Origin: Chthonomonadales bacterium
Lineage (GTDB): Bacteria; Armatimonadota; Chthonomonadetes; Chthonomonadales; CAJBBX01
Assembly (NCBI GenBank): GCA_020849275.1
Contig: JADLGO010000022.1
Location: forward strand, 1 to 47,925
Reading direction: 5' to 3'
DNA length: 47,925 nt
Every line of letters begins with the position of its first letter. Position 1 is the stretch's first letter. The translations under genes and the position numbers were made by a program. Positions 1-47,925 of this stretch are shown one piece after another. Under the pieces are notes generated by a model. That model did no database searches. It was not told the DNA's origin and was given only the letters and a program-made list of their open reading frames with translations.

Positions 1-57
1 CGCTGCCACCCCGCTCCCCACACAGCCAGCGAGCCGGCGGCCTGGCAAGGCCGCCAG

Positions 58-115
58 GTCAGATTCCTATCTGAGGCAACGAAAGAGCCAAAGTCAGGTT
101 TCTAAGTGAGGCAAC
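58..115. repeat. Two imperfect 23-bp direct repeats, 35-bp period
   Basis: Copies at 58-80 and 93-115 agree at 19 of 23 positions, both starting GTCAG and ending TGAGGCAAC. They are noticeably less GC-rich than the surroundings. Their role is unknown; they could be protein-binding sites or the remnant of a larger array or mobile-element end outside the window. Confidence 0.55.
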
Positions 116-212
116 ACGCCGAGAGCCGCCCGTGGCGGCGGCGAGGTAACCCCGCGCGATCATTTCGACTACTACCCTGTGTGAGGATCGCCGCGCCGAC
201 CCGACAGGCCGG

Positions 213-218
213 TATAAT
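213..218 (+). promoter_or_regulatory. Probable -10 element of the pilT transcript
   Basis: A perfect TATAAT lies at 213-218 in otherwise GC-rich DNA. No good -35 hexamer is found 16-18 bp upstream, so the promoter may depend on an activator. Transcription would start near 225 and give a leader of about 150 bases before the start codon at 378. Confidence 0.4.
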
Positions 219-377
219 GGGCTGGAGACGCAGCCCGCTGTCGGCCCCTTCCGGCCTCGTAGCCCGATCGACCCGGTGGCCCCTCCTCTCGCGGCGCGCC
301 CGCGGGCTCGCAGGCGATCGTGACCGCTGCCCGAATCCGCGCCGCCGTCATCGCACTTCTTGTCCGTAGGAACCGCT

Positions 378-1517
378 ATGAAGAGCATCCACGAGCTGTT
401 GGAGGTGGCGATCCGACAGCGCGCCTCCGACCTCATCCTGAAGGCTGGCACGCCGCCGCACCTTCGCGTCGACGGCAGGCTCATTTCCTCCGATCTGCCG
501 GCCCTCACGCCCGACGATACCTGCGAGATCGCCTACGGCATCATCGACAGCGCCGGACGCGACTACCTGCTTCAGTACCCCGAGAGCAGCCACGACGCCC
601 TCGGGGCCAGCCTGGACGGAGCCGAGGGACGCATGAGGGAGCTGCAGTCGCGGGACGAGCTCGACCTCGTACTGACCATCCCCGGCCTGGCCCGCGTGCG
701 CGCCAACCTGTTCCTGCAGCGAGGCGCCATCGGCGCCGCGCTGCGCATCATCCCGCTGCACCCCTACACCATCGACGAGCTACGACTCCCGCCGGTCCTC
801 AAGGAGATGGCGCTTCAGCCGCAAGGGCTCATCGTCGTCACCGGCCCCACTGGCTCCGGCAAGACAACCACGATGGCCGCCATCATCGAGGAGATCAACC
901 GCGGCCGGCCCTGCAACGTCTTCACCATCGAGGAGCCGGTGGAGTACGTCTTCACCGACAGGAAGAGCGTCATCCACCAGCGCGAGGTACGCAGCGACAC
1001 ACGCTCCTTCGCCGCCGCGCTCCGCAGCGTTACGCGCCAGTCGCCCGACGTGATCGCGATCGGCGAGATGCGCGACACGGAGACGATGGACGCGGCGATG
1101 ACCGCGTCCGAGATCGGCCATCTGGTCATCACAACCCTGCACACCGTCTCAGCGGCCGCGACGGTGGACCGCATTGTCAACAGCTTTCCCCGGCACCTCA
1201 AGCACCAGGTGTCGGCGCAACTGGCCGCCTCGCTGCTCTGCGTTACCTCGCAGCGACTGATAGAGCGCGCCGCCGGGCCCGGCCGGCTACCCGCCGTGGA
1301 GGTGATGACCAACTCACCGCGCGTCCGCAAGCAGATCGAGGAAGGCGAGACCGGCGAGCTCTACGCGTCCATCCGCGAGGGGCAGCACTTTGGCATGAAC
1401 ACGATGAACCAGGCGCTCGAGCGCCTCATACAGAGCAGGAAGGTGGCCCTCGGCCCGGCGATGCAGTTCGCGGGCAACCCGGCGGAGCTGAAGCAGATGC
1501 TCCGCGGCGCAGGTTAG
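378..1517 (+). CDS. pilT: PilT/PilU-family type IV pilus ATPase
   Basis: This 379-residue protein is a hexameric secretion-type ATPase that powers pilus retraction (twitching) at the inner face of the cytoplasmic membrane. The N-terminal PAS-like domain spans about residues 1-125; the RecA-like domain follows with Walker A GPTGSGKTT (156-164), an acidic box around FTIEEPVEY, Walker B VIAIGEMRD (225-233) and a His-box around GHLVITTLHT. ATG 378 is chosen because AGGA lies 6 bases upstream; an in-frame TTG at 360 has no ribosome site. An insertion of roughly 25 residues at about 67-92 is unusual for PilT. The C-terminal ASIREG resembles the PilT-type AIRxxIRE motif. PilT versus PilU cannot be settled. 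No pilB or pilC is adjacent; a PilX-like gene lies 7 kb downstream. Confidence 0.9.
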   Translation: MKSIHELLEVAIRQRASDLILKAGTPPHLRVDGRLISSDLPALTPDDTCEIAYGIIDSAGRDYLLQYPESSHDALGASLDGAEGRMRELQSRDELDLVLTIPGLARVRANLFLQRGAIGAALRIIPLHPYTIDELRLPPVLKEMALQPQGLIVVTGPTGSGKTTTMAAIIEEINRGRPCNVFTIEEPVEYVFTDRKSVIHQREVRSDTRSFAAALRSVTRQSPDVIAIGEMRDTETMDAAMTASEIGHLVITTLHTVSAAATVDRIVNSFPRHLKHQVSAQLAASLLCVTSQRLIERAAGPGRLPAVEVMTNSPRVRKQIEEGETGELYASIREGQHFGMNTMNQALERLIQSRKVALGPAMQFAGNPAELKQMLRGAG

Positions 1518-1587
1518 CCCGCCCGGCGGCCACGACCGCGCGCCGGCGCGCAGGACGATGGCACACATGCGAAAGGAGACGACACAC

Positions 1588-1992
1588 ATGCGGACTCTGC
1601 GCTGCCTGGCCGCTGCCGTCGCGGCCCTCTGCCTGGCGAGCGCCCGACCCGCCGAGGCCGACGCGGTATGGTCCGTCGCCGGCAGACAGGTGCTGCGGAT
1701 GCGCGCCGCCGTGGGCGGAATGACGCCGGAACGCCGCGTGGAGGAGCTGGACACGCGCCTGAACAACGTGCTGTCCAGGCTCGACTCGCCGCTGAAGCCC
1801 TCCGACATCGTCGTCGGCCGCCGCGCAGGCTCCGTCGTCGTCCTGGCTCGCGGCGACCTGCTCGTGACCGTGACGCCCCAGGACGCCGACGCCAACGGAA
1901 CGACGCCCGGCAAGCTCGCCCGAGCGTGGCTGACCAACATGCGCAAGACCCTGCCGCAGCTCTCGCCGCGCGTGAACCCTCAGGGAGCCTGA
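1588..1992 (+). CDS. Small exported protein, resembles periplasmic N-domain of MscS-type channels
   Basis: The 134-residue product has a signal peptide (about residues 1-25, ending near RPAEA). The mature part resembles, from memory, the periplasmic domain found in front of some cyanobacterial-type MscS channels: a segment MTPERRVEELDTRL followed by a beta pattern with VVLARGDLLVTVTPQDA and a helix LARAWLTNMRKTL. Here the domain stands alone with no membrane channel attached. ATG 1588 is preferred since AAGGAG sits 9 bases upstream; in-frame ATGs at 1558 and 1567 are less likely. It sits 70 bp after pilT and 3 bp before the M61 peptidase gene, so the three are probably co-transcribed. Function is unknown. 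Confidence 0.75.
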   Translation: MRTLRCLAAAVAALCLASARPAEADAVWSVAGRQVLRMRAAVGGMTPERRVEELDTRLNNVLSRLDSPLKPSDIVVGRRAGSVVVLARGDLLVTVTPQDADANGTTPGKLARAWLTNMRKTLPQLSPRVNPQGA

Positions 1993-1995
1993 CGC

Positions 1996-3561
1996 GTGCG
2001 GCCCGCCGTGCCTCCGCCGCGCACCTGCGGCGCGTGCCTGGTCCTCCTATGCCTGGCGCTCGGCCCGGCGCGGGCGCTCCGCACCGCCTACACCCTCACG
2101 CCCGCGCCCCCCGCCGGGGCCGACGCCGCCTCGACGCACGTGCGGATCACGCTCGACGACCTGCGCGGCGATCCCGTTGTGCGCGTGCGGATGCCCGTCT
2201 GGTCGCCCGGCGACTACAGCGTGCAGCGCCACGCGCGGTGGGTGCGTGGCCTGCGCGCCACGGCGCCCGGAGCCGGAGCCCTGCCGGTGACGCGCGTCGA
2301 CGCCGATACCTGGCAAATCGACACTGCGGGGCGGGCCGCCGTGCGCATCGCCTATGAGCTTCCCAACAGCCCGGCTGGCAACTTCAGCGAGAACGTACGC
2401 GTCACGCGCTTCCACGCCTTCTACGACGGCCCGGCGACCTTCGCGTACGTCGTGGGCCACACGGCGGAACCGTTGACGCTGGAGGTGCGCCGACCCGCGG
2501 GCTGGCCGTCCGTGGTCTCGCCGCTGCCGCGCGCGCCCAGCGCCACGGACGCTCCCGAGGGCGTGGTGCGCCTGGCGGCGCGCGACTACGACACGCTCGC
2601 CGACTCACCCCTGCTCGTGGGCCACTGCGTCGAGCGGCGGTTCGAGGCCGCCGGCCGTCCGCACCTGGTCGCCTTCTTCGGCAACCACGAGGGCGAGAAC
2701 TACGACGCGATCGCGGCCACCTTCCAGCGCGTGGCGGAGGCCGAGAACGCCATCATGGGCGGGCCGCCCTACGCGCGCTACGTGCTGTTCCTCGACTACG
2801 ACGGCGTGCCCGGCGGCCTGGAGCACGGATCCAGTGCCCGCATCGGCTGGAGCGTCGGCCGGCGGTCCCTCCCCGCCTTCGCCGCGCTGGTCGCGCACGA
2901 GTTCTTCCACCTCTGGAACGTGAAGCGGATCCGCCCCGCCGGCCTCGGGCCGTTCGACTACATCCACCCGCCGCGCACCCCCAACCTCTGGTTCAGCGAG
3001 GGCGTGACGGAGTACTACGCCGGCCGGACGCTCCTGCGTGCCGGCCTCGCGTCGCGCGATCGGTACCTGGCCGCGCTCGCCGGGAGCATCGCCGCCTACC
3101 GGCGCAACCCGGCCCGTCTGCGCGTAAGCGCGGACGAGTCGAGTCTGCGCGTGTGGGAGACGACGACGAGCGAGGGCTATGGGGGGCTGAGCTACTACCA
3201 GAAGGGCGAGATGATCGGACTGTGTCTCGACCTGAGCATCCGCCACGCCAGCGGAGGACGCCGGAGCATGGACGACGTGATGCGCGACCTTCTGCGCCGC
3301 GCCGCGCCGCCGGCGCCCGGTTTTGCGCCCGACGGCATCCGCGAGGCCGTCATCCGCGCGGGCGGGCCGGCCATGGGCCCGCTCTATGACCTGCTGGCCC
3401 GCTCCACTCGGGAAGCGCCCTTCGCCGAGTGCCTGGGCTACGCGGGCCTGCGGCTGCGCTCGGCCGGCGGCAGGCCGCGCATCGAGCCGGATCCCGCCGC
3501 CGACCCGGCGGCCACTACCCTTCGGGAGGGGTGGCTGAGCGCCGGGGCCCCCGGCGGCTGA
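1996..3561 (+). CDS. Exported M61-family (glycyl aminopeptidase-like) metallopeptidase
   Basis: The 521-residue protein carries a signal peptide (about 1-27) and the M61 catalytic core. Visible are the beta-sandwich N-domain with the family sequence MPVWSPGDYSVQRHARWV, GLEH at 274-277, the zinc motif HEFFH at 301-305 followed by LWNVKRIRP, and WFSEGVTEYY at about 332-341 that supplies the third zinc ligand (E335). M61 enzymes cleave N-terminal glycine or alanine and typically end in a PDZ domain. This one stops soon after the catalytic domain, in a short stretch with no PDZ core, so it seems naturally or secondarily shortened. The start is GTG 1996, 3 bp after the previous stop. Its stop is 9 bp from the stop of the convergent GH36-like gene. 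Confidence 0.88.
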   Translation: MRPAVPPPRTCGACLVLLCLALGPARALRTAYTLTPAPPAGADAASTHVRITLDDLRGDPVVRVRMPVWSPGDYSVQRHARWVRGLRATAPGAGALPVTRVDADTWQIDTAGRAAVRIAYELPNSPAGNFSENVRVTRFHAFYDGPATFAYVVGHTAEPLTLEVRRPAGWPSVVSPLPRAPSATDAPEGVVRLAARDYDTLADSPLLVGHCVERRFEAAGRPHLVAFFGNHEGENYDAIAATFQRVAEAENAIMGGPPYARYVLFLDYDGVPGGLEHGSSARIGWSVGRRSLPAFAALVAHEFFHLWNVKRIRPAGLGPFDYIHPPRTPNLWFSEGVTEYYAGRTLLRAGLASRDRYLAALAGSIAAYRRNPARLRVSADESSLRVWETTTSEGYGGLSYYQKGEMIGLCLDLSIRHASGGRRSMDDVMRDLLRRAAPPAPGFAPDGIREAVIRAGGPAMGPLYDLLARSTREAPFAECLGYAGLRLRSAGGRPRIEPDPAADPAATTLREGWLSAGAPGG

Positions 3562-3570
3562 CCGCCGCGC

Positions 3571-5991
3571 TCAGTCGCCTCCCTCCCAGCACAACTCCCA
3601 CGGCGTCTCCGGCCCCTCCGCGACGATCGGCACGACCGCCGAGCCGCTCGCGCCGGCTCGCAGCGGCACGGACCGCCCCGCCGCCTCGGCGCCCAACGGC
3701 AGCCCCCGCCCGGCGCAGGAGACCACCAGTACCCCCTGCTCGCCCGCGGGGCGCCGCAGCACGCCCCGCAGCGTGGAGCCGTCCCAGGCGACGCCGCCGA
3801 GCTCGGCGCCGCCGCTCAAGTGGAAGCTCGTGCCGGTCGGCCACGGGTGCGACCGCGCTCGCCGGAGCGCCAGAACCTTGACCGCCGGCCCGAAGAAGGC
3901 CACCTCCAGCACGCCATGAGCCGGCGAGGCGATCAGGGTCCGCGCGTCGCCGGGGTGCGCGTAGCCGGGCGAGTTGGCCGGCTCGGGCAGCTCGCCCAGG
4001 CACTGCGCCGACCACAGTTCGTGCGCCGTCCAGTTTGCGCCGGGATCGAGCCCGAGGCGCTCCAGCGGCAGGCGGAAGCGCGTGATGCGCGCCTGCCCGT
4101 AGGCCGCCGCGTCGTTGGGCGTGTAGCTGAAGAGGCCCGCGAGCACCCAGTGATCCCAGTCTGCCTCCACCGGCAACGCCCATACGCGCGAGACCGGCTC
4201 GCCCTCGTCCTCCTCCTCCACCTCGTCAGGGGCCGTGCCGCGCGCCAGGCCGTCGTAGTTGAGCGAGACGGCCTCCACGGGCTCGAACAGGTCCACCGGC
4301 CGCGCCGCCCGGCCGAGCGGCGGCAACACGGCCGTAAGCACCTGCCAGCGGTCCTCGGGAAGCGTCGTCAGGTCGTCGCCGACGTCCACCTGCCCGCCGC
4401 ATAGGAACGTGGCGGTGGCGCGAACGCGCGCCTCCTCCAGCGTGCCGGGCAGCCCCACCACCAGGCAGGAGGGCTGCAGTATGCCCCACCGACGGTGCTT
4501 CCAGAGATGGCCCGCCAGTGCTCCGCCGTAGTCCTCGCGAAGATGGCGCCACCCCACGTAGCCGGTGTTGCCCGTGTCGGCGCAGGAGTAGAGCAGGGGC
4601 AGCGCGCCCGTGCCCGGCGCCTCCGGCGCGCCGCAGTTGAGCACGAGCGCCTCGGGATCGGCGGCCCGCATCGCCTCCAGCAGGATGGCCGCGCCCGCTC
4701 GGGCGGCCTCCGCGCCGCCGCCGGCCACCGTGCGCGCATCGTGGCGGACGCGCAGCGCAGCGGACTGCACACCGCCCAGGAAGTCGGGCTTCAGGTAGCG
4801 CACACCGCGCCGAGCGAGGGTGTCGACCGCCGCGCGCAGGTGCGCGCGCGCGCCGGGGTGGGTCAGGTCGAGCGCGTAGGTGCGCTCGTGCGGCTCCCAG
4901 TACCACTCGCCCAGCGAGGCCAGGCTCCCGTCCGGGCCGCGCAGCAGCCACTCGGGGTGCTGCGCGCAAACCAGGGAGCGCTCGCCCACGATGAACGGGG
5001 CGGTCCAGGCGCCGAGCCGCAGGCCGAGCGCGTCGAGGCGCTCCCCCAGTCGCGCCAGGCCGCCGGGGAACGCCGCGCTCTCCTCCAGGGAGTCCGGAAG
5101 CCCGTCACGCTGCCATCCCAGGTCCACGAGCATCCATCGCAGGCCCAGCGAGGCCAGGCGCGCGCGGGCAGCGCGCGCGTTCGCCAGAACCGCCTCCTCC
5201 GTCACGCCCAGGCGGTACGGGTACCATGAGCACCACGTGACCGGCGGCTCCTTCGGCAGGGAGGCGGGGAAGCGCGCGGCGGTCAGGTCCCCGTAGCGCT
5301 CCAGCAGCGCCCAGGGATCCGGCCCGCGCAGCAGCAGGAGGTCCTCCAGCGCCACGTCCTCGCCGGGATCCAGCAGCACGTCCCCGCCATCGAATCCCGC
5401 GTGCCACGCGCCGTCCGGCGCCGACGTGATGGTCCCGAGCCACCGCTCCGAGCTCTCGAAGCCCACCAGCAGCGCCTGGCGCGCCGCCCCGTCGAACGCC
5501 GACCAGACGAGCAGCGACCCCGCTGCCGGGCGCGACTCCGGCGCGTCCTCGCCGTCGGTCCGTCCCGGCTTGGGCGACGCTGCCAGGGGCCGCACGCGCG
5601 CCCAGGTGCTCCCCTGCTCGTAGATGCGCACCGCGGCCGCGTCGGCGCCGAACCGGCATGGCGCCCCGGCCCGGCTGGCAAGCAGGCGCACGGCGCGCAG
5701 CGGCGCGGGCGCGGACCCGCGGAAGCTGAGGGTCGCGCTGAGGCGCAGGCCGCCGGCGGACAGCGGCTCGACCCGCTGAAGGAGGGCAGCGATCCCTCCC
5801 GCGAACGTCGTGGTGACGCTGAGCGCGCCGTCCGAGGGGGCGGGCGGGGCCTCGCATCCGACCATCGGCAGGGGGCCGCCGCCCAGGTCAAGGGCCGGCA
5901 CGAGCGGCCCGAGGGCGAACCCGGGCCAGCCCGGCGCGTCGACCACGAGGCCGCCATCGGACGGCCGGCAGCGCAGCGGATGAGGGTCCAT
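3571..5991 (-). CDS. GH36-like alpha-galactosidase family protein
   Basis: An 806-residue clan-D-like glycoside hydrolase, expected to release alpha-linked galactose or a related sugar. The N-terminal beta-supersandwich region (about 1-240) precedes a TIM barrel beginning with TWCSWYPYRLGV (about 252-263). The barrel shows the strand pattern WMLVDLGWQRD, LGAWTAPF and YLKPDFLGG; D403 in KPDF fits the family nucleophile. SCADTGNTGYVGW (about 469-481) holds a candidate acid/base, D472. A C-terminal beta domain follows. No signal peptide is seen, so it is probably cytoplasmic. The open frame runs on to 6294, but ATG 5991 has GGAGGA just upstream, and the longer version would overlap the divergent promoter and gene. 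Substrate is uncertain. Confidence 0.82.
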   Translation of the reverse strand: MDPHPLRCRPSDGGLVVDAPGWPGFALGPLVPALDLGGGPLPMVGCEAPPAPSDGALSVTTTFAGGIAALLQRVEPLSAGGLRLSATLSFRGSAPAPLRAVRLLASRAGAPCRFGADAAAVRIYEQGSTWARVRPLAASPKPGRTDGEDAPESRPAAGSLLVWSAFDGAARQALLVGFESSERWLGTITSAPDGAWHAGFDGGDVLLDPGEDVALEDLLLLRGPDPWALLERYGDLTAARFPASLPKEPPVTWCSWYPYRLGVTEEAVLANARAARARLASLGLRWMLVDLGWQRDGLPDSLEESAAFPGGLARLGERLDALGLRLGAWTAPFIVGERSLVCAQHPEWLLRGPDGSLASLGEWYWEPHERTYALDLTHPGARAHLRAAVDTLARRGVRYLKPDFLGGVQSAALRVRHDARTVAGGGAEAARAGAAILLEAMRAADPEALVLNCGAPEAPGTGALPLLYSCADTGNTGYVGWRHLREDYGGALAGHLWKHRRWGILQPSCLVVGLPGTLEEARVRATATFLCGGQVDVGDDLTTLPEDRWQVLTAVLPPLGRAARPVDLFEPVEAVSLNYDGLARGTAPDEVEEEDEGEPVSRVWALPVEADWDHWVLAGLFSYTPNDAAAYGQARITRFRLPLERLGLDPGANWTAHELWSAQCLGELPEPANSPGYAHPGDARTLIASPAHGVLEVAFFGPAVKVLALRRARSHPWPTGTSFHLSGGAELGGVAWDGSTLRGVLRRPAGEQGVLVVSCAGRGLPLGAEAAGRSVPLRAGASGSAVVPIVAEGPETPWELCWEGGD

Positions 5992-6126
5992 CGGTTCCTC
6001 CGCGGCCTGAGAGGTCGGCCAGGCGCGTGCGCGCAGCTTTCGGCGGAGCGCGCGCCCGCTCTTCCGGCGCCCAGCCTCGCCGCGAGCGGCGGCGGGCGGC
6101 GCGCCCAACCGGCGCCCAACCGGCGA

Positions 6127-6156
6127 TTGACAGGCGCGCACGGGCACAAGTATACT
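6127..6156 (+). promoter_or_regulatory. Near-consensus sigma-70 promoter for the PLP-enzyme gene
   Basis: TTGACA (6127-6132), an 18-bp spacer and TATACT (6151-6156) form a near-consensus housekeeping promoter facing the gene at 6245, giving a leader of about 80 bases. The -10 hexamer lies inside a perfect 12-bp palindrome, CAAGTATACTTG (6147-6158), which could be an operator. The leader does not show a SAM-riboswitch pattern I recognise. Confidence 0.8.
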
Positions 6157-6244
6157 TGCGCCACTCACTACCGGGCCGCCACGTCCGTGCCCGCTCCGCT
6201 CGCCGCCCCCCGACGGCGGGCGCTCGCCGCCACAGGAGGTCACC

Positions 6245-7387
6245 GTGCGCTTCGAGACCCTCGCCGTCCATGCTGGGCAGGGACCGGACCCCACCTACGG
6301 CGCCGTGATGACGCCCATCTACCAGACCTCCACGTTCGCCTTCCGTGGCGTCAAGCAGCCTGGCCCCTTCGACTACTCCCGCAGCGGGAACCCGACCCGC
6401 CGGGCACTGGAGGACTGTCTGGCCGCTCTGGAGGGCGGGACTCGCGGGTTCGCCTTCGCCACGGGCATGGCTGCGGAGGCCACCGTCCTCATGATGTTCG
6501 AGGCCGGCGACCACCTCGTGGTGCACGACGACCTCTACGGCGGAACCTACCGGCTGCTGGTGAGCACGCTCCAGAACAAGGGCTTGCAGATCGACTTCGT
6601 GAACCTGCGCGACCTGAGCGCCGCCGCGGCGGCCCTGCGGCCCAACACGCGCGCCATGTGGCTGGAGACCCCCACCAACCCGCTGATGAACCTGCTCGAC
6701 CTCCGCGCGTTGGCCGACATCGCCCGCTCGCGCGGCGTACTTACCGTCTGCGACAACACGTTCCTCTCACCCTACTTCCAGCGGCCCCTCGACCTTGGCG
6801 TCGACGTGGTGATCCACTCGACCACCAAGTACATCAACGGCCATTCCGACGTAGTGGGCGGCGCGGCCGTGGTGAAGGACCCCACCCTGGCCGAGCGCAT
6901 CGGCTTCCTCCAGAACGCCCTGGGAACCTGCGCCGGCCCGCAGGACTGCTTCCTGGTGATGCGCGGGATCAAGACGCTGCCGCTGCGCATGGAGGCGCAC
7001 AATCGCAACGCGCTCGGCCTGGCGCGCTGGCTGCGGGAGCGGCCCGAGGTGGAGGAGGTGCTGCACCCCGGCCTGGAGTGCCACCCGCAGCACGCGCTCG
7101 GGCGGCGGCAGATGACCGGCTACGGCGGTACCTTCTCGTTCCGGCTCAGGGGCGGCGAGGAGGCGGTCCTCCGCCTGCTGGGGGCGGTGCGCCTCTTCGC
7201 GCTGGCGGAATCGCTCGGCGGGGTCGAGTCGCTGATCGAGCACCCGTCGTCGATGACGCACGTGTCGATGCCGGCGGAGGTGCGCCGCGGCGTGGGGATC
7301 ACGGAGGACCTGATCCGCGTCTCGGTGGGGATTGAGCACCTGGATGACCTTGTGGCGGACCTGGATCAGGCGTTCGCCGCCCGCTGA
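6245..7387 (+). CDS. Cystathionine gamma-synthase/gamma-lyase family PLP enzyme
   Basis: The 380-residue enzyme belongs to the Cys/Met-metabolism PLP family (fold type I), acting in transsulfuration or methionine/cysteine metabolism in the cytoplasm. Family marks include YSRSGNPTR (about 44-52), the glycine-containing FATGMAAEATV, WLETPTNPL (about 139-147), VCDNTF with the PLP-ring Asp (about 168-173), and STTKYINGHSD with the Schiff-base lysine K195. Full length with no gaps. The start is GTG 6245 with AGGAGGT 4 bases upstream. A metB, metC or methionine gamma-lyase role cannot be distinguished without comparison. It is monocistronic: own promoter at 6127 and a strong hairpin at 7412-7436. 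Confidence 0.9.
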   Translation: MRFETLAVHAGQGPDPTYGAVMTPIYQTSTFAFRGVKQPGPFDYSRSGNPTRRALEDCLAALEGGTRGFAFATGMAAEATVLMMFEAGDHLVVHDDLYGGTYRLLVSTLQNKGLQIDFVNLRDLSAAAAALRPNTRAMWLETPTNPLMNLLDLRALADIARSRGVLTVCDNTFLSPYFQRPLDLGVDVVIHSTTKYINGHSDVVGGAAVVKDPTLAERIGFLQNALGTCAGPQDCFLVMRGIKTLPLRMEAHNRNALGLARWLRERPEVEEVLHPGLECHPQHALGRRQMTGYGGTFSFRLRGGEEAVLRLLGAVRLFALAESLGGVESLIEHPSSMTHVSMPAEVRRGVGITEDLIRVSVGIEHLDDLVADLDQAFAAR

Positions 7388-7411
7388 CTCGGGCCACGCC
7401 GGTACCCACGA

Positions 7412-7436
7412 GGCCCGGGCGATGCTCGCCCGGGCC
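7412..7436. terminator. Bidirectional hairpin between convergent genes
   Basis: A perfect 11-bp inverted repeat (7412-7422 and 7426-7436) with a 3-base loop lies between the stop of the PLP-enzyme gene (7387) and that of the PEP-CTERM gene (7453). No T-run follows, as is common in this GC-rich genome, so termination efficiency is inferred. Confidence 0.7.
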
Positions 7437-7452
7437 CCGCGCGCAACTGCCC

Positions 7453-8157
7453 TCAGCGCGCCGAGCGCGCACGGCGACGCAGCGCCGGAAGGCCGGCGGC
7501 CAGCACGCCGGCCGAGAACAGGCAGAGGGCCGACGGCTCCGGCACCGCCTGGATGTTGTCCACGCCCAGGCTCGCCACAACGGACCCTCCGGGATAGCCG
7601 GGCGCGACGCCATGGTAGAGGCGCAGCTCGGTCGCGCCGGTCAGCGCCGCCTCCACCGTGCCGGCGGCGGCCCCGAGGTGCAGGGGGTCGACCGGGAAGA
7701 GAGCGCGCACCCAGCCGCTCCCCGCCGGCAGAACGATCGGGTCGAGCGAGAAGGCGGCGTTGGCGGGCGGGCCGATCGTCGGATCGCTGATGAGCAGGCG
7801 CAGGTAGAGGTCGTCGGCGCCCATGTTGTTAAGATCGATGGCGATCCCGGGAATGCCCGCGGCCAGGTAGTCGCCGCCCCAGTGAGTCAGGTTAAGCACG
7901 CTCAGCTTGCTGCCCGCGCCTCCCCCTCCCAAGGCGGTCAGCAGCATGTAGTTGTCGTCGGCGCCGGCCGGCCCCCCGCCTGGCACGTTGGCCGGCGGAG
8001 CGGGATGCGCGGCTCCGAGCAAGCCCACGATCCAGCCCTGGGTGGTCCCGTCCTCGAAGGTGTCGATCTGGTAGAGGTCAACCGCCGACGCACGCGGGGC
8101 GCAGAAGGCGGACGCCGCCACGAGGGCGGCGCAGGGGAGCAGTCTGGTGATCCTCAT
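7453..8157 (-). CDS. PEP-CTERM sorting-domain protein
   Basis: The 234-residue protein has a signal peptide (about 1-25) and a C-terminal PEP-CTERM tripartite signal: VPEPS at 205-209, a hydrophobic helix, then an Arg-rich end (RRRARSAR). Such proteins are exported, recognised by an exosortase (EpsH/XrtA type) and processed for cell-surface or exopolysaccharide display. The central part looks like an all-beta fold, with alternating hydrophobic residues, a start YQIDTFEDGTTQGW, and no enzymatic motif, as in concanavalin-like lectin domains. The start at 8157 has GGGAGGT upstream. No exosortase gene is in the window. A sigma-54-like element lies 90 bp upstream (8248-8264). Confidence 0.88.
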   Translation of the reverse strand: MRITRLLPCAALVAASAFCAPRASAVDLYQIDTFEDGTTQGWIVGLLGAAHPAPPANVPGGGPAGADDNYMLLTALGGGGAGSKLSVLNLTHWGGDYLAAGIPGIAIDLNNMGADDLYLRLLISDPTIGPPANAAFSLDPIVLPAGSGWVRALFPVDPLHLGAAAGTVEAALTGATELRLYHGVAPGYPGGSVVASLGVDNIQAVPEPSALCLFSAGVLAAGLPALRRRARSAR

Positions 8158-8247
8158 GGGTACCTCCCGTCACGAGAAGGTCATTGGGCGGGCCGCCGGC
8201 ATTCCGATGGCCGACGGCCCGACGGGCATCAGCCCATGTGAGCAAGG

Positions 8248-8264
8248 TGCACAATTCGTGCCAA
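8248..8264 (-). promoter_or_regulatory. Sigma-54-like -24/-12 element before the PEP-CTERM gene
   Basis: Read on the minus strand, 8264 to 8248 gives TTGGCACGAATTGTGCA. This matches the RpoN consensus TTGGCACG-N4-TTGCW at every fixed position but one (G for T), with the invariant GG and GC correctly 12 bases apart. Transcription would start near 8237, about 80 bases before the start codon. The site is also partly palindromic (GCAC...GTGC), so a repressor operator is an alternative. Confidence 0.6.
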
Positions 8265-8301
8265 TGCGGCCTTCGAACGGGGGGTTGGCGCCTGCGACGC
8301 C

Positions 8302-8338
8302 CGCCAGGGCCCGAGCGCTCGGTGCCCGGGCCCTGGCG
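8302..8338 (-). terminator. Hairpin terminator of the PilX-like gene
   Basis: A perfect 12-bp inverted repeat (8302-8313 and 8327-8338) with a 13-base loop starts 27 bases past the stop of the PilX-like gene and just before the sigma-54-like element. The arrangement separates the two minus-strand transcription units. Confidence 0.65.
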
Positions 8339-8364
8339 ACGCCTCGTCTCTCGCAGTGCCCACG

Positions 8365-9642
8365 TCAGCGCGGGTTCAGCTCCGCCCAGACGCCGTCCAT
8401 CTCCCAGAAGCCGTCGCCCGCGGAGAAGTAGCCGCCGGTGTAGGTGATGGTGTTGCTGCCGTTGAAGGTGAACGTGTTGGCGATCACGGCCCCGTAGAGG
8501 TCGTTGTTGCCATTGAAGGTCACGTTGCCCCCATTCATGCTGTCGTTCACGGCGTAGACGCCGTAGCGCCCCTCGTCGTTGCCGTTCAGCGTCAGGTTGC
8601 ACCGCTCTGCCGCGTAGATGCGGCAGGCCTTCGATGGGTCCTCCGACATCGACACGCTGGCGTTGCCGCCGTTCACCGTGAAGCTCGCCGTGCCGCCCCC
8701 GCTCGCCTTGCACCAGATGTTGATGGGGCCGTCCGTGTTGTCGAACACCATCGTCCAGTTGCCGTTCACCGTCAGACCGTTGAGGTAGTAGTTGGCGCCG
8801 CCGGCCTTGCCGTGAAAGGTGAGCGTGCCGGTGCCGTTGGCGCTGACCTTGGAGTTGACGACCGCCGGACTCACCGTGGTCCGGCTGTAGTTGTGGCCGT
8901 TGAGCTGGCCGCCGGACACGTAGGCCGAGGCCAGGTTGTTGTCGTTGGAGGTGGAGAGCCAGGTCAGCCCGCCGAACGGGAAGCGCTCGTTGGCGACCTC
9001 TTCCACCGTCGGCCAGTCGATCGGCTCACGGCGCTCCGTCTGGTGGCGACCCGCGGGATTAATGGTCGCCGTCGCGGTGTCGCCGTGCAGCCCGAGCGGC
9101 CCACCCGTGATGGTGTTACTGCCGTTCACCAGCAGAGAGCCGGAGGTGCCGACGCTGCCGTCGACGGTCTGAGCGCCGTTGATGGTGCCCTGCCGCTTGG
9201 CGAAGACGGCGTAGTCGGCGTCCCCGGACCCCTTGCGCGCGCGGATCTGCACGGTGCGCGAGACGCCATCGACGCTCCCCACCGAGCGGATCAGGATGGT
9301 GGAGGGAAGGCTGTCGGGGTCGTCGATGGCGCTGCCGTCGACGTTGGCGCAGAAGGCCGAGAAGGCCCCCAGCCACGGGACGGCGCCGAGGGTACCGGTG
9401 GCCGGCGAGTCGGCGACATCGGCCGAGTTGCCAGCGGAGAGGCTGCGCAGTTCCGCGTTGATGCCGGCCTCGGCGGCGTCCAGGGCCGCACTGTAGCGCG
9501 CGTCGGCCATGGCCCGGTCAAGGTGGGAGACGGCGAGCGTGCTGACACCCACCAGGAGCATGGTGGCAACCACGATCGCGAAGAGGACGGCAATAAGGAC
9601 GGCGCCGCGCTCGGCGCCACGTGGTCGCGGCGATCGGTTCAT
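8365..9642 (-). CDS. PilX-like pilus assembly protein with Asn/Gly-rich beta repeats
   Basis: The 425-residue protein begins with a short basic segment and one hydrophobic helix (about residues 12-40, ERGAVLIAVLFAIVVATMLL), followed by a helical stretch containing ALDAAEAGINAELRSL, as in PilX N-terminal minor-pilin-like proteins. The rest is low-charge and Asn/Gly/Thr-rich, with recurring phrases such as TVNGN, TFNGNNDLYGAV and FTFNGSNTIT. This suggests a parallel beta-solenoid passenger displayed on or near a pilus. ATG 9642 is chosen because GGGAGT lies 7 bases upstream and the hydrophobic helix follows directly; an upstream extension to 9798 is unsupported. It may act with the pilus machinery implied by pilT at 378. 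Confidence 0.75.
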   Translation of the reverse strand: MNRSPRPRGAERGAVLIAVLFAIVVATMLLVGVSTLAVSHLDRAMADARYSAALDAAEAGINAELRSLSAGNSADVADSPATGTLGAVPWLGAFSAFCANVDGSAIDDPDSLPSTILIRSVGSVDGVSRTVQIRARKGSGDADYAVFAKRQGTINGAQTVDGSVGTSGSLLVNGSNTITGGPLGLHGDTATATINPAGRHQTERREPIDWPTVEEVANERFPFGGLTWLSTSNDNNLASAYVSGGQLNGHNYSRTTVSPAVVNSKVSANGTGTLTFHGKAGGANYYLNGLTVNGNWTMVFDNTDGPINIWCKASGGGTASFTVNGGNASVSMSEDPSKACRIYAAERCNLTLNGNDEGRYGVYAVNDSMNGGNVTFNGNNDLYGAVIANTFTFNGSNTITYTGGYFSAGDGFWEMDGVWAELNPR

Positions 9643-9851
9643 TGCGTAACTCCCACTATGTGTCGGCGGGGGCGGATAGGGGCGGTCTGCGCAGCGCGCT
9701 GCCTGGAGGCAGGCAGGCGGGCATGCCCGCGGCGCCGGTCCGGCTCCCCGGACCGCCTGCCCGCGTCGCGTCGACCGCTGATAGCTCTTTCCACGCATGA
9801 CGGCGCGAGCGCCCCGGCAACGGTGCCGGAGAGCGAGAGCGAGGTAGGAGG
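9643..9851. other. Gap between PilX-like and metallo-hydrolase genes
   Basis: No gene or clear promoter is seen. It contains a 14-bp perfect palindrome, GCGGGCATGCCCGC, at 9717-9730 next to a short GGCA-type direct repeat; role unknown. Confidence 0.4.
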
Positions 9852-10610
9852 CTAGAGGTCGATGACCTGGCCGTCGTAGGCGAGCGCGCAGTGGGGCGGA
9901 AGCGCTGCGTTGGTCGCGTCGTGGTCGAAGCGGTGGGAGAGGTGCGTGAAGAGCGCGCGCCCGGGCCGAAGGCGCTCCACCACGGCGAGCGCCTCGTAGA
10001 GCCCGAAGTGCGTGGCGTGCGGCTCATAGCGCACCGCGTCCAGGATCAGCAGCTGCAGGCCGCCGAGCCGCTCCATGGTGGCCTCGGGAACGCGGTTCAC
10101 GTCGGTGACGTAGGCGAAGTCGTCGAAGCGGTAGGCGCGAATGGGAAGCCGGCCGTGTAGCACCTCGAGCGTCTCCACGCGCATCCCGAACAGGTCGAAG
10201 CGGGGCGGCGCCTCGTGCAGCGTGAGGCGCGGCTTGCCGCCACCCGTCTGCGTCTCGGTGAAGATGTAGCGGAAGATGCGCGGGATGTCATCGAGCGAGG
10301 CCGCGTCACAGAAGACCGGGATCTCGGCCCCCGAGAGGTCGTTGTAGCGCCGCAGGTCGTCCAGGCCGAATATGTGGTCGGCGTGCGTGTGGGTGATCAG
10401 GACGGCGTCGACGCGCCGGAGCCCGAACGCCAGGGCCTGCATCCGAAGCTCGGGCGTCGTGTCCACCAGGGCCACGCGTCCCTCGTTCTCCACGCACACG
10501 GACGGGCGGAACCGGCGGTTCCTCGGGTTGCTGGACGTGCAGACCGGGCAGTCGCAGCCGATCATCGGCACGCCGTGCGAGGTGCCGGAGCCGAGGACGG
10601 TGACGCGCAT
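9852..10610 (-). CDS. MBL-fold metallo-hydrolase, PhnP-like
   Basis: A 252-residue cytoplasmic enzyme of the metallo-beta-lactamase superfamily. It starts with the PhnP/RNase-Z-like MRVTVLGSGTSHGVPMIGC, keeps the metal motif THTHADH (about 73-79), and has later ligands plausibly in VTDVNR, LDAVR and THLSH. CDCPVC near residue 18-23 is typical of PhnP-like proteins. These are phosphodiesterases, for example acting on cyclic phosphate esters; no phosphonate (phn) genes are nearby, so the substrate is unknown. The ribosome site is weak. A TAGAAT at 10619-10624 would place the transcript start near the start codon, which hints at a nearly leaderless mRNA, though no -35 is evident. Confidence 0.85.
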   Translation of the reverse strand: MRVTVLGSGTSHGVPMIGCDCPVCTSSNPRNRRFRPSVCVENEGRVALVDTTPELRMQALAFGLRRVDAVLITHTHADHIFGLDDLRRYNDLSGAEIPVFCDAASLDDIPRIFRYIFTETQTGGGKPRLTLHEAPPRFDLFGMRVETLEVLHGRLPIRAYRFDDFAYVTDVNRVPEATMERLGGLQLLILDAVRYEPHATHFGLYEALAVVERLRPGRALFTHLSHRFDHDATNAALPPHCALAYDGQVIDL

Positions 10611-10783
10611 AGTGGCCTATTCTACCCGCATCGCCCCGCTCACAGGCGCCGGTCCCCCCGCTCGGCCTTCGGCGCCAGCACGGCGATCGCGCGGTCCGCG
10701 GCCGCCGCTGCGCGCGGGGTCCGCGCGGCCTCGGGTGCCACCGTCCGACGCTTCGGCCGTCTGTAGGGGGGAGTCGGCGCGTG

Positions 10784-10792
10784 TGCTACAAT
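10784..10792 (+). promoter_or_regulatory. Extended -10 promoter for the DUF951 operon
   Basis: TGCTACAAT at 10784-10792 is an extended -10 (TGn then TACAAT) with no strong -35. The predicted start near 10799 gives a leader of about 18 bases before ATG 10817. Confidence 0.6.
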
Positions 10793-10816
10793 GGGCGGCG
10801 GACGACAGGACGAACT

Positions 10817-11029
10817 ATGAACATCCTTCATGTGGCGGCGGGCGACGTGGTCACCCTGCGCAGAACGCACCCCTGCGGCGGCCGCGAGTGGGTGGTGCGC
10901 CGCACCGGCGCGGACATCGGCCTCGAGTGCGTGACCTGCCGCCGGCGGGTGATGCTGGCGCGCGAGGAGTTCGAGCGGCGGGTGACCCGCGTCACCCATG
11001 CCGCAGTCGCGCCCGGGGAGACGGCTTGA
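10817..11029 (+). CDS. DUF951 family small protein
   Basis: A 70-residue protein matching the DUF951 pattern from start to finish: an N-terminal [17 protein letters not shown], then [17 protein letters not shown] and [15 protein letters not shown]. Three cysteines (HPCGG and CVTC) could bind zinc. The family is short, widespread in Firmicutes, Chloroflexi and relatives, and has no established function; a nucleic-acid role is often suspected. ATG 10817 fits the family length and has ACAGGA upstream. The stop codon overlaps the next start by one base (TGATG), so translation of the two is coupled. Confidence 0.85.
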
Positions 11030-12294
11030 TGGCGCGGCGCGCTGCGCGCCGGGCCGGCCTGCCGGGTACGCTCCTTCTGAGCCTAGTGATCACCGCTTGG
11101 ACGACAGTGCCGGGCGCCCGGTTGGACGCGCAGAACGCTCTGCCGGCGCAACCCGGCCTGGCCGCTCGGATCGGCGAGGCCACTCCGCCGCCCGACGCCG
11201 CCGCACCGCCCGAGCCCCCACCGTCGCCGTTCGCCGCCGAGGTACGCGTCGACGCCACGCGCTCGGCGCCCCCGGATGGGGCTCCCGACGTGTACGCCGC
11301 CTGCGGCCTGCCATCCTCGGAGCCCGCCCCGACGTGGCGCCGCTGGGAGTCGCTCGACGGCGACCCCGTAGCGGCGAGCAGCACATCCCCGGATGTGCGC
11401 GTCTTCGCTTGCCGCACGCCCGTGGGCGTCTCGCTCTGTGTCACCAACCACGGGGCGGCCCGCGCCGACCTCCGCCTGACCGTTCGCGTCCCTGCCGGCG
11501 CCTACACCGTGGAGCGGCTGGGTTTCGGGTTCGGAGAAGGTGAAACCACTCCGCGCGCGCAGCGGTTACAGAGCGTGATCGTGCCGTCCGGCGGCTCGGT
11601 CCGCAAGCCGGGCTGGCTGCTTCCCGGCACGGCCTCCATCTACCGGCTCGTGAACCGCAGCGCCCAGTGCGCCGCGTCACTGCGCGCCGCGAAGGGGCTG
11701 GTGCGGCAGGTGCTGGTCGAGCGGCCGCGCGAGGGCCGGCGCCTTCGGTCACCGATGCGCGACTGCGAGGCCCATGTGGCGGCGCTCTTCGGCAAGGCCG
11801 CCGGGGCCGACCGTCGCCTCGCGCTCAAGCATATCCACCGAGCGCTGCTCTACCTGGCGCAAGCCGAGTCGATGTGTCGCAACGGCGCCGGCCTCGGGCG
11901 ACTTGCCCCGGACGACGCGCGCGCCCTCGCCGGCAAGCTGGCGAGCCTGGGGAGCGGGTTGGCCGAGTGGAGCGCCGCCTGCCTGGGGATCGCGGCGGGC
12001 GTGGAGGTGGAGCCGGCCGGCGAGCCCGGCTCCAGCGTCCGCCGGGTCTCGGTGTGGGTGACCAACGGCGGCTGCGCGGCGCTATCGTCCGTGAAGATGG
12101 GCGCCGCCGGCCCGAGAGGTTGCCGCGTGACTCCCGCCGAGGAAGCCATGTTCGACGCGCTGCAGCCCGGCCAGACGGCCCGCGCGCGCTTCCGCGTCGT
12201 CCTCGAGGACGGCGCCGCCGACCCCACCATCGGCGCCGACATCGCCTACTTCTGCGCCGGCACGCCCGCCCATTTGCGGCTCTCCACCTTCTGA
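11029..12294 (+). CDS. Exported protein of unknown function with NEW3-like C-terminus
   Basis: I do not recognise the family of this 421-residue protein. It has an Arg-rich start and a hydrophobic signal segment (about 10-30), a Pro/Ala-rich linker (about 51-68), a beta-rich domain with the phrase [20 protein letters not shown] (about 135-154), a helical segment (about 240-320), and a second beta domain (about 322-421). The second domain, with [13 protein letters not shown] and [15 protein letters not shown], resembles NEW3/CARDB-like Ig folds. Cysteines are frequent for an exported protein. GGGGAG lies 8 bases before ATG 11029. Co-transcription with the DUF951 gene and the downstream TPR gene (74-bp gap) is likely. 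Confidence 0.65.
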
Positions 12295-12368
12295 GCCGCG
12301 CCGGGCGAGCCCCCGCCCCGGGGCCGTGCCCCCATCGTCGCCCCGACCGGGCGACAGGAGAACCCTGC

Positions 12369-14003
12369 ATGCCCGCCTGCTTGAGCCCGGCCCGCGTGGC
12401 CGGGGCGCTCCTCGCGGCCCTCGCCGTCGCCGCCATGCCGCTCGCGGCGCGCGCCGCCGAGATGAGACTGACCATCGACCCGGCCGACGGCACGACCGTC
12501 GGCGACACGGTGACGATCCTCGCGCGCGTGTCCGGCGAAGGCGCGGCCTCTGTGGATCGCGTCGCCTTCTCCGTCGATGGCCGCGAGCGCTCGGCCGACA
12601 CCAGTGTCCCCTACACATTCGAGTGGAACACGCTGGAGGACACGGAGGGGGCGCACGCGGTGTCCGCCATCGCGACCGACTCGGGCGGCCAGACGGCCTC
12701 CGCGAGCGTCCGCCTGACCGTGGAGAACGAACTGACGCGCGGCGAGGCCTACCTGGCGGACACGGCGGCCAGCGCCCTGCGCGACGGCGACGCGGAGCGG
12801 GCCGCGCGCTACGCACGCCGGGCGCTGCGCCTTAATCCCACGAGCCCCGGCGCCGCAAGCACGCTCGCGACCATCTACCGGCAACGCGGGGAGCTCGACC
12901 GGGCCGTGGAGACGCTGGAGAAGGCGGCGATCCCCGACGACGACACGCGCGCCCGCGCGCAGCTCGTCTCCCTCTACGTCGCGCGCGGAGCGGCCACGCG
13001 CGACACGAAGCGGCTCCTGGAGGACGCCGCCCGCGCGGTGGGCATCTACCGGAAACTCCTGGCGGCCCGCCTGGCCTCGCTTCCGGCCGACGCTGAGCCC
13101 GTGCGGCGCGGTGACCTGGCGTTCGCCGCGCGCGACTGGGAGGCGGCCGTGCGCGCCTACCAGCGCGTGGCCGGCAGCGGCCTCACCGCGCCGATGGAGG
13201 CGGCCAACCGCCTGCTCCTCGCCTACGCCCGAGCTAACCGGATGAAGGACGCCGACGTTCTCGCTCGCACGCTGGTGCGCGCCAACCGTGCCGATGACGT
13301 GACACAGGCCGTCATCGCCTACACGCAACTGCGGAGTCACCAGATGGCGAAGGCGCGGCAGACCGTGCAGCGCGGCGTGGACGCGCGCGTGCTGCCGTCG
13401 CTCGTGGTGGCCGCCTTCGCCGACATCGCCCTGGGCAACACGGAGCAGGCGCGCGCCGAGGCCAGGCAGGCTGCGGAGCTCGCGCCCGATGCGCCCGAGA
13501 CGCGCTTCCTGGAGGCGCTCTTCGTGGCCGATCCCATCGACGCGCGCACGGCGATGACCGCCGTCCTCGAGCTAGAGCCCACGATGCCCGAGCCCTACGG
13601 CGTGCTTGGCTTCCGAGCCCTTCTCTCGAAGGCCAGGGACCGGCTTGCCCTGGCCGACAGCCTCTTCGGCTTCGCCCTCGCGCAGGACGCCACCGGCCCC
13701 TACGCGCTGCTGGGATCGGCTCTCTCGCTCCTCGAGCAGAAGCGGAACGAGGAGGCCGAAACGCGCCTCACCCGGCTGCTGGAGGTTGACCCGAACGGCC
13801 CCTCCGCCCTGCAGGCGCAGGCATGCTACCTGGCGGCGGTTGACCGGATCGTCGAGTCGCTCCCGTTGCTGAAGCGCGCCTCCGAGATCGACGACCGCTG
13901 GGATGACGCGATGGTGCCCGACATCCCCACGCTCACGCGCCGCGCCTACCGCATGGAGCCGCCCGCGCTCCTCACGCCCGCCGTGCTCTACCCCTCCCGC
14001 TGA
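12369..14003 (+). CDS. Exported Ig-like and TPR-repeat protein
   Basis: The 544-residue protein has a signal peptide (about 1-29, ending AARAAE). It continues with a bacterial Ig-like domain (about 30-118; marks are VSGEGAASVDRVAFSVDG, PYTFEWNTL and HAVSAIATDSGGQ), then tetratricopeptide-type helical repeats to the end. The clearest repeat is RAARYARRALRLNPTSPGAA followed by ATIYRQRGELDRAVETLEKA. It is probably a periplasmic or surface scaffold that binds other proteins. CAGGAG lies 8 bases before ATG 12369. It is the last gene of the 10817-14003 unit and is followed by a TTCG-loop hairpin. Confidence 0.8.
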   Translation: MPACLSPARVAGALLAALAVAAMPLAARAAEMRLTIDPADGTTVGDTVTILARVSGEGAASVDRVAFSVDGRERSADTSVPYTFEWNTLEDTEGAHAVSAIATDSGGQTASASVRLTVENELTRGEAYLADTAASALRDGDAERAARYARRALRLNPTSPGAASTLATIYRQRGELDRAVETLEKAAIPDDDTRARAQLVSLYVARGAATRDTKRLLEDAARAVGIYRKLLAARLASLPADAEPVRRGDLAFAARDWEAAVRAYQRVAGSGLTAPMEAANRLLLAYARANRMKDADVLARTLVRANRADDVTQAVIAYTQLRSHQMAKARQTVQRGVDARVLPSLVVAAFADIALGNTEQARAEARQAAELAPDAPETRFLEALFVADPIDARTAMTAVLELEPTMPEPYGVLGFRALLSKARDRLALADSLFGFALAQDATGPYALLGSALSLLEQKRNEEAETRLTRLLEVDPNGPSALQAQACYLAAVDRIVESLPLLKRASEIDDRWDDAMVPDIPTLTRRAYRMEPPALLTPAVLYPSR

Positions 14004-14017
14004 CCGCGCGCTCCGGT

Positions 14018-14041
14018 GCCCCGGGCCTTCGGGCCCGGGGC
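14018..14041. terminator. Hairpin with TTCG tetraloop between convergent genes
   Basis: GCCCCGGGCC, loop TTCG, GGCCCGGGGC: a perfect 10-bp stem at 14018-14027 and 14032-14041. It lies between the TPR gene stop (14003) and the agarase-like gene stop (14066). TTCG is an exceptionally stable RNA tetraloop, which supports a role in the transcript. Confidence 0.75.
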
Positions 14042-14065
14042 GTTCGGCCGCTGGCGCTCGCCGCG

Positions 14066-15889
14066 CTACCGCCCGGCGAGCACGAAGGCGCCCGACCACG
14101 ACGCGCCGTAGGCCCGCGCGAACGAGGTCCACTCGGAGCGCAGCACGATGCGCTCGCCCGCGCGCAGCCGCTCCCGGCCGAACAGAGCGGCCGGGAGCCG
14201 CACCGCCGCGATGCGCTCCACGGCCATCCCGCCGCCGGACATGTCCACCACCGTCACCGCTGGCCCGCTCGTCGCGGGGGCCGGACCGCCTCCGAGGCGC
14301 ACACGCACCGCGGGCCCCCGGCCGCCCGGCGTCAGCGTCCAGAGCGTGCGGTCAGCCTGCGGGACCCGCTTGTCACGGTAGAAGCCGTCCTCCGGCGGGT
14401 CCATCGCGCAGAGGCCCGCGTAGACGGCCTCCTCGTCCCAGCAGAGGTAGAGGTCGGCCAGCGGGCGGCGGTCGGCGCAGGGCACGAAGCCGCGCTCGCG
14501 ATCCCAGGCGCGCATTCCTTCCTTGGCGCGCGGGAAGGCGAGAGGGTGCGGGGGCGCCGGCGGCACGCCGCCGCGCACGTCGCGGCGCGGCGCGCTCGGA
14601 GCGCCGTGCAGGCGGCGCGCGTCCAGCGAGGCGGATGCCGCAGTGATCTCCTCATAGGGCACGTTGTGGATGTCGACGAGGCCCATATTGTAGTTCTCGC
14701 CGTCGCCGCGCCCGTGCGTCGGCTCGTCGTAGTACTGGAACCAGTCCGCGGCCACCACGTAGCGCAGCGAGGCGAGCGTTCGCGCCGTCGTCAGGAAGCC
14801 GCGCGCCCGCTCCTCCTGGTCGCGCACCACCGGAAAGTTGGCGCTCGTGTTGCGGTTGCCGCTGCGGTTCTCCATGGCGGTCATGTAGAACTCGCCGATG
14901 GCCACCGGGCGGCCGGAGAGGGCGTGCAGCGTATCCAGGAAGAAGCGGGTCAGCACGCCGTCGTTCCACTCCGCGTTGCGGTTCGTGGAGACGACGTCGA
15001 CGTAGCGCCCGGCGGCCCGCGCCACCTCGGGATAGTAGAAGCCCTGGTAGCGGTCGCCCAGGAAGAGGCCTCGGGGGTCCTCCTTGCGCAGGATGCCGCG
15101 GCAGAGGGAGTAGTAGCGGTCGGCGAGGAGCGAGACGAACCGCTTCACCACGCGAATGCCGTCGCCTCCGGGGCGCAGGTAGAGCTTGCCCCGGCGCGCC
15201 AACGAGGCGAAGCCGCGCGCGCCCTCGGGCTCGAAGTCGCTCAGCAGGCGCTTCCAGTCGCCGCCGTAGTGCTCGCGCAGCAGGGCGATCAGCCTCTGGC
15301 GCTGCCCGCTGGTGGCCGGCTGCTCGAGCGCCATCGAGAAGAGCGGGGCGTTCCACCAGCCCATCTCGTTGTCGCTGTAGTAGCCCAGCAGGCGCCGGTC
15401 GCCGCGCGTCTCCTTCATACCCTCGCGGGCCACCTCGCGCGTGCGCTCGATCACCTTCGGGTCCCACATATCCAGCCACGGCGCGCCGGACGTTGCGCCC
15501 ATGTGCAGGACGGGCGTGAAGGCCAGCCGGGCGTCGGGGTCGCGCTTGAGCCCGGCATAGTCGCTCCAGCCGCCGGCCGTCGTGAAGCCCCATGCCCGTA
15601 GCCGCGCGGCCGTGTCGGTCGCCCAGGCCCGCAGGTCCGGGTAGTGCTGCCAGGCGCCGTAGCCGGGGTTGGCCGGATCACGCTCGCGCCAGGCGATGCC
15701 CGTCTCCACGCAGCAGACGCCGCGCGACACGAACGGCGTGCCCTCCGGCGTGACGAGCCACCAGGCGCCGTCGCGCTTCGCCAGCGTGTAGCCGGGCGGC
15801 GCGGCGCCCGCTGCCGATCCGGCGGCGGCGCCGGCGAGCGCCATCACGGCCGCCGCCATGGGCAGCACCACCTCCACCATGCCGTGCAT
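14066..15889 (-). CDS. Exported agarase-like glycoside hydrolase with C-terminal CBM9-like domain
   Basis: A secreted protein of about 607 residues. After a signal segment come an N-terminal stretch with WWLVTPEGTPFVSRGVCCVE and a TIM-barrel region. LLGYYSDNEMGWW (glutamate at about 175) and VAIGEFYMTAMEN (glutamate at about 333) look like the acid/base and nucleophile of a clan-A enzyme of GH50/GH42 style. The tail, with DLYLCWDEEAVYAGLCAMD, resembles a CBM9/DOMON-like domain. Substrate cannot be told; agarase annotation is common in this group but often unproven. Start choice is uncertain: ATG 15889 sits after GGGGAGG and 31 bp past the upstream stop, ATG 15880 is also possible, and the frame is open to 15949. 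Confidence 0.72.
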   Translation of the reverse strand: MHGMVEVVLPMAAAVMALAGAAAGSAAGAAPPGYTLAKRDGAWWLVTPEGTPFVSRGVCCVETGIAWRERDPANPGYGAWQHYPDLRAWATDTAARLRAWGFTTAGGWSDYAGLKRDPDARLAFTPVLHMGATSGAPWLDMWDPKVIERTREVAREGMKETRGDRRLLGYYSDNEMGWWNAPLFSMALEQPATSGQRQRLIALLREHYGGDWKRLLSDFEPEGARGFASLARRGKLYLRPGGDGIRVVKRFVSLLADRYYSLCRGILRKEDPRGLFLGDRYQGFYYPEVARAAGRYVDVVSTNRNAEWNDGVLTRFFLDTLHALSGRPVAIGEFYMTAMENRSGNRNTSANFPVVRDQEERARGFLTTARTLASLRYVVAADWFQYYDEPTHGRGDGENYNMGLVDIHNVPYEEITAASASLDARRLHGAPSAPRRDVRGGVPPAPPHPLAFPRAKEGMRAWDRERGFVPCADRRPLADLYLCWDEEAVYAGLCAMDPPEDGFYRDKRVPQADRTLWTLTPGGRGPAVRVRLGGGPAPATSGPAVTVVDMSGGGMAVERIAAVRLPAALFGRERLRAGERIVLRSEWTSFARAYGASWSGAFVLAGR

Positions 15890-15920
15890 CACCTCGCCCA
15901 CCTCCCCGGGCGCCGCCGAC

Positions 15921-17381
15921 CTATCGCGCCCCCACCACCGCCAGCTCAAGGCCGAGCAGGTCGGCGAGCTTGCGGATCGTCGCCGCCCGGTGCCCCACTC
16001 CCAGCGCCACGTGGTGCGTGGGGCCCTGGGCGCACCAGGCGTCCATGAACTCGGCCGGCCCGAGCGCGAAGCGCAGGCGGCTGTTCGTGTTGCCGATGTT
16101 CATGATCGGCCCCGGCAGACTCTCGCCCTCCGCGGCCAACAGCTTCAGCCGGCCGTCCACCGTCTGTGTGACGCCCACGATGGTCACCGGGCCGGTGCGC
16201 ACCGCAAACTCCGGCGACACTCCGAAGCCGGCCTTGCCGTGGTAGAGCCTGAGTTTGCGCAGCGTCGGCTTGCGCTCACTGATCGCCAGGTGGCCCGGAC
16301 CGTCGTGGCCCATCAAGAGGAAGTCCTCCACGAAGTCCATCGCGTAGAACTCGGTGTAGCTGCCGCCCGCGCCCAGTCGGTCCATCATGAACATCGCCAG
16401 ACAGTTCTTCAGGTCGCCTTCGCCGCTGCACGGCACGCCGCGGCCGGTGAGCAGCGAGAGGCCGACGATCATCCCGGCGGAGACGCGCTCGTAGAGGTTG
16501 TCCAGGCCGCGATAGTAGTAGGCCAGGCCGTCCAGCGCATGGTCGTCCACCAACCGCTCCAGCCCGGCGGCTACGCGGCACGACCAGTCCAGGTCGGCGC
16601 TCTCCACGGGCGCGGCGATCGGGTCGACGCTGGGGTCGGCCATCTCGAACCCCTCCATCACCTCCCGGCGCTTCGCCTCCAGCTCCTCGGGCGTCGCCTC
16701 CTCGCACCGGCGCACCAGATCGCACATCTCCAGCACCTCCACATGGACGCCGAGTTGCGCGTGCGGGTGGGTCAGGTCGGAGTACATGTCCAGCATACCG
16801 GGGTAGGTGTGGCCAAGAAAGCCGATGCGCGCCTCGCGCATGGAGCGCGCGGCGCTCGCCGCCCGAACCCAGTCGCCGATCTCGCTCCAGGCGCGCTCGC
16901 CTGCCGGGCCGTCGGCGGGGCGCAGCAGGCCGGTCACGGAGCGGAAGGGGATGCCGGAGCGCGCGAAGGCGCAGGCGATCTCCGGCACGCAGCAGGCGCA
17001 GCAGTTGGCGAGCCACTCGCGCGTGTCCGTCCGCGGGTAGTCAAGCGCCGCCGCCGGTTGGAGGTTCAGGACCACGACGGGTGCCTTCGCACGCTGCACC
17101 ACGGGCAGCACCTGCGCGGAGGTGGCGTAGGTCCCGACGTAGCAGAACACCAGGTCGACGCACGCTCCGGCCAGCGCGTCTCCGGCCTCGCGGGCGCGCT
17201 CCGGCGCGTCCACCAGCCCGGCGGAGACCACCGCTCCGCCGAAGCCGCGCACCCGCTCCTCCACCTCCGCCTGGTAGCCCTCCAGGCGGGCGCGCAGCCC
17301 CTCGAACTGGGGCCAGTAGGCTGCCAGGCCGATGCCGAAGACTCCGATGCGGGCCGGCACGACGCTGCGCTTGCGGTGCAT
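15921..17381 (-). CDS. L-arabinose/L-fucose isomerase-like protein
   Basis: The 486-residue cytoplasmic protein has the fold pattern of L-arabinose or L-fucose isomerase-type proteins. It shows an N-terminal Rossmann-like start RIGVFGIGLAAYWPQFEGL, DLVFCYVGTYATSAQVLP, IGFLGHTYPGMLDMYSD, and C-terminal signatures LMGHDGPGHLAI and NIGNTNSRLRFALGPAEFM. The expected chemistry is aldose-ketose isomerisation, but many members of this branch are uncharacterised and may use other sugars. ATG 17381 has AGGAG 9 bases upstream, so the open extension to 17543 is not used. It lies upstream of the agarase-like gene by about 31 bp, consistent with a catabolic unit. Confidence 0.8.
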   Translation of the reverse strand: MHRKRSVVPARIGVFGIGLAAYWPQFEGLRARLEGYQAEVEERVRGFGGAVVSAGLVDAPERAREAGDALAGACVDLVFCYVGTYATSAQVLPVVQRAKAPVVVLNLQPAAALDYPRTDTREWLANCCACCVPEIACAFARSGIPFRSVTGLLRPADGPAGERAWSEIGDWVRAASAARSMREARIGFLGHTYPGMLDMYSDLTHPHAQLGVHVEVLEMCDLVRRCEEATPEELEAKRREVMEGFEMADPSVDPIAAPVESADLDWSCRVAAGLERLVDDHALDGLAYYYRGLDNLYERVSAGMIVGLSLLTGRGVPCSGEGDLKNCLAMFMMDRLGAGGSYTEFYAMDFVEDFLLMGHDGPGHLAISERKPTLRKLRLYHGKAGFGVSPEFAVRTGPVTIVGVTQTVDGRLKLLAAEGESLPGPIMNIGNTNSRLRFALGPAEFMDAWCAQGPTHHVALGVGHRAATIRKLADLLGLELAVVGAR

Positions 17382-17555
17382 GGGGGTGCTCTCCTTGCCA
17401 ACGGGCGGCGGGAACGCGCCGTGCGCGGGGCTGAGCACCAGTTCGGGGAGGCTCCGGCGCACTCCTCCCGCGCGCCGACGGGAGCCGACGCGCTTACGCC
17501 AGTTGGCGCGACGCCGCGCGGGCCGTGTGCTCCGCGCCAGCAAGCAGCGCGCTGC

Positions 17556-18455
17556 TCAGATCGTGAGGAGGTCGGGGCCGTCCACCGTGGCGGCGCGGTC
17601 GAGGTCGCCGCTTGCGGCCAACTCCCCCAGCGTCTCGAAGCGCCGGTCGCCCGAGCGGTCCAGGTGCTCGAGCACGGCGTCGACCACCGCGAAGGCGTGC
17701 TCGAAGTCGTCGGCGATGCCGTGGGTGTGGGATAGCAGGACGGCCACCGGGCTCTCGGCGCGTATCCGATCCAGGTCGGCGCGGGCGGCGTCGAGCATCG
17801 CCACCTGCTGGCGGCGCGCCCCGGCCCAGGTCCACTCGTTCAGGATGGGCGCCTCCACCACGCCGGCGTACCATCGGAACGGGCGATGCGGATAGGTGTC
17901 GGCCCACGCGTGCCGCACGGTCCGCTGCCGGTGGGGCAGGTGGTCGTAGCCGGTGCCGCTCACGTAGCAGCAGGAGTGGTAGCGGAGCCCCAGGTCGGCG
18001 AGCGCCTCGAACATGGGACGCGAGATGGCGCCGCACGGGGCACGGAACACCGAGGGCCGCGCGCCGAAGGCCCTCTCGAAGCGCTCGATGCCCTCCGCGA
18101 TGCGCCCGCGCAGCCGTTCGCGCGTGTAGCGCGGTGAGAGCTCGGCGCGCCTGCGCTCGAACTCCGGGCCCAGGCTCGGCAGGATGTCGGTGGCGGGCCA
18201 GTTGGGCGGGCCGAACTCGTAGCAGTCCTCGTGCGTGAGGCCGTGGAGTTGGAGGTCGTGGCCACGCTCGCGCGCGCCCAGTAGAGCGGCGCGCCACGGC
18301 TCGGGCAGCGGCTCGCCGCCGGGTCGCGGCACCACGAACCAGGTGGCGCGCACGCCGCGGCTCTCCAGGAGCGAGGCGGTGCGGCCGACCGACTCGATCA
18401 TGCGCTCGCCGCCCATGCCGGCGTCGTCGATAGTCCATGCGAAGGTAGTGGTCAT
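17556..18455 (-). CDS. Polysaccharide deacetylase (NodB-homology) family protein
   Basis: A 299-residue carbohydrate-esterase-4-like protein. It opens with FAWTIDDAG (D10 and D11 at the NodB motif-1 position), then RATWFVVPR, the metal motif HGLTH (H71 and H75), and FRAPCGAISRPMFEAL (motif 3), with LLSHTHGIAD near the end (motif 5). All of this supports a metal-dependent de-N-acetylase or related hydrolase. No signal peptide is present, so it may act in the cytoplasm on sugar intermediates. GGGGAG precedes ATG 18455. It is upstream of the isomerase-like gene with a 174-bp gap. Confidence 0.82.
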   Translation of the reverse strand: MTTTFAWTIDDAGMGGERMIESVGRTASLLESRGVRATWFVVPRPGGEPLPEPWRAALLGARERGHDLQLHGLTHEDCYEFGPPNWPATDILPSLGPEFERRRAELSPRYTRERLRGRIAEGIERFERAFGARPSVFRAPCGAISRPMFEALADLGLRYHSCCYVSGTGYDHLPHRQRTVRHAWADTYPHRPFRWYAGVVEAPILNEWTWAGARRQQVAMLDAARADLDRIRAESPVAVLLSHTHGIADDFEHAFAVVDAVLEHLDRSGDRRFETLGELAASGDLDRAATVDGPDLLTI

Positions 18456-18540
18456 CGCCCTCTCCCCGGCCGCCGCCGCGCGCGGCGGGCCGCGCCTCGT
18501 AGTTCGCCAGGGATGGGCGCCGTCACCTTCCCGCGGGCGC

Positions 18541-18574
18541 GGGGGGAGCGCGGGCGGATGGCCGAGCTCCCCCC
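18541..18574 (-). terminator. Hairpin after the beta-barrel gene
   Basis: GGGGGGAGC (18541-18549) pairs with GCTCCCCCC (18566-18574) across a 16-base loop, starting 16 bases past the stop at 18590. It separates the beta-barrel gene from the deacetylase gene downstream. Confidence 0.6.
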
Positions 18575-18589
18575 GGCGCCGGCGGCCGG

Positions 18590-19306
18590 CTACTGCCGCC
18601 AGGTGACGCCGACGGCGAACTGGTTGTTGATGGCCGGGCCGAAGTTGGCCACGCCCAGGTCCACGTTCCAGTCACCGCCCGCGTCGTAACGGAGCGCGAC
18701 GGCCGTCCAAGTGGTGCCCGCTATCTGCTCCTTGACCTCGAGCCCGAGCGCGAGGCGTTTGGTGACGAAGGCCGCCGCGGACGCTTCCCACTTGAGCCTG
18801 GTGCGGTCGCCAACCCCGAACAGGCCCACCCCCAGGCCCTTCGTCAGGCGCGCTCCCACGATCACCACCACGGGCGTGGCGCCTAGCGTCAGCACCTTCG
18901 TCCCGACCAACCCGATGTCGGTGGCGTTCTTGCCGCCCACCAGGTCGCGGTAGATCAGCGTGACCGCAGCGGCGGGAAGGTCTGCCGTCTCTGCTGCGAA
19001 ACGCCACTTGATCGGCAGCACGTTCTGGTCGCGCACGCCAGCGGCCGTGCTGGTGATGCGAGTGTATCCCAGCTCGAGGCCGCCCGCCAGCCCGCCGGAG
19101 ACGCTGAACGTCGTCACGGACCCCAGGCGGTCAAGGTCGATGTAGTGCGTTGACGCCTGCACCGTGCCGGGGGGCGTCGGATAGGCGAGCGGGTTCAGAA
19201 AGATGCCGCCCTGGCCCTCCCAGTTGAGCTGGGCGTTGGCGGCGAGCGAGGCGGCCAGCAGGCCGAGGGCGAGCGCGGCGCGGCGCGCCGCGAGGAACAG
19301 GTGCAT
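18590..19306 (-). CDS. Exported beta-barrel-like protein of unknown function
   Basis: The 238-residue protein has a signal peptide (about 1-25, ending ANAQ). The remainder shows short amphipathic strands such as TTFSVSGGLAGGLELGYTRI, PVVVIVGARLTKGLGVGLFG and WTAVALRYDAGGDWNVDLGV. It ends in an aromatic-containing strand, NQFAVGVTWRQ, typical of outer-membrane barrels. I infer an outer-membrane channel or structural barrel of about 10-12 strands; family not recognised. GGGAG precedes ATG 19306 by about 8 bases. Its likely promoter is 300 bases upstream (19613-19642), so the mRNA has a long leader with a very strong hairpin at 19339-19377. Confidence 0.7.
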   Translation of the reverse strand: MHLFLAARRAALALGLLAASLAANAQLNWEGQGGIFLNPLAYPTPPGTVQASTHYIDLDRLGSVTTFSVSGGLAGGLELGYTRITSTAAGVRDQNVLPIKWRFAAETADLPAAAVTLIYRDLVGGKNATDIGLVGTKVLTLGATPVVVIVGARLTKGLGVGLFGVGDRTRLKWEASAAAFVTKRLALGLEVKEQIAGTTWTAVALRYDAGGDWNVDLGVANFGPAINNQFAVGVTWRQ

Positions 19307-19338
19307 CTGTGGAGCTCCCTTCGTGGTGGGTGGGGCTA

Positions 19339-19377
19339 CCCCCCTGGCGCGCCGCGATGCGCGGCGCGCCAGGGGGG
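19339..19377 (-). promoter_or_regulatory. 18-bp perfect hairpin in the 5' leader
   Basis: Arms 19339-19356 and 19360-19377 are perfectly complementary over 18 bp with a 3-base loop, nearly all G and C. In the RNA it ends 32 bases before the start codon at 19306 and leaves the ribosome site free. It could be an attenuator, an mRNA stabiliser or a roadblock; no T-run follows. Confidence 0.6.
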
Positions 19378-19612
19378 GACCGTGGAACGGACGGGCTGCG
19401 CGTGGGTCGGTCTCCCGCCGGAGCGGCTAGCGAGAGACGCCGGTACAGATGCACTGACGAGGGGGCGGCGCGAGGCGTGGGGAGTCGGCACGTGCCGGCG
19501 AGGCTTGAGCGGGCAGGGCGGGCGCGCAGTGCGCGGGCATGGCGATCGTCTCCGAGGCTTTGGATTGCTGGGTTCCAGAGTTACTTGACCCAACTACTCA
19601 TCTTTCGACGCC

Positions 19613-19642
19613 ATCATACCCCGACGCGTCGGGACACGTCAA
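19613..19642 (-). promoter_or_regulatory. Sigma-70-type promoter of the beta-barrel gene
   Basis: On the minus strand TTGACG (19642-19637), an 18-bp spacer and TATGAT (19618-19613) form a good promoter. Transcription would begin near 19606, giving a leader of about 300 bases. Confidence 0.65.
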
Positions 19643-19677
19643 GGGGTACCGCCCGATCCCGCTCGCGAAGACGCCAG

Positions 19678-19712
19678 AGCGCCCCCCGGCTCCACTGGAG
19701 CCGGGGGGCGCT
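19678..19712 (-). terminator. 17-bp inverted repeat after the lipoprotein gene
   Basis: Arms 19678-19694 and 19696-19712 are perfect complements with one central base, so the RNA hairpin has a stem of about 15 bp. It starts 16 bases past the stop codon at 19728 and fits an intrinsic-type terminator without a clear U-tract. Confidence 0.7.
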
Positions 19713-19727
19713 CGCCAACCGGATCCG

Positions 19728-21080
19728 CTACGATCCGTCGGGCGGCGGCGGCGGCAGGTCGCCGCCGCCAGGTTGCAGCGCGATGTCGGCGCGCACGGTG
19801 GCGCCGGCCTCCACCTTCACCGGCGTGGCGACGGGCTCATAGCCTCCCGCCTCGACGATGAGCGTCTGCTCGCCACCCGGCGCGCGGAGCTGGAAGCGGC
19901 CCTCGGCGTCCGTGATGGCCGCCATGTCAAAATGGTCGCCGTCCAGGTAGAACCCCGGCTCGCTCTGCCCGCCTCCGATGGCCGTGGGCGGCGGAGGCGG
20001 CATGTCGAGACGCACGCTCACCGTGGCGCCGGCGATCGGCCGGCCGGTGGACGCGTCGGTGACCGTACCCTGAACCGCGCCTACGCGCGGCTCACGCAGC
20101 CTCAGGGCGAAGTCGACCTGCGTGGTCCTGCCCTCGACGATGGCCACGCTGCGCGAGTCCGCCACGAGCCCGGGCCGAACGGCCGCCGCCACGTACTCGC
20201 CCGCGGGCGCGCCCTCGATGCGGTAAGCGCCGTTCTCGTCCGTGAAGGTGTAGAGCTCGCGGTCGGCGCCCGGGCCGCCCGGATAGAGGCCCACCGTCGC
20301 CCCGTCGGGCCCCAGCGCCGTCGCCGGAAGCGGCCGCATCGGCACGGGGTCATCCGCCGCGGCCAGGCGCACCAGAACGCCCGCAAGCGGCTGCTTGCCC
20401 CCGTCCGGCGTCACCAGGTAGGCGGCGCCGGCCATGGCGCCTCGCGGCCCTGCCTCTCCGGGCTCCAGCGCCGCGTCGCCGGGGGTCGTGACGCCCGCGC
20501 GAACCTCCAGCGCGAGCGATCGCGCCGCGTAGCCACGCGCGGCGATCGTCAGCAGGTAGCCGCCGACGGGCAGACCGGAGACGGTGTAGCTGCCGACCCC
20601 GTCGGTCCGCGCGCCGCGCACCGGCCGCGGCTGCATATCGCTCGAGACGACAGCCACGGCCTCGGCCACGGTCACCCGTGCGCCCACGATCGGCTCACCC
20701 GTGACCGAATCCGTCACCAGGCCGCTGATCTGCCCGGCGTCGCGCAGGAGCAGCGCGCCCACGTTCACCTCGCCGCCACCGCGCACGTCGACGACGACCG
20801 CCACGGCTCGGCGAGGCGATCGCGCAACGAGCGTCCGAAGGCCGGCGGGCACCCGCTCCAGGCGGAAGCTCCCGTCGGCCGCCGGGGTCGCGGAGGCCTC
20901 GGTACCGTCCACCGACACGGTCAGGCCGGCCGCGGGCGCCCGCGACGCGGGGTCGTCCACCGCCCGCCCGACAACACGTCCGTACTCGCCCGTCACGGCA
21001 GCCGTTCCGCTCGCGCCGCCGCATCCCGCCAGCGCGCCGAGGCAGAGGAGCGCCGGCAGGCAGATGGCCCATCGTCCCAT
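19728..21080 (-). CDS. Lipoprotein with repeated carboxypeptidase-regulatory-like domains
   Basis: The 450-residue protein has a lipoprotein signal, LGALAGCGG, with the lipidated Cys at about 20. It then consists of at least three transthyretin-like (carboxypeptidase-regulatory) repeats. Each shows a G-x-V-x-D start (GRVVGRAVDD, ISGLVTDSVTGEPIVGA, VQGTVTDASTGRPIAGA) and a later DG/E-G-x-Y/F segment (DGVGSYTVSGLPVGGY, ENGAYRIEGAPAGEY, AEGRFQLRAPGG). These domains are usually structural or ligand-binding on the cell surface. The C-terminus is Pro-rich (DLPPPPPDGS). GGAGG precedes ATG 21080 and a strong promoter lies at 21148-21176. No enzyme domain is present. Confidence 0.85.
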   Translation of the reverse strand: MGRWAICLPALLCLGALAGCGGASGTAAVTGEYGRVVGRAVDDPASRAPAAGLTVSVDGTEASATPAADGSFRLERVPAGLRTLVARSPRRAVAVVVDVRGGGEVNVGALLLRDAGQISGLVTDSVTGEPIVGARVTVAEAVAVVSSDMQPRPVRGARTDGVGSYTVSGLPVGGYLLTIAARGYAARSLALEVRAGVTTPGDAALEPGEAGPRGAMAGAAYLVTPDGGKQPLAGVLVRLAAADDPVPMRPLPATALGPDGATVGLYPGGPGADRELYTFTDENGAYRIEGAPAGEYVAAAVRPGLVADSRSVAIVEGRTTQVDFALRLREPRVGAVQGTVTDASTGRPIAGATVSVRLDMPPPPPTAIGGGQSEPGFYLDGDHFDMAAITDAEGRFQLRAPGGEQTLIVEAGGYEPVATPVKVEAGATVRADIALQPGGGDLPPPPPDGS

Positions 21081-21147
21081 CGCCGTCCTCCCGGGTCCCG
21101 GCAGCCGTCGGCACGCGCGCCTCGGGCCGCGCCGGGCTCACACCGCG

Positions 21148-21176
21148 ATGATAGCACGGCCCTCCAGTTCGGTCAA
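21148..21176 (-). promoter_or_regulatory. Sigma-70 promoter of the lipoprotein gene
   Basis: Minus-strand TTGACC (21176-21171), a 17-bp spacer and TATCAT (21153-21148), with TGC directly before the -10 as an extended element. It would start near 21141 and give a leader of about 60 bases. Confidence 0.75.
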
Positions 21177-21550
21177 CGGATTTCGCGCGACGAGAGGGCG
21201 CCCCAGGGCCAGGCGACGACCGTGGTGGGGCGGCTGTCCGAAGGATCCGCGGCAGGCGGCGCCGAACAAGATGCCCGAAGGCGATGGGCCGCCATGCGGG
21301 TGATTGCGCCCGCATGCTGTCCTCCAGCCATCTCCACCAACGAGGGGTCGGCGCGTCTCACACCACGGCGCTCATGCCGCGATCGCGGCGGCGGGCGCTC
21401 GGGAACCCGGCGGCTCGCGCGCGGGTTCTGCCAATGGTGGGCGCGCGGCTCGGAGCTCCGCGCGCGGCCTGTCGCCACTCGCGGGTACTGTCGAGGGCGT
21501 CCCAGGCCCACGCAGGGCCTTGCGCCCCGAGTCGAGCGCGTTGCGCGCGG

Positions 21551-21590
21551 CGCTGGAGTTGGGGCGGCCGGGCTGGAGTTGGGGCGGCCG
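21551..21590 (+). repeat. 20-bp tandem duplication in the kinase-like gene leader
   Basis: Two adjacent 20-bp units (21551-21570 and 21571-21590) differ only at their first base; the shared core is GCTGGAGTTGGGGCGGCCG. It ends 13 bases before the ribosome site of the gene at 21614. It may be a replication-slippage product or paired binding sites. Confidence 0.7.
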
Positions 21591-21613
21591 GCGCCGCGCG
21601 GCGGAGGTGCACG

Positions 21614-22315
21614 ATGCGAATAGGGGAGGAAGCGCGCCTTTCGGACCGGCGCGTCGCGGCGTGGTTCGCGACGCAGCGGGCGCAGGCCCGCAAGGAGAAG
21701 GCGCCGCGCCACAAGCCCGAGATGCAGCCGGTCATCACCATCTCGCGCCAGTTCAGCGTGGGCAGCATGTCCATCGCGCAGCGGCTGGCCGACTCGCTCG
21801 GTGATGGCTGGGACGTGTGGGACAAGGAGTTGATCGAGGCGATCGCCAGCAGCGCCCAGGTCCGGAGCGAGATGGTGGAGGCCCTCGAAGCCAACGCGCT
21901 CTCGTGGATGGACCAGATGACGCGCAACCTGTTCAACGTGCCCGTGCTGGAGGCGGTGACCTACCGCCATCACCTGGCTCTGGTGCTGCTCGCCCTGGCG
22001 CAGCAGGGATGCAAGGTGATCGTGGGCCGCGGCGCGAACTTCGCCCTTCCGCACGCACTCAATGTGCGCCTGGAGGCCGCCCGCGAGTACCGCGTTCGCA
22101 GGACGATGGCCCACGAGAGCATCGGCCATGACGAGGCGCTTCGGCAGGTGGAGCGCGTGGAGAAAGACCGCCACGAGTTCATCGCGAACGTGTTCGGCCG
22201 CGACGCTCAGGACCGGTCGGCCTACGACATGGTGATCCAGGTTGACCGGCTCGGCGAGGAAGCGACCGCCGCCGCCATCGTCGCCGCCGTCCGCGCGCGC
22301 TTCCGGCTCGCCTGA
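21614..22315 (+). CDS. Cytidylate kinase-like family protein
   Basis: A 233-residue cytoplasmic protein of the cytidylate-kinase-like (P-loop NTPase) family. After an N-terminal helix (about 1-40), VITISRQFSVGSMSIAQRLA holds the family's modified P-loop. GWDVWDKELIEAIA, VIVGRGANFALP and VRLEAAREYRVRRTMAHE follow, the latter matching the LID/arginine region. Members are often annotated as kinases without a proven substrate. The glycine-rich loop is less canonical than in CMP kinase, so activity is uncertain. GGAGG precedes ATG 21614 by 6 bases. It is first in a three-gene run with the UroD-family gene (23-bp gap) and the SGNH gene. Confidence 0.78.
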   Translation: MRIGEEARLSDRRVAAWFATQRAQARKEKAPRHKPEMQPVITISRQFSVGSMSIAQRLADSLGDGWDVWDKELIEAIASSAQVRSEMVEALEANALSWMDQMTRNLFNVPVLEAVTYRHHLALVLLALAQQGCKVIVGRGANFALPHALNVRLEAAREYRVRRTMAHESIGHDEALRQVERVEKDRHEFIANVFGRDAQDRSAYDMVIQVDRLGEEATAAAIVAAVRARFRLA

Positions 22316-22338
22316 GCGCCGCAAGCGAGGAGCCCCCC

Positions 22339-23379
22339 ATGACCTCCCGGGAACGCCTCCGCCGCGCCATGAGCGGGGGCACGCCCGACCGCGTACCGGT
22401 TGGCCCGTTCACGATGGGCAGGATCGCCCCGGACTCCGACCTGGGCCGCGAGCTGATCGCCCGCACCGACGTGATGCTTGACGTCTGGAGTGGCGGGGAT
22501 CCCTTCCTCGGCGCTGGCGCTGGCGTGCGCTCCGAGGAGCAGGGCGACTGCACGGTGGTAACCATCGACACGCCACGCGGGCCCCTCACGCGCCGAGTGC
22601 GCCGCACCGCCCTGGCCAGCGCCACCATCGAGTTCCCGTTCAAGGCGCCCGAGGACGTGGAGCGCTTCCTCTCGATCCCCTACCGCCCTCCGGCGATGGA
22701 CCTGTCCGGCTACCGCGCCTGGCGCGAGCGGGTCGGCGACGACGGGCTCGTGCTCGCGGGCATCGGCAACGGCGTCTGCCTGCCGGCCGACTGGTTCTCG
22801 CCCGAGGGCTTCTGCACAGCCTGGGCCGATTCCCGCGAGCTGCTCACGCGCCTGACCGCCGTGGCGACCGAGCGGCTGCTGGCCTGGGTAGACCGGCTCT
22901 GCGCGGCCGGAGTCGACGCCTTCCGCATCGTCGGCGGCGAGTACGTCTCGGTCCAACTCGGGCCGCGCGCCTTCGCCGAGCTCGTCACGCCGTTCGACTC
23001 GGAGTTGGTGCGCCTGATCCGCCGACACGGGGCCATCGCCTACTACCACAACCACGGCCGCGTAATGCGCTACCTGCCGGCTCTGGCCGCGCTGGGCATC
23101 GATGCGCTCGACCCGCTGGAAGCGCCGCCCTGGGGCGACGTTGGCGACCTGCGCGCCGCGCGCGAGGCGGCCGGAGACGCGCTCTGCTTCGTGGGCAACC
23201 TGGACGACATGGAGATCGTGGACGCGCTGCCCACCGACGAGGTGCTGAAGATCGCGCGGGAGCGCCTGGCCGCGGGCGGGCCGCGCGCGTTCGTGCTCGG
23301 GGGCACCGCGTCGGGCACCTATGGCGAGCGGGGGGCGCGCAACTTCATCGCGATGGCCGAGATGGCCGCCGCAGGCTGA
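22339..23379 (+). CDS. Uroporphyrinogen decarboxylase-family protein (methyltransferase-like)
   Basis: A 346-residue UroD-fold protein. It starts with the family phrase SRERLRRAMSGGTPDRVPVGPF and ends with AGGPRAFVLGGTASG. Other marks are DAFRIVGGEYVSVQLGPRAF, AIAYYHNHGRVMRYLPAL and GIDALDPLEAPPWGDV, where the His residues lie at positions used for cofactor or metal binding in corrinoid methyltransferase relatives. True HemE motifs for haem synthesis are not evident, and the setting among glycan genes argues against haem. Members of this group in Armatimonadota and Planctomycetes are abundant and uncharacterised. Start supported by a purine-rich GCGAGGAG upstream. A second paralogue lies at 38938-40173. 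Confidence 0.82.
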   Translation: MTSRERLRRAMSGGTPDRVPVGPFTMGRIAPDSDLGRELIARTDVMLDVWSGGDPFLGAGAGVRSEEQGDCTVVTIDTPRGPLTRRVRRTALASATIEFPFKAPEDVERFLSIPYRPPAMDLSGYRAWRERVGDDGLVLAGIGNGVCLPADWFSPEGFCTAWADSRELLTRLTAVATERLLAWVDRLCAAGVDAFRIVGGEYVSVQLGPRAFAELVTPFDSELVRLIRRHGAIAYYHNHGRVMRYLPALAALGIDALDPLEAPPWGDVGDLRAAREAAGDALCFVGNLDDMEIVDALPTDEVLKIARERLAAGGPRAFVLGGTASGTYGERGARNFIAMAEMAAAG

Positions 23380-23413
23380 GGCGCTCCGGGACCCCGGCCG
23401 GAGGAGGACAACC

Positions 23414-24757
23414 ATGCTGATGCTAGGGCTCGCCGCCGCCATGGTCGGCGCCCCCGCGAACCCGGCGTCGCCACAATCGCCGAAGCTCGGAGCTCCGCTA
23501 GTCGTCGGGGAGTGGAACGTGCGCGTGGACCCCGGCGAGTACCGCGTGGGCGGCCGCCGCGTGCGCGTGGCGCGCGCCGCCGTGCTCGACGTGCCGCCGG
23601 CAGTCCTGGTGCGCGTGCGCGGCGAGCGCTACGACGCCCTGCCGCTCTACAACCCGCAGGCCGCGCCCTGGGCCCGCGGCGCACGGCTGCGCGGGGTCAT
23701 CACCTCGGAGACCACCGCGCCCGACCTGCTGGCGCCCGAGAGCGTGACGCTGCGGACCGCGGCCGGCGCCGAGCTGCGGGCGGGAACGGACTACGAGATC
23801 GACCGCCAGTGGGGCACGTTCGGCCGCCTCGCCGGCGGCTCGCTTGCGGAGGGCGAAGCCGTCCTTGCCGACTACGACCACGGTCTCAACCGCATCGACT
23901 GCATCGTGGTCGGGCGCGACGGCACGCCGCGCCTGCTCGCCGGCGCGCCGCACAACGCCACGCCGCACCCGCCGACACCCGGACCCGGAGAGAGAGTCAT
24001 CGCCAACGTGTGGGTGCCTGGCCGGCTGGCGCGGCTGGCCGACGAGAACCTCTACCCGATCATCGAGCCGGTCTACCGGGCGCCCCGGCTCCGCGCGGCC
24101 CCCGCCGCCAGCCTCCTGCCGACGACCTGGGAGAAGCTCAACCGGGGCGACAGCGTGAAGGTCCTGGCATGGGGCGACAGCGTGACGGCCGGAGGCGAGG
24201 CCAGCGACGTGGAGCACCGCTACCAGAACCGCTTCGCCGCGCTCCTGCGCGAGCGGTTCCCGAAGGCCGACATTCGCCTGACGACGGCCGGGTGGGGAGG
24301 CCGCAACAGCGACAGCTTCCTGGCCGAGCCACCAGGCGCGGAGTTCAACTTCGACCACGCGGTGATCGATCGGCGGCCCGACCTCATCGTGATGGAGTTC
24401 GTCAACGACGCCTTCATGACGCCCGAGGTCGTGGAGAGCAAGTACAGCTATCTGGTGGAGCGGTTCCGCCAGATCGGCGCGGAGTGGGTCATCATCACGC
24501 CTCACTACGTGTGGCCGGCCTGGATGGGCAGCTCGACGGTGCGCGTGGAGACGGACCCGAGGCCCTACGTGGCGGGGCTCCGCGCGTTCGCGGCCAGGCA
24601 CCACGTGGCCCTCGCCGACGCGTCGCTGCGCTGGGGGCACCTGGTGAAGGAGGGCATCCCCTACGTCACGTTGCTCGTGAACTCGCTCAACCATCCGGAC
24701 GACCGCGGACACGAAATGTTCGCGCGCTCGCTGATGGAGCTGTTCGGCGAGCGGTAG
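23414..24757 (+). CDS. SGNH/GDSL-family hydrolase with N-terminal beta domain
   Basis: The 447-residue protein has a short hydrophobic N-terminus (about 1-20) suggesting export. A beta-rich N-domain (about 25-200) precedes an SGNH esterase domain. Block I is LAWGDSVTAGGE with the Ser nucleophile at 256; block II is in TAGWGGRNSDS; block III is VMEFVNDAF; and block V is HPDDRGHEMFA (D430 and H433). It is likely to remove acyl groups from a polysaccharide or glycoside, in line with neighbouring carbohydrate genes. AGGAGG precedes ATG 23414, 34 bp after the UroD-family stop. Its last 71 bp overlap, on the opposite strand, the 3' end of the beta-helix gene. Confidence 0.85.
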   Translation: MLMLGLAAAMVGAPANPASPQSPKLGAPLVVGEWNVRVDPGEYRVGGRRVRVARAAVLDVPPAVLVRVRGERYDALPLYNPQAAPWARGARLRGVITSETTAPDLLAPESVTLRTAAGAELRAGTDYEIDRQWGTFGRLAGGSLAEGEAVLADYDHGLNRIDCIVVGRDGTPRLLAGAPHNATPHPPTPGPGERVIANVWVPGRLARLADENLYPIIEPVYRAPRLRAAPAASLLPTTWEKLNRGDSVKVLAWGDSVTAGGEASDVEHRYQNRFAALLRERFPKADIRLTTAGWGGRNSDSFLAEPPGAEFNFDHAVIDRRPDLIVMEFVNDAFMTPEVVESKYSYLVERFRQIGAEWVIITPHYVWPAWMGSSTVRVETDPRPYVAGLRAFAARHHVALADASLRWGHLVKEGIPYVTLLVNSLNHPDDRGHEMFARSLMELFGER

Positions 24758-26810
24758 GTCGAGGAAGCCCGATGCGCTCGAAGGGTATCGGCTGGAAGCC
24801 CAGCTTCCAGGCCGGCGAGTCGGCGCGCAGCCGGTAGTCGCCCTTCGCCGCGCTCACGAAGCCCGGGTCGGCCCCGACCAGGTTGCGCTCCACCTTCACG
24901 ATGCGCTCGTCGAGCCCGTCGAACAGCTCGATCCACTTGCCGCCAACGCAGAGGTTGCGTACGACCACGTTGCCCGTTGCCAGACCCGGCTCCTCCTGCA
25001 GCAGCCGGGCGAGGCGCGGGTAGCGCGCGCTGTAGGGCGGGTGCGCCGCGTCCATCGCCTTCAGCCCGTTCATGATGAACGGGTCGCGCCCGTCGAACCA
25101 GAACTTCGCCCAGCCGATGCCGCGCGAGTCGACGTGCACCGCCGGCGCGCAGTTGACGAAAACGTTGTTGGCGATCGTGTTGTCGCGGCCGCCGCCGATC
25201 ATCGCGGCCCGCCCCGCGCGCACGAACAGATTGCCGTAGACGGTCGTGCCGCAGAAGCAGTCGTCCAGGTACACCGCCATCACGTCGACGAAGCCGTTCG
25301 AGTCGCCGATGGCCCGCGCGATGTCGTGAAAGTAGTTGTGCCGGATCAGGTTGCCGCGCATCGTCATGTCGCGACCCATGTAGACGGCGCCGGCGTCGCC
25401 GGTCTGCAGGCAGACGTGGTGGATCTCGTTGAGCTCCACGACGTGGTCGTTGCCTCCCATCAGGATCGCGTTGTGCGGCGCGTCGTGGATCAGGTTGTTG
25501 GCGACGCGGTTGCCCACACCGCCGAGCATCACGCCCGGGCGGTAGGTGCGGCACCACCGGGCGTAGTCGTGGATGTGGTTGCCCACGGCGCTCTGGTGGC
25601 CAGGGGTCAGCGTCTTTCGGTCGCCGCCGGAGAGCGCGATGCCCGTCTCGCCGAGCGCGTGGAGCTCACATCCGCTTACCACGTTCCGCGTGCCGCCCTC
25701 CACCACGACGCCGTCCGTACCCATGCAGAGGACGGCGCAATCCTCCACCCGACACCGCGAGCCGTCGCGCACTCGGATGCCGGCCGCTCGCCCGCATTCC
25801 AGCGTTAGGCCGCGCAGCGTGACGCCCTGCCCGCCGCGCACCTCCACGAGCGGCCCCTCCAGCATCGAGACGACGGCCTCGCCCGGCCGCATCGGCTCCG
25901 GCGGCCAGAAGTAGAGCACGCCGCTGCTCCGGTCGAGGTACCACTCGCCCGGGGAGTCCAGCTCCTCCAGCACGTTGAGGAAGTAGAAGCGCTTGCCCGG
26001 AGTGTAGCCGTATACGCCGTGGGGCGGCTCGGTCGCCACCTCGCGCTTCACCGGATCGAGGGAGCGCACGCGCTCGTAGCTGTCGGCCCAGTCCCACGTC
26101 CAGTAGCCGTGCACCCATACGTCGGCGGGCTGTTTCCAGCGGGCTGGCCGGTCGCCCTCGTACGTGAAGCGTCCACCCTCCTGGCCGGCCGGCGCGCCCG
26201 CGATCCTCAGCCAGCCGTCGTTCGGCCAGCGCGCCAGCGTCATGGGACGCCGGTGAAAGTAGAGCTCCAGCCCGGCCGCGGTCGTGCCGATGCCGAAGCC
26301 GCGCCGGCTCATCCGGCCGAAGCTCGTGATGCCCTGCCGGCGAAGGTCCGCGCGGAGCACGCGGCCGCGCGCCGCCGGCTCAAGCCGGTCGAGCACCGCA
26401 GCCTCGCGCACGGGCTCCCACCCCTTCACGGACCGACCGCCCACCAGGCGCGGCTCCTCGTCGCGGTAGGCGCGATAGGCGACGCGACCGGGCGAAGGCG
26501 CGCCGTCCTCCGGCCCAAGCTCGAAGGCGCGATCGCGCGGGTAGACGCCGCCGCGCACCCAGACCGTGGCCGGCCCTCGCCTCGCGCGCCGGCGCAGCGC
26601 GTCGCGCGCGGCCTCCAGCGTGGCGAGCGGCCCGTCGGTCCTGGCCGCGTTCGGAGCGCTGCGCCGACCGGACCATGAGTCGCTGCCGGCCGGCGACACG
26701 TACAGGTTCACGACGGCCTCCCCGTGCGCCCCGGTTGCGTTGCGCGGCGGCGCGCACAGCAGCGTGGAGACGACGACCGCGACGGCCGCCGCCCGCGGCA
26801 GATCCCTCAT
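24687..26810 (-). CDS. Exported right-handed parallel beta-helix protein
   Basis: A 707-residue secreted protein (signal about 1-27). The start VVNLYVSPAGSDSWSG and TLEAARDALRRR is typical of pectate-lyase-like beta-helix proteins that open with a DUF1565-like segment. A middle domain (about 110-330) precedes stacked short strands with phrases such as GVTLRGLTLECGRAAGIRV, NVVSGCELHALGETGIALSGG and NVFVNCAPAVHVDSRG. The family end is usually DSPAWKLGF followed by PIPFERIG; here about 27 extra residues follow and are antisense to the SGNH gene. It probably binds or cleaves acidic or plant polysaccharide; catalytic residues cannot be assigned. GAGGCGAGGGG precedes the start. Confidence 0.82.
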   Translation of the reverse strand: MRDLPRAAAVAVVVSTLLCAPPRNATGAHGEAVVNLYVSPAGSDSWSGRRSAPNAARTDGPLATLEAARDALRRRARRGPATVWVRGGVYPRDRAFELGPEDGAPSPGRVAYRAYRDEEPRLVGGRSVKGWEPVREAAVLDRLEPAARGRVLRADLRRQGITSFGRMSRRGFGIGTTAAGLELYFHRRPMTLARWPNDGWLRIAGAPAGQEGGRFTYEGDRPARWKQPADVWVHGYWTWDWADSYERVRSLDPVKREVATEPPHGVYGYTPGKRFYFLNVLEELDSPGEWYLDRSSGVLYFWPPEPMRPGEAVVSMLEGPLVEVRGGQGVTLRGLTLECGRAAGIRVRDGSRCRVEDCAVLCMGTDGVVVEGGTRNVVSGCELHALGETGIALSGGDRKTLTPGHQSAVGNHIHDYARWCRTYRPGVMLGGVGNRVANNLIHDAPHNAILMGGNDHVVELNEIHHVCLQTGDAGAVYMGRDMTMRGNLIRHNYFHDIARAIGDSNGFVDVMAVYLDDCFCGTTVYGNLFVRAGRAAMIGGGRDNTIANNVFVNCAPAVHVDSRGIGWAKFWFDGRDPFIMNGLKAMDAAHPPYSARYPRLARLLQEEPGLATGNVVVRNLCVGGKWIELFDGLDERIVKVERNLVGADPGFVSAAKGDYRLRADSPAWKLGFQPIPFERIGLPRPTARRTAPSASARTFRVRGRPDG

Positions 26811-26835
26811 CCCCTCGCCTCCTACTCCTGCGCGC

Positions 26836-27465
26836 CTACCGCGCCGCGCCCACGGCCAGCGCCGGCAGCAGGTCGCGCACCCCGGCGGCCAGGAACTCCA
26901 CGGCGATCGCCGCCAGGATGAGCCCCATCAGGCGCGTCAACACGTTGATGCCGGTGGCGCCCAGCCGCGCGCCGATCGGGACCGCCAGCCGCAGCGCTAC
27001 CCAGGACACGATGCCCACCAGCAGGATCGCGCCGTTGAGCACGAGCCGATCCGCAAGCGCCCCCGCCTGCTCCGCGTGCAGGATGACGGCGCTGATGGCG
27101 CCGGGACCGGCGAGGAGCGGCACCGCCAGCGGCACGACGGCGATGTCCTCGCGCCCGCCGGCCTCCGCGCTCTCCTCCGGGGTGCTCCTCGCGCGGCTCG
27201 GGCGCGCCAGCAGCATGTCGACCGCGATCAGGAGAACCAGGATGCCACCGCCCACGCGGAAGCTGGGCACGCCGATGCCGAAGAAGCGGAGCGCCGCCTC
27301 GCCGGCCAGCGCGGACGCCAACAGCACGCACGTGGCAGCGGTCGCCGCCCGCGCGGCCACGCGGCTCCGCTCGGGCGCCCCGGCACCCGGCGCCAGGCTC
27401 AGAAAGACCGGGATCGCGCCGATCGGGTTGACGATGACGAATATGGAGACAAACGTCTTCAGCAC
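26836..27465 (-). CDS. MarC-family integral membrane protein
   Basis: A 209-residue inner-membrane protein with about six hydrophobic segments and family phrases FVIVNPIGAIPVFLSLAPG, LRFFGIGVPSFRVGGGILVL, PLAVPLLAGPGAISAVIL and NVLTRLMGLILAAIAVEF. MarC proteins are widespread; the proposed role in multidrug resistance was not confirmed, so function is unknown. The start is GTG 27465, where the conserved N-terminal VLKTFVSIF begins; the frame is open to 27771 but that part would overlap the upstream gene. It sits 40 bp after the 684-residue hydrolase-like gene and 25 bp before the beta-helix gene. Confidence 0.82.
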   Translation of the reverse strand: MLKTFVSIFVIVNPIGAIPVFLSLAPGAGAPERSRVAARAATAATCVLLASALAGEAALRFFGIGVPSFRVGGGILVLLIAVDMLLARPSRARSTPEESAEAGGREDIAVVPLAVPLLAGPGAISAVILHAEQAGALADRLVLNGAILLVGIVSWVALRLAVPIGARLGATGINVLTRLMGLILAAIAVEFLAAGVRDLLPALAVGAAR

Positions 27466-27505
27466 GCCACCGCCCCGGCGCTTCCGTTCCGGCGCACGCG
27501 CCCGC

Positions 27506-29560
27506 TCACGCGCCGGCCGGCTCGAAGGCCGGCCGGTCGAGGCGCATCTCGACCACAACCACGTCGAGCGGCGGCACGTGAACGCGCACCGACTCGCCGC
27601 CAGCCAGCGGCCGGTCGGCCATCCAGTCGACAGCTCGCCGCACGCGCGCGGAGCGCGGGCGCACCGAGCCGTCCCACGGCTGCGGGGTGTTGTTGCAGAG
27701 CGTGACCACCAGCCTGCGCGGGTCGGCGCCCACGTTCGCCAGGTACTGCACGGGCGGCCCCTCCACCTCAACCAGGCCGAAGCCGCGCAGATAGGGCAGC
27801 AGGAGGGCCTTCACGTGCTCCAGCAGCGCGTGGGGCGAGGCGAGCGGCTGGTCCACCTCGTTGCGGATGGGACCGGGCGCCAGCAGCGGGTCGCTTAACA
27901 TGTAGTCGGCGGCGAACAGCAGCGTCGAGCCACCCGCGGTGTGGGCGCGTCGCACGGCCAGCGGGGCTCCCTGGCGCGTATGGGCCAGCGTGTCGGCGCC
28001 GGCCGCGGGGCTGAGGCGCGCGAGATGGTAGCGCGGCTCGTTGATGGGCCACGGGTGGCCGGGAACGAGGGCGTGGTTCGCCTCCTCGATCCTCCCGGCC
28101 GCCGCGCCGAAAAGCTCCGCCGCGCCTGGCCCGAGTTGGGAGGCGGAGGCCACGAGTTGCCCGCCCCGCGCCACGTAGCCGCGCAACCGATCCAGCAGAT
28201 CCCCCTCCAGCCGCGTCTCGCCAAGCAGCACCACGCAGGCGTAGCGCGAGAGGACTTCGGCGGGCGCGTCGGAGAGCAGCACGTCGAAGATGTCGCCGCA
28301 GGGCGTGGCGGTCAGGAAGCCGCGCTCGCTGTGGAAGAAGCCGGCGTCCGGATAGTCGGGGTAAAGCTCGCGCAGCAGCAGGTCGATCTGGTGGTCGCCC
28401 TTCTCGTAGGGCATGTTGCCCCACACCAGGTAGGCGTCGCCCGAGTAGAGGTGACGCGGCGGCGCCCATCCGGCGTGGAAATCCCACAGCAGCGCAACGG
28501 GGGTGTGCTGCTCGCCACGGTCCGGGTGGTCGGCGCACCACTTCGCGCCGCGCAGATGCTCGCGGCCGATGTCGGTCAGCGACGGCACGCGGCGCGCTCT
28601 GCCGTCCAGGACGCGCTCCTCGGTGGCCGCCCCGAGCTGCCCGCTCTCGTACCCCATGATCACGCTGCCGTACATCACGAGCACATACCAGAGTCGCCGC
28701 AGCAGGCTCATGCTCGTGCCTGCCGTGGGGCCGCTCCAGTAGCCGGGCGCGTTCGTGTCCTCCGCGGTCGGCTCGGCCAGCGACTTGGCGCCCCAGCGGT
28801 TCCACACGCTCGCGTTGCCGAACCAGAGCACGCCGTACTGCTTGCCGGCGCCGCGCACGAAGGCGTACCACATCGGCACGCTCGGAAGCGCCTGCGCGCT
28901 CTCCGTGCCGATGAGCCGATGGTTGCCCATCTGCGCGAAATAGTGCGGGAACGTGAGGCTGTTAAGCGACACCAGGTAGTTCCGCAGGTCGTCGCCGAGC
29001 GCCCGGAAGTACTGGCGGAACGCCTCCCATCCCTGCCGGCGCGTAGCAGGCGCGGGGCAGACCAGCCTGGCGTAACCGCCGATGTATCGCCCGTCCTGCT
29101 CGCCGTTATCGTAGCCCAGGAACCGCGGCCCCAGTTTCCCCACGAGGTACCGGTGGGTCTCGTCCGGGACCCGGTACTCCGACCACTCGAAGCGCTCGAA
29201 CGGGCCGGACGGGCAGTAGGCCCAGATGTCGAAGAGATAGAGCTTGCGGGCGGCCAGGGCGTCGACTGCCTCGCGCCAGTTCTCGGCGAAGAGGAACGGC
29301 CACATGGGCCAGACCACGCGTCCGAAGTCGTAGATGCGGGTCCAGAGGTCGAGCGTCTCCTCGACGTCGGTCAGGCGGTAAGCGGCGGGCGGCGCGACCG
29401 GCGCCCGGTCGTAGCCGAAGCCGCGCAGCGCGACGGTGTGAAACTGGTGGTCGAGGTCGGCGCGCGTGACGGGCTTGACGGGCCGCTCGGCGAATCCGGG
29501 ATACTCCTGCGGGTTCACCGGGCGTACCCAGGCGCGAGGCAGCTTGGCGGCTGGTTCCAT
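27506..29560 (-). CDS. Large unassigned protein, glycoside-hydrolase-like with glutamine-amidotransferase-like domain
   Basis: I cannot place this 684-residue protein in a known family. Its N-terminal half contains aromatic-rich, sugar-enzyme-like stretches (TRIYDFGRVVWPMWPFLFAE, FLGYDNGEQDGRYIGGYARL, MWYAFVRGAGKQYGVLWFGN). Its second half has a Rossmann-like segment, YACVVLLGETRLEGDLLDRL then YVARGGQLVASASQLG, resembling the trimerisation/GATase-like domain of GH42 beta-galactosidases. The end is an all-beta domain (VVTLCNNTPQPWDGSVRP). No signal peptide is seen. GH42-like architecture is an analogy only. ATG 29560 has AGGAAGG 7 bases upstream; the GTG at 29569 overlaps that ribosome site and is rejected. 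It lies 107 bp after the AraC gene in the same direction. Confidence 0.6.
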   Translation of the reverse strand: MEPAAKLPRAWVRPVNPQEYPGFAERPVKPVTRADLDHQFHTVALRGFGYDRAPVAPPAAYRLTDVEETLDLWTRIYDFGRVVWPMWPFLFAENWREAVDALAARKLYLFDIWAYCPSGPFERFEWSEYRVPDETHRYLVGKLGPRFLGYDNGEQDGRYIGGYARLVCPAPATRRQGWEAFRQYFRALGDDLRNYLVSLNSLTFPHYFAQMGNHRLIGTESAQALPSVPMWYAFVRGAGKQYGVLWFGNASVWNRWGAKSLAEPTAEDTNAPGYWSGPTAGTSMSLLRRLWYVLVMYGSVIMGYESGQLGAATEERVLDGRARRVPSLTDIGREHLRGAKWCADHPDRGEQHTPVALLWDFHAGWAPPRHLYSGDAYLVWGNMPYEKGDHQIDLLLRELYPDYPDAGFFHSERGFLTATPCGDIFDVLLSDAPAEVLSRYACVVLLGETRLEGDLLDRLRGYVARGGQLVASASQLGPGAAELFGAAAGRIEEANHALVPGHPWPINEPRYHLARLSPAAGADTLAHTRQGAPLAVRRAHTAGGSTLLFAADYMLSDPLLAPGPIRNEVDQPLASPHALLEHVKALLLPYLRGFGLVEVEGPPVQYLANVGADPRRLVVTLCNNTPQPWDGSVRPRSARVRRAVDWMADRPLAGGESVRVHVPPLDVVVVEMRLDRPAFEPAGA

Positions 29561-29667
29561 GCAAGGCACCTTCCTGCGCGGTAGCGGGAAGCGCCGGGGG
29601 CGCGGCGCGGTGCCTCAAGGTACGCAACGGGCGCGGCGGTTTCCTTCCGCGCCGCGGTGGAGCGACC

Positions 29668-30627
29668 TCAGGCGGGGCGGCCGCCGAGAGCCCGGTAGGC
29701 CTCGGGCGACACTCCCACCTTGCCGCGAAACAGCCAGCTAAAGGAGCCCAGGCTCTGGAAGCCAACGGCGAAGCAGACCTCGGTGACCGAGAGGTCGGTG
29801 ACGAGGAGCAAGCGTCGGGCGCGCTCGATACGGCGGCGCGTGAGGTACTGATGGGGCGTTTCGCCGAAGGCCCGCTTGAAGAGCCGCAGGAAGTGGTGGG
29901 GCGAGAACCAGGCGTGGTCGGCGATGACCGGGATCGTCACCGGCTCCGTCAGGCTCGCCTCCATGAAGTCGCGCGCCCGGTGCAGACGCCGGCAGAGCTC
30001 GGCGCGCGTCGAGGGGCGCGATGCGGGCATGGACTCGACCCGGCGGCAGACACCCCGGTGGGCGTGGAGCAGCAGAACGAGCAGGCCGCGAAACTGCTCC
30101 TCGAACCAGCCGAACGTGGCGCCCGGGCACTCTCGCATCGCCTCCAGGCGCCGCAGGGCGGGCGTCACCAGGTCGTCGTGCCGGTAGGCGGTCTCCAGGA
30201 ACTCCAGCGACGCGCCGGAGCCGCCGCGCGGCTCATCCAGCAGGCGGTCGTCCGGCGTAACGAGCCCGCGCAGCACCTCTTCGGCCTGGCCGGGCTGGAA
30301 GCAGACCGTGTAGCACTCGACCGGCACGCGCGAGCGGATCGTGCTGGAGAAGGTGCGCCCCAGGTTGAAGACGAGGTAGGACTCATCATCGACCGCGAAA
30401 CGCGTGCCGGCCGACTCGAAGCATCGCTGGCCGCGATAGGCCCATCGAACGGAGAGAATGCCCTCGGCCGGAGGGTTCTCCAGCGTGCTCGTGGCCCAGT
30501 GCAGCAGCACGTTGCACGGTTGCTCGAGCACGACCTCGCCGCCGGCTACGACGCGCGCGCCGGTGGGGGTGTCGGTGTAAATGCGAGTCGGCTCGTGGCG
30601 ACAGCGCGCCGCGTGATCGGCTTCCAT
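29668..30627 (-). CDS. AraC-family transcriptional regulator
   Basis: A 319-residue regulator with an N-terminal cupin-like sensing domain (about 15-140, phrases VLEQPCNVLLHWATS and FAVDDESYLVFNLG) and a C-terminal AraC DNA-binding domain (about 220-315). The latter shows both helix-turn-helix units: VTIPVIADHAWFSPHHFLRLFKRAFGETP with the linker HQYLTRRRIERARRLL, then SVTEVCFAVGFQSLGSFSWLFRGKVGVSPEAYR. It probably responds to a sugar and controls the three genes that follow. The start at 30627 (ATG) is preceded by GAGGGG 8 bases upstream; the frame is open to 30666. Confidence 0.88.
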   Translation of the reverse strand: MEADHAARCRHEPTRIYTDTPTGARVVAGGEVVLEQPCNVLLHWATSTLENPPAEGILSVRWAYRGQRCFESAGTRFAVDDESYLVFNLGRTFSSTIRSRVPVECYTVCFQPGQAEEVLRGLVTPDDRLLDEPRGGSGASLEFLETAYRHDDLVTPALRRLEAMRECPGATFGWFEEQFRGLLVLLLHAHRGVCRRVESMPASRPSTRAELCRRLHRARDFMEASLTEPVTIPVIADHAWFSPHHFLRLFKRAFGETPHQYLTRRRIERARRLLLVTDLSVTEVCFAVGFQSLGSFSWLFRGKVGVSPEAYRALGGRPA

Positions 30628-30778
30628 CGAGTCAGCCCCTCGGATGGGCGCGCTCGCGGGAGGCATCGAGCCGGCTTGCGTGCGCGCCTGACACCTTGAC
30701 TACGGCGCTGCCCGGAGCTCCGACTTCTCCGTTATTGCTCTTTCTGGGGAGGGGACCACGACGACGGGGCAGCGCCGT

Positions 30779-31447
30779 TCAAAGAACGAAGCCGAGCCGG
30801 GTGAGCAGCGCCATCGGGTGCCCATGAAGCACGGCCTCCATGTCGTCCTCCGGCAAGCCGGCCTCCCGCGCCACCTCGGCCGCGCGCTCCTCCGTGAGCA
30901 TCCCGTCACCGTGGTGCGCATCGCTGTTGACGAGAAAGGCGACGCCCTGCGGCCGGCCCACGCGCACGAGCGCCGCGTTCAGGGGCCGGTGCGCCGGGTG
31001 CGCCGAGAGCTCGATGTAGACTCCGGCCGCTGCGGCCAGGCGCGCGTCCTCCGCGGTGAGTGGCCCGGCGTGTGCCAGGATGTCAACGTGTGGCGACTGC
31101 ACCGCGGCGTGGTTGGTGCCGGGCTCCACGGGCTCCAGTGGCGTCTCGCCGTGGACTACCACGAGCTTCGCGCCGTCGAACTTGGCGTTGCGCGCCACCT
31201 CATCGATGGCCGCGGCCGGCACGTGCGTGATCTCAACGCCGGCCACAAGCGGGAATCCCCAGTAGCGGTTGGCGAGCTCGGCGTCGCGCGCCAGAACCTC
31301 GATGATGGAGCGCGCGTTGCCCGGCCCGGCGTGGTCGGTGATCGCGACGGCGGAGTAGCCAAGGACGATGCCCCGGCGGACGATCTCGAGAGGGAGCATG
31401 GCGCCGTCGCCCAACAAGGAATGCACATGCAGGTCGTATAGAGCCAA
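30779..31447 (-). CDS. PHP-domain phosphoesterase-like protein, TTG start
   Basis: A 222-residue member of the PHP (polymerase and histidinol phosphatase) superfamily. Metal-binding motifs are in order: DLHVHSLLGDG (HxH plus Asp), AITDHAG, VAGVEITHV, DILAHAG and NSDAHHGD. These fit a histidinol-phosphatase-like or nucleotidase-type trinuclear metal site, but the natural substrate is unknown. No ATG is available at the right place: the family N-terminus ALYDLHVHS begins directly after TTG 31447, which has AAGGG 7 bases upstream, so TTG is the start. It lies 151 bp upstream of the AraC gene on the same strand. Confidence 0.82.
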   Translation of the reverse strand: MALYDLHVHSLLGDGAMLPLEIVRRGIVLGYSAVAITDHAGPGNARSIIEVLARDAELANRYWGFPLVAGVEITHVPAAAIDEVARNAKFDGAKLVVVHGETPLEPVEPGTNHAAVQSPHVDILAHAGPLTAEDARLAAAAGVYIELSAHPAHRPLNAALVRVGRPQGVAFLVNSDAHHGDGMLTEERAAEVAREAGLPEDDMEAVLHGHPMALLTRLGFVL

Positions 31448-31913
31448 GGGGTTTCCCTTTCGCGATCGCGGCGGCCGCCGCTGGCAATTCGGCGCGCTCG
31501 GCGCGCGATCCTCCGCGCCCATGGCCGGGCGCGCGCCCCGCGACGGAGCACGGGCCGAGGGCGATTCCCGCAGGGCGTTGTCTTCATCACGGGCGACGCC
31601 GTGGTCTCGTCTGGGGAGAGACTGACCGCCGCGCTGATGGGCCTGCTCTGGACCCAGGGCCAGGGCTCACCGGAGTCCGAGCCGCGCACCCCCCCTCCCG
31701 CGTTCGCCTTGACTCGCGGGCGAGGTCTACAGTAGTATGGTCTCGTGCGCGGCGAGGAACCGCCGGCGAGTGCGGAGCGCCGATTGCCCGTCGTTCCCCC
31801 GGCGCGCGAGGCCCCGGACGGCAGCGGCGGGGCCCCGCAACGCCCCACGTCCTGCTCCCGAGGCGCGCGATCGCGGGACGACCCGCCGGCGGACGGATGC
31901 GCCAGGAGGCGTG
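31448..31913. other. Divergent region before the histidine kinase
   Basis: This 466-bp region carries no supported gene. It contains the likely kinase promoter (31709-31738) and otherwise GC-rich sequence with no clear structure; no minus-strand promoter for the PHP gene is evident. Confidence 0.5.
31709..31738 (+). promoter_or_regulatory. Probable promoter of the hybrid histidine kinase gene
   Basis: TTGACT (31709-31714), an 18-bp spacer and TAGTAT (31733-31738). Transcription would start near 31745, giving a leader of about 170 bases. Confidence 0.55.
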
Positions 31914-34556
31914 ATGAAAGAGCCGCACCAGGGCAGCCCGAGCGCGGAGCGAGGTGGCGCTCCGCTGCCCGAATCCGAGGAGGAGCCCGACGCACCGCGG
32001 TCCGACGCCGGGCACTCGGGATCGCCCGAGAAGGCGGCAAGCGACCCGACGGACATCCGGCGGTCGGAGGGTGCGCTGCGGGCCGCCCTGGAGCGGGAGC
32101 AGGAGGCCCGGTTGCAGGCCGAACGCTCGTCGCGGCGCACCGCACGACTCCAGGAGGTGACGGCTGCGCTCTCCGGCGCGCTCACGGCGCCGCAGGTGGG
32201 CGAGACCGTCGTGCGCCAGGCGGTCGGCGCACTCGGGGCACACACCGGCATGGTGGCCATCGTGGATGCCGACGCCGGCGTGCTGCGCATTCGCCACTCG
32301 GTTGGCTATCCTCCCTACCTTCGCGCCCGCTGGCGCCCGATCCCGCTGGACTCGCCGGTGCCGCTCGCCCAGGCGGCGCGCAGCGGCGAGGCGGTCTGGC
32401 TCGCCTGCCCCGAGGAGAGCCGTCGCCGGTTCCCCGGATTCCGCCTTCCGGGTTGGGCGACTGGCAGCGTCGCCGCGGTCCCCATCGCCGTGGAGGACCG
32501 GGTGGTCGGCGTGCTGGGCCTGGGCTGCGAGGAGGCCCACGAGTTCGATGAGGGCGACCGCGCCCTCGTGCAGACGCTCGCCCGGCAGTGCGCCCAGGCG
32601 CTGGAGCGCGCCAGGCTCTACGAGAACGCCCGAAGCGAGCTCACCGAGCGCCGCCGAGCCGAGGCGGCCCTGCGCCGCAGCGAGGCGATGCTGGCGCGGG
32701 CGCAGCGCATCGCCGGCATCGGGAGTTGGGAGTGGGACACGCGCACGGGCGAGATGGTCTGGTCGGAGGAGTTGCGGCGCATCCTGGGCGCGCCCGCTCC
32801 GAGCGAGGCGCCCGGTTTCGAGGGCCTCGCTCGGCGCGCGCACCCGGCCGACCGCGACGCGTTTCAGGCGGCCATCGACGCAGCGCTCCGCGACGGCCTG
32901 CCCGCCCAGGTGCAGCACCGGGTGGTGCTGGCCGACGGCACGGTGCGCACCGTGCTCTCGCAGGCCGAGCCGTTGCCCGAAGCCAATGGCGCGCCCGGCC
33001 GCATCGCCGGAACCGTCCTTGACGTGACGGAGCGCGCCAACGCCGAGGAGTCGATGCGCCAGAGCGAGGAGCGCTTCCGCGCGCTCTTCGAGCACTCCCC
33101 GCTGGCCATCGCCATCACGCGGGGCGAGGTCATACGGGTCGTCAACGCGGCCTACCTGCGCATGTTCGGCTTCGACGACGCCGGCGAGGTGATCGGCACG
33201 CGTCACGCCGACCGTGTTGCCACCCGGCCTCCCGCGCCGGAGGATGCCGTCCCCGCCGCTCCGCCGGCCGCGCCCGGCGAGGCGTGCGGCATCCGCAAGG
33301 ACGGCCGCACGCTGCCGCTCCTCCTCGACGTGGCGCGCATCGACCTGGCGGACGGCCCCGCTTCCGTGATCTTCCTCACCGACCTGACGGAGCGCCGCCA
33401 GCTCGAGCAGCAGTTCCTTCAGGCGCAGAAGATGGAGGGCATCGGGCGACTGGCCGGCGGCATCGCTCACGACTTCAACAATCTGCTCACCGGCATCATC
33501 GGCTACGGGGAGCTCGCCGCGCTCGCCATAGACCAGCCCGACCGGCTGCGAGCCTACATCGACAACATCGAGACCGCCGCCCTGCGCGCGGCCTCACTCA
33601 CGCGCCAACTCCTTGCCTTCGCGCGCCGCGAGATGATCGAGCCGCGCGTGCTGGACCTCAACCGTCTCGCTCGCAAGCTCGATCCCATGCTCCGCCGCCT
33701 CATCGGCGAGGACATCGACCTGCTCACCGTGCCGGCTCCCGGTCTATGGGCCACCCGCGCCGACCGCGGCCAGTTCGAGCAGGTGCTGCTCAATCTGGTG
33801 GTCAACGCCCGCGACGCCATGCCGGCCGGCGGCCGCCTCACCATCGAGACACACAACGTCGTGCTGGACGAGGAGTACACCCGCCATCACATGGACGTGG
33901 CCCCCGGCGAGTACGTGATGCTCGCCGTAACCGACACGGGCGTCGGCATCAGCGCGGAGGTGCGGGCCCGCATCTTTGAGCCGTTCTTCACCACGAAGGA
34001 GCTGGGCAAGGGAACCGGGCTCGGCCTGGCCACCTGCTATGGCCTGGTGCGCCAGCACCACGGGCACATCTGGGTATACAGCGAGCCCGGTGTCGGCACC
34101 TCGTTTCGCATCTATCTGCCGCGCGCGCACGGCGCCGAGCCGCACACCGAGGAGTGCGCGCCCCCACGGCGCGAGGCGCTGCCGCGCGGCGACGCGACGG
34201 TGCTCGTGGTGGAGGATGATGAGGACGTGCGGGCGATGGCCGTGGCGACGCTTCGAGCCCAGGGCTATCGCGTGCTCCAGGCGGCCAATGGAGAGCAGGC
34301 GATCGGGGAGGCTCGGGCGGCGGGACAACCCATCGACCTGCTGCTCACGGACGTCGTGATGCCCGTCATGGGCGGGCATGCCCTGGCGCAGGCGCTCCTG
34401 CGCGAGCGGCCGGAGATGAAGGTGCTCTGCATCTCCGGCTACACCGACGACGCCGTCGTGCGCCACGAGCTCGTGGGGGAGGGAACCGCGTTCCTCCGCA
34501 AGCCCTTCACGCCCTCGGCGCTCGCGCTCCGCGTGTGGGAGGCGCTCGGCGCCTGA
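31914..34556 (+). CDS. Cytoplasmic hybrid sensor histidine kinase (GAF-PAS-PAS-HisKA-HATPase-REC)
   Basis: An 880-residue soluble signalling protein with no membrane segment. Domain order: acidic/coiled N-terminus (1-80), GAF (about 83-235), PAS (about 258-375, SWEWDTRTGEMVWSEEL), PAS (about 380-495, FRALFEHSPLAIAITRGEV), HisKA with phospho-acceptor H519 in GIAHDFNNLLTGIIGYGEL, HATPase with N-box LVVNARDAM (about 629-637), G1 DTGVGIS (674-680) and G2 GKGTGLGL (698-705). A receiver domain (about 760-880) follows, with E767, D768 and D769, phosphorylation site D813 in LLTDVVMP, and K863. The architecture resembles kinases that sense small molecules through GAF/PAS. AGGAGG ends 4 bases before ATG 31914; the frame is open upstream to 31737. 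No partner regulator is adjacent. Confidence 0.9.
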   Translation: MKEPHQGSPSAERGGAPLPESEEEPDAPRSDAGHSGSPEKAASDPTDIRRSEGALRAALEREQEARLQAERSSRRTARLQEVTAALSGALTAPQVGETVVRQAVGALGAHTGMVAIVDADAGVLRIRHSVGYPPYLRARWRPIPLDSPVPLAQAARSGEAVWLACPEESRRRFPGFRLPGWATGSVAAVPIAVEDRVVGVLGLGCEEAHEFDEGDRALVQTLARQCAQALERARLYENARSELTERRRAEAALRRSEAMLARAQRIAGIGSWEWDTRTGEMVWSEELRRILGAPAPSEAPGFEGLARRAHPADRDAFQAAIDAALRDGLPAQVQHRVVLADGTVRTVLSQAEPLPEANGAPGRIAGTVLDVTERANAEESMRQSEERFRALFEHSPLAIAITRGEVIRVVNAAYLRMFGFDDAGEVIGTRHADRVATRPPAPEDAVPAAPPAAPGEACGIRKDGRTLPLLLDVARIDLADGPASVIFLTDLTERRQLEQQFLQAQKMEGIGRLAGGIAHDFNNLLTGIIGYGELAALAIDQPDRLRAYIDNIETAALRAASLTRQLLAFARREMIEPRVLDLNRLARKLDPMLRRLIGEDIDLLTVPAPGLWATRADRGQFEQVLLNLVVNARDAMPAGGRLTIETHNVVLDEEYTRHHMDVAPGEYVMLAVTDTGVGISAEVRARIFEPFFTTKELGKGTGLGLATCYGLVRQHHGHIWVYSEPGVGTSFRIYLPRAHGAEPHTEECAPPRREALPRGDATVLVVEDDEDVRAMAVATLRAQGYRVLQAANGEQAIGEARAAGQPIDLLLTDVVMPVMGGHALAQALLRERPEMKVLCISGYTDDAVVRHELVGEGTAFLRKPFTPSALALRVWEALGA

Positions 34557-34566
34557 GCGGCGCGGC

Positions 34567-35709
34567 CTACGCCGGCAGCGGCACCCGCCACACGGTGTAG
34601 ACTGGAACGTTCGACGCGCTTGCGTTGGCAGGCGTCGCCGTCGCCCGAGGCATGCGCAGCGTGACGATGTAGGCCGACCCACCGTCAATGCTGAGCCGCC
34701 CGCCCTGGCTCTCGTCCGGCAGCGCGCACACCGGCGAAGGCGGTCTGCCCGCGTCGGGCACGAAGCGCCATAGGGAGGCCGCGCCGGCGGGATCGACGAC
34801 GAGGTAGCAGAGCGACCGACCCGCCGCCTGGAGGCTCGTGGGCGCCGCCGCCCCCTGCTCGGCCGGGAGCACGGCATCCTCGCGCCGGCCGCCGCCCTCG
34901 CGCGCCTCGCTCATCAGGCGGCGCGTAGCGTCGTTGCCGCGCTCGAACCAGAAGTACCGCTCGCCGAGCGCGACGGGCATTCCCTCACCGGCGTAGGCGA
35001 CCAGGCGGCGCAGGCGCCCGTCGTTGTTGCTCGCCAGAAGCAGGTCCGGCGGTGGCAGGCCGGGCTTCGGCGCGTGGGCGCGCCAGGCCACGCCGTCCGC
35101 GGTCGGAGCCAGCTCCGGCCGCCCGACGAGCGCGCAGGGCACCTCCGTGCGCGCGCCGTCGGAAAGCCGCGTGCGGACCAGGCGAAGGCGTCTCGGCTTC
35201 TCTTTCCCGACCTCCACCCACCAGGCGCAGCCTCCCGAGAGGGCCAGCGATGAGCCGCCGCGGTCGGCCGCAACGCGATCGCAGGCGACCACGGTGCGCG
35301 CCTCGCCCCCGGCGGCGTGCAGCATCAGGATGCCACCGGGCCCGTAGCCGCGGCGGGCCGCCGCGCCGCCGGCGCCGCCCTTCTCGGAGGCGTAGGGGAA
35401 CCAGAGGCCGTCGCCGGCCGAGGCGACCTGGCGGATCCAGACGTCCGCGGGGGCGTCGGCGCGCGCGCTCACGGGCTTGCCGCCGACCAGAGGGGCGCAG
35501 AGCGACTCTACGCTCCAGCGGCCTTCCGGACTCGCCACGCGGTGCACCAGCCACAGCCGCCCGTTCATCACATGCGCCACGGCCGGCCACTCGGGCCGCA
35601 CCTCGCGCACCCGCTCCAGCGGCTCGGGCCGCGCCAGCAGCCAGATCGCTGCCACGGCCGCCATCGCCGCGACCGCGGCCGCCACCATCCACGCTCCTCG
35701 CAGCCTCAT
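34567..35709 (-). CDS. Membrane-anchored protein of unknown function
   Basis: A 380-residue protein with an N-terminal hydrophobic segment (about 5-25, rich in Ala/Val), either a signal anchor or signal peptide. The remainder is beta-rich with regularly spaced Trp/Tyr strands (GRLWLVHRVASPEGRWSVES, GCAWWVEVGKEKPRRLRLVR, GERYFWFERGNDATRRL, SLCYLVVDPAGAASLWRF), suggestive of a beta-propeller. I do not recognise the family. A GGGGAGGGG ribosome site lies just before ATG 35709. Its stop is 10 bp from that of the convergent kinase. The open frame extends to 36669 only because of base composition. Confidence 0.65.
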   Translation of the reverse strand: MRLRGAWMVAAAVAAMAAVAAIWLLARPEPLERVREVRPEWPAVAHVMNGRLWLVHRVASPEGRWSVESLCAPLVGGKPVSARADAPADVWIRQVASAGDGLWFPYASEKGGAGGAAARRGYGPGGILMLHAAGGEARTVVACDRVAADRGGSSLALSGGCAWWVEVGKEKPRRLRLVRTRLSDGARTEVPCALVGRPELAPTADGVAWRAHAPKPGLPPPDLLLASNNDGRLRRLVAYAGEGMPVALGERYFWFERGNDATRRLMSEAREGGGRREDAVLPAEQGAAAPTSLQAAGRSLCYLVVDPAGAASLWRFVPDAGRPPSPVCALPDESQGGRLSIDGGSAYIVTLRMPRATATPANASASNVPVYTVWRVPLPA

Positions 35710-35999
35710 CGCCCCTCCCCCTGACCCGCGCCCGCCGCGCAGCGCCCCGGCTCCCCCGGCGCGCGAGCCGCCCGCCCCCTGTTCGCCGCGTCGCCCGCGC
35801 CGACCTTGCGCCGGCCCCTGAGGTCGCACGGCCGCCGGGGTCCGGGCGGCGGCACCGTTCGGCGGCCACGCTGCCCAGTACGTCCGCCGGGGCCCCGCTG
35901 CTCCTTGCGCCCGGTCGAGGCGCGCGCCGCTCCCCCGCCGGCCCGCGGCAACCCGTGCGCAACGGCACAATGCGCGCCGCCCCGCCGTCCTGTGCCTGT
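35710..35999. other. GC-rich region before a decayed gene
   Basis: About 290 bp of very GC-rich DNA with no recognisable gene, promoter or domain remnant; it replaces the expected N-terminal part of the oxidase whose tail follows. Confidence 0.45.
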
Positions 36000-36502
36000 T
36001 CCGGTCGAGGTCCTGGAGGCCGCCGTGTTCCGCGACGAGCTCACCAGTTCCTATCCGCGCGACGAGGAGGCGCTCCTGGGCGATATGGGCCTCGACCTGT
36101 GGCAGCCGGAGCCAAGCTGCTGCGGTATGGCGGGCGCCTTCGGGTTCGAGCGCGGCGACCACTACGACGTGTCGATCCAGTGCGGTGAGCGCCTGCTGCT
36201 GCCGGCGGTGCGCTCGGCCGACCCGGACACGCTGGTGATCGCGGACGGCCTCAGTTGCCGCGAGCAGATCCGGCAGACCACGGACCGACAGGCGCTGCGC
36301 CTGGCGCAGGTGATCCAGATGGCGCTGCGCGAGGGCGAAAGCGGCCCGGCCCAAAGCTGCCCGGAACGCGCCTACATGTGCGTCGAGTCGCCCGAGGAGG
36401 CCCGCGCGCGCCGGATGCGCGGCGGCTGTGGGCGTCGGAGCCGCCGCGCTGCTCGGAGCGCTGGCCTGGCAGGCCTCGCGCGGCCGCCACGCGAGCCGGT
36501 AG
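36000..36502 (+). pseudogene. Remnant of FAD-linked/Fe-S oxidase C-terminus (CCG domain)
   Basis: Frame 1 encodes the end of a glycolate-oxidase-like Fe-S protein: VFRDELTSSYPRDE, then LDLWQPEPSCCGMAGAFGFE with the CCG motif, then LLLPAVRSADPDTLVIADGLSCREQIRQTT. The bulk of the protein (FAD and Fe-S parts) is absent upstream. From memory of the family, about 60 residues holding the HCHxKA motif are missing between YPRDE and the following segment. After about 36410 the natural C-terminal membrane helix continues in frame 2 (AAVGVGAAALLGALAWQA, stop TAG 36500-36502), so a frameshift has occurred. This is a 5'-truncated, internally deleted and frameshifted pseudogene; exact limits are approximate. 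Confidence 0.72.
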
Positions 36503-36517
36503 GGAGGAGGAGCGACG

Positions 36518-36943
36518 ATGGAGGAGCGGACCCTGTACGAGGGAGGCGAGCGGACCTTCGCGCTGGTGTGCGGCACCGGGGACGAGGCCATGGAGGAGCT
36601 GCGCGCGTTCGCCGAGCGCCAGGGGCTCTCGGCGAGCCGGCTCACCGCCATCGGCGCCTCCTCCAGCACGACGCTCGGTTTCCTCGACTGGCGGACGGCG
36701 GCAGGCGGAGGTCCTCGCGCTCATTGGCAGCACCACGCTGGACGAAGGCAAGCCGGAGGTTCACGCGCACGTGGTGGTGGGCCTGGAGACGGCACCACGA
36801 TGGGCGGGCACCTGCTACGTGGTGTCGTGCCGCCCACGTTGGAGGCGGTGCTCGAGGAGTCGCCGGCGCCTCTGTGGCGGCGACACGGCGCCGAGCCCGG
36901 CCTTGCCCTGATCGCCCCGCGCCTGGGCGTGGGCGCCCGCTGA
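36518..36943 (+). pseudogene. DUF296/PPC-domain protein, damaged by two frame changes
   Basis: The open frame encodes 141 residues, but only its ends match the PPC (DUF296) family. The start is RTFALVCGTGDEAMEELRAF and ASRLTAIGASSSTTLGFLDW; the end is DGTTMGGHLLRGVVPPTLEAVL and RRHGAEPGLALIAP. The middle of the family, QAEVLALIGSTTLDEGKPEV then HAHVVVGL, is present at 36702-36785 in another frame. About 11 residues normally found before it are missing, and one base is missing near 36786. The result is a net in-frame ORF with an unrelated 31-residue middle. Either a pseudogene or assembly errors. A good ribosome site precedes ATG 36518. PPC proteins form trimers; bacterial roles are unclear. 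Confidence 0.65.
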
Positions 36944-36968
36944 GCCGCGGGGCGCCCATCCGGGGGTC

Positions 36969-36997
36969 TGGAGGGCGCCGCGGGTGACGCCCCTCCA
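36969..36997 (+). terminator. Weak hairpin after the DUF296 gene
   Basis: TGGAGGG (36969-36975) pairs with CCCTCCA (36991-36997), extended by a bulged CG pair. It starts 25 bases past the stop at 36943; function as terminator is tentative. Confidence 0.4.
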
Positions 36998-37204
36998 CGC
37001 GGTCCGCGCACCTCGCGGGGCGCGGGGCTTGCCCACCTGGCCGCGCCGTCCGGGAAGGGGCGACGCGCGAACCCCTCGCAGGGCGGCGGCGTCCTATCGT
37101 CGCGCGCGGTCAAGTGCGTGGCCCCGGGCCGCCATCGCTCGGCGGCAGGCGAGCGCGCACGGCGCCCGGCAGCGCGCGGGCGGCACGAGACAAGGAGGTT
37201 ACGT

Positions 37205-37825
37205 ATGAGCACGACGATCGTGGGGCTGTTCGACACGCTGCACCAGGCCCGAGATGCGGCAGAGGAGCTCGATGGCAGTGGGATCGATCGCGGCGACATC
37301 AGCGTGGTCGCCAGCGAGCCCACGGCCAGGGATGCCGGCTGGGAAGGCCGCGAGCAGGCAAGCATCACCGCCGAGAACGCCGAGGTAGGCGCGGTGATCG
37401 GGGGCGCGGGCCTCGGCTTCATCGGATTTCTGGCCGGCCTGGGCGCCTTCTTCATTCCGGGGTTCGGCCCGGTGATCGCGGCCGGGTGGTTCGCGTCGAT
37501 GATCACCGGCGCGGCCATCGGCGCCGCGGCGGGCGGGATCCTCGGCGCGCTGACGGGCCTGGGCGTCCCGGAGGATCAGGCGCGGGCCTACGAAGAGGGC
37601 GTCCGCCGCGGCGGCACGCTCGTGGTGGTCCGCGCCAACGAGGCCGGCGCGAGCCGGGTGGCGGACATCCTCGGTGCGCATGGCGCGGCCAACATCGAGC
37701 AGCGCGCCACCGGGTGGCGCAACGAGGGCTGGGACGGCCGCCCGCCGGCCGCGCGCGAGCCCGCCGGCGTGGCGCACAGCGACACGACCGCGACCCCGGA
37801 GCCCCGCGCCTCGCGGCCGCTCTGA
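37205..37825 (+). CDS. Glycine-zipper general-stress-like protein
   Basis: A 206-residue protein with an N-terminal ferredoxin-like alpha/beta domain (about 1-45, STTIVGLFDTLHQARDAAEEL and DISVVASEP), as in general stress protein 17M/YflT. A central Gly/Ala-rich hydrophobic stretch (about 60-125, with GAVIGGAGLGFIGFLAGLGAFF and AIGAAAGGILGALTGLGV) forms a glycine zipper. VPEDQARAYEEGVRRGGTLVVVRA follows, the typical end of this family. The polar tail is probably disordered. It is likely membrane-associated and stress-induced by analogy. AAGGAGG lies 7 bases before ATG 37205. Confidence 0.82.
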   Translation: MSTTIVGLFDTLHQARDAAEELDGSGIDRGDISVVASEPTARDAGWEGREQASITAENAEVGAVIGGAGLGFIGFLAGLGAFFIPGFGPVIAAGWFASMITGAAIGAAAGGILGALTGLGVPEDQARAYEEGVRRGGTLVVVRANEAGASRVADILGAHGAANIEQRATGWRNEGWDGRPPAAREPAGVAHSDTTATPEPRASRPL

Positions 37826-37863
37826 GGCGCTGCCCCCACGCGGCGGGGGCCGCGAGACACGAA

Positions 37864-37909
37864 GCGCGGGCCCACCGGACGCCGTCGTCGGCGCCGGGTG
37901 GGCCCGCGC
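37864..37909. terminator. Bidirectional hairpin between stress gene and glyQ
   Basis: Perfect 13-bp arms at 37864-37876 and 37897-37909 with a 20-base loop, centred between the convergent stop codons at 37825 and 37935. Confidence 0.7.
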
Positions 37910-37934
37910 GTGCATCGGCTCCGGGGCGCGACGG

Positions 37935-38819
37935 CTACGCGGGCGCGGCCACGCCCGCCAGCAGCGGGTAGCCGCGCGCCTCGCGCTCCTTGAGGTACCG
38001 CAAGCAGCACTTGCGCGACATGGCGCGCACGCGGTTGATGTAGCTGGCCCGCTCCGTCACAGAGATGCTGCCGCGCGCATCCAGCAGGTTGAAGACGTGC
38101 GAGCACTTCAAGGCCAGGTCGAACGCCGGGTAGACGAGCCCATTCTCCACCACGCGCAGGCTCTCCCGCTCGTACATCTCGAAGCGCGCCAGCAGAGCGT
38201 CCACGTCCGCCTCATCGAAATTGTACGCGCAGTTCTGTTGCTCGGCCTCTTTCTCGACCTCGCCGTAGGTGATGCCGTGAGCCCACTCCATCTCCCACAC
38301 GCTGTCGACGCCCTGAAGGCAGCAGGCCAGGCGTTCCGTGCCGTAGGTGATCTCGGCGGAGATGGTGCGGCACTCAATGCCGCCCATCTGCTGGAAATAG
38401 GTGAACTGGGTGATCTCGGTGCCGTCCAGCCACACCTCCCAGCCCACGCCCGACGCGCCGAGCGTCGGCGCCTCCCAGTCGTCCTCGACGAAGCGAACAT
38501 CGTGCTCTTCCGCGCGGATCCCGAGCGAGCGCAGGCTCTCCAGGTAGATGTCCACGATCTCGTCGGGCGACGGTTTCATGATCACCTGGTACTGGTAATA
38601 GTGCTGCATGCGCATAGGGTTGAGCGCGTAGCGGCCGTCGGCGGGCCGCCGCGAGGGCTGCGCGTAGGCCACGTTCCACGGCTCGGGGCCCAGGGCGCGC
38701 AGCGTCGTCATGGGGGCGTTCGTTCCGGCGCCCACCTCCACGTCGTACGGCTGCAGGATCAGGCAGCCGCGCTCGGCCCAGAAGCGCTCCAGCGTGATGA
38801 GAAGGTCCTGAAAGGTCAT
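37935..38819 (-). CDS. glyQ: Glycyl-tRNA synthetase alpha subunit
   Basis: This 294-residue protein is the catalytic alpha chain of the heterotetrameric bacterial GlyRS, charging tRNA-Gly in the cytoplasm. It is nearly colinear with Gly[113 protein letters not shown] and the later [19 protein letters not shown]. The motif after GAGT reads [11 protein letters not shown], slightly divergent from the usual NPATFLR. The beta subunit gene (glyS) is not downstream: the next gene is convergent. The gene is monocistronic, with its own promoter (38876-38905) and a hairpin at 37864-37909. Confidence 0.95.
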
Positions 38820-38875
38820 CGCGGGTTCCTAGCGGCTCGGCGCGATCGGGGGCCTCCCGAGGGCGCGACCGGCGT

Positions 38876-38905
38876 AGAGTACCAGACGGCCCGAGAGGGT
38901 GTCAA
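38876..38905 (-). promoter_or_regulatory. Promoter of glyQ
   Basis: Minus-strand TTGACA (38905-38900), an 18-bp spacer and TACTCT (38881-38876). The perfect -35 compensates for a weak -10. Start near 38869 gives a leader of about 50 bases, too short for a T-box or glycine riboswitch. Confidence 0.55.
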
Positions 38906-38906
38906 G

Positions 38907-38939
38907 GAGCGCCCGCGCGCGGCCGGGCGCCGGGCGCTC
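38907..38939 (-). terminator. Hairpin at the end of the second UroD-family gene
   Basis: GAGCGCCCG (38907-38915) and CGGGCGCTC (38931-38939) form a 9-bp stem with a 15-base loop; it overlaps the stop codon of the UroD-family gene and lies directly before the glyQ promoter. Confidence 0.5.
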
Positions 38940-40173
38940 ACGCGCGCCCGGCCGCCTCGTACATCGCCAGAATGCAGTCCGGCGGCACCTCGGCCAGCAG
39001 GTTGTGGATGTTGTTGAAGACGTAGCCGCCGTCCCGCCGGCAGTAGCGCACGACATCCTCCGCCTCCCGCGCCACCTCCGCGGCCGATCCGCGCGAGAGC
39101 GTGTGCTGTGCGTTCACGCCGCCGCCCCAGAGCGTCGCGCGCCCGCGCAGCCGGTCTTTCCACTCGCGGAAGGAGCGGCCGCCGGCCGACCACTGGATCG
39201 GGTTGACGATGTCGAAGCCGCTCTCCACCACCAGGTCCAGCAGGCCGTGGATCGCGCCGCAGTTGTGCATGAAGATGCGTACCCCGGGCAGCAGGCGGTG
39301 CACCTCGTCGTTGAAGCGGCGGTAGTAGGGCAGGAACAACTCGCGATAGGTCTGCGGCGCGGCGATGAGCGAGTTCTGCGTGCCCCAGTCGTCCGCGGTG
39401 GTCATCACCACGTCGACGGAGCCGCGCACCTCCGGCAGTAGCGCGCGGATGTTGCCGATGGCGTGCTCCACGGTCAGCTCGTGATACTCCTTCACGAAAG
39501 CGGGCTCCAGCTTGCAGATGACTGGAAAGATGCCGATACCGCAGTAGCCGGCGATGCCAATGCCGGCGCCGCAGAAGTCGGTGAAGAAGACGGCGCGATC
39601 GGTGGCGGCGCGCGCGCGGCGTGCCAGGTCAGCCGTCTGGCGCACCTGCTCGTCGGTGATGGCGCGCGCGCGCAGGTCGCGCTCATAGCGCGCGAGGTCA
39701 AGGAGCGGCAGGGGCGCGTCGAGGTCCAGGAGCGGCTGGCCGCTGTGGTTGGCGTTGAACACGTAGGAGGTGGGCGGCATCCGCGTGTCGCGCCACTGCA
39801 CCACGGTGCCGTCGGGCTTCGTTTCGAAAGCGGCGGGGTTGAGCACGCGGGCGGGGAGGCGGCCGCCGAAGTCGTAGTCGCGCCACTTCTCCGGCTCCTC
39901 GAAGGCGTTGGTCACTCCGCCATCCACGGTCACCACGTCGCATCCCAGGGCATCGAGCACATCGGTCTCGGGCAGGGCGAGCATCTGCCCGGTGTCATGC
40001 ACGCGCGGCAGCCGCCGGGGCAGGCCCAGCGCCTCCACGAGGGAGGGGTAGGCGAAGGCGCTGATGCCCGTCGAGCGCATCGCGCCCAGGTCGCGCGGCA
40101 CACGGTCGGTCTCCTCGAACGCGAGGGCCTTGAGGACGCGCTCGCGCGGCGATAGGGTCACGGTCGTCTCCAT
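38938..40173 (-). CDS. Uroporphyrinogen decarboxylase-family protein
   Basis: A 411-residue UroD-fold protein, longer than the paralogue at 22339 because of an insertion around residues 100-190. Marks are the N-terminal SPRERVLKALAFEETDRVPRD, FFTDFCGAGIGIAGYCGIGI, SVDVVMTTADDWGTQNSLI, APQTYRELFLPYYRRFNDEV, IFMHNCGAIHGLLDLVVESG and VNPIQWSAGG. His and Cys in MHNCGAI sit where relatives bind a metal or corrinoid. Probably a methyltransferase-like or sugar-related enzyme of unknown substrate; not HemE. The ribosome site before ATG 40173 is weak. It is divergent from the GH5-like gene (197-bp gap with no clear promoter). Confidence 0.82.
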   Translation of the reverse strand: METTVTLSPRERVLKALAFEETDRVPRDLGAMRSTGISAFAYPSLVEALGLPRRLPRVHDTGQMLALPETDVLDALGCDVVTVDGGVTNAFEEPEKWRDYDFGGRLPARVLNPAAFETKPDGTVVQWRDTRMPPTSYVFNANHSGQPLLDLDAPLPLLDLARYERDLRARAITDEQVRQTADLARRARAATDRAVFFTDFCGAGIGIAGYCGIGIFPVICKLEPAFVKEYHELTVEHAIGNIRALLPEVRGSVDVVMTTADDWGTQNSLIAAPQTYRELFLPYYRRFNDEVHRLLPGVRIFMHNCGAIHGLLDLVVESGFDIVNPIQWSAGGRSFREWKDRLRGRATLWGGGVNAQHTLSRGSAAEVAREAEDVVRYCRRDGGYVFNNIHNLLAEVPPDCILAMYEAAGRA

Positions 40174-40370
40174 GCGGGTGTGGGTTCGGGCGCCTCCCTC
40201 CCACGGGAGCGCCGCATTGGGCGATTCCAGACCGCGGCGCGGGTCTCCTGCGCATCTTTTGCCACTCCGCCGCGTCGCCGGCCCGTGCGCGAGCGCGCGA
40301 GGAGAAACGGCCCCGCGGCGGGAAGTGGGGTACGGACCGGGCGCGGCGACCCGGCCGAAGGAGGAGCGCG

Positions 40371-43346
40371 ATGCGGCATCGGCAGGCAGGGCTGCGAGCC
40401 CGAACCACGCGGATCGGGGCGCTGCTGGCCGTTCTGGCCCTCTCGGCGCCGGCGACGGCCCAGGTGCGCGCGGAGATCGGGCCCCGTGGCGAGGTGACCG
40501 CGGTGCGCGTGGGCGGCGCGACGATCCTTACCGATCTGGCCGTCTCCATCGTGCGGCCCGGCTGGACCGGCAACATCGTGGACCAGCGCGGCGCGCCCGG
40601 CGTGACGGCGCGCCGCCAGGACGGCGCAGCCATCTATTCGGGGCGGCTTACGGGCGCGGGGCCCGCCGCGCGCCTGCGCGAGGTCGTGCGCACGGCGCCT
40701 GGACGCGTTACGCTGCGCTATGAGCTGACGCCCGAGGCCGACATGGACGCCGAATGCGTGCTGCTCCAGGGCCTGTTGCCCGCCGAGCCCCACGCGGGCA
40801 GGACCGCCTACGTCGTGGCCGAAAGGCCGCCGGTGCGCGGGACCTTGCCCGCGCGCTACGGCGGCGGCGGCCACGTCCTGGTCGGCAGCCGGGCAGCGGA
40901 ATGGATCGGCTTCTCGCTCCCCTCGGGCGCCGCGCTGCGCGTGACGCCAGACGGGCTCTCCGCCCAGCTTCAGGACAACCGCCGATGGGACACGCCCGCC
41001 TTCGGGCTGCTGCTGACGGCACCTGGCGGGCGGCTGCGGGCGGGCGTCCCGGTGCGCTTCGGCGTGACGCTGGCGGTGGACACGGCCCGAGGGCTCGGCA
41101 GGGACGCCTCCTTGCTGGAGCGGGGAACGCTCGCCGCCGTGCGAATGGCGGACTCGCGCCGGCTGGCCGTGCGGCGCGCGGCGCCACGGTCGCCGCGCTG
41201 TCCGGTGTACGGCCTGTGCGAGGTGACGGCGGAAGTGGCGGCCACCTACGACAACCCGTTCGACCCCGATCAGATCGCCGTCGACGCGGAGATCACCCGC
41301 CCCGACGGCCGGCGCGTGACGGTGCCGGGGTTCTTCGACGTGCCGATGCGCCTGGAGCGCCACGGAGGGGCCGAGCGGCTGCTCCTGGCCGGCGAGGCCG
41401 GCTTCCGCGTGCGGTATGCGCCCACCATGCCGGGGAAGCACCTCATCGTGATCCGCGCGAAGGCGCGCGCCGCCGTCGCGCGCTCCGCGCCGATGTGGAT
41501 CACGGCGACCGCACCGAAGGCGCACGGGTTCGTGCGGCGCGCGAGCCGGGCGCCGCACGCCTTCGCCTTCGACGACGGAGCGCCCTACGTGCCGGTGGGC
41601 CTCAACCTCTGCTGGGCGACCGGGCCGAGGCCGGTGGCCGACTACGCGGCGTGGCTGCGCGCGCTGGGCAAGGCGGGAGGCAACTGGGCGCGGCTGTGGC
41701 TGGCCTACAACGAGAAGGGCATGGAGTGGTCGGCCGCGCCCACCCCGAAGCCAGGCACGGGGACCTACGCCGGCCTGGGACGCTACGCGCTGGATAACGC
41801 GTGGCGCCTGGACGAGATCGTGCGGCTGGCGGGCGAGAGCGGCGTGCGGCTCATGCTCTGCATGGGCACCTATGGCGAGTTCACCGAGGGCGGCTACTTC
41901 GACGAGGGATGCTGGGTGAGCAACCCGTACAACGCCGCGAACGGCGGCCCGTGCGCGACCCCCGCGGACTTCTGGACCGACGCGAGGGCGCGCAAGCTCT
42001 ATCAGCGGCGGCTGCGCTATGCCGTGGCGCGCTGGGGCTGGTCGCCGGCCATCTTCGCCTGGGAGTTCTGGAACGAGGTGCCGCCGACGGCGGGCGTGGA
42101 GGCCTGGGTGGCCGAGATGGCCGGCTGGCTGAAGCGCAACGACCCGAACCGGCACATGGTGAGCACCACCTACGGCTCCCCGGCGATGTGGCGCTGCCGT
42201 GATGTCGACTTTACGATGACCCACATGTACGGCCAGGCTGGAGGGACGCCGGACTTCACCGACCGCATCGCGCGCACCACTCGCGAGATGCTCGGCTTTG
42301 GCAAGCCCTACCTGCTGGCGGAGTTCGGCATCGACTGGCAGAAAGACGACGGCCACTGGGACCCGCGCGGCACCGGAACGAACCTGCACAACGGGGGCTG
42401 GGCAGCCCTGCTATCCGGGGCGGCGGGCACGGCAATGCTCTGGTACTGGGACGGCTACGTGGCGCCGCGCGGGCTGTTCGGCACGCTCGCGCCGGTGCGC
42501 CGCTTCGCGGACACCGTGCCCTGGCCGAGCACGCCGATGGCGCCCGTGGCGGGGATCACAGTGACCGGCGACTCGGCGGCGCCGGAGACGTTTCGCGAGC
42601 TGGTGGTGCCCGCCGAGGCGGAATGGGGGCGCACGCCGGGCAGCGTCTACACGGTGGGCCGAGACGGGTCGGTGCGCGGCGGGCCCGTGGCGATGACCAT
42701 CGGCAGCCCGGCGCGCGGCAATCCGGGCGAGCTGTTCACACAGCTCACCTGGCGCGTCGACATGCCGGCCAGCGGCCGCGTCTACCTGCGGCTGGGGCAG
42801 GTGTGCCAGAGCGCGCGGCTCGTGGTGAAGGTGGACGGCGAGACGCGCGTGGACCGCGCGCTGGCGGCCGGCGAGCCGGGCAAGGGGCCGTGGAAGTCGG
42901 CGGCCTACCTGGCGCAGTACGGCGTCTGGACGAGCGACTACGACGAGGACATCGCCCTCGACCTGGCGACCGGCCCCCATGCCATCACCGTGGCCAACAC
43001 GGAAGGTGACTGGCTGCAGATCCGCTCGGTCCGCCTTCCGGCCTATCGGAGCAGCCACCATCCCGACGTGCGCGCGCTGGCGCTCGGGGGCCGAAGGCTG
43101 CGCCTGCTGTGGCTGCAGAACGGGGAATCGACCTGGCGTGCGGCCTACGAGGGACGCGCTCCGGCGCCGCTGAGCGGCCTGCGCGTGCGAGTGCCCGCCG
43201 ACGACGGCCTCTGGAAGGTGGAGTGGTGGGACACCTGGCGCGGCGTGGTGACCCGCCGCGAGCGGGTGCGCGCGGCGGGCGGCGCGCTGACGCTGGCGGC
43301 GCCCTCGCTTACGCGTGACGTGGCGGCGCGTTGCGAGCGGCTGTAG
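40371..43346 (+). CDS. Exported DUF5060-containing GH5-like glycoside hydrolase
   Basis: A 991-residue secreted enzyme (signal about 1-30, ending ATAQ). A beta-rich N-terminal region (about 31-270) precedes a DUF5060-like Ig domain (about 280-385, VYGLCEVTAEVAATYDNPFD) and a clan-A TIM barrel (about 395-710). The likely catalytic pair is E569 in AWEFWNEVPP (acid/base) and E651 in LLAEFGIDW (nucleophile). A C-terminal beta part (about 730-991) contains a jelly-roll, carbohydrate-binding-like stretch (RVYLRLGQVCQSARLVVKVD). A beta-mannanase, cellulase or related activity is plausible. GGAGG lies shortly before ATG 40371. Stop at 43346 faces the YbhB-like gene. Confidence 0.82.
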   Translation: MRHRQAGLRARTTRIGALLAVLALSAPATAQVRAEIGPRGEVTAVRVGGATILTDLAVSIVRPGWTGNIVDQRGAPGVTARRQDGAAIYSGRLTGAGPAARLREVVRTAPGRVTLRYELTPEADMDAECVLLQGLLPAEPHAGRTAYVVAERPPVRGTLPARYGGGGHVLVGSRAAEWIGFSLPSGAALRVTPDGLSAQLQDNRRWDTPAFGLLLTAPGGRLRAGVPVRFGVTLAVDTARGLGRDASLLERGTLAAVRMADSRRLAVRRAAPRSPRCPVYGLCEVTAEVAATYDNPFDPDQIAVDAEITRPDGRRVTVPGFFDVPMRLERHGGAERLLLAGEAGFRVRYAPTMPGKHLIVIRAKARAAVARSAPMWITATAPKAHGFVRRASRAPHAFAFDDGAPYVPVGLNLCWATGPRPVADYAAWLRALGKAGGNWARLWLAYNEKGMEWSAAPTPKPGTGTYAGLGRYALDNAWRLDEIVRLAGESGVRLMLCMGTYGEFTEGGYFDEGCWVSNPYNAANGGPCATPADFWTDARARKLYQRRLRYAVARWGWSPAIFAWEFWNEVPPTAGVEAWVAEMAGWLKRNDPNRHMVSTTYGSPAMWRCRDVDFTMTHMYGQAGGTPDFTDRIARTTREMLGFGKPYLLAEFGIDWQKDDGHWDPRGTGTNLHNGGWAALLSGAAGTAMLWYWDGYVAPRGLFGTLAPVRRFADTVPWPSTPMAPVAGITVTGDSAAPETFRELVVPAEAEWGRTPGSVYTVGRDGSVRGGPVAMTIGSPARGNPGELFTQLTWRVDMPASGRVYLRLGQVCQSARLVVKVDGETRVDRALAAGEPGKGPWKSAAYLAQYGVWTSDYDEDIALDLATGPHAITVANTEGDWLQIRSVRLPAYRSSHHPDVRALALGGRRLRLLWLQNGESTWRAAYEGRAPAPLSGLRVRVPADDGLWKVEWWDTWRGVVTRRERVRAAGGALTLAAPSLTRDVAARCERL

Positions 43347-43427
43347 CGCCAAAGGCGGCCGCTGCGTGCCGCCGCGCCGGGCCCCGGCTCCCCAGGCCCG
43401 GGTGGCGTGCCCCGCGAGCCTTCCCGG

Positions 43428-44009
43428 CTAATGGCGGCCGTAGGTGCCGATCAGCTCGCCCTGGGCAAGCACGTGGCCCCGCATGGCCCCGTCGAGCTCG
43501 GCTCGACTGGCGCCGGGCCGGAGCGAGAGAGCCTCGTCGAGCGCGTAGAGGCGGAAGTGGTAGCGGTGCGGGTCCCCGGGCGGCGGGCAGGGGCCTCCGT
43601 AGCTGACCTTGCCGAAGTCGTTGACGCCCTGGCGCGCCGCCGCGACGGGAGCTGCCTCAGGCATACCGGGCGCGTCGGGCGCAACGCCATAGATCACCCA
43701 GTGCACCCAGGTTCCCGAGGGCGCGTCCGGATCGTCGCAGACCAGCGCCAGGCTGCGCGCCTTGGCGGGCACGCCGGACCAGCGCAGCGGCGGCGAGACG
43801 TTCGCCCCGTCGCACGTGTACTGCGCGGGGATAGGCTCGCCGCCCGCGAAGGCGGAGCTCGCCACGCTCAGCGAGGCGGCGGGCCGGCCGCCCGGGCCGG
43901 CGATCGCCGGCGGCGCCGCCGGGGAGTCGCCTCCGCGCGAGCAGCCGCCGAGCGGCGCGGCGGCAGCGGCGCCCAGTGCGAGCGCGGCGCACGACCATCT
44001 CCGAAGCAT
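43428..44009 (-). CDS. YbhB/YbcL-type (PEBP) lipoprotein
   Basis: A 193-residue phosphatidylethanolamine-binding-protein-like (Raf kinase inhibitor-like) protein. A lipobox LGGC (Cys at about 23) follows an Ala-rich signal, so it is anchored to a membrane. The fold marks are complete: YTCDGANVSPPLRWSGVP, LVCDDPDAPSGTWVHWVIYG, VSYGGPCPPPGDPHRYHFRL and YALDEALSL. Bacterial members bind small anionic ligands; the physiological role is unclear. AGGAGAGG precedes the start at 44009. It follows the GH99-like gene by 73 bp on the same strand, with a bulged GC hairpin in the gap, so co-transcription is uncertain. Confidence 0.88.
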   Translation of the reverse strand: MLRRWSCAALALGAAAAAPLGGCSRGGDSPAAPPAIAGPGGRPAASLSVASSAFAGGEPIPAQYTCDGANVSPPLRWSGVPAKARSLALVCDDPDAPSGTWVHWVIYGVAPDAPGMPEAAPVAAARQGVNDFGKVSYGGPCPPPGDPHRYHFRLYALDEALSLRPGASRAELDGAMRGHVLAQGELIGTYGRH

Positions 44010-44082
44010 CGGCCTCTCCTTTCGCCGGCCCGCGCGGCGAGGCGCGGCGCCGGCAGGGCCCGGCGCACCGCCCGGGGTGCCG

Positions 44083-46290
44083 CTACTCCGCGAACACGTA
44101 GCGGAAGCGGCCGTTCGGCGCCGCGTCGCCGTACTGCCAGAAGTCCAGCACGTTGCCGCTCTCGGGCACGTTGTCGGCCCACTGGAAGTGCAACCGCAAC
44201 TTCCCCTTCGTCGGCTCCATGCCGAGGAGCGCGCGCGGCACCGCCAGGTGCAACTCGGCGCCCTCCACCGCCAGGCGCGCCTCCCCCACGGGCTCCCAGC
44301 TCCAGCCGCCGGCGCATCGCTCCACCACGGCCGCGCCCGAACCGCGTCGGCCGCGGTTAATGGCGTAGTCGAAGCCCTCCCAGCCGGTCTCGGGGTTGGC
44401 GTCGGCGTCGATCAGCAGCACCATCCAGTTGCTGCCCTGCGCCGGCGTGATCGGCTCCCGGGTGCGGGCGTAGAAGTAGAGGGACTCGGGGTCACGGGCG
44501 ACCTTAAGCACGGTGAAGTCATTGCGGCCCGTGACGTTGATGTAGGGACCCGCGGTGTTCCAACCCGGATGGTCGCGATGGGCCGTGTCGCCCGCATCGT
44601 CGCGGTACTCGGGGCGGACATGCTCCCACTGACCGAAGCCGCCGTCGACGCGGATCGTCGCCGGGGCGGAGGGGCGCGGCGGGGGGCGAACGCCCTTGTA
44701 GCGGCGAATGTAGCTGGCTAGCTGCCAGTAGTAGTCATCGCCGTGGCCGCCCTTCATCGGCTCGATGTCGCGACTGAGCTCCTCGTTGAACTGGTCGACG
44801 AACATGACGGGCAGGCGATGGCCCACGAACTCGTCGAACCGCCCGGCGATCCACTCGTTCCAGCCGGTTACGAACAGGAAGCGCGGGTCCTCGCGCAACG
44901 CGCGCTCCCACTGCTCCGCGAAGTTGGGTCCGCGGCGCACGGCCCCGGGGGAGGTGTCGCGCTTGCCATCGTGCCAGGTGCGTCCATGCGCCCCCTCCTC
45001 CGTAAAGGTGCCGAGGCGGCCGTCGAGCGCGTTCTGCGCCACACCCACCGACATCTGCTCCTTCTGGCCACGCGCATTGCGGAACACGTGCTGCGGATAG
45101 ACCTCGAGCCAGCTCCACATGTTGGGCTCGGTGGGCCCCTGAAAGTAGTCGGGCTGCGGACGACGGAAGGTGAAGAAGCCGCGGATCGCGTCGGTCTCCG
45201 GGTCCGCCAGGCCGATGCGGAGGGTTCGGTCGCCGGGCGCCGGTTTGCCGTCGGCATAGGCCTGTCCGGTGGGGAGCACGTCGGCGCTATGGCTCCACCA
45301 GCCGACGCGGCCCTTCGGCGCGGAGATCTCGAGGTAGTAGGCGCCGGCCGGCAGCGGGTCCCCGGCCTCGAGCTGCAGCCAGCCTGAGTCCTGCACGCGC
45401 GCGAAGCGCCGGCTTACCACGACGGGCCCATCCGGCCCGCCGCGGCGCAGGCTCAGGGTGACCTCGGAGGCCTTCTCGCGCCAGGTAGGGAAGGTGCCGC
45501 CCACGGTGCGGAAGGGCCGGTCCGCCGCGAAGCTCTGGCCCAGCGTATGGCCGGGCTCAAGCGGCTCGGGATGGTCCTGCTGGCTGTTGGTGATCGCGGG
45601 CTCGAGCTTGCCCGGGTCGGCCAGAATGAGCGGCTTGCCCTCCCACCGGTACCAGAGGTCCGGGTAGAGGCCAGGGGCGTAGAGGTCGCGGTAGAGCTCG
45701 CGCACCACCTTCGGCGGGTCCCAGAACGGGCAGAGGAAGGCGATCCGGGGGACCCGTCCGCCCGCGGCGCGGACCTCCGAGAAGGCCTTCAGGAGGGCCA
45801 TGTACTCCTTGCGGTACGTGAACTGGTTGGTCACGTCGAAGATGACCGCGTCGACCCCGGCGTCCGTGAGCATCTGGGCATGCCGGCGCAGCACCCAGGG
45901 GTCGTCGCTCAGGTAGTAGCCGGAGAGCGACTCGCCCCAGTGGTGCGGCGCGTGGAGCGGACCCCACAGGGGGCTCTTCGCGTTCTGGAGGGCGGTGGGG
46001 TCCTGGGCGAGGATCTTCGAGATGTCGTAGGGCCCGCCGTTGACGTGGGCGCCAAGCCACAGGAAGTAGAAGATGCCCACCTGGCGGTCGGGGCGCGGCG
46101 GGCCGACCTGCTCAAAGCCGGGCAGGGTGCGGCCGAGGGCGTCCGTAGCGGTCCACGTGTCCGGCATGGTGTCTCGCAGAGGTGGTTGCTCCATGGCGCG
46201 GCCTCCGGGCGCGAGGGCGAGGGCCAGCAGCGCGATGGCGGCCGGCCATGCGAGTCGAAACGCGGCGCGCTGCGCGTGGCGCGTGGGCAT
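44083..46290 (-). CDS. Exported GH71/GH99-like protein with C-terminal CBM9-like domain
   Basis: A 735-residue secreted protein (signal about 1-32). The N-terminal barrel resembles GH71/GH99-like proteins: [74 protein letters not shown] and [10 protein letters not shown]. The middle (about 240-350) contains an inserted jelly-roll-like region ([20 protein letters not shown]). The C-terminus (about 570-735) resembles a CBM9/DOMON carbohydrate-binding domain ([29 protein letters not shown]). Endo-acting alpha-mannosidase or alpha-glucanase chemistry would be expected from relatives but is unproven. AGGA lies upstream of ATG 46290. Confidence 0.75.
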
Positions 46291-46511
46291 GTGGGCGTGT
46301 CCTTGCGGCGTGCCGGCCGTGTCCGCCGGTCCGGCATAGGTTCAAGGCGAGAGGCGCGGGTTCCTCGCCCGGATCGGCGGCTCGCCGCTCGCGAGCGGGG
46401 AGGTGCGCGGGCAATCCGCCCCGAATCGTGCCCCTGGCGCGTGCGTCGTGCCACGCTGTGAGGGCGCCCGGCGAAGCGATGCGCCGCATCGGCGGCGGGA
46501 GGGAGCGCGCG
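46291..46511. other. Divergent intergenic region
   Basis: A 221-bp gap between the GH99-like (-) and DUF4038-like (+) genes. I see no clear -35/-10 pair or large hairpin; it presumably carries both promoters. Confidence 0.4.
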
Positions 46512-47925
46512 ATGGCGGGAGGAGGATGGCTGCTGGCGGCGGCCCTGCTGGCGGCCGCCTCGACGGCGGGGACGGCGGCGTCGCGCGCGCCACGCCTGAG
46601 GGTGAGCGAGAACCGGCGGTTCCTGGTGCGCGAGGACGGCACGCCCTTCTTCTACCTGGGCGACACCGCCTGGGAGCTCCTTCACCGCCTGAACCGCGAG
46701 GAGGCCGACCGCTACCTGCGCAACCGGGCGGCGAAGGGCTTCACCGTGATCCAGACGGTGGCGCTCGCCGAGCTCGACGGGACGACGGAGGCCAACGCCT
46801 ACGGGCAGCTCCCGCTGCTCGAGGACGATCCGGGGCGACCGGCCGTGCGAGAGGGCGCGGGCAACGACTTCTGGGACCACGTGGACTACGTCGTGGACCG
46901 CGCGAACGCCCTCGGCATGCTCATCGGCTTCCTGCCGACGTGGGGACGCTTCTGGCACGATGCAGGCCCGGGCGGCCGGCCCCTCTTCGACGCGCGCAAC
47001 GCAGAAATCTACGGCGAGTGGCTGGGCCGCCGCTACCGCGAACGCGGCCTCATCTGGATCCTGGGTGGCGACCGCACCGTGGACAACGGCGCGCAGCGGG
47101 CCGTGATCGAGGCGATGGCGCGCGGGCTGCGCCGGGGCGATGGCGGGACGCACCTGATCACCTTCCATCCCCGCGGCGGCTCCGGCTCGGCGCAGTGGTT
47201 CCACGGCGCGCCGTGGCTCGACTTCAACATGCGCCAGAACGGCCACGGCGCCGAGTACACCGGCCACTACGACGGCACGCGTGCCGACTACGAGCGCAAG
47301 CCGCCCAGGCCGGTGCTCGACGGCGAGCCGATCTACGAGGACCACCCGGTGGCGTTCAACCAGGCGCGACTCGGCCACTCCGTGGCGGCCGACGTGCGCC
47401 GCGCTCTCTACTGGGACCTCTTCTCCGGCGCGTGCGGGCACACCTACGGCCACCACTCGGTCTGGCAGATGTGGCAGCCAGGCCGTGCGCCCATCAACAA
47501 CCCGCTGATGCCCTGGTACGAGGCCATTGACCAGCCGGGCGCCGGGCAGATGCAGTACGGGCGGCGGCTGTTGGAGTCGCGCCCCTTCCTCACACGCGTG
47601 CCGGACGACACGGTGATCGTACCGCACCGCGTGCCCACGGCCGTGCCGGGCGCCGGCCGCTACCGCTTCGTGGCGACGCGCGACCGCGGCGGCAGCTATG
47701 CGATGGTCTACGCGCCCGTGGGCCGGGCGTTCGCGGTGCGGATGGACACCGTGCGCGGCCGGCAGGTGCGGGCGTGGTGGTTCGACCCGCGTACCGGGCG
47801 CGCGAAGAAGATCGGCACCTACCCGAACACGGGCGAGCGCACCTTCACGCCGCCCGACCCGGGCGAGATGCTCGACTGGGTGCTCGTGCTGGACGACGCC
47901 GCGCGCGGCTTCCCGCCGCCCGGCA
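46512..47925 (+). CDS. Exported DUF4038/apiosidase-like glycoside hydrolase (cut by window end)
   Basis: A secreted protein with 471 codons visible and no stop before the window ends. The signal peptide spans about residues 1-24. The barrel begins with the DUF4038 hallmark [20 protein letters not shown] and continues with [48 protein letters not shown] and [13 protein letters not shown]. Asp in GGDR and Glu in DGEPIYE fit the catalytic residues of GH140-type apiosidases. The C-terminal beta domain (about 380 onward, with [19 protein letters not shown]) is the collagen-binding-like domain usual here, so little of the protein is missing. ATG 46512 has GGGAGGGAG upstream. Pectin side-chain (apiose) cleavage is possible; other substrates occur. 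Confidence 0.85.

What the first reader, a model, noticed from the sequence alone, without database searches (positions are those of the whole stretch)
8248..8264. Sigma-54-like promoter element directly before a PEP-CTERM gene
The minus strand reads TTGGCACGAATTGTGCA, one mismatch from the RpoN consensus with the invariant GG and GC 12 bases apart, 90 bp before the start codon. In several Gram-negative bacteria PEP-CTERM genes are controlled by a two-component system with a sigma-54-dependent regulator (PrsK/PrsR). Finding the same logic in a probable Armatimonadota-like genome would show that the control circuit travels with the surface-sorting system. A hairpin just upstream isolates it from the PilX-like gene. 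The alternative is a palindromic operator.
Basis: partly seen in the sequence, partly recalled or inferred. Interest (0 to 1): 0.6.

Follow-up and report, generated by a model that had tools for sequence, protein, structure and literature searches.

The report
Sigma-54 switch for surface-sorted proteins
The short DNA element is almost certainly a real sigma-54 promoter, one of about three dozen in this Armatimonadota genome that together switch on its PEP-CTERM surface proteins and exopolysaccharide/exosortase genes, apparently through one activator protein that has lost its DNA-binding part.

Summary
TTGGCACGAATTGTGCA lies on the minus strand at 8264-8248, 90 nt before a PEP-CTERM gene, and is a one-mismatch -24/-12 element. 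It is not an isolated match. The genome has 37 exact TGGCACG-N5-TGCA sites (3.3 expected), while TGGCACG-N5-TGCT occurs 5 times (5.4 expected). Of 25 PEP-CTERM genes found by Pfam, 22 have a >=10/11 site within 300 nt upstream; 3 more were found by following sites. Sites also precede Wzz, sugar-transferase, Wzy and epimerase genes, one at the head of an exosortase locus. The genome has one rpoN, two exosortases and one sigma-54 activator; in the order, rpoN and activator are present or absent together (14 with, 11 without). The control protein is not PrsR: it scores below the PrsR cut-off, groups elsewhere in a tree, lacks the C-terminal HTH, and carries NAFTGA where GAFTGA is usual. No comparable upstream activator motif was found. 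So the sigma-54/PEP-CTERM logic described in Proteobacteria recurs here with a different, CtcC/FlgR-like activator. The coupling is strong in this family and its nearest relatives, not phylum-wide. All evidence is comparative; no transcript was measured.

The parts
8248..8264 (-). sigma-54 -24/-12 promoter element TTGGCACGAATTGTGCA (GG at 8262/8261, GC at 8250/8249)
   Evidence: exact match to the genome's own TGGCAYG-N-WWYD-TGCA consensus; the spacer A-ATTG fits WWYD
8237..8237 (-). predicted transcription start (+1), inferred from the -12 position
   Evidence: inference from the element (C8249 = -12); not measured
7453..8157 (-). PEP-CTERM surface protein gene, 234 aa, N-terminal signal peptide
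   Evidence: single gene, ribosome site GGGAGG
7474..7548 (-). PEP-CTERM sorting tail (VPEPSALCLFSAGVLAAGLPALRRRARSAR)
   Evidence: PF07589 17.9-18.9 bits, slightly below the 20.7 gathering score, but complete PEP / hydrophobic / RRR layout
8303..8337 (-). strong GC hairpin between the upstream DUF7305 gene and the promoter, no T-tract
8365..9798 (-). upstream gene, DUF7305 (weakly PilX-like); not part of the circuit

Best explanation
The element is a sigma-54 promoter that drives the single-gene PEP-CTERM unit at 8157-7453. It belongs to a genome-wide sigma-54 regulon dedicated to the exosortase/exopolysaccharide surface system: about 25 PEP-CTERM genes, the sugar transferase/Wzz head of an exosortase locus, a Wzz-kinase, Wzy, a UDP-GlcNAc epimerase, a REC-PilZ gene and a CspA-like gene. 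Proposed mechanism: a cytosolic GAF-GAF-PAS histidine kinase phosphorylates the neighbouring REC-AAA+ activator. That activator, the only one in the genome and lacking a DNA-binding domain, acts from solution on sigma-54 polymerase waiting at all these promoters and opens them together. Shown by sequence: the sites and their positions, the single rpoN, the single activator, its missing HTH, the gene neighbourhood, and the joint presence or absence of rpoN and activator in the order. Inferred: phosphorylation, action without upstream DNA binding, the start site at 8237, and that the response is surface building or biofilm formation.
For: 37 exact sites against 3.3 expected, P about 5e-26; the TGCT-ending control is at chance. 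The unforced spacer is also constrained: A/T at both spacer positions 2 and 3 in 31 of 37 sites in a 71% GC genome, P about 7e-28. 22 of 25 Pfam PEP-CTERM genes have a >=10/11 site within 300 nt, median 68 nt before the start codon, against 7 of 820 background stretches. One rpoN with RpoN box ARRTVVKYRE, one activator, two exosortases. rpoN and activator occur together in 14 and are both absent in 11 order members at >=90% completeness, no exceptions. Genomes with rpoN have more sites (P 0.0004) and more PEP-CTERM genes (P 0.003). A sigma-54 site 20-93 nt after the activator's stop recurs in ten loci; the next gene is REC-PilZ in the own genome and REC-type in G015. No upstream motif comparable to the promoter, as expected for an activator without HTH. 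The one ortholog of this gene found (56% identical, in G040, where no rpoN was detected) has no such site. In G015 sites precede Wzz at the head of the exosortase locus, a sugar transferase, the REC gene, CspA and two CTERM-like proteins.
Against: No expression or start-site data. Three own PEP-CTERM genes (L009, L013, L020) lack a good site. In other Armatimonadota families most sampled PEP-CTERM genes have none, and G022 has 22 PEP-CTERM matches without rpoN. The absence of an upstream motif rests on a simple Gibbs search: the best motifs scored slightly above shuffles (9.4-10.2 against 8.2-9.9 bits, positive control 21.3), so a weak or degenerate motif is not excluded. Several exact sites lie in genes and are probably chance.
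Confidence: 0.87

Rival explanations
1. A palindromic operator (GCAC-GAATT-GTGC) bound by a dimeric repressor rather than a promoter.
For: The core reads as a near-dyad, and some other sites have G before TGC.
Against: Across 37 sites the conserved columns are TGGCAYG and TGCA with a WWYD spacer. The base before TGC is G in only 13 of 37, so the dyad is not conserved while the -24/-12 columns are. A dyad operator would not explain the joint occurrence with rpoN.
Confidence: 0.03
2. The sigma-54 promoters are real, but the activator is guided to them by a separate DNA-binding partner or by an undetected upstream site, so it is not a free-acting activator.
For: The Gibbs search was simple and found motifs slightly above shuffles. 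A partner protein was not searched for.
Against: No motif close to the promoter's own signal (21.3 bits) in 39 upstream regions. The HTH is missing in many Armatimonadota orthologs, as in CtcC and FlgR, which have no DNA-binding domain (PMC7175178, PMC7482065).
Confidence: 0.12
3. The true PrsK/PrsR/PrsT circuit of Proteobacteria, acquired together with the exosortase system.
For: Same layout: histidine kinase next to a REC-AAA+ activator, and sigma-54 sites before single-gene PEP-CTERM units (PMC1569441).
Against: TIGR02915 379.8 bits against cut-off 502.6; no HTH; NAFTGA; tree places it in an Armatimonadota clade (100/99) apart from PrsR L289. The tree has only one certified PrsR, so its exact relation is limited.
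Confidence: 0.05
4. A chance match without function before this particular gene, even though the regulon exists.
For: A few exact sites in the genome lie inside genes.
Against: This site has an exact core, a WWYD spacer, the right strand and a 90-nt spacing typical of the set. It is the only match within one mismatch in the window.
Confidence: 0.03

Closest known systems
PEP-CTERM/EpsH regulon with PrsK-PrsR-PrsT of Proteobacteria (Haft et al. 2006, PMC1569441; RpoN-dependent pepA, PMC9850573)
   Same: sigma-54 -24/-12 elements close to PEP-CTERM start codons (theirs average 71 nt; here median 68); single-gene units; kinase next to a REC-AAA+ activator; linked exopolysaccharide genes
   Different: Reported there only in Proteobacteria, with an upstream activator site (motif 1) and an HTH-bearing PrsR. 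Here another phylum, no HTH, no comparable upstream motif found, and a different activator lineage.
Group 5 activators without DNA-binding domain: CtcC of Chlamydia, FlgR of Helicobacter/Campylobacter (PMC7175178, PMC7482065, PMC3162934)
   Same: REC + AAA+ without HTH; a single sigma-54 activator in the genome; regulon defined by the promoter element alone
   Different: Different phylum and target set (sorted surface proteins and exopolysaccharide, not flagella or late developmental genes). [quoted passage not shown]
Sigma-54 as controller of the bacterial exterior (Francke et al. 2011, PMC3162934)
   Same: General theme: sigma-54 linked to exopolysaccharide and envelope genes
   Different: That paper's text does not mention exosortase or PEP-CTERM

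Membership tests
sigma-54 dependent promoter | GG at -24 and GC at -12 in fixed register within TGGCACG-N4-TTGCW | tested here: met
   one mismatch, GG-N10-GC
sigma-54 dependent promoter | rpoN and at least one sigma-54 activator in the genome | tested here: met
sigma-54 dependent promoter | RpoN-dependent transcript with start about 12 nt downstream of GC | not testable with these tools
   needs 5' mapping and an rpoN mutant
PEP-CTERM protein | C-terminal PEP, hydrophobic stretch, basic end; N-terminal signal peptide; exosortase in the genome | tested here: met
   HMM scores slightly below the Pfam and NCBIfam cut-offs, layout complete
PrsK/PrsR PEP-CTERM regulatory system | activator above the TIGR02915 cut-off | tested here: not met
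   379.8 against 502.6 bits; true PrsR L289 624.4
PrsK/PrsR PEP-CTERM regulatory system | C-terminal Fis-type HTH in the activator | tested here: not met
   ends about 41 residues after GNVREL starts; others with HTH 86-132
PrsK/PrsR PEP-CTERM regulatory system | PrsK kinase (TIGR02916) | tested here: not met
   TIGR02916 not among the best 25 families (down to 95 bits); GAF-GAF-PAS kinase
PrsK/PrsR PEP-CTERM regulatory system | conserved upstream motif 1 before the promoters | tested here: inconclusive
   no comparable motif; simple search
Group 5 (DNA-binding-domain-less) sigma-54 activator | REC + AAA+ with GAFTGA-type loop, no HTH | tested here: met
   (NAFTGA variant)
Group 5 (DNA-binding-domain-less) sigma-54 activator | activates promoters without an upstream site | not testable with these tools
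   needs in vitro or reporter work

The most novel reading that the evidence does not exclude
In Chthonomonadales-like Armatimonadota, sigma-54 is a dedicated surface-assembly sigma factor. One activator that lost its DNA-binding domain and carries an NAFTGA loop opens all exopolysaccharide, exosortase and PEP-CTERM promoters at once. The wiring arose independently of the proteobacterial PrsR circuit, and loss of rpoN in sister lineages goes with loss of the PEP-CTERM proteins.
Probability: 0.55. Interest if true: 0.75.

Novelty: new variant of a known kind. Interest (0 to 1): 0.62.

Why it matters
The 2006 description found the sigma-54/PEP-CTERM link only in Proteobacteria (PMC1569441). Finding it in Armatimonadota with an activator that is not PrsR suggests that tight, all-or-nothing sigma-54 control suits sorted surface proteins and has been wired more than once. 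It also gives a case, outside Chlamydia and Epsilonproteobacteria, of a genome with one sigma-54 activator lacking a DNA-binding domain, so the promoter element alone defines the regulon. That makes the regulon readable from sequence and can find sorted proteins that family models miss (three here).

Tried and rejected
Palindromic operator: dyad not conserved across sites. PrsR/PrsK identity: rejected by HMM cut-off, domain content and tree. Phylum-wide coupling: rejected by sampling PEP-CTERM genes of other families. Sites ending in TGCT (TGGCACG-N5-TGCT) as part of the consensus: at chance, though one (L003) precedes a PEP-CTERM gene. Footprinting through orthologs of the window gene: only one ortholog found, in a genome where no rpoN was detected and with 9% contamination. 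The row L249 labelled DBD-less in the tree is a truncated contig and does not count. The apparent 9/11 site before rpoN is the reverse complement of the divergent site at C2:39070. G013 sites lie mostly inside genes and look like chance. Literature searches found no paper joining Armatimonadota with exosortase or Chthonomonas with sigma-54; the one Armatimonadetes/PEP-CTERM paper mentions each term once. The library holds open-licence papers only, so this is not proof of absence.

Full report
1. The observation. The minus strand reads TTGGCACGAATTGTGCA at 8264-8248. Against the sigma-54 consensus TGGCACG-N4-TTGCW it has one mismatch and keeps GG and GC in register. It ends 90 nt before ATG 8157 of a 234-aa protein with a signal peptide and a PEP-CTERM tail. 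With GC as -13/-12, the start would be 8237. A strong hairpin at 8337-8303 separates it from the upstream gene, but without a T-tract. The upstream gene is a DUF7305 protein; its PilX likeness is weak.

2. More than chance. The genome (G000, 4.80 Mb, 73 contigs, 99.9% complete) holds 37 exact TGGCACG-N5-TGCA sites. A third-order Markov model gives 3.3, P about 5e-26. The same pattern ending in TGCT occurs 5 times against 5.4 expected, an internal control. Bases not used in the search are also constrained: A/T at spacer positions 2 and 3 in 31 of 37 sites (P about 7e-28) and C/T at position 4 in 36 of 37. A curated subset of 39 promoters gives TGGCAYG-N-WWYD-TGCA.

3. What the sites precede. 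Of 25 PEP-CTERM proteins found by Pfam, 22 have a >=10/11 site within 300 nt upstream (for L030 the script chose a wrong start, its exact site is seen). The median distance is 68 nt. Three further PEP-CTERM proteins (C18:8363, C19:18356, C2:33386) were found by following sites. Random 300-nt stretches reach >=10/11 in 7 of 820 cases. Other targets are a Wzz-tyrosine-kinase, a Wzy-type ligase, a sugar transferase followed by Wzz and a glycosyltransferase upstream of exosortase C54:54092, a UDP-GlcNAc 2-epimerase, a MinD/ParA-like ATPase divergent from rpoN, a REC-PilZ protein and a CspA-like protein.

4. The machinery. There is one rpoN (TIGR02395 317 bits, cut-off 277; RpoN box ARRTVVKYRE), two exosortases and one true sigma-54 activator (the other four PF00158 matches are weak, 21-31 bits). 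The activator (C52, L077:9407 to about 10621, minus) has REC, Sigma54_activat and AAA lid domains and then stops. It follows a GAF-GAF-PAS-HisKA-HATPase kinase after about 16 nt. A sigma-54 site lies just after its stop, before the REC-PilZ gene. A site 20-93 nt after the activator's stop recurs in ten loci; the gene behind it was read only in the own genome and in G015.

5. Missing DNA-binding domain. Twenty-five Armatimonadota rows (two of them duplicates) end 35-48 residues after GNVREL begins; activators with HTH elsewhere have 86-132. A few Armatimonadota (G032, G037, G045, G050) keep a longer C-terminus. Most of the short ones have NAFTGA, one SAFTGA (G002), one GSFTGA and one GAFTGA, while the others have GAFTGA or GSFTGA, once GTFTGA. 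In a tree of 64 activators the Armatimonadota ones form a clade at 100/99; a certified PrsR (L289) is elsewhere. [quoted passage not shown] A Gibbs search of 39 upstream regions found no motif close to the promoter's own strength.

6. Relatives. The nearest named relatives of the activator are Armatimonadetes MAGs including a Chthonomonadaceae genome. Among order members at >=90% completeness, 14 have both rpoN and exactly one activator, 11 have neither. Those with rpoN have more sites (P 0.0004; reversed control not significant) and more PEP-CTERM genes (P 0.003). In family f1 the six rpoN-less genomes at >=96% completeness have no PEP-CTERM match. Relatives G002, G003, G005 and G008 also carry sites before PEP-CTERM genes. 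In G015, which has no Pfam PEP-CTERM match, sites precede Wzz at the head of the exosortase locus, the sugar transferase, the REC gene, CspA and two proteins with CTERM-like tails. The one ortholog of the window gene, in G040 where no rpoN was detected, lacks a site.

7. Limits. Coupling is not phylum-wide: sampled PEP-CTERM genes in G054, G041, G042, G033, G047, G020 and G025 mostly have no site, and G022 has 22 PEP-CTERM matches without rpoN. Genomes are mostly MAGs. The background rate comes from relatives' loci, not from the own genome. Relatives are not independent, so the P values overstate the number of independent events. Nothing here measures transcription, phosphorylation or activator binding.

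8. Comparison. Haft et al. described the sigma-54 motif, PrsK, PrsR and PrsT in Proteobacteria only (PMC1569441), and pepA of Aquincola is RpoN-dependent (PMC9850573). The present system shares the promoter logic but fails the PrsR tests. In its activator it resembles CtcC/FlgR (PMC7175178, PMC7482065).

Noticed in passing
L077:8307-9317 (-) and the corresponding places in L115, L118, L120, L122, L129-L132, L134: A REC-PilZ gene (own genome; REC-type in G015) follows the activator behind its own sigma-54 site; the site recurs in ten loci, suggesting a second response regulator fed by the same switch, possibly linked to c-di-GMP.
   Followed up: partly
L062:1501 (-), L179:1201 (-), L355 (+): A CspA-like cold-shock gene sits 85-99 nt behind a sigma-54 site in three genomes (G000, G002, G015).
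   Followed up: partly
L183, L190, L200: In G005, G008 and G003 a sigma-54 site precedes what looks like a sigma-70-family sigma factor gene (distance 145-258 nt), a possible sigma cascade.
   Followed up: no
L198:771 (+): In G003 a sigma-54 site lies 41 nt before a GAF-like protein on the contig that carries part of the activator, hinting at autoregulation; the own genome has no such site before its kinase.
   Followed up: partly
L067 (C52:95158), L178, L203: A small multi-pass membrane protein gene without Pfam or NCBIfam match (looks DUF5658-like by eye) is a sigma-54 target in G000, G002 and G003.
   Followed up: no
L077:4489-6908 (-): A HoxE/HoxF-type bidirectional hydrogenase cluster lies downstream of the activator and the REC-PilZ gene.
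   Followed up: no
G022: 22 PEP-CTERM matches and two exosortases but no rpoN or activator, although its congener G025 has both: a recent loss or a binning gap.
   Followed up: no
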